Part shown: positions 1 through 35,674 of the stretch, in pieces | Layout of the letters: each line of letters starts with the position of its first letter | How positions within the stretch are numbered: position 1 is the stretch's first letter | From: Chitinophagaceae bacterium | GTDB lineage: Bacteria; Bacteroidota; Bacteroidia; Chitinophagales; Chitinophagaceae | Length of the DNA stretch: 35,674 bases | Assembly (NCBI GenBank): GCA_019455085.1 | Contig: JACFNA010000009.1 | Coordinates: forward strand, 1-35,674 | Direction of reading: 5' to 3' | Position numbers and translations under genes: made by a program | The notes under the pieces: model-generated | The model's input: only the letters and a program-made list of their open reading frames with translations | Told to the model about the DNA's origin: nothing | Databases searched by the model: none

Positions 1-426
1 TTTATTTATGTAGGTATCTACTGGAATAATCACCACCATTTGTTTCAGGTAGCGGATAAAGTAAATGGCAAAGTTTTGTGGGCTAATCTGCATCTGCTCT
101 TTTGGCTGTCGCTATTACCATTTGTTACCGGGTGGCTTGGCCGTAATCATATTGCGACTGTCCCGGCTGTTACTTATGGATTTATTCTTTTTATGTGTGC
201 CACGGCCTGGGAAATTCTCTCAAGACAGATGCTTAAATTAGAGGGGCAGGGTTCCAGGCTCGCTCAGGCTTACAGGAACGATAAGAAAAAAATCCTCTCT
301 ATAGTGTTGTATCTGGCGGGTATGGGTTTGTCGTTCGTATATGTACCCGCGGCATTGGCGATGTATTTTATTGTAGCCATGTTGTGGCTGATTCCTGACA
401 GGCGGTTTGAAAGAGATTTTTCTTAA
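1..426 (+). CDS. TMEM175/DUF1211 family membrane protein, 5' truncated by window edge
   Basis: The reading frame is open from base 1, so the gene begins before the window. The apparent TTG start at 40 is not real, because the frame upstream of it encodes a conserved-looking IYWNNHHHLF stretch. The visible 141 residues hold about four hydrophobic segments, a WNNHHHLF motif and a WANLHLLFWLSLLPF helix, which are typical of bacterial TMEM175-like (DUF1211) proteins. That family forms potassium-permeable channels in the membrane. The first transmembrane segment with the RxxxFSD motif would lie outside the window, so channel function is inferred from family resemblance only. The gene converges on the minus-strand gene that ends at 492. 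Confidence 0.75.
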   Translation, partial: FIYVGIYWNNHHHLFQVADKVNGKVLWANLHLLFWLSLLPFVTGWLGRNHIATVPAVTYGFILFMCATAWEILSRQMLKLEGQGSRLAQAYRNDKKKILSIVLYLAGMGLSFVYVPAALAMYFIVAMLWLIPDRRFERDFS

Positions 427-435
427 TCTGAATTG

Positions 436-480
436 CCCGGAGCAAATAACCTTCGTTGTGCAGGAAGGATTAGTGCCGGG
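436..480. terminator. Possible shared hairpin between convergent genes
   Basis: An outer CCCGG (436-440) pairs with CCGGG (476-480), and an inner CCTTC (450-454) pairs with GAAGG (464-468). The element lies between two convergent stop codons, so it could end transcription from both sides. There is no T tract after either arm, so the call is weak. Confidence 0.25.
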
Positions 481-491
481 TTGATTGTACA

Positions 492-1070
492 TTAATGAAA
501 CTTCTCTCCGCGTTCCATCATTTCCAAAATCTTTGTCATTCTTTTTTCTCTTGTTTCGGGCTTCCCCGCAGTTTGTAGTCTGAAGGCTATGGCATACTTA
601 TTTGTCTTGTTAAGAGTGTTGAAGAATGCAGTAGCTTTCTTTGACTGCTTTAACTTTTTTAGAAAGTCGGATGGGATTTCTATGTTCCTGGGAGAGTCGT
701 AGGCCTTCTCCCAACGGCCATCAGACCGTGCTTTATTAATTTCATTTAAGCCCGAAGGCTGCATTTGCCCTTCCTTTATCAGGCGCTCTGCAATTGCGCA
801 ATTGCGTTTAGACCAAAGACTGGCCTTTCTGCGCGGGGTGTATTTGTTTAAGAAATATTGTGTGTCAAAAGCTTTTCTTTGCCCATCAATCCAGCCATAA
901 CACAAGGCCACCTCAAGCGCTTCTTCTGGTGAAATGGAGGGTATCTCACTTCCTTTCCTGGCAAATTGTATCCATACGCCGCCGGTAAGTGTGCAATTCT
1001 TTTGTAACCATTTTTCAAATCCTTTGCGGTTTTCGAAAGTAATGACCTTTGCTTCTGTTTTTTCGTTCAT
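492..1070 (-). CDS. YdeI/OmpD-associated (OmdA) family protein
   Basis: This is a 192-residue protein of the YdeI/OmdA family (PF13376-type C-terminal region), sometimes annotated as a bacteriocin-protection protein. Seen features are an N-terminal EKWLQKN..GGVWIQFARK segment, the family-typical ALCYGWIDGQRKAFD motif, a TPRRKASLWSKRN segment, and a C-terminal helical region with a basic end (KRMTKILEMMERG). The exact biochemical role is unknown. The frame can be extended to an ATG at 1088, but that ATG lies inside a remnant of the neighbouring alkD-like gene. I therefore prefer the ATG at 1070, where homology to the family begins soon after. Upstream sequence is the pseudogene at 1081-1381, so its original promoter may have been replaced. 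Confidence 0.8.
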   Translation of the reverse strand: MNEKTEAKVITFENRKGFEKWLQKNCTLTGGVWIQFARKGSEIPSISPEEALEVALCYGWIDGQRKAFDTQYFLNKYTPRRKASLWSKRNCAIAERLIKEGQMQPSGLNEINKARSDGRWEKAYDSPRNIEIPSDFLKKLKQSKKATAFFNTLNKTNKYAIAFRLQTAGKPETREKRMTKILEMMERGEKFH

Positions 1071-1080
1071 CTTTTTAAAT

Positions 1081-1381
1081 TTTTCCATTCAGATATGCTT
1101 TTCTTTTTCCTTTTTATACTGAGCTACTAATGTGAGCAAAACACACATTCTGAACCCATGTTCCGGCGCTTGCAGCAGAAGGGTTACTTCTTCTAAAAGA
1201 AGTTGTAGATAACGCTTTGTATCCTTTCGTTGTTCAGGCATCGTTACCCTGCGAATACATCCCCTTCACCGTATTGCCCTTTACCGGTTTTAAAAAACCA
1301 TGCACTGTTCTTTGCCTTTTCGGAATTACCCGAATTTCTAAGATCTGTCTGCGAAGGTCAGCATGCTATTCTGTGAAATTG
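1081..1381 (-). pseudogene. Decayed, internally deleted copy of the alkD-like DNA glycosylase gene
   Basis: On the minus strand this stretch aligns with the intact gene at 2373-3095. The 5' half of the gene (residues about 9-90) is recognisable over roughly 1109-1381, with many substitutions. A one-base deletion near 1253 (GGGTAACG where the intact gene has GGAGTAACG) shifts the frame, and the start codon is lost. The middle and most of the 3' part are missing. The sequence then jumps directly to the last codons and flank: 1081-1108 is identical over 28 bases to 2379-2406. The junction lies in a run of C/T bases (CTTTTTCCTTTTT) that resembles short C/T runs in both ends of the intact gene, which suggests slippage-type deletion. 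It is not translatable as an enzyme. Confidence 0.85.
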
Positions 1382-1414
1382 TTAGTAGCACTAAGAGATA
1401 GCAGTTCCTGCAAC

Positions 1415-1777
1415 TTATATCCCCAACACCACGTCAGGCGTGATATTTAGTTTCTTGCTGATGGTTCTTGCAACCTTTAATGTGGGTTCACTTTTTCCGG
1501 TGAGATATTCGCTTACCCGCGATGGTGAAACGCCGATAAGTTCAGATACGGCAGATTGTGTCAGGTTCATCTCATACATTCTCAATTTGATCACATCTGC
1601 TAAAGATGGTGTAGCAATAGGATAATGAGTGTCTTCATAATCTGCCACTAAATCTGAAAGCAACATTAGTTCAATGTAGTCTTTATTTGTTGCAGGCGTA
1701 TTGTCATCCACAACCTGTAGGAGTTCATCAACCCGTAGCATTATAGCTTTATATTCCCTTTCGTTTTTTATCATCAT
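1415..1777 (-). CDS. higA: HigA-type antitoxin with helix-turn-helix domain
   Basis: This is a 120-residue protein. Residues about 1-55 are acidic and helical and would contact the toxin. Residues about 60-118 form an XRE/Cro-type helix-turn-helix, seen in LRMYEMNLTQSAVSELIG followed by SRVSEYLTGKSEPTL. The expected role is to neutralise the HigB-like toxin encoded just upstream and to repress the shared promoter. Toxin-first order is normal for higBA. The antitoxin ATG at 1777 directly abuts the toxin stop codon (TGA then ATG ATG), so the two are translationally coupled. A second ATG one codon later is also possible. Confidence 0.85.
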   Translation of the reverse strand: MMIKNEREYKAIMLRVDELLQVVDDNTPATNKDYIELMLLSDLVADYEDTHYPIATPSLADVIKLRMYEMNLTQSAVSELIGVSPSRVSEYLTGKSEPTLKVARTISKKLNITPDVVLGI

Positions 1778-2074
1778 TCAGATATTTTGAATGTCCTTGA
1801 TTTTATCATATTCAGCATGCGTCCCGACAAACAGTATATAAACCTGTTTTGCAACGAACAGCACAATGGCAACTAATCTGTAATTATTCCCTTTAATGTT
1901 AAACACAAATCTTTTGTTGCCTACGCTATCCGCACTATTAAACGTATTTCTCAAATCATTAAAGTTGTTCCAATCAGCACAGGTCACTTTTCGGTACCAA
2001 TCTTCAAGAGCTGTTTGGGCATCCGGATGTGCTGAATAAAAAACGACTAAAGTCTTTTTTGAGATAACCCTCAA
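1778..2074 (-). CDS. higB: HigB-type mRNA interferase toxin (TTG start)
   Basis: This is a 98-residue protein resembling the HigB_toxin family (PF09907), ribosome-associated RNases of type II toxin-antitoxin systems. Diagnostic stretches are the N-terminal RVISKKTLVVF, the central WNNFNDLRNTFNSAD, KRFVFNIKGNNYRLVA, and the C-terminal FVGTHAEYDKI. Homologues usually begin M-R-x-I-S/A-K, which fixes the start at TTG 2074. The only other candidate codon before an in-frame stop is ATT, and the nearby ATG at 2084 is in another frame. Translation from TTG without an evident ribosome site suggests low toxin output. The downstream antitoxin gene is immediately adjacent. Confidence 0.85.
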   Translation of the reverse strand: MRVISKKTLVVFYSAHPDAQTALEDWYRKVTCADWNNFNDLRNTFNSADSVGNKRFVFNIKGNNYRLVAIVLFVAKQVYILFVGTHAEYDKIKDIQNI

Positions 2075-2102
2075 TTGAATTCATTTTTTCGAAGATATGA
2101 CG

Positions 2103-2118
2103 TGTATTCTAAAATACA
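2103..2118. promoter_or_regulatory. Candidate HigA operator (inverted repeat) in the higBA promoter
   Basis: TGTATT (2103-2108) and AATACA (2113-2118) are perfect inverted arms around a CTAA spacer, 29 bases upstream of the toxin start. On the minus strand a near-consensus -7 box (TAATGTTTTG, 2126-2117) overlaps it, so a bound repressor would cover the transcription start. That HigA binds here is inference from position and symmetry. Confidence 0.4.
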
Positions 2119-2372
2119 AAACATTATTTTGAAAAACAAAATTCCAGAACAATATTATCGTTTACTAGATCAGTTGATCCATCTGACAAATCATCGTTTG
2201 ATTTTTTCCAACCTTTTTTAATTATAACACTGGATTGGCCTGATATCCTGCACAACTCATTTGCACTTACTGAAGTAAGCTATCCTTTGTATTTACTCCT
2301 GGAATTCATCTTCTAATAGCGCAAATCAATACCCGCTTTCAGCATAGAAATTGCCCGCCATGATTTACCCAA
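2119..2372. other. AT-rich intergenic stretch between higB and the alkD-like gene
   Basis: Together with the operator this is a 298-base gap between 2074 and 2373. It is visibly AT-rich from about 2100 to 2230 and has no convincing ORF, RNA fold or mobile-element end. The last bases before 2379 do not match the flank of the pseudogene, so the duplicated segment ends at the alkD-like stop codon. Confidence 0.5.
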
Positions 2373-3095
2373 TCATACTTTTCCATTCAGATATGCTTTT
2401 CTTTTTGTTTCGGGAAAATGTTCAATTGCATATCGTAACATAGTGCGGGGCATGTGTTTGTAATGCGCCTTCAGGAAGGCTTCTTCTTCCTGTATGGAGC
2501 AGCGCTTCCCTATTTCCCGAAGCATCCACCCTGCTGCTTTGTGTATGAGGTCATGTTCGTCTTTCAGTAGTATTTTGGCAATATCCAGCGCTTCTTCTGT
2601 ACTTCCCTTTTTGATGTAGCAAAATGTGGCTAACATGGCAATCCTTCTCTCCCAGAGACTTTCTGAATTCGCCAGGGCTTTTAGTGTTTTCATCTTTTCT
2701 TTTCTGCCTTGCAGCCAGTCTCCCACAATATATTCTGCACTGGTGTCCACCAGATCCCAATTGTTTATCCATCGGGTGCTTTGCAGATACAAACTATAAA
2801 TCTTTTCTCTTTCTCTTTCTGTTCCTTTTTTATACTGAGCCACTAATATGAGCAGAGCACACATTCTGAACTCATGTTCCGGCGCTTGCAACAGAAGGGT
2901 TACTTCTTCTAAAGGAAGGTGTAGATAACGCTTTGCAACCTTTCGTTGTTCAGGCATCGTTACTCCTACAAATACATCCCCTTCGCCGTATTGCCCTTTA
3001 CCGGTTTTGAAAAACCATGCACTGTTCTTTGCTTTTTTAGGATTGGCCAAACTTCTTAAGTCTGTCTGCAATTGTCTGTAAGATAATTGTGGCAT
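2373..3095 (-). CDS. alkD: AlkD-like DNA alkylation repair protein (HEAT-like glycosylase)
   Basis: This 240-residue protein matches the DNA alkylation repair family (PF08713), which folds as a solenoid of HEAT-like helices and removes N3- and N7-alkylated purines without base flipping. Residues equivalent to the known AlkD DNA-contact and catalytic set are visible: W113 and D117 in NNWDLVD, R151 in WERRIAMLAT, and W190 in KAAGWMLREIG. The C-terminal segment PRTMLRYAIEHFPE is also typical. The length is normal and the gene appears intact. A decayed second copy lies at 1081-1381, with the higBA pair between the two. A -7 box lies 23 bases upstream of the ATG. Confidence 0.88.
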   Translation of the reverse strand: MPQLSYRQLQTDLRSLANPKKAKNSAWFFKTGKGQYGEGDVFVGVTMPEQRKVAKRYLHLPLEEVTLLLQAPEHEFRMCALLILVAQYKKGTEREREKIYSLYLQSTRWINNWDLVDTSAEYIVGDWLQGRKEKMKTLKALANSESLWERRIAMLATFCYIKKGSTEEALDIAKILLKDEHDLIHKAAGWMLREIGKRCSIQEEEAFLKAHYKHMPRTMLRYAIEHFPETKRKAYLNGKV

Positions 3096-3118
3096 GAAAT
3101 CACAGGTGATTTGAAGAT

Positions 3119-3126
3119 CAAAAATA
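3119..3126 (-). promoter_or_regulatory. -7 promoter box for the alkD-like gene
   Basis: On the minus strand the sequence reads TATTTTTG, an exact match to the Bacteroidota -7 consensus TA-N2-TTTG. It would give a leader of about 18 bases. No clear -33 TTTG is seen. Confidence 0.45.
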
Positions 3127-3372
3127 TATTACAATGTGTACTCACTGATTCAGGCAGCACTAATTTCTGATAAATGAATCCATCCCAAAAAGGGATTGTG
3201 AAATTAAAAGTTCCGGACATATCTGGCACACAGAGTAGCCGCGATGGAGTTCGTAGTGCAATGAAGCACATTATTCTTAGATAAATTTATTGAACTGTAC
3301 ATTCATTTGGTTTAACCTGATAAGTATTCGGCATAGTGGGGTTAAAGCTTTCTTTCCCCTGTAAGAAAATGG
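3127..3372. other. Non-coding gap between the alkD-like gene and the GIN lipoprotein gene
   Basis: No supported gene lies here. On the plus strand a short frame ending in TAA near 3285 reads KLKVPDISGTQSS; it is too short and lacks a start signal. The gap presumably holds the 3' end of the lipoprotein transcript and the upstream region of the alkD-like gene. Confidence 0.4.
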
Positions 3373-4047
3373 TTACTCTTTAATCACGCTACCGCTACCG
3401 GTTATTTTTGTGGAGATGTCGGCAGGGTTCCCCTTATAATATACATTTCCGCTCCCCTCTATCTTTACGTTTAACCGGGTGGTTACACCCACCCGTACGT
3501 CACCGCTGCCGCGGATAGTAATTTCTGCATTGTCGGCAACGAATTGAGGTCCTGTAAAGCTGCCACTCCCCGTAACATTAATTTTCAGGTTTTGTGTAGT
3601 CCCTTCCGAGAGACTGATGTTTCCTGACCCCATTATGGATGCAGAAAAATCATGTGAGGTAAAATTACCGGTTACAGAAATACTGCCGTCTCCCTCTGTG
3701 GAAACACCGGTGAGCCGTGGCAGAGTGATAAACGCCTCTGAGTTATCATTTCTCACGTTGGTATTGGATTTATAACCAATGTGAAGGGTGCTATCCTTTA
3801 ATTTGGTTTCGAGATAAGGTAACAGGTTTGAAAAAGCGCTGATGCGCAATTGGTAGCCGGTTCCTTGAGTAACAGTCGCGTCAGTAGAGCCGCTTACCGC
3901 CACCTGGTTAAATCCGCTTAATGGCCTGGTTTCTGTTTCGACAGGGCCGCTTCCCGATATTTTTGTCTTGGTGCAGGAGCTGATAAACAGGAGGCATACA
4001 CTACAAATTATGATTGAGATATTTCGGTGGAGGAGTGGAAGATTCAT
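3373..4047 (-). CDS. Lipoprotein with GIN domain (DUF2807)
   Basis: This is a 224-residue lipoprotein. The signal peptide ends in a lipobox (LFISSC, Cys near residue 25), so it is probably anchored in the outer membrane or periplasm. The rest matches the putative auto-transporter adhesin head GIN domain (DUF2807): an opening SGSGPVETETRPLSGFNQVAVSG motif split over two strands, then repeated short beta-strand units each ending in GSG or similar (MGSGNISL, TGSGSFTG, RGSGDVRV, EGSGNVYY, TGSGSV). This is typical of a right-handed beta-solenoid. The function is not known; adhesion or envelope stress roles have been suggested for the family. It stands alone, divergent from yggS. Confidence 0.85.
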   Translation of the reverse strand: MNLPLLHRNISIIICSVCLLFISSCTKTKISGSGPVETETRPLSGFNQVAVSGSTDATVTQGTGYQLRISAFSNLLPYLETKLKDSTLHIGYKSNTNVRNDNSEAFITLPRLTGVSTEGDGSISVTGNFTSHDFSASIMGSGNISLSEGTTQNLKINVTGSGSFTGPQFVADNAEITIRGSGDVRVGVTTRLNVKIEGSGNVYYKGNPADISTKITGSGSVIKE

Positions 4048-4356
4048 AACTTTCTTGGTTGTTGCTGTATAAAATGACTACAAAACTTTGCCTTTTTGTT
4101 CTTTTTTTTAATCTGTTCGTAAAATTCAATAAATAACGTAGGATTATAAATACGTCACAAAAGAATTCACATTTTTTTCTAATATGGGATGTAGAGAAAC
4201 AAAGTGTGCAGGGAATGATTGGGAGTTTTCTCTTTGGTTATTTATCCTCACTAAGGGATAGAATATAGCGATAAGGCAACCACAACTGAATTTTATTATA
4301 GTTGCCGGGAAGTGGTATAGATTTGGAGGCAATAAACCCTGTATAAAGAAAAGAAT
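4048..4356. other. Divergent intergenic region between GIN lipoprotein and yggS
   Basis: This 309-base gap holds the upstream regions of two divergent genes. It is AT-rich, with no supported gene. On the plus strand there is an exact -7 box at 4318-4325. On the minus strand the best candidate for the lipoprotein gene is AAGTTTTG near 4093-4100, one base off consensus. Confidence 0.45.
4318..4325 (+). promoter_or_regulatory. -7 promoter box for yggS
   Basis: TAGATTTG matches the TA-N2-TTTG consensus and lies 31 bases before the ATG at 4357, giving a leader of about 25 bases. A TTG at 4302-4304 is too close to serve as a typical -33 element. Confidence 0.45.
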
Positions 4357-5118
4357 ATGACTGATATGAATTTAGTCCCCGGGCAGGTAATTAGCACCAT
4401 TAAAGAAAATCTGGCTCATGTCAGAGAGCGTATCCGGCTTGCCTGTCGCGCGAATGCGCGTGACGAAAGTTCGGTGAGGCTGTTGTTGGCCACAAAAACT
4501 GTCCCGGCAGAGCGAATCAGGGTGGCTGTTGCCGCCGGCGAAACATTGATAGGTGAAAATAAAGTGCAGGAGCTGAAGCAAAAAATGCCTTTGCTCGAAG
4601 GTCTTCCTGTAGAAGGGCATTTTATCGGGCATCTGCAGACCAACAAGATTAAAGATGTACTGAAATATGCGCATTGTATTCAGACTATCGACAGACTCGA
4701 TCTTGCAGAGAAGTTAGACAAGAGGCTGCAATTTGAAGGCAGGTCCATAGAGGCGATGATTCAGGTAAATACTTCCTTTGAGGAAAGTAAATTCGGGGTG
4801 CACCCTGACGATGCTTACGACCTTATAAGGGCAGTTGGGAAATTGGATACTTTGAAAATAAAAGGATTGATGACGATAGGGCTATTTGCTGCGGAAGCCG
4901 AAAAGGTGCGGCCTTCTTTTGCCCTCTTGAGATCTATACGCGATGAAGCGTTGAGTGAGGGAATACTGCCACCTGAAGCTACCGAACTTTCAATGGGAAT
5001 GAGCGGCGATCTGGAAACTGCAATTGCGGAAGGCGCTACCATTGTGAGAGTAGGTACAGCCGTCTTTGGAAAAAGAATTTATCCTGACAGTTACTACTGG
5101 AACGAAAGGCAGGGTTAG
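4357..5118 (+). CDS. yggS: YggS family pyridoxal 5'-phosphate-binding protein
   Basis: This 253-residue protein belongs to the YggS/PROSC (PLPBP) family, single-domain PLP-binding proteins that buffer vitamin B6 and affect amino and keto acid balance in the cytoplasm. The PLP lysine is K47 in LLATKTVP. Other family motifs are GENKVQEL, HFIGHLQTNK, IQVNTSFEESKFG, LKIKGLMTIG, LSMGMSGDLETAIAEGATIVRVGTAVFG (split: SMGMSGD, then VRVGTAVFG). Length is slightly above the common 220-235 because of a longer N-terminus; an ATG at codon 4 is an alternative start. It stands alone, converging on the hexosaminidase gene. Confidence 0.92.
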   Translation: MTDMNLVPGQVISTIKENLAHVRERIRLACRANARDESSVRLLLATKTVPAERIRVAVAAGETLIGENKVQELKQKMPLLEGLPVEGHFIGHLQTNKIKDVLKYAHCIQTIDRLDLAEKLDKRLQFEGRSIEAMIQVNTSFEESKFGVHPDDAYDLIRAVGKLDTLKIKGLMTIGLFAAEAEKVRPSFALLRSIRDEALSEGILPPEATELSMGMSGDLETAIAEGATIVRVGTAVFGKRIYPDSYYWNERQG

Positions 5119-5178
5119 CGTGTCCTGCGCCAACCCAAAATTTCAGTTCCTGGCGTGCTATACCTGTCCAGTCCTAAT

Positions 5179-7479
5179 TTAGTACACCATTATTTCATCG
5201 GCAAATATCCAGCCCGGCTTGCCTTCGCCCGGATGGCCCTTGGGCAGTCCGTCTATTGCTTTTGCTGTTACTCTGATGAATCTGGCTTTTTGAGTGGGGA
5301 ATTCAGCCTTAAAATCCTTGATGGTGGAGGCCATTTCGTAAGGAGATACATCGTTGGGGATAGTCCTGACTTCAGTAAATTGGTTACCGTCTGCTGACAC
5401 TTCAAATTTTACCCATTGGGGCATCATTATCCAGTCACGTGCACTTTGCAGACAGCCTAATGAGATGGAGTGTACATCCTGATTACTACCCAGATCGATG
5501 GTAGCAATCAAATCCTTCCCTGAGAAGCCGTGCCAGTATTTTCCCACGATATCTGTGCCGCGGATTCCGTCTGTAAGGGAGTTAGGGCCATCAGCCATAT
5601 AGTAAGGGCTTACAGGATTTGTGTACCTGACATCTCTGCCTATTGCTTTATGAATTGCAAATGCCTGTACTGCAGGGAGAATACTCATCTTGCGGCCATA
5701 AAGCCCGGTGATAGCCTTCAGTGTCAATGAAGAGTCTATAGATACAGGCCCGGTATATTTAGTACTAAAGATCCCGGGGTCCTTGCCGTCGGTAGTGTAA
5801 AACACTTCTCCATTATAAATCTCAGTCGAGAGCATCACGGAGAGCTTCCCATCTTTAGCTACAGGCTTGATTTCTACTCTGAAATTTCCTTTGCTATAGT
5901 TCAGCCCTTTCTGGTCAAATACTTCAAAATGTTTTTGCAGTTTTTCGTTAAAGCTGTTCCAGTTTCTGTCTTTTTTCGGGCTCCAGACTACTTCGGATAA
6001 TGCAAGCATTCTGGGAAGCACCATATATTCCACATGTGCAGCAGAACTGATAAATTCAGCCCAGAGATTTGCCTGTGCACCAAGGATATGAGTAGCTTCT
6101 TTTTCAGAGAGCACTGCAGGAATCGGGTCGTAGCTGTAAACAAGTTTCAGAGAATTGAATCCACCGATTGCAAGAGGTTCGGTTGCAGGATCACCCTGAT
6201 AGTGGTCAAAGTATAGAGGAGTGCCGGGAGTCATCACTACATCGTGTCCCATCTTTGCGGCAGCAATGCCGCCCTGCTCGCCACGCCAGCTCATTACCGT
6301 AGCCCCGGGGGCAAGTCCGCCTTCCAGAATTTCGTCCCACCCTATCATCCTGCGTTTTTTTGAGGATACGAATCTTTCCATTCGTTTCATGAAGTAGCTC
6401 TGTAGCTCCTCTTCATTCTTCAGGCCTTCTTCCTTCATCCTTTTCTGGCATTTCGGACAGTTTTTCCACGAGGTTTTGTCCACCTCATCGCCCCCCAGAT
6501 GAATGAATTTGGATGGGAAGAGGCCGATAACTTCTGTGAGCACATTTTGTAAGAATGTAAATACACTGTCGTTTCCCGGGCAATAGTTGGATGAAATGTT
6601 TTTATAATTCCCTCCCGTCATGGGTAATTGGCGTTGCTGCTCACAGCTCAGAAAGGGGTACGAGGCTATAGCGGCAGCGCTGTGTCCGGGCATCTCTATT
6701 TCAGGAACAATAGTGATATTCCTCTCGGAAGCATATCTAACGATATCCCTTACCTGTTCCTGGGTATAGTAGCCTCCGTAGGTTGCTTTTTCGCCTTCCT
6801 TTGCCTGAGGGCGTGTGCCCCATGTAAGGTAATTCTCATCTACGCGCCATGCCCCGGTCTTCGTGAGGTTAGGATATTTCCTGATCTCAATTCGCCATCC
6901 CTGATCGTCAGTGAGATGCCAGTGAAAAGTGTTGAACTTGTATGCTGCCAGAAAGTCTATGTACTTCTTCACAAACTCAGGCCCGAAGAAGTGGCGGCTT
7001 ACGTCCAGATGCATTCCCCGCCATTGAAACCTTGGGTAATCCTTTACTGTCATGCAGGGCACTTCCAGGGTAGCGTTGGTGCGGATAGCGGGCAACAATT
7101 GAAACAAAGTCTGCATCCCATACACAATCCCCTTTTTCGAGTTGGCAGTAATAGTAATGTTTGACGGGGTGATATGGAGCAGGTACCCTTCTTCTCCGAT
7201 TTCAGCAGTTTGCTGCAATTTGAGCCGGATCGTTTTTGAGGCTGCATGGTTCAGGCGCAGCGTAGCTCCCGAAATATTCTTTATCTGGCCGGCCAGATAA
7301 TGCGCAGCAGTAGCCAGTTCTGTCTGTGCGGTGTTGAATGTAATTGTGGTGTTTTTATCAATCGTAAAACTTCCCTGCTGGAGATTCAGGCTGACAGGTT
7401 GCGGAATGATATTTATCTTCTGAGCGGTAACAAAAAGAGGAGCTAATGCTATCAGGAGGATGAGAAGTTTTCTGTTCAT
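5179..7479 (-). CDS. GH20 beta-N-acetylhexosaminidase with C-terminal carbohydrate-binding region
   Basis: This is a 766-residue secreted enzyme that removes terminal N-acetylglucosamine or N-acetylgalactosamine from chitin fragments or glycans. The start at 7479 gives a clean signal peptide (MNRKLLILLIALAPLFVTAQ). Domains in order: GH20b N-terminal domain (about 22-150), GH20 TIM barrel (about 155-500) with RGMHLDVSRHFF, HWHLTDDQGWR and the catalytic pair D331-E332 in HLGGDEVDKTSW, a chitobiase/CHB_HEX_C-like region (about 540-620, GEVFYTTDGKDP), and an F5/8 type C-like discoidin domain (about 630-766). The frame continues upstream to 7530, but those residues precede the signal peptide. Activity is well supported; the substrate is unknown. 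A TAATTTGC box at 7518-7525 may be its promoter. Confidence 0.93.
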   Translation of the reverse strand: MNRKLLILLIALAPLFVTAQKINIIPQPVSLNLQQGSFTIDKNTTITFNTAQTELATAAHYLAGQIKNISGATLRLNHAASKTIRLKLQQTAEIGEEGYLLHITPSNITITANSKKGIVYGMQTLFQLLPAIRTNATLEVPCMTVKDYPRFQWRGMHLDVSRHFFGPEFVKKYIDFLAAYKFNTFHWHLTDDQGWRIEIRKYPNLTKTGAWRVDENYLTWGTRPQAKEGEKATYGGYYTQEQVRDIVRYASERNITIVPEIEMPGHSAAAIASYPFLSCEQQRQLPMTGGNYKNISSNYCPGNDSVFTFLQNVLTEVIGLFPSKFIHLGGDEVDKTSWKNCPKCQKRMKEEGLKNEEELQSYFMKRMERFVSSKKRRMIGWDEILEGGLAPGATVMSWRGEQGGIAAAKMGHDVVMTPGTPLYFDHYQGDPATEPLAIGGFNSLKLVYSYDPIPAVLSEKEATHILGAQANLWAEFISSAAHVEYMVLPRMLALSEVVWSPKKDRNWNSFNEKLQKHFEVFDQKGLNYSKGNFRVEIKPVAKDGKLSVMLSTEIYNGEVFYTTDGKDPGIFSTKYTGPVSIDSSLTLKAITGLYGRKMSILPAVQAFAIHKAIGRDVRYTNPVSPYYMADGPNSLTDGIRGTDIVGKYWHGFSGKDLIATIDLGSNQDVHSISLGCLQSARDWIMMPQWVKFEVSADGNQFTEVRTIPNDVSPYEMASTIKDFKAEFPTQKARFIRVTAKAIDGLPKGHPGEGKPGWIFADEIMVY

Positions 7480-7517
7480 GGGATGATAATTAATGAGAAT
7501 TGTTGAAGTTGTGACCT

Positions 7518-7525
7518 GCAAATTA
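7518..7525 (-). promoter_or_regulatory. Candidate -7 box for the hexosaminidase gene
   Basis: On the minus strand TAATTTGC resembles the -7 consensus with one T fewer. It would yield a leader of about 30 bases. Confidence 0.3.
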
Positions 7526-7609
7526 CGCAATTTGGCTTCTATCAGTTCGGATACATATTAGAAGGGGAAAAACGATGACTAACAATTATGGTGACACGTA
7601 AATAAATAA

Positions 7610-8641
7610 TTATTTATTATTTGATTCCCGGGGAAGTGTGCTGGAAAATTCGTTGCGATAAATCTTTACCAGCAGAATGAAGTAGCTGATTAACAAAGGG
7701 CCGAATACCAGCCCGATGAAACCAAACATACTAAGCCCTATGATTACTCCAAAGATGGTGATCAGAGGGTGTACATCCCCTATTTTTTTCAACAGAGTGA
7801 TCCTTGCAAAGTAGTCCACATTGCCTGTAACTACCAATGAGTAAATGCCCAGGCCAATAGCATTTCCTGTCTGCCCGATAGTAAACAGGTAGATAACCAG
7901 CGGAACCCATATCAATCCTGTGCCAACAATCGGCACCAGAGAGGCTATGCCCGTAAGGAAAGCCCACACACCATATTCAGTAATGCCAAAAATAAAGTAG
8001 CCCAGCATAGACACAAGCCCCTGTATAATGGCCAGCAGTGGAATTCCTATTCCGTTAGCACGAATCATCATCACCGTTTCACGGCCGAGGATATCGCGGT
8101 TTTCCTGTTTCATTGGAAGGATGTTATTAGAATAGCGTTCCATCCTGTCTCCATTGCTCAGCATGTAATAAAGTACGAAAAACATCAGTAGCAGATTAGT
8201 AAGGAAGTTGGCGGTGCCGCTGAGTAGTGCAGGAATGTTATTAGCCAGCCTCTCTAATGCCGTTTTCAAATTTTCAGGATCGAGGATTCTTACACCAATA
8301 GCCTCATAAACCTTATCAGAAAAAGTCTGAACAGCAACCATCAACTGTACAGGATTATTAAAGAGCGCTACCAGTTTCGGAGTAAGTAAAATTGCGGCAA
8401 GATATACCGGGAGGCAAATGATGACAGTGTAGCCCAGGATAAATAACAACGATGTCCACCCTTTGCTCCATCTTTTCTGATTTGTCAGATATCGATAGGG
8501 TTGCCGGCTCAGGATGTACAGGGTAACCGCGCCCAGAACTCCCGGAAGAAACACGTAAAAATGTTTCAACATGAGGATACCAATGAAAATGATAAGCCCA
8601 AGAAACAGAATCTGCCGAAGGTTGTCGTTAAAGCCTTTCAT
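7610..8641 (-). CDS. AI-2E family transporter (PF01594 permease)
   Basis: This 343-residue integral membrane protein has about seven to eight hydrophobic segments. It carries the family signature near the C-terminus (GDVHPLITIFGVIIG, then GFIGLVFGPLL) and the N-terminal paired helices followed by a soluble stretch (about 95-145). Members of PF01594 were named for autoinducer-2 export, but many are sodium/proton antiporters or of unknown substrate, so only a permease role can be stated. It is monocistronic or loosely linked to the gene upstream (117-base gap). Confidence 0.88.
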   Translation of the reverse strand: MKGFNDNLRQILFLGLIIFIGILMLKHFYVFLPGVLGAVTLYILSRQPYRYLTNQKRWSKGWTSLLFILGYTVIICLPVYLAAILLTPKLVALFNNPVQLMVAVQTFSDKVYEAIGVRILDPENLKTALERLANNIPALLSGTANFLTNLLLMFFVLYYMLSNGDRMERYSNNILPMKQENRDILGRETVMMIRANGIGIPLLAIIQGLVSMLGYFIFGITEYGVWAFLTGIASLVPIVGTGLIWVPLVIYLFTIGQTGNAIGLGIYSLVVTGNVDYFARITLLKKIGDVHPLITIFGVIIGLSMFGFIGLVFGPLLISYFILLVKIYRNEFSSTLPRESNNK

Positions 8642-8758
8642 ACCCTTTTGTTGATGGAAAATGAAAATAAAGCTAAGAAGTTTGGGCGAAGCTGCGCTTT
8701 ATTAGAAAGTTTCTTTGAATAATTTTTCCTGTGGGAGTTGCTGTGCAGGTGCCAGAGA

Positions 8759-9787
8759 TTATTTCCATACACCCAGCCCTTCACTGCAGTTTGCACAGAT
8801 GTCTATGTTTTTTCTGGACTGCATTAGTTTGGCACGGAAGTCTTTATAGTTCTCATTTTGCCAGATATCTTTCATAGAGTCATTATTAAGGTCTCCCAGT
8901 CTGTGGGTAGCGTCTTTGTCAAAACAGCAGGGTACCACCTTGCCATCCCAGGTAATCACGTTGGCATGCCATAGTTTCCAGCAGTGGTTGGCTCTTTTGT
9001 TTTTGGGTGTGGTTTTCCCGTCTTCAGCTTTCTTGTAGCGGCTGTATTTGTTATTTTCAGGAATCAGGTGGTTAGGATCGTTTTCATAATCATAAACCTG
9101 GGCAGTCTTAAATCTTACTTCGTCCACCCCTACTTTCCTGCCCAATTCTTTTACATCTTCTATCTGGTGCTCGTTGGGCTTCACTACCAGAAACTGGAAA
9201 AATACAAATGGGGTCTTACTTTTTAGTTCTTTTTTCCACTTTACAATGTTTTCGGCTCCCTTGATTACACGGTCGAGCCTGCCTCCTCTGCGGTATTGCT
9301 GATACACTTCCTGCGTAGTGCCGTCGATAGATATGATTAGCCTGTCGAGGCCGCTTTCTACTGTTTTCCTGGCCACCTCATCCGTAAGGTAGTGTGCATT
9401 GGTTGAGGTCGCAGTATAAATTCCTTTGGAATGGGCATAGGCCACCATATCCAGAAAGTTTTTGTTGAGGTAGGGCTCTCCCTGAAAGTAGAAGATCAGG
9501 TAAAGCAGGTGCCGGTGTATCTCGTCAATTGTCTTTTCAAAGAATTGATTATCCAACATGCCTTTGGGGCGGGTAAACTGGCGAAGTCCGCTTGGGCACT
9601 CAGGACAACGCAGGTTGCAGGAGGTAGTAGGCTCAAATGAAATGGAAATTGGCAGCCCCCACTGTATGGGTTTTTTCCGCCATCGGCTCAGATAGTAACT
9701 CGATAATACTTTGGTGCCGTTCCAGATTTTATAGGGAGTCAGTTTACTTAAAAAATTGATACTGTCATGAAAATTTAACTGAGGCAT
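8759..9787 (-). CDS. Radical SAM protein with SPASM domain
   Basis: This is a 342-residue cytoplasmic radical SAM enzyme. The [4Fe-4S] cluster motif CNLRCPEC uses C57, C61 and C64, preceded by ISFEPTTS. The barrel follows, with YFQGEPYLN (the GGEP-equivalent) and LIISIDGTTQEVYQQYR. The C-terminal SPASM region (about 265-342) has several cysteines (NHCWKLW, GKVVPCCFDKD, ICANCSEG) that would bind auxiliary clusters. SPASM enzymes often modify peptides or sugars, but no precursor peptide gene is visible within several hundred bases on either side. The substrate cannot be assigned. A TATCTTTA box (9795-9802) ends only 7 bases before the ATG. Confidence 0.9.
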   Translation of the reverse strand: MPQLNFHDSINFLSKLTPYKIWNGTKVLSSYYLSRWRKKPIQWGLPISISFEPTTSCNLRCPECPSGLRQFTRPKGMLDNQFFEKTIDEIHRHLLYLIFYFQGEPYLNKNFLDMVAYAHSKGIYTATSTNAHYLTDEVARKTVESGLDRLIISIDGTTQEVYQQYRRGGRLDRVIKGAENIVKWKKELKSKTPFVFFQFLVVKPNEHQIEDVKELGRKVGVDEVRFKTAQVYDYENDPNHLIPENNKYSRYKKAEDGKTTPKNKRANHCWKLWHANVITWDGKVVPCCFDKDATHRLGDLNNDSMKDIWQNENYKDFRAKLMQSRKNIDICANCSEGLGVWK

Positions 9788-9794
9788 GATGTTG

Positions 9795-9802
9795 TAAAGA
9801 TA
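9795..9802 (-). promoter_or_regulatory. Candidate -7 box immediately before the radical SAM gene
   Basis: On the minus strand TATCTTTA matches the -7 consensus except for the last base. The predicted transcription start falls at or next to the ATG, so the mRNA may be leaderless. Confidence 0.35.
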
Positions 9803-9872
9803 GACAAGAGGGGTTTTAATAAGAATCGGTCAGCTTTTGAATTTGGGAATTTTTTGTGCCGTAGCCCTTTGC

Positions 9873-10610
9873 TTACGGAATACCATGCGCTCTTTTATAT
9901 GCGTATGAAGTATTAAGGATGTATTGATAGAACTCCTCCAGGGTGCTCTTGCTTGAGAATTCATAAGTAGGGCGGTAAGTCTGGCGATAGTTTTCAAGAT
10001 CGTCGCCCTGCAGCCCGGTAATACGGCTAATAAGCCGGGCATTAAAGCGATAGTTTACATACCCTTCCTCTTCCTGAAGTATCAGTCTGTTTTGGAAGCT
10101 GTTGGCTCGTCTGTTTTTCTTGAACTGAAAGAGTTCCACTATCGATCCCACATCCAGCCCGACTATACCGTCAGGGCTTACGGAGGTTTGAATTTTACCT
10201 TTTGTATTCCCGAAAATCTTTTCATAGCGCTTGCGGTTCTCCAGAGAGTCAAATCTGTAAGTATCAGAAAAAACCACTACTTCTTTCAGGACTTTGTAGG
10301 GAGAGTTTGTCCTGGCGTGCAGGGAAATATCAAATTCATTGGGGTTTGGAATTTGGGAAAGAGCGTATTTCAATGTATTCTTCCCTGCATAGAAGAAATA
10401 AATACTGTCGCCCGGCTGCATATTAATATGATATTGACCGGCAGAATCTGTACGGGTTATTTCTCCGGCGGTGGTAAGTACCAGTACATGCTGCATGCCG
10501 TAGATTTTCGAGGAGTCGAATACGGTACCTGAAACTTCAATCTGCGCAGATACGTTTCGGGAGTTTAGTACCGCTCCCGTAACAAAGAAGAAAAAGACAA
10601 ACCACCTCAT
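9873..10610 (-). CDS. Secreted protein with carboxypeptidase-regulatory-like domain
   Basis: This is a 245-residue exported protein. It has a signal peptide with a very hydrophobic core (MRWFVFFFFVTG, ending near SAQ), then a beta-rich CarboxypepD_reg-like domain (about 23-100) with the usual SGTVFDSSK opening and DSAGQYHINMQPGD strand-turn. The C-terminal half (about 105-245) is charged, helical and without a recognised domain. Such proteins are common in Bacteroidota and resemble the N-terminal region of TonB-dependent receptors, but no receptor gene is adjacent. The function is unknown. The frame extends to a TTG at 10619, but the ATG at 10610 gives the better signal peptide. TAAATTGC (10616-10623) just upstream could be its promoter. 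Confidence 0.75.
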   Translation of the reverse strand: MRWFVFFFFVTGAVLNSRNVSAQIEVSGTVFDSSKIYGMQHVLVLTTAGEITRTDSAGQYHINMQPGDSIYFFYAGKNTLKYALSQIPNPNEFDISLHARTNSPYKVLKEVVVFSDTYRFDSLENRKRYEKIFGNTKGKIQTSVSPDGIVGLDVGSIVELFQFKKNRRANSFQNRLILQEEEGYVNYRFNARLISRITGLQGDDLENYRQTYRPTYEFSSKSTLEEFYQYILNTSYAYKRAHGIP

Positions 10611-10615
10611 TGGGG

Positions 10616-10623
10616 GCAATTTA
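10616..10623 (-). promoter_or_regulatory. Candidate -7 box just before the secreted protein gene
   Basis: On the minus strand the sequence is TAAATTGC, a -7-like box with one T fewer than consensus. It ends about 5-6 bases before the ATG at 10610, which again would give a leaderless mRNA. Confidence 0.3.
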
Positions 10624-10686
10624 GTTTCTTTAAGAGTTATAGAGGCGGGTTCCCGACTAAAAGAATTGCTAACTTTCTGATTTCCT

Positions 10687-11271
10687 TTATTTTGTCTTTT
10701 GGGTCAAAATCTCCTCAATGGTTTGGGGCAGATATTGGTGCTCCAACCGGTGAATTTTCGCTGCGAGTGACTCCGGATTGTCGTCAGGGGTGATTTCTAC
10801 CCTTTTTTGGAGGATGGTAGCGCCGTGGTCGTAATGCTCATCCACGTAGTGAATGGTAATGCCACTTTCCTTTTCGCCTGCCTCTATTACCGCCTTGTGT
10901 ACAGCCATTCCATACATCCCTTTTCCTCCGTAACCGGGCAATAAGGCAGGGTGTATATTGATGATACGGTGTGGGAATTTGTCGATTAAAACGGGAGGAA
11001 TCTTCCAGAGGAATCCGGCGAGAACGATAAAGGAGATGTGCGCAGATAATAACTCCTCTGCATATCCGGTATTACGGAATTTCGCTTTGTCGATCAGCAG
11101 AACCGGAATATCGGCATTGTGCGCAATATTCAGGACACCCGCGTCCGGATTATTACAAACGATGAGGGATACCCTTATTCGTTTGTGCCCCGCAAAGTGC
11201 TCAATAATCTTCTGAGCATTGGTTCCGGCACCGGATGCGAACACTGCGACGTGGATATTTTCTTTTGTCAA
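10687..11271 (-). CDS. purN: Phosphoribosylglycinamide formyltransferase (GART, purine synthesis)
   Basis: PurN transfers a formyl group from 10-formyltetrahydrofolate to glycinamide ribonucleotide in the third step of purine synthesis. From the TTG at 11271 the protein has 194 residues, close to the family norm. Visible motifs are the phosphate-binding FASGAGTNAQKI (11-22) and the catalytic triad N105 and H107 in INIHPALLP plus D148 in DEHYDHGATI. No ATG is available in frame near the N-terminus. The frame runs up to another TTG at 11352, but those extra 27 residues precede the normal first strand. A -7-like box TAGATTGC (11295-11302) 24 bases upstream also favours the 11271 start. It is divergent from the respiratory operon. 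Confidence 0.9.
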   Translation of the reverse strand: MTKENIHVAVFASGAGTNAQKIIEHFAGHKRIRVSLIVCNNPDAGVLNIAHNADIPVLLIDKAKFRNTGYAEELLSAHISFIVLAGFLWKIPPVLIDKFPHRIINIHPALLPGYGGKGMYGMAVHKAVIEAGEKESGITIHYVDEHYDHGATILQKRVEITPDDNPESLAAKIHRLEHQYLPQTIEEILTQKTK

Positions 11272-11294
11272 TGTATCGGGTCTGTTATTCGGAT

Positions 11295-11302
11295 GCAATC
11301 TA
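11295..11302 (-). promoter_or_regulatory. Candidate -7 box for purN
   Basis: On the minus strand the sequence is TAGATTGC. If used, it places the transcription start inside the longer purN frame and supports the TTG start at 11271. Confidence 0.3.
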
Positions 11303-11491
11303 AACAGATTTGTGAGATCTCTCAGCCTGAAATCAGCAGGAATATATGGCAATAATCTCTAAATCAAGGGTTTTTCTCAGGATTTTCAAAGCATATTTTT
11401 TTTGAATGTTTACAAAATTTTCTCTGAAACACAGTACCGATAAGGGGAAAAATTTTTTTAAGGATGTTAACATATTGTCAACATGCTTCCT

Positions 11492-11499
11492 TACTTTTG
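11492..11499 (+). promoter_or_regulatory. -7 promoter box for the actA-led respiratory operon
   Basis: TACTTTTG is an exact match to TA-N2-TTTG and lies 48 bases before the actA ATG. The transcription start would be near 11505, leaving a leader of about 40 bases. It is the only strong box in the 276-base divergent region between purN and actA. The -33 side is AT-rich (TTAACATATTG) without a clear TTTG. Confidence 0.55.
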
Positions 11500-11547
11500 C
11501 CCCATACTTGAAAAATCTTTCCATTAATCCAAGATGGTACAATTGAT

Positions 11548-12804
11548 ATGAGTCAAATTATAAAGCATGCTATCAAGGTAGTTTCTGTATTTTTTATTCT
11601 GGCCTTCCTGATAGCTCCAAACAAGTCGTTCGCTGCAGATGGCGAAGCTCTTTTCAAATCACATTGTGCATCATGCCATAAGCCGGATGCAAAGTATGTA
11701 GGCCCTGAACTTAAAGGTGCGCGTGAGCGTGAGCCTGAGAAGGGTTGGGTGTATAAGTGGGTAAGGAACCCGATTACGATGGTGCAGACTGATCCGTATG
11801 CCAAGAAGCTGCATGAAGAGTATGGCTCCATCATGACCCCTTTCCCGGATCTGACCGATGAAGAGATAGACGCGATTCTGGATTGGGCTGATTCTTATCA
11901 GGCACCGGGCGCTGCGGCTCCGGGTGCGGGAGGTGCAGCGGTGGAAGCACCAAAGTCAGATAATACCCTGTTATATGGTTTGCTGACACTGGTGTTATTG
12001 ATTGTGGCGCTCATACTCCTTCAGGTAAATGGAAGCCTCAGAAAAATGGCGGATGAGTCGGAGGGAATCCCCGGAAAAAAGCCGGTACCCTTCTACAGAA
12101 ATAAAGCATACCTGCTTTTATTTGCAATAGTTCTATTCATTTTCGCAGGTTACTATCTGGTAGAAGGTGCAGTCGGGCTGGGCCGCCAGCAGGGCTATCA
12201 ACCTGAACAGCCAATTTTTTATTCGCATAAGGTACATGCAGGGGTGAATCAGATCAGCTGCCTGTATTGTCATGGAGGTGCACAGGATGGAAAGCATGCC
12301 AATATACCCTCAGTTAATGTTTGTATGAACTGCCACCTTTCTGTTACTGAATATACGGGTGAACCCCTATACCACGATGATGGTACGCAGGTGGATGCAA
12401 ATGCAGAAATTCAGAAATTATATAAATATGCAGGCTTTGATCCCACTACCAAAACTTATGATGAAAAGTCTGCAAAGCCGATTGAATGGGTTAAAATCCA
12501 CAATCTGCCTGACCATGTGTACTTTAATCACGCACAACACGTAAAGGTAGGCCAGGTAGCCTGCCAGACCTGCCACGGTGAAATTCAGAAGATGGACGAG
12601 GTAAGCCAGTTTGCTCCCCTGAGCATGGGCTGGTGTGTGAACTGTCACAGAACTACCAATGTGCAGTTTAATGATGATAAAGGCAATGGTAACCAGTTTT
12701 ACAGCATTTACGAAAAGTTTCACGAAGACATAAAGAACAAAAAGTATGACAGCGTAACTGTAGAAAAGATTGGAGGAACAGAGTGCGCTAAGTGCCACTA
12801 TTAA
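11548..12804 (+). CDS. actA: Alternative complex III subunit A, multiheme cytochrome c with an extra N-terminal monoheme domain
   Basis: ActA carries electrons from the iron-sulfur subunit ActB towards the oxidase. This 418-residue protein has six CXXCH sites. One is in an N-terminal monoheme cytochrome c domain (CASCH 40-44, after a signal-like segment ending near residue 30), and five are in the C-terminal domain (CLYCH 238, CMNCH 259, CQTCH 339, CVNCH 363, CAKCH 413). A proline/alanine linker (118-136) and two hydrophobic helices (about 141-160 and 187-206) separate them. Classical ActA is described as pentaheme, so the N-terminal domain is an addition relative to that form. His-rich FYSHKVHAG and FNHAQHVK segments supply distal ligands as in cytochrome c3/c7 proteins. 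It is the first gene of the actABCDEF operon, 49 bases before actB. Confidence 0.93.
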   Translation: MSQIIKHAIKVVSVFFILAFLIAPNKSFAADGEALFKSHCASCHKPDAKYVGPELKGAREREPEKGWVYKWVRNPITMVQTDPYAKKLHEEYGSIMTPFPDLTDEEIDAILDWADSYQAPGAAAPGAGGAAVEAPKSDNTLLYGLLTLVLLIVALILLQVNGSLRKMADESEGIPGKKPVPFYRNKAYLLLFAIVLFIFAGYYLVEGAVGLGRQQGYQPEQPIFYSHKVHAGVNQISCLYCHGGAQDGKHANIPSVNVCMNCHLSVTEYTGEPLYHDDGTQVDANAEIQKLYKYAGFDPTTKTYDEKSAKPIEWVKIHNLPDHVYFNHAQHVKVGQVACQTCHGEIQKMDEVSQFAPLSMGWCVNCHRTTNVQFNDDKGNGNQFYSIYEKFHEDIKNKKYDSVTVEKIGGTECAKCHY

Positions 12805-12853
12805 TCGGAGACTTCACTTTCTTAGTACTAAATATTTTTGTTGAATCCATAAT

Positions 12854-15800
12854 ATGAGTAATCAGAAATACTGGCAAAATTTTGGAGAGTATCACGACAG
12901 TGCTGCTAATAAAATTATAGCCAAAGATGAATTCAGGGAAGAGCTTCCGTTCGGAGATCTTGCCGGTGAAAATGTATTAAATGCAAAAACACCCAGAAGA
13001 GATTTCCTGAAATATATGGGTTTTAGCACAGCAGCTGCTATTGCGGCAGCCAGTTGCGAAATGCCCGTACACAAAGCGATACCTTACCTGCACAAGCCGG
13101 ATGATGTGATAGCCGGAATTGCCAACTACTACGCTTCCACATATATAAGCGATGGGGATGCAGTGCCTGTGGTGGTAAAACAACGTGAAGGCCGCCCAAT
13201 CAAGATAGAGGGTAATGAACTGAGCAGTCTTACGCTGGGTGGTACCTCAGCTCAGGTGCAGGCATCTGTACTGGATCTTTACGACACACGCAGATTGCGC
13301 TATCCCTTAATAAGCAAGAAAGAAGCAACATTTCAGGCTATCGATAAAGCAATCGATGAAGGAGTGGCTGGTGCTGCCGGCAAGCCTCTGGTGTTGTTGA
13401 CAAGCTCTGTCACTTCGGTAACAGGCAGAGAGATCATTAATCAGTTCCTTCAGAAATATCCCGGAAGCAGGCATGTGCAATACGATGCAGTGTCCTATAG
13501 CGGTATGCTATTGGCCAATCAGGCTTCTTATGGACAAAAGGCTATCCCCTCTTACCACTTTGAAAAAGCAAAAGTGATAGTGAGCCTGGGAGCCGATTTT
13601 CTGGGTACCTGGCTTAGCCCGGTAGCTTTTGCCTCACAATATGCAAGAGGCAGAAGAATAGACGAAAAAAATCCTACCATGAGCCGGCATATCCAGTTTG
13701 AAGGATTCTTCAGTATGACAGGAGCCAATGCCGACGAAAGATATATGCACAAGCCGTCCGAGACTGGGGCAATCGTAAAAGCGTTATTAGGTGCAGTAGG
13801 TGGAAGCACTTCTGCTACCCTGAGCGAAGACCTGAATGCGGCAGTGAAGAAAACCGCAGCCGAGCTGAAGGCTAATAACGGGGCAGCATTGGTTGTTTGC
13901 GGAAGTAATGATCCTAATATTCAGATATTGGTGAATGCCATCAACGAAGCAATTGGGGCCAACGGAACTACTATTGACTGGAGTGCACCGGTTTATTACC
14001 GTCAGGGAATTGACGGCGATATGGCCACATTGGTAAGCGATTTGAATGCAGGGGCAATAGGAGGCTTATTCGTATATGGCGCCAATCCGGTTTATAGCTA
14101 TTATGATAAAGCAAAACTTGTGGACGGAATTAAGAAATGTACGTTCACTGTTTCATATAGCGATAGAATGGATGAAACCACTGAACTCTGTAAGTATGTG
14201 GTTCCTTCCAGCCATTGGTTAGAATGCTGGGGAGATGCAGAATTGTCAAAAGGGACTGTAAGTTCTATCCAGCCGCTGATACATCCATTGTTTAAGACAA
14301 GGCAGTTTGAAGATTCATTGCTGAAGCTGGTTGGAAGTACAGATGATTATCTTACTTATTTCCGTAATTACTGGATAGGTAAACTGGGAGGAGAAAGTAA
14401 TTTCGACAGGTTTATCCAGGATGGTATTATGGAAGACGGAAAGTTACTGACCCGCGCTGCTTTATTGAATCCGAATACCATAGAATCAGGTGTGGCCACA
14501 AGCGCTGAATCGTTTCAGGCAGACAGTACAACCGCTGCTGCAGCACCTGTGCCGGTTGTTGAAAAGAAATTTAGTGCTATTGCCTTCACCGGCAATGTGG
14601 CAGATGCTGCTTCAAAGATCAGTGCCAAGGGGGGCGATACTGAGTTTATCCTCTACCAGAATATTGCTATAGGAACCGGAAACAAAGCTACCAACGCATG
14701 GTTGCAGGAAGTGAGTGACCCAATCACCAAGGCTACCTGGGATAACTACGCAGTAGTATCGCCTGAAATGGGAAAGAAGCTTTTCGGAATTGACATCTTC
14801 AACCCAAGGGATACAGATAAGTTTGAAGTACATCCTGAAAAGCCAGTTGTAAAGATTGTAGCAAATGGCCAGACGATAGAATTGCCGGCGCTTATAGTTC
14901 CGGGAACTCATCCGAATGTAGTGGCGCTTGCGGTAGGATATGGCAGGGAAAGTAATGATGCCTCCAAAACGGCAGAATATATCGGGCCATCAGCCACCGG
15001 AACCGGAAAGAATGTGTATCCGCTGACTACTTTCGATGGCACCTCGGTTTCTTATTACGTAAGTGGTACCATTGAAAATACAGGAAAGGAATTTCCGCTG
15101 GCATTATCACAAACACACAATATTACAGAGGGCAGGCCGGTAGTCAGGGAGCAATCATTAACAGAGTTTATTGCAGACCCCAGGGCTCCTCATCGGGCTG
15201 AAGAGGAAGAACTGGCTCAGTTTGGGAAGGATTATGCAAGAGATGCCACGCTATATCCCACCTTTGCCAAACCGGGTATTAAGTGGGGAATGAGTGTGGA
15301 CCTGAGCGCATGTATCGGATGTTCTGCATGTACAATCGCATGCGTGGCAGAGAATAATATTTCTACTGTAGGTAAGGAAGAAGTAGCCAAGTTTCACGAT
15401 ATGCAATGGATCAGGATTGACCGTTACTATACCGGTGATCCTAAGAATCCGGATGTGATCTTCCAGCCTATGATGTGCCAGCAGTGCGATAACGCACCGT
15501 GCGAAAACGTATGTCCGGTAGCTGCTACCAGCCATAGTAGTGAAGGACTGAACCAGATGATCTATAACAGATGTATCGGTACGAAGTACTGTATGAATAA
15601 CTGCCCGTACAAAGTGCGCCGGTTTAACTGGGCCGACTGGAACGGGGCAGACAGCTTCCCTGATAACCAGAGAGGAATTATCTCCGCCGCAACTACCGAC
15701 CTTGATTCAGACCTTACAAGGATGGTATTGAATCCGGATGTAGTAGTCAGGGCGAGAGGGGTGATGGAAAAATGTACTTTCTGCGTGCAAAGGCTTCAGG

Positions 15801-16069
15801 AAGGTAAGTTGAATGCCAAGAAAGAAAACCGCCCGTTGAGAGACCAGGAAGTGAAGACTGCATGTATGCAGGCGTGCCCAACTCAGGCTATCCAGTTCGG
15901 TAATGTGAATGACCCTGAGAGCAAGATTTCTAAACTCAGAGATAAGGAGCAGAAGAATCGTAAGTTCTATGTGTTGGAGCATCTGCACACCCTGAGCAAT
16001 GTGAATTATCTTACTAAGATCAGGAATACAGACAGAAAAGTATTTGACGGAAACGGTCACGAAGCTTAA
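12854..16069 (+). CDS. actB: Alternative complex III subunit B, molybdopterin-oxidoreductase-like and iron-sulfur protein
   Basis: ActB is a 1071-residue fusion of a molybdopterin-oxidoreductase-like domain (about 75-790), which in this family binds no molybdenum cofactor, and a four-cluster ferredoxin domain (about 805-1030). Iron-sulfur motifs are CIGCSACTIAC (from about 819), CQQCDNAPCENVCP (about 875), CIGTKYCMNNCP (about 907), CTFCVQ (about 974) and ACMQACP (about 1002). A twin-arginine motif (RRDFLKYMGF, R48-R49) with a hydrophobic stretch ending AAASC is preceded by an unusually long 47-residue leader, so it would be exported folded through Tat. C68 could also be a lipid anchor site. 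A proline/alanine-rich insert lies near 555-570. It takes electrons from the quinol sites in ActC/ActF and passes them to ActA. Confidence 0.95.
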   Translation: MSNQKYWQNFGEYHDSAANKIIAKDEFREELPFGDLAGENVLNAKTPRRDFLKYMGFSTAAAIAAASCEMPVHKAIPYLHKPDDVIAGIANYYASTYISDGDAVPVVVKQREGRPIKIEGNELSSLTLGGTSAQVQASVLDLYDTRRLRYPLISKKEATFQAIDKAIDEGVAGAAGKPLVLLTSSVTSVTGREIINQFLQKYPGSRHVQYDAVSYSGMLLANQASYGQKAIPSYHFEKAKVIVSLGADFLGTWLSPVAFASQYARGRRIDEKNPTMSRHIQFEGFFSMTGANADERYMHKPSETGAIVKALLGAVGGSTSATLSEDLNAAVKKTAAELKANNGAALVVCGSNDPNIQILVNAINEAIGANGTTIDWSAPVYYRQGIDGDMATLVSDLNAGAIGGLFVYGANPVYSYYDKAKLVDGIKKCTFTVSYSDRMDETTELCKYVVPSSHWLECWGDAELSKGTVSSIQPLIHPLFKTRQFEDSLLKLVGSTDDYLTYFRNYWIGKLGGESNFDRFIQDGIMEDGKLLTRAALLNPNTIESGVATSAESFQADSTTAAAAPVPVVEKKFSAIAFTGNVADAASKISAKGGDTEFILYQNIAIGTGNKATNAWLQEVSDPITKATWDNYAVVSPEMGKKLFGIDIFNPRDTDKFEVHPEKPVVKIVANGQTIELPALIVPGTHPNVVALAVGYGRESNDASKTAEYIGPSATGTGKNVYPLTTFDGTSVSYYVSGTIENTGKEFPLALSQTHNITEGRPVVREQSLTEFIADPRAPHRAEEEELAQFGKDYARDATLYPTFAKPGIKWGMSVDLSACIGCSACTIACVAENNISTVGKEEVAKFHDMQWIRIDRYYTGDPKNPDVIFQPMMCQQCDNAPCENVCPVAATSHSSEGLNQMIYNRCIGTKYCMNNCPYKVRRFNWADWNGADSFPDNQRGIISAATTDLDSDLTRMVLNPDVVVRARGVMEKCTFCVQRLQEGKLNAKKENRPLRDQEVKTACMQACPTQAIQFGNVNDPESKISKLRDKEQKNRKFYVLEHLHTLSNVNYLTKIRNTDRKVFDGNGHEA

Positions 16070-16125
16070 ATAACAAAAAGAGAATAACGGCCTCATATTG
16101 CCGCAAGCCAAAAAGCGAAAAAAGT

Positions 16126-17580
16126 ATGTCATTATTAAAGTACGAATCAGAATTGCGGGAGCCACTTGTTGATGGTAATAAAACCTATCATCAGGTTACC
16201 GAAGACATTATCAGCCCGATTGAAGCAAAGCCTACCCGGGCATGGTGGATTGGGTTCTCGATCTCCGTGGCCCTGCTTTGTTTTGGCGTGTACTCTGTTT
16301 ATAGAGAAACCGCCTATGGTATCGGCCAGTGGAATATCACCAGAACCGTCGGTTGGGGTTGGGATATTACCAACTTCGTGTGGTGGATTGGTATCGGGCA
16401 TGCCGGAACACTGATATCTGCCATCCTTTTGCTGTTCAGACAGGGATGGCGTACGGGAGTAAACCGCGCAGCAGAAGCCATGACGATTTTTGCAGTTATC
16501 TGTGCCGGACAGTTCCCTATCTTCCACATGGGACGCGTCTGGATGGGCTTCTTTGTATTCCCTTATCCAAATACCCGCGGACCACTGTGGCCCAACTTTA
16601 ACTCTGCACTGCTTTGGGACGTGTTTGCGGTGTCAACTTACTTTACTATTTCGTTACTGTTCTGGTACACCGGACTTCTGCCTGACCTTGCAACCGTGAG
16701 AGACAGAGCGAAGACCAAGTTCCGTAAGATGTTTTATGGACTGGCTTCTTTTGGATGGACAGGTAGCACAAAACACTGGCAGCGTCAGGAAAGCCTTGCA
16801 CTGGTTTTAGCCGGTCTGGCTACTCCGCTGGTACTTTCTGTACACACGATAGTATCCTTTGACTTCGCTACCTCAGTGATACCCGGATGGCATACCACCA
16901 TCTTCCCTCCCTACTTTGTGGCAGGAGCTATCTTCTCAGGATTTGCAATGGTGCAGTCACTGCTGATCATTACCAGAAAAATATTACATCTTGAAGACTA
17001 TATCACCATTGGCCACATTGAGGCAATGAATAAGGTGATTGTACTTACCGGAAGTATTGTGGGTTGTGCCTACCTGACAGAGTTATTCGTAGCATGGTAT
17101 TCAGGAAACCCTTATGAGTGGTGGGCGTTCAGAGAGAACAGGGTGAATATTTTCAGCCCTTATGGCTGGGCTTACTATGGAATGATGTTCTGTAACGTAG
17201 TGTCACCACAGTTGTTCTGGTCAAGAAGGCTTAGAAGGAATGTGATGTTTACGTTCTTCATGTCAATTATTATCAACGTGGGGATGTGGTTTGAGAGATT
17301 TGTAATTATTGTTACTTCTATCTTCCGCGACTTCCTGCCTTCTTCCTGGTCTATTTATTACAGTCCTTCAATCTGGGAAATCGGCTTTTATTTGGGAACA
17401 TTTGGATTGTTCTTCACACTGTACTTCCTGTTTGCCAAGTTCTTCCCTGTAATTGCAGTGGCAGAAATCAAGCATGTGTTGAAGACGAGTGGTGAAAGCT
17501 ATAAGGAAGAAATGGGTAAGATGGAGAGAATGGATACTATGACATTTGTTTCTGAAGAAGTAGGCGAGAGCCATCATTAA
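16126..17580 (+). CDS. actC: Alternative complex III subunit C, NrfD/PsrC-like quinol-binding membrane protein
   Basis: This 484-residue integral membrane protein has about ten transmembrane helices and belongs to the NrfD/PsrC family (polysulfide reductase-type). In the complex it forms one of the two membrane cores and is the main candidate for menaquinol oxidation next to ActB. Characteristic stretches are ITNFVWWIGIGHAGTLISA (second helix), FPIFHMGRVWMGFFVFPYPN and LYFLFAKFFP near the end. The N-terminal 38 residues are soluble and face the cytoplasm. It lies 56 bases after actB and 24 bases before actD, in the same operon. Confidence 0.95.
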   Translation: MSLLKYESELREPLVDGNKTYHQVTEDIISPIEAKPTRAWWIGFSISVALLCFGVYSVYRETAYGIGQWNITRTVGWGWDITNFVWWIGIGHAGTLISAILLLFRQGWRTGVNRAAEAMTIFAVICAGQFPIFHMGRVWMGFFVFPYPNTRGPLWPNFNSALLWDVFAVSTYFTISLLFWYTGLLPDLATVRDRAKTKFRKMFYGLASFGWTGSTKHWQRQESLALVLAGLATPLVLSVHTIVSFDFATSVIPGWHTTIFPPYFVAGAIFSGFAMVQSLLIITRKILHLEDYITIGHIEAMNKVIVLTGSIVGCAYLTELFVAWYSGNPYEWWAFRENRVNIFSPYGWAYYGMMFCNVVSPQLFWSRRLRRNVMFTFFMSIIINVGMWFERFVIIVTSIFRDFLPSSWSIYYSPSIWEIGFYLGTFGLFFTLYFLFAKFFPVIAVAEIKHVLKTSGESYKEEMGKMERMDTMTFVSEEVGESHH

Positions 17581-17604
17581 TTAAAAAAGAAAAAGAGCCT
17601 AAAT

Positions 17605-18189
17605 ATGATTAAGTCATTTGTAGTCGGAACTTTTGAAGATGAAAAAGTATTGTTCCCTGCAGTAAAGCATGTGAGGAAAGCAGGCCTTAAGCTACACGAT
17701 GTGTACACACCTTATCCCGTGCATGGCCTTGATAAAGCTATGGGGCTGAGAGAAACAAGTCTGCACACCGCAGGATTCATCTATGGCCTTATGGGTACAA
17801 TGATTGCGATAGGCGGTATGGGATGGATTTTTGCTGTGGACTGGCCATTGAATTTCGGTGGTAAGCCTCACTTCCCTTTGCCTGCATATATACCGATCAC
17901 CTTTGAGCTTACTGTATTGCTATCTGGTGTAGGGATGGTGCTTACCTATTGTTATCTCAATCAGATGATGCCGGGTGTGAAAAAACACCATTTCAGCCCG
18001 AGGGCAACTGATGATGCTTTCATTATGGTTATAGAGCTGACAGGCAAGTCAAATGAAGAAGAAATTAAGAAGTTTTTAGCTGATAACGGAGCGATAGAGA
18101 TTAATACACAGGTAGCTGAAAAAGGATGGTGGTTTGGCCGCTATGACCGAGAGCAAACGCTGTATCGTTCAGACGAGGTGTTAGCATAA
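17605..18189 (+). CDS. actD: Alternative complex III subunit D (DUF3341)
   Basis: This 194-residue protein has a cytoplasmic N-terminal domain (about 1-55, ferredoxin-like in known structures), two transmembrane helices (about 57-82 and 98-120) and a C-terminal soluble domain (about 130-194). Motifs typical of DUF3341 are DVYTPYPVHGLDKAMG and the GGKPHFPLPAYIPITFE loop (split here as GGKPHFPLP and AYIPITFE). It is a structural subunit without a cofactor. The start follows an A-rich stretch with AAAGAG about 8 bases before the ATG. Confidence 0.93.
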   Translation: MIKSFVVGTFEDEKVLFPAVKHVRKAGLKLHDVYTPYPVHGLDKAMGLRETSLHTAGFIYGLMGTMIAIGGMGWIFAVDWPLNFGGKPHFPLPAYIPITFELTVLLSGVGMVLTYCYLNQMMPGVKKHHFSPRATDDAFIMVIELTGKSNEEEIKKFLADNGAIEINTQVAEKGWWFGRYDREQTLYRSDEVLA

Positions 18190-18220
18190 AGATTAAATAA
18201 TTTTAACCGGAAGAAGAGGT

Positions 18221-18844
18221 ATGAAAAAAAATAAAATCTTGTTATTTGTGCTGATCGCAGCAGGTGGTTTTACCGCATTGCAGAGCTGCGGCGACAAGCG
18301 TTCACCGGGCAGAACGTATATGCCTGATATGCAGTATAGCAGGGCATACGAAGCCTATACTCCTAATAGCCTGGATAAGGAGGGCATTAATTACATTCCG
18401 CAGCCTGTGGAAGGTACAATTCGCCGCGGAGACCTGCTTCCTTATAAGGTGCCGAATACGCCTGAGGGTTATGTGCAGAGCGCCCAGGTAAAGAATCCGC
18501 TTCCTCTTCCTTTGACGAGTGCCCAGATGAGCGAAGCTCAGAGGTTATATAACATCAATTGTGCCATCTGCCATGGAGCAAAGATGGATGCCCAGGGGCC
18601 GCTGGCAACAGGTGCCAAAGTGCCGGCAGTGGCTAACCTTACTACTAAGGTGTATGTGGATATGCCGGAGGGCACCATGTTTCACTCAATTACATACGGT
18701 AAAGGAAATATGGGCAGCTATGCTTCTCAGTTGACAAGGGAAGAGAGATGGATGGTTGTTGAATACGTTAAAAGAACACAATTAGGAGGTGCGGCGGCAC
18801 CAGCCCCTGCTGCTGAAGCTGCCCCCGCTACTGAAAACAAATAA
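18221..18844 (+). CDS. actE: Alternative complex III subunit E, monoheme cytochrome c lipoprotein
   Basis: This 207-residue protein has a lipoprotein signal (lipobox ending at C23, LQSCG) and one cytochrome c domain with CAICH at 114-118. The likely axial methionine is M164 in GKGNMGSYA. In alternative complex III the monoheme subunit sits at the periplasmic face and may hand electrons to the oxidase. The C-terminus is an alanine/proline-rich tail (about 187-203). A purine-rich GGAAGAAGAGG directly before the ATG is one of the few Shine-Dalgarno-like sites in the window. Confidence 0.93.
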   Translation: MKKNKILLFVLIAAGGFTALQSCGDKRSPGRTYMPDMQYSRAYEAYTPNSLDKEGINYIPQPVEGTIRRGDLLPYKVPNTPEGYVQSAQVKNPLPLPLTSAQMSEAQRLYNINCAICHGAKMDAQGPLATGAKVPAVANLTTKVYVDMPEGTMFHSITYGKGNMGSYASQLTREERWMVVEYVKRTQLGGAAAPAPAAEAAPATENK

Positions 18845-18869
18845 TAATAAGTAAATAAAAAACATACTG

Positions 18870-20105
18870 ATGGATAACAGATATGTGACACCAGCTGCTT
18901 ACAAAAAGTCGTACATGGCCTTTATAGGAATCGGAGTGCTTACGCTGATACTGGGCTTTGTATTCCTGAATCCGTTTGCCGGAGCACATGGTGACAACGT
19001 GAATAGTACCCGTTTTTGGGCAGGCCTGTTACAAAACAGTACTTACTTTCTGATGATCGTAAATGTGGCGCTGTTCTTTATTGTAATTTCCACACTCGCA
19101 ATGGGTGGCTGGCAAATAGCTTTCAGAAGGGTGAACGAAGCCATCGCATCGTTGGTGCCTATTATGGCCGTGCTCACGTTTATTATTTTGTTGTGTATAA
19201 TACTTGGAAACAGGTCAGATATTTACCACTGGCTCGATAAAGAGGCAGTAGCACATGATGAATTATTAAATCATAAAAAAGGGTTTCTGAACTCATGGGT
19301 ATTTCTGGGATTCTCTTTTGTAGTGCTGTTCCTGTGGTCATATATTGGAAAGAAAATAAACAAATTGAGCCTGGAGTCTGATGAAATGGGCCCGATGGAT
19401 TTTGATACAGCGAAGAAATGGACCGCAAAAAATATGACCTGGTCTGCATACTATATTGTATTGTATTTGCTATCTGTAGCTTCTATCCTGCCCTGGTTGT
19501 GGCTGATGAGTATAGATCCGCATTGGTACAGCACAATGTATAGCTGGTACACATTTGCGAGTACTTTTGTAGCCGGCATAGCTTTGATGACGTTGTTTGT
19601 AGTGTACTTTAAGAACCAGGGTCAGTTAGAATTTGTAAACAAAGAACACTTGCAGGATCTGGGTAAGTTTATGTTTGCATTCTCTATTTTTTGGACTTAT
19701 CTGTGGTTTGATCAGTTTATGCTGATATGGTATGGAAATATTCCTGAGGAGACAGTGTACTTCAAGCCCAGATTACAGGGAATGTATAAAGGAATTTTTT
19801 ATCTGAACCTGATTATCAACTTTGTGGCGCCTTTCCTGATTTTCATGAAGGCTGCTGCAAAGAGGAATTACACAATCGTTACCTTTGTGTCGATAATAAT
19901 TATATTTGGTCACTGGATCGACTTTTACCAGATGGTGATGCCGGGCACTGTATATAACAATCCACACCTGAGCTGGTTTGAATTTGGAATAGCGCTCGGA
20001 TTTGTGGGGGTTATCATGTGGGGTGTAAGCCGGTTTGCTTCCAGGACGCCAATGACTGCGATGAACAATCCTTTCCTCAAGGAGAGTATTATTCACCACG
20101 TATAA
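18870..20105 (+). CDS. actF: Alternative complex III subunit F, ActC-related membrane protein
   Basis: This is a 411-residue membrane protein with about ten transmembrane helices, distantly related to ActC and NrfD-like proteins. In the complex it forms the second membrane core and is proposed to take part in quinol binding or proton conduction. Visible stretches are FWAGLLQNSTYFLMIVNVA near the second helix, a charged loop (KKINKLSLESDEMGPMD), FMFAFSIFWTYLWFDQFMLIWYGNIPEE (in two parts) and the end GVSRFASRTPM. It is the last act gene. A 231-base gap follows before coxB. Confidence 0.93.
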   Translation: MDNRYVTPAAYKKSYMAFIGIGVLTLILGFVFLNPFAGAHGDNVNSTRFWAGLLQNSTYFLMIVNVALFFIVISTLAMGGWQIAFRRVNEAIASLVPIMAVLTFIILLCIILGNRSDIYHWLDKEAVAHDELLNHKKGFLNSWVFLGFSFVVLFLWSYIGKKINKLSLESDEMGPMDFDTAKKWTAKNMTWSAYYIVLYLLSVASILPWLWLMSIDPHWYSTMYSWYTFASTFVAGIALMTLFVVYFKNQGQLEFVNKEHLQDLGKFMFAFSIFWTYLWFDQFMLIWYGNIPEETVYFKPRLQGMYKGIFYLNLIINFVAPFLIFMKAAAKRNYTIVTFVSIIIIFGHWIDFYQMVMPGTVYNNPHLSWFEFGIALGFVGVIMWGVSRFASRTPMTAMNNPFLKESIIHHV

Positions 20106-20336
20106 AAGGGTAACCACGCGAAAAGCGGGTTAAATAGGAAGGGTGGATGGCTTTAAACCTGGAACCTGACCTCTGAAACAAATGAAATGGTTGCTGCAGG
20201 AGCGGCAGTCAGATATTGGCCGGATGTAAGTTATACGCTTTTCCAACAGCGTATCATACAGATGGCCGGGTAAAAAATTATAGTTGAAACAAAACCTCAA
20301 TATTCTGTAATTCGAATAGCAGATTAATTATTTATT
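20106..20336 (+). other. Non-coding spacer between actF and coxB with two small hairpins
   Basis: This is by far the largest spacer in the respiratory cluster. It holds a GAAAA-looped hairpin (AACC-A-CGC with GCG-GGTT, 20112-20131) and a second hairpin (ATACGC 20233-20238 with GCGTAT 20249-20254). Neither is followed by a T tract. A 15-codon frame starting ATGAAATGG near 20182 has no support as a gene. The segment may hold a separate cox promoter or an mRNA processing site, but no consensus -7 box was found near coxB. Confidence 0.45.
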
Positions 20337-21395
20337 ATGGAAACATTTTTTCTAATTGCCATTGTACTGCTCATTTTCCTCGTAATCTTCCAAATCTCTA
20401 AAGCGAGTGAATACGTTAGTGTGTTAAAGGGAGAGGAAAAGGCAATGAGGCAGAGTAATAAGATCAATGGATTCTTAATGATTGCATTCCTGATCCTGGG
20501 ATTGATAGGTGTTTGGTATTGCAATAAATTATTTTATCCGGGAAACCTGTTTTCCTGGGGGGCTGCCTCTGAAGAGGGCCTGATTATCGATAAGATGATG
20601 TGGACTGTGATCTACATAACAGGATTTGTATTTTTTGCTACCCAGATATTACTCTTTGTCTTTGCCTATAAGTATCAGTATAGTGATAAGAGAAAAGCGC
20701 TCTATTATCCACACAACAATACTTTGGAGTTTATCTGGACATCCGTGCCTGCAATTACGCTTACTATCCTGATTATTATAGGATTAAAACACTGGTTCAA
20801 ATTTACCGGAGATGCCCCTAAAGGCTCTCAGATTGTAGAAATTACCGGGCATCAGTTTGCATGGGAAATGCGTTATCCCGGTAAGGATGGCGTACTCGGC
20901 AGAAAGAATTTTAAACTCACTGATGCTGCGAAAGGCAATCCGCTGGGGATTGACTGGAAAGATAAGGCAAGCAGAGACGATGTGCATGTGCCCACTACTA
21001 TGTACGTAGTGGTGAATAAACCGGTGAAACTGGTAATCAACTCACAGGACGTAGTGCATGATGTGGGTCTTCCTGCCTTCAGGCTTAAGATGGATGCTGT
21101 TCCCGGAATGCCTACCACTTTGTTCTTTACTCCTATCTATACCACAGAGCAGATGAAAGAGAAGACCGGTAACCCGGATTTCGAATATGAAATTGTATGC
21201 GACCAGCTTTGTGGTAAAGGACACTTCAGTATGAAGGGGATTGTGAAGGTGGTGACTCAGGTTGAGTACAATGCCTGGTTCAGGAATCAGAAATCAGCAT
21301 TTGCAAGAGCCCAGGAAGCAGCACTTTCGGCTATGAACGAAGGTGAGGCACCGGCTAAGGTGGATACACAGAAAGACCTGGCATTAGAAAATTAA
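20337..21395 (+). CDS. coxB: Cytochrome c oxidase subunit II (CuA)
   Basis: Subunit II accepts electrons through the binuclear CuA centre. The 352-residue protein has an extended N-terminal part with about four hydrophobic segments (1-20, 45-62, 88-110, 132-151), two more than the classical form. The periplasmic cupredoxin domain follows (about 163-315). CuA ligands are visible: H241 in VVHDVGLP, and C288, C292, H296 and M299 in CDQLCGKGHFSM. No heme motif is fused at the C-terminus, so electrons must arrive from ActA/ActE or a separate cytochrome. The C-terminal tail (315-352) is charged. It is followed by coxA after 27 bases. Confidence 0.95.
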   Translation: METFFLIAIVLLIFLVIFQISKASEYVSVLKGEEKAMRQSNKINGFLMIAFLILGLIGVWYCNKLFYPGNLFSWGAASEEGLIIDKMMWTVIYITGFVFFATQILLFVFAYKYQYSDKRKALYYPHNNTLEFIWTSVPAITLTILIIIGLKHWFKFTGDAPKGSQIVEITGHQFAWEMRYPGKDGVLGRKNFKLTDAAKGNPLGIDWKDKASRDDVHVPTTMYVVVNKPVKLVINSQDVVHDVGLPAFRLKMDAVPGMPTTLFFTPIYTTEQMKEKTGNPDFEYEIVCDQLCGKGHFSMKGIVKVVTQVEYNAWFRNQKSAFARAQEAALSAMNEGEAPAKVDTQKDLALEN

Positions 21396-21422
21396 ATAAA
21401 AAAGCTATAAAACCATATTGAC

Positions 21423-23237
21423 ATGACAAATGAAGAAGCTCTTCAACACCAAACACAGGTAGCGCATGGTGCTGCGGTGGCCGCACATGTGGCTCACCAC
21501 AAGCAATCATTCATTACCAAATACATTTTCAGTCAAGACCACAAGATAATCTCAAGACAGTTTTTGATAACAGGAATTATCTGGGCCGTGATAGGCGGAT
21601 TTTTCTCTGTCCTGTTTAGAATGCAATTAGGGTTTCCTGATCAGACTTTCCCCTGGCTCGAAGATATTTTTGGAAAGTGGGCAGAAGGTGGTAGAATCAG
21701 TCAGGATTTGTATTATACGTTAGTGACGATGCATGGTACCATTCTGGTATTCTTTGTTTTGACAGCCGGGCTGAGTGGCACATTCTCAAACTTTCTGATA
21801 CCACTGCAGGTAGGAGCACGTGATATGGCATCACCATTTGTAAATATGTTGTCATACTGGTTCTTCTTTGCAGCTTCTGTAGTGATGTTCTCAAGCTTGT
21901 TTGTTTCTACCGGAGGTTCCAGTGTAGGCTGGACATTCTATCCTCCGCTAAGTGCGTTGGGAGATGCCGCGGAAGGGGCGAAAACGGGTATGGACCTATG
22001 GCTTATAAGTATATTTCTATTTATAGTATCTCAATTATTGGGAGGGCTGAACTATGTGGTGACTATTATTAACATGAGAACTAAAGGTATGTTCATGACA
22101 AGGTTGCCATTGACAATCTGGTCGTTCATGTTTACTGCAATTCTGGGTATTTTGACATTCCCCGTTTTGTTGTCGGCTGTAGTGCTGCTGATGTTTGACC
22201 GCCATTTAGGCACCAGTTTCTTCCTCAGTGATATTGTAATTCAGGGTAAGATTTTACCAAATGAAGGCGGTAGCCCGATTTTGTTCCAGCACTTGTTCTG
22301 GTTCCTTGGGCACCCTGAGGTATATATTGTGGCATTACCTGCTATGGGCATTACCTCGGAAGTGGTTTCCACTAACTCGCGTAAACCAATCTTTGGTTAT
22401 ATGGCGATGGTGGGGTCCTTCTTTGCCATATCCACATTGTCTATGATTGTGTGGGCGCACCACATGTTTGTGTCAGGGATGAATCCTTTCCTGGGATCTG
22501 TATTTACATTGTTTACCCTGTTGATTGCAGTGCCGTCAGCCATTAAAGTATTTAACTGGTTGACAACACTCTGGCGAGGGAACATCATATTTACGCCGGC
22601 GATGCTTTTCTCTATCGGATTTGTGAGCTTGTTTATTTCAGGAGGCCTTACGGGGATCTGGCTCGGTAATGCCGCGATAGATATGCACATTCACGATACC
22701 TACTTCAACATTGCCCACTTCCACCTGGTAATGGGTGTGGCATCGATGTTTGGTATGTTCGCAGGTGTATATCACTGGTTCCCTAAAATGTTTGGCCGGT
22801 TCATGAATAAGACACTCGGGTATATCCACTTCTGGATTACAATCGTATGTGCCTACCTGATATTCTGGCCGATGCACTACGAAGGTATTGCGGGTATGCC
22901 TCGTCGTTACTATGATTACAGCAACTGGGAATCATTCAAGATGTTTGAGGGGCTTAACACCTTTATCGGCTATGTGGTAATTATTGTTTTCGCAACACAG
23001 TTCCTGTTTATTTTCAACTTCTTCTATTCTATTTATAAGGGCAGGAAGATGACCGAAAGCAACAAGAATCCGTGGAAAGCTACTACGCTTGAATGGACAA
23101 CTCCTCCATTACCCGGACACGGTAACTGGGAGGGTGAGATACCTGAAGTACACCGCTGGGCTTATGATTACAGTAAGGGAGACAGAGATTTCATACCTCA
23201 AACAGAGCCAATAGGCGAAGATGAGGGCGAACACTAA
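21423..23237 (+). CDS. coxA: Cytochrome c oxidase subunit I, A1-type haem-copper oxidase
   Basis: This is the catalytic subunit reducing O2 to water and pumping protons. The 604-residue protein has twelve or more helices. Metal ligands are visible: H104 (TMHGT) for low-spin heme a, H297 in GHPEVY and H346/H347 (WAHHMF) for CuB, H432 for heme a3 and H434 for heme a (AHFHLVMG). E299 and Y301 in GHPEVY mark an A1-type enzyme: the glutamate of the D channel and the tyrosine cross-linked to the CuB histidine. The first 30 residues are His/Ala-rich and cytoplasmic. The C-terminal tail (about 540-604) is long and charged. A hairpin with flanking A and T runs follows the gene. Confidence 0.96.
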   Translation: MTNEEALQHQTQVAHGAAVAAHVAHHKQSFITKYIFSQDHKIISRQFLITGIIWAVIGGFFSVLFRMQLGFPDQTFPWLEDIFGKWAEGGRISQDLYYTLVTMHGTILVFFVLTAGLSGTFSNFLIPLQVGARDMASPFVNMLSYWFFFAASVVMFSSLFVSTGGSSVGWTFYPPLSALGDAAEGAKTGMDLWLISIFLFIVSQLLGGLNYVVTIINMRTKGMFMTRLPLTIWSFMFTAILGILTFPVLLSAVVLLMFDRHLGTSFFLSDIVIQGKILPNEGGSPILFQHLFWFLGHPEVYIVALPAMGITSEVVSTNSRKPIFGYMAMVGSFFAISTLSMIVWAHHMFVSGMNPFLGSVFTLFTLLIAVPSAIKVFNWLTTLWRGNIIFTPAMLFSIGFVSLFISGGLTGIWLGNAAIDMHIHDTYFNIAHFHLVMGVASMFGMFAGVYHWFPKMFGRFMNKTLGYIHFWITIVCAYLIFWPMHYEGIAGMPRRYYDYSNWESFKMFEGLNTFIGYVVIIVFATQFLFIFNFFYSIYKGRKMTESNKNPWKATTLEWTTPPLPGHGNWEGEIPEVHRWAYDYSKGDRDFIPQTEPIGEDEGEH

Positions 23238-23287
23238 ACCAATAAGGTCGGGCGCCTTATTATAAAATAGTTTGTTTTAAGAGACCC

Positions 23288-23311
23288 AAAAGCCCTGCCA
23301 AAAGGGCTTTT
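23288..23311 (+). terminator. Terminator-like hairpin between coxA and cyoE
   Basis: AAAAGCCCT (23288-23296) and AGGGCTTTT (23303-23311) form a perfect 9-bp stem with a 6-base loop and a TTTT end. It lies 11 bases before the first possible cyoE start. It could act as an attenuator that lowers expression of the downstream assembly genes relative to coxBA, or as a bidirectional terminator. Function is inference. Confidence 0.6.
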
Positions 23312-23321
23312 CAATTAGATA

Positions 23322-24272
23322 ATGCGAATGCGAAATGCGACGATTGATATGCCTGTAACACTGACTGTAGCCAGTAAAATAAGAGATTATTTTATGCTCA
23401 CGAAGTTTACCCTGAGTTTTCTCGTGGTATATACTTGTGTGATCTCTTACCTGCTGGTGCCGACTGTTACTTTCAATCTGCTTTCAATTTTGGTATTGTT
23501 TGTGGCAGGTATGTGCATCACCGGTGCGGCAAATGCTATCAATCAGTCAGTCGAAAAAGACACCGATGCGGTGATGAGGCGAACCGCCAAGAGGCCGGTG
23601 GCTTCGGGCAGGATGTCCCAAAGAGAAGGGCTTATTTTTGCTTATACACTCGGTACTGTCGGTGTATTGACGGTGGGTTTCTACTTTAACTGGCTGGCTG
23701 CCGGATTAAGCCTTTTTAGTTTATTCTTATACTCTTATATCTACACGCCGCTTAAGAAAGTAAATTCAATTGCTGTGTTGGTGGGGGCTTTCCCGGGAGC
23801 ACTTCCTTGTCTTATCGGTTGGATTGCGGGAACCGGGATGCTGAATCCCTTCGCGACCTTACCCGGAAGTAGTGAAGGTGCTGTGGTTACCAATGCCGGC
23901 GGATATGTTTTGTTTGCAATTCAGTTCTTGTGGCAGTTTCCACACTTTTGGGCGATTGCCTGGCTGGCGCATAAAGACTATGCCAAAGCAGGATTCAAAC
24001 TATTGCCGGGTAATACAGGCCCTGACAGGTTTTCTGCCCTGCAGGCCATTATCTACAGTGTGATTATGGTGCCTGTCGGCATGTTGCCTTACTACTACCA
24101 GGTAAGTGGTGTACTGTCGTTTTGGATTTTGTTGTTTTGTAATTTGTGGATGGTAGGAGTGAGTGTGAGATTGTTTATCAAAATGAATGCGAATGCTGCC
24201 CGCTGGGTGATGTTCAGCGCATATTTTTATTTAATGGTTGTTTTCTTATCGCTTTTATTAGATAAGATATAA
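23322..24272 (+). CDS. cyoE: Protoheme IX farnesyltransferase (heme O synthase)
   Basis: The enzyme attaches a farnesyl group to protoheme IX to form heme O, the precursor of heme A for the oxidase encoded beside it. The 316-residue membrane protein is a UbiA-family prenyltransferase with about nine helices. The active-site motif is clear: N71 to D82 (NAINQSVEKDTDAVM) followed by RTAKRPVASGRM. A second polar motif lies in LAHKDYAKAGFKLLPG. The start is uncertain: ATG 23322 follows a hairpin by 10 bases, and ATG 23328 or 23349 would also keep the whole domain. The heme A synthase gene ctaA is not in this window. Confidence 0.93.
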   Translation: MRMRNATIDMPVTLTVASKIRDYFMLTKFTLSFLVVYTCVISYLLVPTVTFNLLSILVLFVAGMCITGAANAINQSVEKDTDAVMRRTAKRPVASGRMSQREGLIFAYTLGTVGVLTVGFYFNWLAAGLSLFSLFLYSYIYTPLKKVNSIAVLVGAFPGALPCLIGWIAGTGMLNPFATLPGSSEGAVVTNAGGYVLFAIQFLWQFPHFWAIAWLAHKDYAKAGFKLLPGNTGPDRFSALQAIIYSVIMVPVGMLPYYYQVSGVLSFWILLFCNLWMVGVSVRLFIKMNANAARWVMFSAYFYLMVVFLSLLLDKI

Positions 24273-24293
24273 CGAGAAGAAAGGGTTTTAACT

Positions 24294-24857
24294 ATGGATT
24301 TTGCAATGGATCAAAGAACCAAGATACATCCTAAAAGGTACATGATGTGGATGGCTATCGTAAGCATCATTATGATGTTTGTGGGCCTCAGCAGTGCCTT
24401 TATTGTAAAGAGAAGTCAGGCAAACTGGGTTTCTCTTGAAATACCACTGGTGTTCTTTTATTCTACAGGAGTGATACTTGCCAGCAGCCTGACGGTAGCG
24501 ATGGCAAAAAGGGCTTTCGGGCTGAGACAGATTTCAAGATATGCAGTATGGCTCGGCGCCACTGCAGTATTAGGGATTTTGTTTGTGGTGCTACAGACTA
24601 TAGGCTTTATAGAGTTATGGAATAGTGGTGTGACGGTGTCGAGAAATGTGTCGTTTTCATTCCTGTATGTGATAGTGGGGTTGCATGCACTGCATGTGCT
24701 GGGGGGCGTAGTGGCATTGATCGTGATGTTTATTAAATCTTTCAGTGCAAGGAATATTGTGTATAGCCCGCTGGGAATAAACCTTATGGCTACATACTGG
24801 CACTTTGTGGATATTCTTTGGATCTATTTGTTGATATTTATGATGATTGAAGGATAA
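24294..24857 (+). CDS. Cytochrome c oxidase subunit III family protein (short)
   Basis: This 187-residue membrane protein with five hydrophobic helices matches the COX3 family. Motifs are the N-terminal KIHPKRYMMWMAI and the C-terminal VGLHALHVLGGVVALI and ATYWHFVDILWIYLL segments, the last being the family hallmark. It lacks the two N-terminal helices of the seven-helix form. It precedes a second, longer cox3 gene by 55 bases. In Bacteroidota this duplication is frequently seen in cox operons. The division of labour between the two copies is not known. Confidence 0.9.
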   Translation: MDFAMDQRTKIHPKRYMMWMAIVSIIMMFVGLSSAFIVKRSQANWVSLEIPLVFFYSTGVILASSLTVAMAKRAFGLRQISRYAVWLGATAVLGILFVVLQTIGFIELWNSGVTVSRNVSFSFLYVIVGLHALHVLGGVVALIVMFIKSFSARNIVYSPLGINLMATYWHFVDILWIYLLIFMMIEG

Positions 24858-24912
24858 ACAGATAAAAAATAATAGCTTAATATTTTATAACAAAAATCTT
24901 AACTAATAGTAA

Positions 24913-25647
24913 ATGGAAACAGCGGCAGTTCAAACTAAGAAGGGATTATGGTCAGGAGGCCGTAGCCCTTTCAATGTAAGTTATGGTAAGCTGATGATGT
25001 GGTATTTCTTGCTGAGTGATTCGTTCACTTTCGGTGCATTCCTTATTTCTTATGGAACCATCCGTTTCAGCTCTAACTACTGGGTAGATCATAACTACGT
25101 ATTTAACTCTTTTCCGGGGATTCATGCAAATGCACCTCTTGCGTTTGTGAGCCTTATGACCTTTATCCTCATCTTCAGCTCAGTGACTATGGTGCTTGCA
25201 GTGCATGAAGGCCACAAGATGAATAAGAAGGGTGTGGAAAAATGGCTGATGTTCACCATCCTTGGAGGATTGGCCTTCCTGAGCTGCCAGGCAGTTGAGT
25301 GGACACACCTCCTTACAACCTCACATCCTGTATTGGTGAATGGGCAGATTGAGTACTGGAATACTACCACATCGCACAACCCGTGGGGACCACGCGTACT
25401 CTTTGAAGGTGGGCTGATTAATACGCCCGGGCCGGTAGCATTTGGTGGTTATTTCTTTGGAATTACAGGATTTCACGGATTCCACGTATCGGTGGGGGTC
25501 ATACTGCTGATTATCACATTAATCAACACTAAAAGAGGGGTATTCCACAACCGTGGACATTATGAAATGGTGGAAAAAATTGGACTTTACTGGCACTTTG
25601 TAGATTTAGTATGGGTGTTCGTATTCCTTTGTTTCTATCTCATTTAA
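24913..25647 (+). CDS. coxC: Cytochrome c oxidase subunit III
   Basis: This 244-residue protein of the COX3 family is predicted to have about six helices. Visible features: KLMMWYFLLSDSFTFGAFL (first helix), CQAVEWTHLL (the conserved Q/E region of helix III), GITGFHGFHVSVGVILL and LYWHFVDLVWVFVF at the end. A hydrophilic insert (about 138-170, VLVNGQIEYWNTTTSHNP) lies between helices. Subunit III stabilises the catalytic core and supports proton uptake in the D pathway. Together with the 187-residue gene upstream it gives two cox3-type subunits in one operon. Confidence 0.92.
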   Translation: METAAVQTKKGLWSGGRSPFNVSYGKLMMWYFLLSDSFTFGAFLISYGTIRFSSNYWVDHNYVFNSFPGIHANAPLAFVSLMTFILIFSSVTMVLAVHEGHKMNKKGVEKWLMFTILGGLAFLSCQAVEWTHLLTTSHPVLVNGQIEYWNTTTSHNPWGPRVLFEGGLINTPGPVAFGGYFFGITGFHGFHVSVGVILLIITLINTKRGVFHNRGHYEMVEKIGLYWHFVDLVWVFVFLCFYLI

Positions 25648-25695
25648 TAATCTATTGATTCTAACTGATTTAATAAATAAAACTAATTTACGATT

Positions 25696-26142
25696 ATGGA
25701 TACAGTAGCACACGTTATGACGCCCGAACAGGACAGTGCACAGGTAAAGCGTATATGGAAAGCATTCTGGGTATTGTTAATACTTACAATACTGGAATTG
25801 GCGCTGGGCCTTACAATTTATTTCCTTGAGAAAGGTGAACCCAGTGCATTTGCGATATTGTCAATTAAAATTGTCATTATTATCTTCACGCTTGCAAAAG
25901 CCTTCTATATTATTTCCATATTCATGCATCTGGGTGATGAAAGGAGGAACATGATTATGTCGATAGGGATCCCTGCGCTTTTGTTTATCTGGTTTATTAT
26001 AGCCTTCCTTACTGAAGGTAATTCAATCAGATATTACAGGAATACAGATGCAAAGACTATTAAGTACGAGCAACAGCATATACGCCATCAGCCCCTGAAT
26101 ATTCCGCCGGGTGCTGAAAATAAATACAAGGTGAACCATTAA
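25696..26142 (+). CDS. Cytochrome c oxidase subunit IV-like protein (prokaryotic, PF03626-type)
   Basis: This 148-residue protein has three transmembrane helices (about 21-43, 54-77, 86-106) and the family-typical IKIVIIIFTLAKAFYIISIFMHLG segment (in parts AKAFYIISIFMHL). The C-terminal 40 residues are soluble and rich in H, N and P, longer than in most members. It is a small accessory subunit of the oxidase whose role is structural or assembly-related. It ends the main cox transcript: a strong intrinsic terminator starts 28 bases after its stop codon. Confidence 0.85.
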   Translation: MDTVAHVMTPEQDSAQVKRIWKAFWVLLILTILELALGLTIYFLEKGEPSAFAILSIKIVIIIFTLAKAFYIISIFMHLGDERRNMIMSIGIPALLFIWFIIAFLTEGNSIRYYRNTDAKTIKYEQQHIRHQPLNIPPGAENKYKVNH

Positions 26143-26169
26143 GCTAAATTTTGGTTACAAAAGGATTTC

Positions 26170-26207
26170 AAAATAGCTATTGCCACGTGCAATGGCTATT
26201 TTTGTTA
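26170..26207 (+). terminator. Strong intrinsic terminator after the cox operon
   Basis: AAAATAGCTATTGC (26170-26183) pairs with GCAATGGCTATTTT (26189-26202) through 14 positions, including one G-T wobble, around a 5-base loop, and continues into TTTTTG. It sits between the subunit IV gene and sco. The T tract also contains TATTTTTG (26197-26204), a consensus -7 box that could start the sco transcript. Confidence 0.8.
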
Positions 26208-26233
26208 TTCATAAAACCATTCATTCTCTGAAT

Positions 26234-26986
26234 ATGAGTAAGAAGGCTTTGCTTGCGCTACTTATTGCGATTGCTTTACCTGCAATCGGTTTCCTGGGGT
26301 TGAGCTATATGAGTTACCGGAATATACACATGCCAAGGCACTATTTCTATGACAGCGTAACAGTGCATACTGACCGGGGCAAAACCACCTATGATACAGT
26401 CTGGCATCGGGTAGAAAATATAAAAGGGTATAACCAACTAGGCCAGCAGGTGCAATTAGACGACCTGAAGGGGAAAGTATTGGTGGTAGATTTCTTCTTT
26501 ACGCATTGCCCCTCTATCTGTCCGACGATGACCCAGAACATGAGGAGGCTCCAGCGTACTTTTGCACAGAGCGATTCGCTCATCCAGTTTATTTCTTTTT
26601 CTGTAGATCCGGCCAACGATACAGCGGAGAGGCTAATGTGGTGGGCAAAGAAATTCAATGTGAATCCGGATAACTGGTGGCTGGTTTCAGGAGACAAAAA
26701 GAGCATCTATGATTTTGCGCTTACAGAAATGAAGGCAAGTATCGCAGATGTGGGGGTGGATACCGGTTTTATACATACCGAAAATTTCTTTGTGGTTGAT
26801 AAGAACCGCATAATCCGCGGATGGTATAATGGCACAGACACAGTGGCTCTGAAACAGATGGTAAAAGACCTCTCTCTGCTGATAGTTGAAAAAACAAAGA
26901 ACCGATCGTTTGGAGAATTTCTTAAAGAGTCGTTACATAAAAAAGAGGTACCACCGGCAGTAATAAAGGGCGCTGATGGTGAATAG
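26234..26986 (+). CDS. sco: SCO1/SenC family copper chaperone
   Basis: SCO proteins deliver copper to, or reduce, the CuA site of oxidase subunit II. From the ATG at 26234 the protein has 250 residues with an N-terminal membrane anchor (about 4-25) and a periplasmic thioredoxin fold. The copper-binding C92 and C96 (THCPSICPTM) and H181 (GFIHTENFF) are all present. The frame also extends upstream to 26180, but that start falls inside the terminator stem, so 26234 is chosen. It is the last gene of the respiratory block, facing the minus-strand genes that follow. Confidence 0.92.
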   Translation: MSKKALLALLIAIALPAIGFLGLSYMSYRNIHMPRHYFYDSVTVHTDRGKTTYDTVWHRVENIKGYNQLGQQVQLDDLKGKVLVVDFFFTHCPSICPTMTQNMRRLQRTFAQSDSLIQFISFSVDPANDTAERLMWWAKKFNVNPDNWWLVSGDKKSIYDFALTEMKASIADVGVDTGFIHTENFFVVDKNRIIRGWYNGTDTVALKQMVKDLSLLIVEKTKNRSFGEFLKESLHKKEVPPAVIKGADGE

Positions 26987-27092
26987 GGGTAATTACACAC
27001 TTCTAAACCTACGGAAAAGCGCTACCCTAAATGAGTGTTTGCTGCTAAAAGTTTAACAGGAAGAATACTGTAAAAAAATCCTGGGATGCTTC

Positions 27093-27341
27093 CTAACTGA
27101 CTTTGAGTGCCTGATATACTTTGTCGATCACTTCCGAAAGTTTCCTGTCCTTTTCGGTTACAATATCTCCTTCATCGTGCGTTGTGAGCCATATCTCCAC
27201 CACATTGTATTGGTTTGTCCAAAGCGGATGATGCCCCATTTTCTCCGCCCGAAAAGCTACGCTTGTCATAAAAGTAAATGCATCTATGAAGTCTCTGAAC
27301 TGAAATCTTCTGTAAAGTGAATTATCTTTTACTTCCCACAT
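27093..27341 (-). CDS. phhB: Pterin-4a-carbinolamine dehydratase (PCD/DCoH)
   Basis: This 82-residue protein recycles 4a-hydroxytetrahydrobiopterin formed by aromatic amino acid hydroxylases. The catalytic histidines are visible: H37 and H38 in EKMGHHPLWTNQYN, and H55 in LTTHDEGD. The length is slightly short compared with the usual 95-110, because the N-terminal helix is reduced. No phenylalanine hydroxylase gene is adjacent, so the protein may serve another pterin-dependent pathway, such as molybdopterin or an unlinked hydroxylase. It could be co-transcribed with the gene ending at 27388. Confidence 0.9.
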   Translation of the reverse strand: MWEVKDNSLYRRFQFRDFIDAFTFMTSVAFRAEKMGHHPLWTNQYNVVEIWLTTHDEGDIVTEKDRKLSEVIDKVYQALKVS

Positions 27342-27387
27342 ATCTGTAATTATTAAAAGTTTCTATTGTATTGCAGCAATTATCAGG

Positions 27388-27822
27388 CTAGAAACACAGG
27401 TTTCCCCTGTTTTTTATCAGATGGGTCGACAGCTCTGATACCATTTGTAACACTGGGATAGATCTCATGGTATCTATTATTTTCGCAATCTTTTTGGGGT
27501 CCGCCTCCTCGTATTTTATCAACCATAAGAAGTCGAAGTGTTTGAGTTCCGGAAGCAGGAATTCTCCGTCGTATCGGTTGTTGTACAAAAAATGGCTCAT
27601 TTTCCCCTGCGGTACCTTGTATTCGTATATTGAGAAATAGTAGTTCCGGTTTTGCTTCCTCATTTGAATTTCGAGATCGTGCCTTGTTCTGAAATCATAG
27701 TTGAGTTTATTGTTAAGATGCCAGCAAAACTTATAAGGCTCCATTGGGGCTACAATCCCGAGAAGGTGGGTATTCTCGAAAAAACAGTCGATCATCGATT
27801 CGGTATCTAACTGTAGCTTCAT
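27388..27822 (-). CDS. IPExxxVDY family protein
   Basis: This 144-residue soluble protein resembles a Bacteroidota-specific family annotated as IPExxxVDY. Family-like stretches are IVAPMEPYKFCWHLNNKLNYDF, the DLEI segment, YNNRYDGEFLLPELKHFDFLWLI (in parts FLLPELKHFDFLWLI) and the C-terminal NRGNLCF. The eponymous motif itself is not clearly seen, so this is a moderate call. The function is unknown. Its ATG lies 5 bases after the stop codon of the M28 peptidase gene, which indicates co-transcription and likely translational coupling. Confidence 0.7.
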   Translation of the reverse strand: MKLQLDTESMIDCFFENTHLLGIVAPMEPYKFCWHLNNKLNYDFRTRHDLEIQMRKQNRNYYFSIYEYKVPQGKMSHFLYNNRYDGEFLLPELKHFDFLWLIKYEEADPKKIAKIIDTMRSIPVLQMVSELSTHLIKNRGNLCF

Positions 27823-27827
27823 GGTAT

Positions 27828-29468
27828 TTAGAACTCAATTTGGACAGTTTTTGTTTCTTTTCCCTCAATATAGGTTACAGTGGTGGAGTCTCCTTTCTTG
27901 AAATGGCCAAGAGCTTTCATATAGCTATTGATGTCGGTTACCTTAAAGTCACCAATTTTAGTGATGATATCTCCTGCCTTCATCCCTGCTTTCTCTGCAG
28001 GCTTTCCGCTGGTCACACCATCAATCTTAAGCCCTTCACCTCCGGATGTGTAGTCGGGTATCACTCCCAGCGAAACGGTGAATCGCGGAGTGTCTCCTGT
28101 AGCTGGGTCTTTAGTCTTGGTGAATTGCAGCTTGCCCACCTTGTCAGTAGCCTTAATGATGTCAAGGATATATTGAATTACCCTCAATTCTCCCGTATAG
28201 TTTATTTTGTCAGCGTCATCAGAGGGTTTGTGATAATCCGTGTGGGTACCTGTGAAAAAGAACAGTACCGGGATATTCTTCAGGTAAAATGAAGTGTGGT
28301 CGCTTGGCCCAATACCACTTGAATCAAATTTAATGTGGAGCGTTTTTGTGGCTGAGGGAAGGTTTGCCCATTGAGGGCTGGTGCCATATCCACCTACGGT
28401 AACTCCCTTTGTGTCGTTATTCAGCCTGCCTACCATATCATTATTAATCATGTAGTTGACAGATGCAAGAGAAATAGTAGGGTGTTCTGTAAAGTATTTG
28501 GAGCCCAGTAGCCCCAGCTCTTCGCCTGAAAAGCAGATGAACAGGTAGTTGTTCTTTCTGAACTTGGAATCTTTCAGTAGCCTTGCCATTTCAATCACCA
28601 GTGATGTACCACTGGCATTGTCGTCAGCGCCGTTATGAATTTCGGGTTTTTGGGTCCAGAGGCTGTTTCGGTCTTCACCATAGCCGAGATGATCGAAATG
28701 CCCGCCAATAATTATCGTATGCTCAGCCCCGTTATCATGAAATCCGATTACGTTTACTCCTGTGCGGCGTTTTTCGGCAGTAGCCACCTTGCAGGATATA
28801 TTTATAAACTCGTCGCTCGCACTGAGATAAGTATGTGCGACCTTGTTTTTAAGAAAGATAACAGGCAGGGTCAATCGTTCTTCTTTCGATCTGGGGTTGT
28901 AGAATAAGTCGCTGCCACCTTCCCCACTGTTATATACGATTATGGCAGTAGCGCCTTTCGACTGAAAACGTTTTGCCTGTTTTTTTATAGCTTCTGCAAT
29001 ATCAAGATGCGGATTGCCGGCCGCTTCAGCCAGAAGTTCGTGAATATCGTAGAACCAGGGGGCGCCTTCCTCCTGTAATGCAGGAGAAGCAGATGCTTCA
29101 AAAGTCCCCTCACTGCTGAAGGTAAGTGGGAAAAAGTCGGAAGTGTCAATCTTATGGCCATTGAGCGATAAAAAAGTAGTGCCCAGTATTTGCCTGCCAT
29201 CATCTACTTCGAAGTATTGATAGAAGGTCCCGTTTTCACCTTTAGGTTCCAATCCGATATTTTTGAACTGTTTTTCAATGTAGGCAGCTGCTTCCTTTTC
29301 TCCTTGGGTTCCTGTACGGCGGCCTTCCAGTTTGTCATCAGCCAGAAAAGATATATGTGTTTTCAGATTATCAACAATGAGCTGTTCAGATTTTTTCAGC
29401 CTTTGTCCGTATGAAACGAAGACTAAAAATAACAACGAACAAAACAGTACGGATTTTTTTAATAACAT
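27828..29468 (-). CDS. M28 family zinc aminopeptidase with PA and PDZ domains
   Basis: This is a 546-residue exported peptidase. The start at 29468 gives a signal peptide (MLLKKSVLFCSLLFLVF..GQ); the frame reads further to 29783 but would then run across the divergent gene. Domains in order: N-terminal region (about 25-110), a PA-like insert (about 110-235), the M28 catalytic domain (about 240-440) and a C-terminal PDZ (about 460-546). Zinc ligands are visible in GGHFDHLG, NGADDNASG, SGEELGLLGS, NNDMVGR and THTDYHKPSDD. It probably acts in the periplasm on peptides or protein N-termini. An exact -7 box (29488-29495) lies 19 bases upstream. Confidence 0.9.
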   Translation of the reverse strand: MLLKKSVLFCSLLFLVFVSYGQRLKKSEQLIVDNLKTHISFLADDKLEGRRTGTQGEKEAAAYIEKQFKNIGLEPKGENGTFYQYFEVDDGRQILGTTFLSLNGHKIDTSDFFPLTFSSEGTFEASASPALQEEGAPWFYDIHELLAEAAGNPHLDIAEAIKKQAKRFQSKGATAIIVYNSGEGGSDLFYNPRSKEERLTLPVIFLKNKVAHTYLSASDEFINISCKVATAEKRRTGVNVIGFHDNGAEHTIIIGGHFDHLGYGEDRNSLWTQKPEIHNGADDNASGTSLVIEMARLLKDSKFRKNNYLFICFSGEELGLLGSKYFTEHPTISLASVNYMINNDMVGRLNNDTKGVTVGGYGTSPQWANLPSATKTLHIKFDSSGIGPSDHTSFYLKNIPVLFFFTGTHTDYHKPSDDADKINYTGELRVIQYILDIIKATDKVGKLQFTKTKDPATGDTPRFTVSLGVIPDYTSGGEGLKIDGVTSGKPAEKAGMKAGDIITKIGDFKVTDINSYMKALGHFKKGDSTTVTYIEGKETKTVQIEF

Positions 29469-29487
29469 TTTAGGGAGAATTTGGCAG

Positions 29488-29495
29488 CAAAGGTA
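29488..29495 (-). promoter_or_regulatory. -7 promoter box for the M28 peptidase operon
   Basis: On the minus strand TACCTTTG matches TA-N2-TTTG exactly and gives a leader of about 14 bases. It also sits within the 67-base gap to the divergent protease gene. Confidence 0.5.
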
Positions 29496-29535
29496 GCTTA
29501 TTGATAAAAAAAACCTTGTTATATTCATAGTGACA

Positions 29536-30726
29536 ATGAAGAAGAAAGTACTCATATTAATTGCTGTATTGGCAATAGGGGCGAGCGGGAGGGCGCAGGA
29601 AAGCAATAGTGAGGCTGAGGCGAAGTTGATTACAAAGGTTCCATTTGAGCAGTTGACAGGTGGTGTGGTAGTTTTGAAAGCGTTATTTAATGACATCCCC
29701 GATACGCTGAATTTTGTGTTGGATACCGGGAGCGGTGCTATTTCACTTGATTCGAGTACTGTGGAAGAATTTCGTATAGTCAATTATCCCTCCGGGAAAA
29801 CTATTCGGGGAATTGCCGGAGTTAAGGAAGTGAATTTTGTTCCTAATAGCTCGCTCCATCTGCCCGGGCTGACAGTGGATAGTATGGATTTTTACATTAA
29901 CAATTACGAAGTGCTTACAAGTGTGTATGGCGTAAAGATTGACGGTGTAATTGGTTACAGTTTTTTAAGCAGGTATATCGTCAGTATCGACTATGATAGT
30001 TTGTTTTTGAAGATATATACAAATGGAGCGTTCAAGTATGCCAGAGGCACCACTTTCCTGAGGCCGGTGTTTACTGCACTACCCATGCATTATCTGGAAG
30101 CCAGGGATGAAAGAGAGGTTGCGCTTAATGGATATCTGGACACCGGAGCCGGGCTTTCTTTCCTGGTTACAAGCGAGTTTTTGAAGGATAGTGCTTTTCT
30201 GAAGAAGAAGAGAAAACCCGTGAGTATCAAAGTGCAGGGGCTGGGAGGGAAGAAGGAAATGGCAATTACCATAATAAAAGAGTTACAGTTGGGCCCCTTT
30301 AAGTTCAGGAGAGTGCCAACGAATATACTGGATGATGAGTTCAATGCCCTGTCTTATCCGCTCGTAGGCGGACTGGTTGGGAATGATATACTCAGAAGGT
30401 TTAATGTGGTGCTGAATTACGATAAACGTATTATTGCGGTGAAGCCTAATAGTCGCTTCCACGATCCGTTTGATTACTCTTATACAGGAATGAATTTGTA
30501 TCTTGAAAATGGGGATATCTATATTGACGATATTGTAAAAGGATCGCCTGCCGATAAGGCAGGGCTGAAGAACAGGGATATCATTATTGCCGTGAATAAC
30601 GACTTTATAGGAAGCATCACTTCTTATAAGAATATGATGCAGGAACCGGGAGAGAGGGTTACTCTGATAATTTCCCGTAAGGGGACATTAAAAAAGATAA
30701 TACTAAAAATTGGCCAGATTCATTAG
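29536..30726 (+). CDS. Retropepsin-like aspartyl protease with C-terminal PDZ domain
   Basis: This 396-residue protein has a signal peptide (MKKKVLILIAVLAIGASGRAQ, cut after RAQ). Two tandem retropepsin-like halves each carry a catalytic triad: LDTGSG near residue 62 and LDTGAG near residue 204. A PDZ domain (about 315-396) ends the protein (DIYIDDIVKGSPADKAGLKNRDII). Most viral retropepsins are homodimers; here both halves are on one chain. It would cleave periplasmic or outer-membrane proteins, substrate unknown. The ATG at 29536 is preferred over a GTG two codons earlier. It is divergent from the M28-PDZ peptidase, and the M16 pair follows 61 bases downstream. Confidence 0.88.
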   Translation: MKKKVLILIAVLAIGASGRAQESNSEAEAKLITKVPFEQLTGGVVVLKALFNDIPDTLNFVLDTGSGAISLDSSTVEEFRIVNYPSGKTIRGIAGVKEVNFVPNSSLHLPGLTVDSMDFYINNYEVLTSVYGVKIDGVIGYSFLSRYIVSIDYDSLFLKIYTNGAFKYARGTTFLRPVFTALPMHYLEARDEREVALNGYLDTGAGLSFLVTSEFLKDSAFLKKKRKPVSIKVQGLGGKKEMAITIIKELQLGPFKFRRVPTNILDDEFNALSYPLVGGLVGNDILRRFNVVLNYDKRIIAVKPNSRFHDPFDYSYTGMNLYLENGDIYIDDIVKGSPADKAGLKNRDIIIAVNNDFIGSITSYKNMMQEPGERVTLIISRKGTLKKIILKIGQIH

Positions 30727-30773
30727 GCTTCTTTTGAAAGTTAAGGACATAGTTGGAATGAATGAGTGATTTA

Positions 30774-30783
30774 TAGACTTTTG
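30774..30783 (+). promoter_or_regulatory. Candidate -7 box directly before the M16 peptidase gene
   Basis: TAGACTTTTG ends only 4 bases before the ATG at 30788. It differs from consensus by extra spacer bases. If used, the transcript would be leaderless. Confidence 0.3.
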
Positions 30784-30787
30784 CAGC

Positions 30788-32080
30788 ATGATTAATTATT
30801 CAAAGTTTGTCTTAGATAACGGATTACGGGTAGTGGTTAACGAAGACAACTCTACACCGCTGGTAGTGGTAAATGTGCTCTATGATGTGGGTGCCAGAGA
30901 CGAGGATCCGGATAAGACAGGATTTGCCCATTTGTTTGAACACTTAATGTTTGGAGGGAGCATTCATATTCCCGATTATGACAGCCCGTTGCAGATCGCA
31001 GGCGGAGAAAACAATGCCTATACCACCAACGACATAACCAATTACTACTGTCAGTTACCGGCAGAAAATATCGAGACAGCCTTCTGGCTGGAAAGTGACA
31101 GGATGCTGTCGCTGGCATTCAGCCGTGAATCGCTCGATGTACAGAAGAAGGTGGTTTCCGAAGAGTTTAAAGAAAATTATATCAACCAGCCTTATGGCGA
31201 TGTATGGAGCTTGCTGAGGGAGATGACTTTCAAAGTGCATCCATATAAGTGGATGACAATCGGAAAAGATTTGTCACATATCGAGAAGGCTAAACTGAAA
31301 GATGTAAAAGACTTCTTTTTTAAACATTACACCCCATCCAATGCCATACTTTCTGTTGCGGGCAATGTAACTACCGAGCAGGTGAAGGCCCTTGCCTATA
31401 AATGGTTTGCCGATATTCCTGCCGGCCCAAAGTATGAAAGGCATTTGCCTCAGGAGCCTGACCAGACTGAAAAACATTTTCTGGAGGTAAAACGAAAAGT
31501 GCCGGTTGATGCTTTTTACAAAGCCTGGCATGGAGTCGCGTGGAATACGCCGGAATATTATTCGATGGATCTGCTTACAGATATTTTGGGAAGCGGGAAA
31601 TCATCCAGGCTTTTCCAGTCGCTGGTGAAGGAGAAAAAACTTTTCAGCAATATAGATTGCTATCATTTGGGTAGTGTGGATGCAGGTCTGGTGGTGATAG
31701 AAGGGAAGCTCGCTAAAGGAGTGTCTTTTGAGGATGCGGAAGCGGGTGTGGATATGGAACTTGAGAAAGTGAAAGAAGAGAAACTGACTGAAAAAGACCT
31801 GGAAAAATTAAAAAACAGAGTAGAGAGTGCATTGGCTTTCGAGGATACGTCCTTAAAGTCAAGAGCCGCAGACCTGGCATTCTTTGAGCTCAGAGGAGAT
31901 GCCGGGATGATAAACACAGTTAAGGATAAATATTTTGCTGTTACGGCAGAAGACATAAGAGCCATTGGCCGGAAAATCTTCAGAGAGGAAAATGCCTCAG
32001 TATTGTGGTACAGAAGTGAAGATGCATCCGGGTTGGCTTCTGAAGCCGAATTGGAAACTGAAAATGAAAGACATGATTGA
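30788..32080 (+). CDS. M16 family zinc peptidase, catalytic subunit
   Basis: This 430-residue protein of the insulinase/mitochondrial processing peptidase family (M16B) contains the inverted zinc motif HLFEH (H48, E51, H52). The third zinc-binding glutamate is probably in VSEEFKENYINQPYGD. The C-terminal M16_C domain (about 165-350) follows. No signal peptide is seen, so it may act in the cytoplasm or be exported by another route. It overlaps the next gene, a second M16 protein, as expected for a heterodimer whose two halves close around the substrate. Confidence 0.9.
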   Translation: MINYSKFVLDNGLRVVVNEDNSTPLVVVNVLYDVGARDEDPDKTGFAHLFEHLMFGGSIHIPDYDSPLQIAGGENNAYTTNDITNYYCQLPAENIETAFWLESDRMLSLAFSRESLDVQKKVVSEEFKENYINQPYGDVWSLLREMTFKVHPYKWMTIGKDLSHIEKAKLKDVKDFFFKHYTPSNAILSVAGNVTTEQVKALAYKWFADIPAGPKYERHLPQEPDQTEKHFLEVKRKVPVDAFYKAWHGVAWNTPEYYSMDLLTDILGSGKSSRLFQSLVKEKKLFSNIDCYHLGSVDAGLVVIEGKLAKGVSFEDAEAGVDMELEKVKEEKLTEKDLEKLKNRVESALAFEDTSLKSRAADLAFFELRGDAGMINTVKDKYFAVTAEDIRAIGRKIFREENASVLWYRSEDASGLASEAELETENERHD

Positions 32081-33350
32081 TCGATTGATGCCTCCGGGAT
32101 TAAAGAGCCCGCTCGACTTTAGTCTCCGGCTTCCGGCATTTGAAATAGCTACCCTGAAAAACGGTGTGCAGGTTTATCAGGTAAACGGCGGGGCCGAGGA
32201 TGTGATAAAAATAGACTGGGTATTCGAAGCCGGAAATGTTTTTGAAAATAAAAATGGGGTGGCCGCTGCCACCAGGGAGTTAATAAATAGTGGCACCTCG
32301 AATAAGAGCGCCTATGATATCAGCAATCAATTTGAGTATTATGGAGCGTATTATTCGACAGCAGGCTTTAGCGAGAATGCAGTGATAACGGTTAATTCGC
32401 TTACAAAGCATATAGGCGATTTGTTATCCGTTGTAAGAGAGATACTGACTGATGCTGCATTTCCGGAAGATGAGGTGGCGCTTTATAAGCAAAACCGAAT
32501 ACAGCGATTGAAGGTGTATCTCAAGAAGTCGGAGTTTCTGGCAGACAGGCTGGTGAATGAAGCTTTGTTTGGGGCAGACCATCCCTATGGCAGAAAAGTG
32601 GAAATTGAGGATATTGAAAAGATAGACAGAGAGAGCCTTATCGCATTTTACAAGAGCTATTTTCAGGGGGGTAATTGCCGGATTTTCGTGTCAGGGAAAT
32701 TCACTGAAAAAGTGGTAAGCCTGTTGAACGAGTTTTTTGGAGACTTGAAGTTTACTTCTAAAAAGAAAATAACTCCGGCAGCGTTGCATCCGATGAAGGA
32801 GAAGGTGTTGCATCGCGTTGTGAATAGGGAAGGTGTACAGGGCGCAATTCGTCTGGCCAGAACGTTTCCGGTACTGACTGATCCTGATTATAAACCGGCA
32901 TTGGTACTGAATACGTTGCTTGGCGGATATTTCGGGTCGAGGCTGATGTCTAATATCAGGGAGGAGAAGGGATATACGTATGGTATTTACAGTTATATTC
33001 AACACTATCCTGATGTAGGTGTATGGCAGGTAGCAACGGAGGCAGGGAGAGATGTGGCAGAGGCAGCTATCGAAGAGTCGTTTAAGGAGATGAAGGTGCT
33101 GTGTGAGACTAAAGTGCAGGATGATGAACTGAAATTAGTAAAGAACTATATGTTGGGTAAGAGGCTGGCCTCGCTTGATGGGCCTTTCAAAGTAATGGAA
33201 AGGATAAAGGGACTGGTGCTAAATGATGTGGATCAATCCTTTTTTGAAGAGACTGTGGAAGTAATCAAAGGAGTGACTGCCGACCAACTCCAGGAGTTAG
33301 CTGTTAAGTATCTGCAGAGAAAGTCGTTTTATAATGTGCTGGTAATTTAA
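32064..33350 (+). CDS. M16 family non-catalytic partner subunit
   Basis: This 428-residue M16 protein lacks the HXXEH motif (the equivalent segment is ATRELINSGTS) but keeps the substrate-binding R-Y region in SRLMSNIREEKGYTYGIYSY. That is the normal layout of the inactive partner in two-chain M16B peptidases. Its frame continues upstream to 31965 inside the previous gene. The ATG at 32064 (or 32073, which overlaps the upstream stop by 8 bases) is the better start. The overlap predicts translational coupling and equal amounts of the two subunits. Confidence 0.88.
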   Translation: MKDMIDRLMPPGLKSPLDFSLRLPAFEIATLKNGVQVYQVNGGAEDVIKIDWVFEAGNVFENKNGVAAATRELINSGTSNKSAYDISNQFEYYGAYYSTAGFSENAVITVNSLTKHIGDLLSVVREILTDAAFPEDEVALYKQNRIQRLKVYLKKSEFLADRLVNEALFGADHPYGRKVEIEDIEKIDRESLIAFYKSYFQGGNCRIFVSGKFTEKVVSLLNEFFGDLKFTSKKKITPAALHPMKEKVLHRVVNREGVQGAIRLARTFPVLTDPDYKPALVLNTLLGGYFGSRLMSNIREEKGYTYGIYSYIQHYPDVGVWQVATEAGRDVAEAAIEESFKEMKVLCETKVQDDELKLVKNYMLGKRLASLDGPFKVMERIKGLVLNDVDQSFFEETVEVIKGVTADQLQELAVKYLQRKSFYNVLVI

Positions 33351-33362
33351 AATATTAAAGCT

Positions 33363-33704
33363 ATGGGGTTTATTATTCGAGTTTTAGTTTCTGCGCTGGT
33401 GGCCTATGGCCTTGCATCGTTCCTGGAGCCACATATTGTCATAGGCTCCTATGGCACGGCTATACTCTTTGTGTTGTTGTTGGGTATCCTGAATCTGCTT
33501 GTCAAGCCCATTTTGGTATTGCTCACACTCCCGGTTACAGTGTTCACACTCGGTATCTTCCTGATAGTGCTCAATGTGCTGATGGTGCTGCTTGCGGGTA
33601 AGCTGATGAATGGTGTCCATATTCAGAGTTTTTGGTGGGCGCTTGTGTTCGGGGTGCTTCTTAGCTTCTTTACTACTGTGGCTATGAAGATAGGCCAGAA
33701 GTAA
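33363..33704 (+). CDS. Phage holin family 4-type small membrane protein (PF04020)
   Basis: This 113-residue protein has four hydrophobic helices and the family-typical LLGILNLLVKPILVLLTLPVTVFTLGIF core (seen as GILNLLVKPILVLLTLP). Despite the name, such proteins are widespread chromosomal membrane proteins of unknown function, and no phage gene is near. It starts 12 bases after the M16 partner gene and is probably in the same operon. Confidence 0.82.
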   Translation: MGFIIRVLVSALVAYGLASFLEPHIVIGSYGTAILFVLLLGILNLLVKPILVLLTLPVTVFTLGIFLIVLNVLMVLLAGKLMNGVHIQSFWWALVFGVLLSFFTTVAMKIGQK

Positions 33705-33779
33705 TAGAGACAGATAACATGTATTATAAAACGTAAATACGCTCCGGCTTTTTGATGAGCTATCCTTTGTCAGAACAGG

Positions 33780-34577
33780 TTATAGTCTGACTCTGAAGTC
33801 CTGCTTCACCAGAAACTCTTTCCTGAAAAAAACGAGGCCTATAAAAAACAAATCGATAGTCATTGTTACACGCTCATGGGCAATAATCGACTTCCAGGCG
33901 TTTTCCATTTCCCCGCTCCAATGAATATCGTCAAAAATGAAGATGGTGTCGTTGTGCGCTTTAGGCAAAAAATCCAGAAAATAGCGGATAGTAGCCGCTT
34001 CCTTGTGATTGCCATCAATAAACAGAAGATCGATATTCTGATGTGTATTTGTCAGCGAAGGTATTGCATTATCAAAGGTGTCGTTAATAAGCGTGATGTT
34101 ATTGAAATGATTACTGTTGAAAAAAGTTTGTGCAATATGTGCGATTGTTTTTGACCCTTCAATGGTGGTTACATGTGCATCTTCCGATGCAGCAGACAGA
34201 TAGGCGGTGGTAATTCCAAAGGATGTGCCCAATTCAATGATATGTCTGCAATTATAATGGGAAGCGATACGAAAAATAAGCTGTGCAAGCCTCCTGCTTT
34301 TAGGAGAAGCGGCGGCAATGTCTTTCACCCTGCGCATCTTCCCTTTTGTGAGGTGGCTTCCTGCCCCGAAGTCATCTACGGATATCAGGCGGTTGTCTTT
34401 GAGTAGCTGACTTCTGTGCGACTCTATTTGCGCGGTATATGATGGACAGAACTTACTATTTTTGACCTGTTGTATAAAATTGAACACAAAAGGGGAGTGC
34501 ACCCCGTGCCCCTTACTGTTGTGCGCATGCCTGTAAAAGTGCAGGTATTTTTTTGCAAGTTGAAATCGCGAGTACAT
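33780..34577 (-). CDS. Class I SAM-dependent methyltransferase
   Basis: This 265-residue protein has a Rossmann methyltransferase core in its C-terminal two thirds. Motif I is IIELGTSFGITTAYLS (about 115-130), followed by VTTIEG (acidic end of strand 2), LLFIDGNHKEAATIRYF and FIFDDIHWSGEM. The pattern resembles O-methyltransferases of the caffeoyl-CoA/SGNH-like Methyltransf_24 group. The N-terminal about 60 residues (FYRHAHNSKGHGVHSPFVF) are conserved in Bacteroidota homologues. The substrate is unknown. It begins 6 bases after folA and is probably co-transcribed with thyA and folA. Confidence 0.83.
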   Translation of the reverse strand: MYSRFQLAKKYLHFYRHAHNSKGHGVHSPFVFNFIQQVKNSKFCPSYTAQIESHRSQLLKDNRLISVDDFGAGSHLTKGKMRRVKDIAAASPKSRRLAQLIFRIASHYNCRHIIELGTSFGITTAYLSAASEDAHVTTIEGSKTIAHIAQTFFNSNHFNNITLINDTFDNAIPSLTNTHQNIDLLFIDGNHKEAATIRYFLDFLPKAHNDTIFIFDDIHWSGEMENAWKSIIAHERVTMTIDLFFIGLVFFRKEFLVKQDFRVRL

Positions 34578-34583
34578 CAGCTG

Positions 34584-35081
34584 TTATTTCCTTTCCCAGA
34601 CTTCAAAGGTAAATGCATACTTGTGTTTTTCGTCTGCCGGATGTTCGCGCGAAGAAACCCTTTTCCATTCATCAGTTGAGATGGTAGGGTAATGAGTGTC
34701 GCCGTCAATCTGTGCATGGACACGTGTGAGATAAATTCGATTGACGATAGGCATGGTCTCTGCAAAGATTTTTCCTCCTCCGATTATAAATATCTCTTTG
34801 GTATCCGCTTCTTCTGCTTTCTTTATTCCTTCTTCGATGCTGTGTACAACGGTGGTTCCGGGTGCTGACCATGAAGAAGATCCTGTAACTACTATGTTTA
34901 TACGTCCTTTGAGGTCGGAAGCCATAGATTCAAAAGTCTTCCTGCCCATGATGATAGGAAATCCCCAGGTGATATTCTTGAAGTAACGGAAGTCGTCAGG
35001 AAGATTCCAGGCCATTCCACCCCCTGTCCCTATGATATTATTTTCAGAAGCGGCAACGATATGAGAAAGCTTTCTGTCCAT
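34584..35081 (-). CDS. folA: Dihydrofolate reductase
   Basis: This 165-residue enzyme reduces dihydrofolate to tetrahydrofolate with NADPH. Key features: IVAASENNIIGTGGGMAWNLPDDFRYFK (in parts; the catalytic acid is an Asp in LPDDF), the cofactor motif MGRKTFESM and IFIIGGGKIFAE with YLTRVHAQIDGDTHYP near the end. It lies 21 bases after the thymidylate synthase gene, whose product generates dihydrofolate, so the two form a functional pair. Confidence 0.95.
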   Translation of the reverse strand: MDRKLSHIVAASENNIIGTGGGMAWNLPDDFRYFKNITWGFPIIMGRKTFESMASDLKGRINIVVTGSSSWSAPGTTVVHSIEEGIKKAEEADTKEIFIIGGGKIFAETMPIVNRIYLTRVHAQIDGDTHYPTISTDEWKRVSSREHPADEKHKYAFTFEVWERK

Positions 35082-35102
35082 GTCAAATAGTTTATTATAT
35101 GC

Positions 35103-35674
35103 CTATACCGCTACAGGCGCTTTAATGCCCGGGTGAAATTGATAATTCTTAAGGGTAAAGTCTTCATATTTAAAGTCCAGGATGTCCCTTACTTCCGGAT
35201 TGAGTTCCATTTGCGGTAACGGGTATGGGGTCCGGCTCAGTTGAAGTTTAGCCTGATCTACGTGGTTCTTGTAAAGGTGCACATCACCAAAGGTGTGGAC
35301 GAAAGACCCCACCTCCATATTGCAAACCTGAGCCATCATCATAGTTAACAGCGCATAAGACGCGATATTAAATGGCACGCCGAGGAATACATCTGCACTG
35401 CGTTGATAGAGCTGGCAGGATAGTTTTCGTCGTCCGTTTTCGCCGGGTGAGGTGTAAAACTGAAACAGGCAGTGGCAGGGCATGAGTGCCATTTCGGGAA
35501 GTGCTGCCACATTCCAGGCACTCACAATCATGCGGCGGCTGTCAGGATTTGTTCTGAGTTGGTGGATGACATCAAGGATCTGGTCAAACACTTTACCATC
35601 TTTTCCCTCCCAGCTTCTCCACTGATGGCCATACACCGGGCCCAGATCGCCGTTTTCATCCGCCCATTCATCCC
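35103..35674 (-). CDS. thyA: Thymidylate synthase, 5' end beyond the window
   Basis: ThyA converts dUMP to dTMP using methylene-tetrahydrofolate. The visible 190 residues are the C-terminal part. The reading frame stays open to the window edge ([19 protein letters not shown]), so the start lies outside; the GTG at 35636 is not a start. The catalytic cysteine is in [11 protein letters not shown]. Further motifs are [24 protein letters not shown] (in parts), [15 protein letters not shown] and the C-terminal IKAPVAV. It is the first visible gene of the thyA-folA-methyltransferase unit. Confidence 0.96.

Follow-up and report, generated by a model that had tools for sequence, protein, structure and literature searches.

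The locus raises the question of whether its alternative complex III subunit A (ActA), which carries six heme motifs, departs from that of related bacteria, and to which acceptor the additional N-terminal heme would deliver electrons. The window, i.e., the whole stretch of DNA that was analysed (35,674 nucleotides), harbors on the forward strand an actA gene (11548–12804) encoding a 418-aa six-heme cytochrome c subunit, as assigned from its motifs and its match to the solved chain 6btm_A, with a stop codon closing the translation. On the same strand follow actB (12854–16069), encoding a molybdopterin-like and iron-sulfur subunit (Pfam Fer4/Molybdopterin), actC (16126–17580), encoding an NrfD-like membrane subunit (Pfam NrfD), actD (17605–18189; Pfam ActD, 197 bits), and actE (18221–18844), encoding a lipoprotein-like monoheme cytochrome c with a single CXXCH motif (CAICH at residue 114). 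The ORF at 18870–20105 (forward strand) is likely actF, encoding a second NrfD-like membrane subunit; a Pfam search with it gave no match, and it was named by its hydrophobic sequence and its position in what we take to be the gene order of the published act cluster. Judged from sequence, the multiheme ActA, iron-sulfur ActB, NrfD-like ActC, ActD, and monoheme ActE make this a predicted alternative complex III cluster (ActABCDEF), in which ActF is named by position only.

Further along the forward strand, the coxB gene (20337–21395; Pfam COX2) encodes an oxidase subunit II with the CuA-like motif CDQLCGKGHFSM, whose TIGR02866 match was under the cut-off. A CXXCH scan of this protein found none, in line with the first-pass annotation, which had described a subunit II devoid of a fused heme. 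The coxA gene (21423–23237, forward strand), encoding oxidase subunit I (Pfam COX1, 470 bits), comes next, and a UbiA-family gene, two COX3 genes, a COX4-like gene, and a SCO1 gene lie 3' of it. These genes predict an oxidase partner with a heme-less subunit II within the window.

The motif scan of ActA revealed CXXCH motifs at residues 40 (CASCH), 238, 259, 339, 363, and 413. This count is far above that of the shuffled protein (2000 shuffles; mean of 0.0105 motifs and maximum of 1), ruling out a chance origin and bearing out the six heme motifs claimed earlier; together with the motif in ActE, the complex has the seven c-type heme motifs that had been claimed for it. Hydropathy identified residues 4–22 as a signal-peptide-like stretch. 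It is followed by the monoheme cytochrome c domain (11632–11895, forward strand; residues about 29–116, with CASCH at 40–44), which matched Pfam Cytochrom_C over residues 29–113 (40.1 bits, above the cut-off) and was modelled by AlphaFold2 with high confidence (mean pLDDT of 80–92 per block of ten residues between 31 and 120). Within this domain, Met96 was invariant in all 18 aligned ActA proteins and is likely the axial heme ligand, as judged from the alignment. The P/A/G-rich flexible linker of about 23 residues (11896–11964, forward strand) is predicted by the model to be disordered at residues 121–137 (pLDDT <50), and is followed by two membrane helices with the loop between them (11965–12162, forward strand; ~140–158 and ~187–205 by hydropathy, 140–171 and 186–214 in the model). 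The five remaining motifs fall in the five-heme domain typical of ActA (12181–12801, forward strand), where all C and H columns were invariant over 24 aligned sequences. The model as a whole had a pLDDT of 60 and a pTM of 0.31, being computed from 18 rows and without hemes, and its five-heme part is unreliable. The domain order given by the first-pass annotation (monoheme domain, P/A-rich linker, two helices, five-heme domain) is one on which motifs, hydropathy, and Pfam agree.

A survey of the phylum with ActA as the query matched 315 of the 392 genomes drawn. Among the matches listed were 100 genomes of the window's class, and 99 of these matches started at residue 31 or earlier; the match in the hundredth genome (G107) started at residue 184, yet its ORF has two N-terminal motifs. 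ActA was then read in stretches from 60 of the 315 matched genomes and in the window, with the N-terminal domain scored by motif counts, as an iterated profile drifted to all ActA. Six CXXCH motifs were found in 37 of the 39 class loci (window included) and seven in the other 2, whereas the loci of other classes of the phylum had exactly five in 22 of 22 cases. A further 80 named loci, all with Bacteroidetes-group names, comprised 77 with six motifs, 1 with seven, and 2 with five, in genes that run off the end of their contig, such that the domain was kept in 78 of the 78 genes not cut short. The view that the domain is unusual therefore has to be given up for the window's class, where every member examined has it, as does 6btm. 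It is standard in this class, but not in the phylum as a whole, and the word "extra" used in the first-pass annotation holds relative to the Rhodothermus-type ActA and not relative to the window's own relatives.

The seven-motif proteins (L056, 14924–16453, reverse strand; L057, 15320–16996, reverse strand; L163, from an uncultured Flavobacteriaceae, 9047–10579, forward strand) have two tandem N-terminal monoheme domains ahead of the membrane helices, in 2 of the 39 class loci and 1 of the 80 named loci. In a tree of 77 domains, the duplicated domains of these three proteins grouped with the single domains of one locus from the same family (f5) and of four loci of family f4 (93%), and the duplications thus look lineage-specific. 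An origin of the N-terminal domain from ActE was unsupported, since the ActE domains were separate from all others (84% bootstrap). Deep support among the N-terminal, NosZ-type, and CoxB domains was weak (31–63%) and fixed no sister group.

The N-terminal domain alone, used as the query, gave 22 matches in total, in 12 of 21 genomes of other classes. Four small stand-alone relatives outside the class were 42, 38, 38, and 33% identical to it, and in all four contexts examined a gene for a Sec-dependent NosZ (nitrous-oxide reductase) adjoins the relative. These cytochromes share the CXXCH...GP...R pattern and a Met near the end with the ActA domain, but are separate lipoprotein-like proteins, whereas the ActA domain is fused. 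Gene order thus suggests that they may donate electrons to NosZ and, because the C-terminal part of NosZ matches the CoxB model, hints that the domain family may serve CuA-type acceptors. Cytochromes of ~290–310 aa related to the N-terminal domain were also observed in other classes, encoded ~10 kb 5' of genes for five-heme ActA (L193, L194, L197, and L199); the three ORFs read (L193, L194, and L197) have two heme motifs each.

Regarding the oxidase, the CoxB near six- or seven-heme ActA had no fused heme in any of the 34 class loci where it lay in the fetched stretch (it was absent from the stretch in 5 of 39), nor in any of the 70 such named loci (none in the stretch in 10 of 80). CoxB was present in 12 of the 22 loci of other classes, with a heme motif in 5 and without one in 7, and 6 of these 7 had another monoheme ORF in the cluster. 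The inverse pairing of hemes between ActA and CoxB is not strict, as 7 of these 12 five-heme loci have a heme-less short CoxB; six-heme ActA accompanies heme-less CoxB, and heme-less CoxB occurs with five-heme ActA too.

The window's genome, a draft of 3.48 Mb, also encodes other small c-type cytochromes, and it is for this reason that we only infer the replacement of a soluble cytochrome c by the N-terminal domain. A small lipoprotein-like cytochrome c near a contig end (L214, contig C334, 6997–7464) is 35% identical to the N-terminal domain and has relatives elsewhere that adjoin NosZ. A different respiratory module (L211, contig C225, 2306–4988 and 5773–7761) encodes a second CoxB-type protein, which has both a CuA-like motif and a CXXCH fused to it; next come a large membrane ORF and an ORF of 662 aa that matches cytochrome b and contains ferredoxin-like cysteines. 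In addition, a CoxB-like match with one internal stop codon was observed at G000:C93:6748-7308.

It is considered probable, with good confidence, that the ORF encodes a six-heme ActA of the Flavobacterium johnsoniae type, whose tethered domain delivers electrons to the oxidase, most likely to CuA of CoxB. Electrons from menaquinol would travel via the iron-sulfur clusters in ActB to the five-heme wire of ActA, and the N-terminal monoheme domain, located in the periplasm on its short flexible linker and anchored by a membrane helix, would take them from ActA or ActE and carry them to the oxidase. The acceptor here would most likely be CuA of the adjoining heme-less CoxB. The number of motifs, the arrangement of the domains, the linker, the lack of a heme in CoxB, and the distribution were observed here, and the mobility of the domain with the sixth heme and the partnership with aa3 are described for F. 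johnsoniae in the available text of PMC8552683, whereas delivery to CuA in this organism is what we infer. The tethered shuttle to CuA put forward in the first-pass annotation fits the heme-less CoxB and has been proposed for F. johnsoniae (available text of PMC8552683 and PMC5928083), but a strict link to CuA is too narrow in view of family f4.

All eight f4 genomes encode a full-length ActA with six motifs and the Met at the expected place. The presence of CoxB was searched for in this family: the window's CoxB gave no tblastn match in the four genomes searched, PF00116 had no match in any of the eight, and TIGR02866 had none in seven of them and, in the eighth, a weak match to a 670-aa ORF of NosZ size, whereas all 72 other class genomes tested (80 of 100 tested) matched TIGR02866. 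The f4 loci (L046–L049 and L250–L257), from a family that we guess to be Weeksellaceae, were observed to carry six-heme ActA and fused cbb3 subunit I/II genes, with no CoxB found in 8 of 8 genomes. With the domain kept where no CoxB was found, it cannot serve CuA only, and a general-purpose donor to any oxidase present, cbb3 included, becomes a reading to which we give nearly even chances; it widens rather than excludes the CuA reading. The COX1-family matches of f4 include 15 ORFs (754–785 aa, one CXXCH each); these, of which the three tested were above the curated cut-off of the fused cbb3 subunit I/II model, point the same way, and cbb3 is likely the acceptor of the domain in this family. 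On the other hand, no gene order ties the f4 act clusters to an oxidase, as neither CoxA nor CoxB was matched within the fetched 20 kb of any of the four loci, and in f4 the electrons could come from ActE instead. A literature search for a link between ActA and cbb3 found nothing in point in the text available.

That ActE is the main oxidase donor in general, with the N-terminal domain feeding another acceptor, is unlikely: an ActE-type ORF occurs in all 39 class loci read and the terminal heme of the Rhodothermus complex is on ActE (available text of PMC5928083), but in F. johnsoniae the aa3 activity is lost on deletion of actA and unimpaired by deletion of actE (available text of PMC8552683). 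It is very improbable that the domain is a relic or a structural element without a role in electron transfer, given the retention of its CXXCH in 39 of 39 class loci and of Met96 in 18 of 18 aligned proteins, and its duplication, rather than loss, in three loci. Returning to the tethered carrier, it is tentatively suggested that the N-terminal domain may be interchangeable in its acceptors, feeding cbb3 directly in the CuA-less family and, where tandem-duplicated in some flavobacteria, providing two shuttle domains. With the domain present throughout the class, doubled in tandem in a few flavobacteria, and retained without CuA, these genomes form a natural data set for testing which oxidases can be served by a tethered cytochrome and whether cbb3 can receive electrons from alternative complex III when no soluble carrier takes part.

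Among solved complexes, the short ActA chains of 6f0k, 6lod, and 8k9e, which we take to be from Rhodothermus marinus, Roseiflexus, and Chloroflexus, share the five-heme domain with the window ActA, but have only 211–226 residues, start their matches no earlier than position 188 of the window ActA, and are without the N-terminal heme domain. The best solved relative was 6btm_A ("Alternative Complex III subunit A"; phmmer, 333.5 bits, ActA residues 30–418), the ActA of F. johnsoniae, which has the same N-terminal monoheme domain, linker, membrane anchor, and five-heme domain as the window ActA; this alignment, like the distribution, argues against an unusual architecture. The two proteins differ in a divergent sequence and small linker gaps, with no mechanistic difference seen, and both organisms have an oxidase with a heme-less subunit II. 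In R. marinus the acceptor is a caa3 oxidase with its own heme domain, and the additional N-terminal domain of F. johnsoniae ActA apparently takes the place of the heme domain in caa3 subunit II (available text of PMC5928083). The sixth heme of F. johnsoniae ActA resides in a mobile, membrane-anchored N-terminal domain, for which a shuttle to cytochrome aa3 within a supercomplex has been proposed (available text of PMC8552683), while the available parts of the reviews PMC8286838 and PMC8076601 contain nothing further on this domain. Since PMC8552683 and PMC5928083, in their available text, propose the same tethered shuttle, the first-pass interpretation is plausible overall and already in print, and the six-heme architecture and its shuttle mechanism are known from F. 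johnsoniae. What goes beyond this known case is the seven-heme ActA, the CuA-less family that keeps the domain, and the stand-alone relatives beside NosZ.
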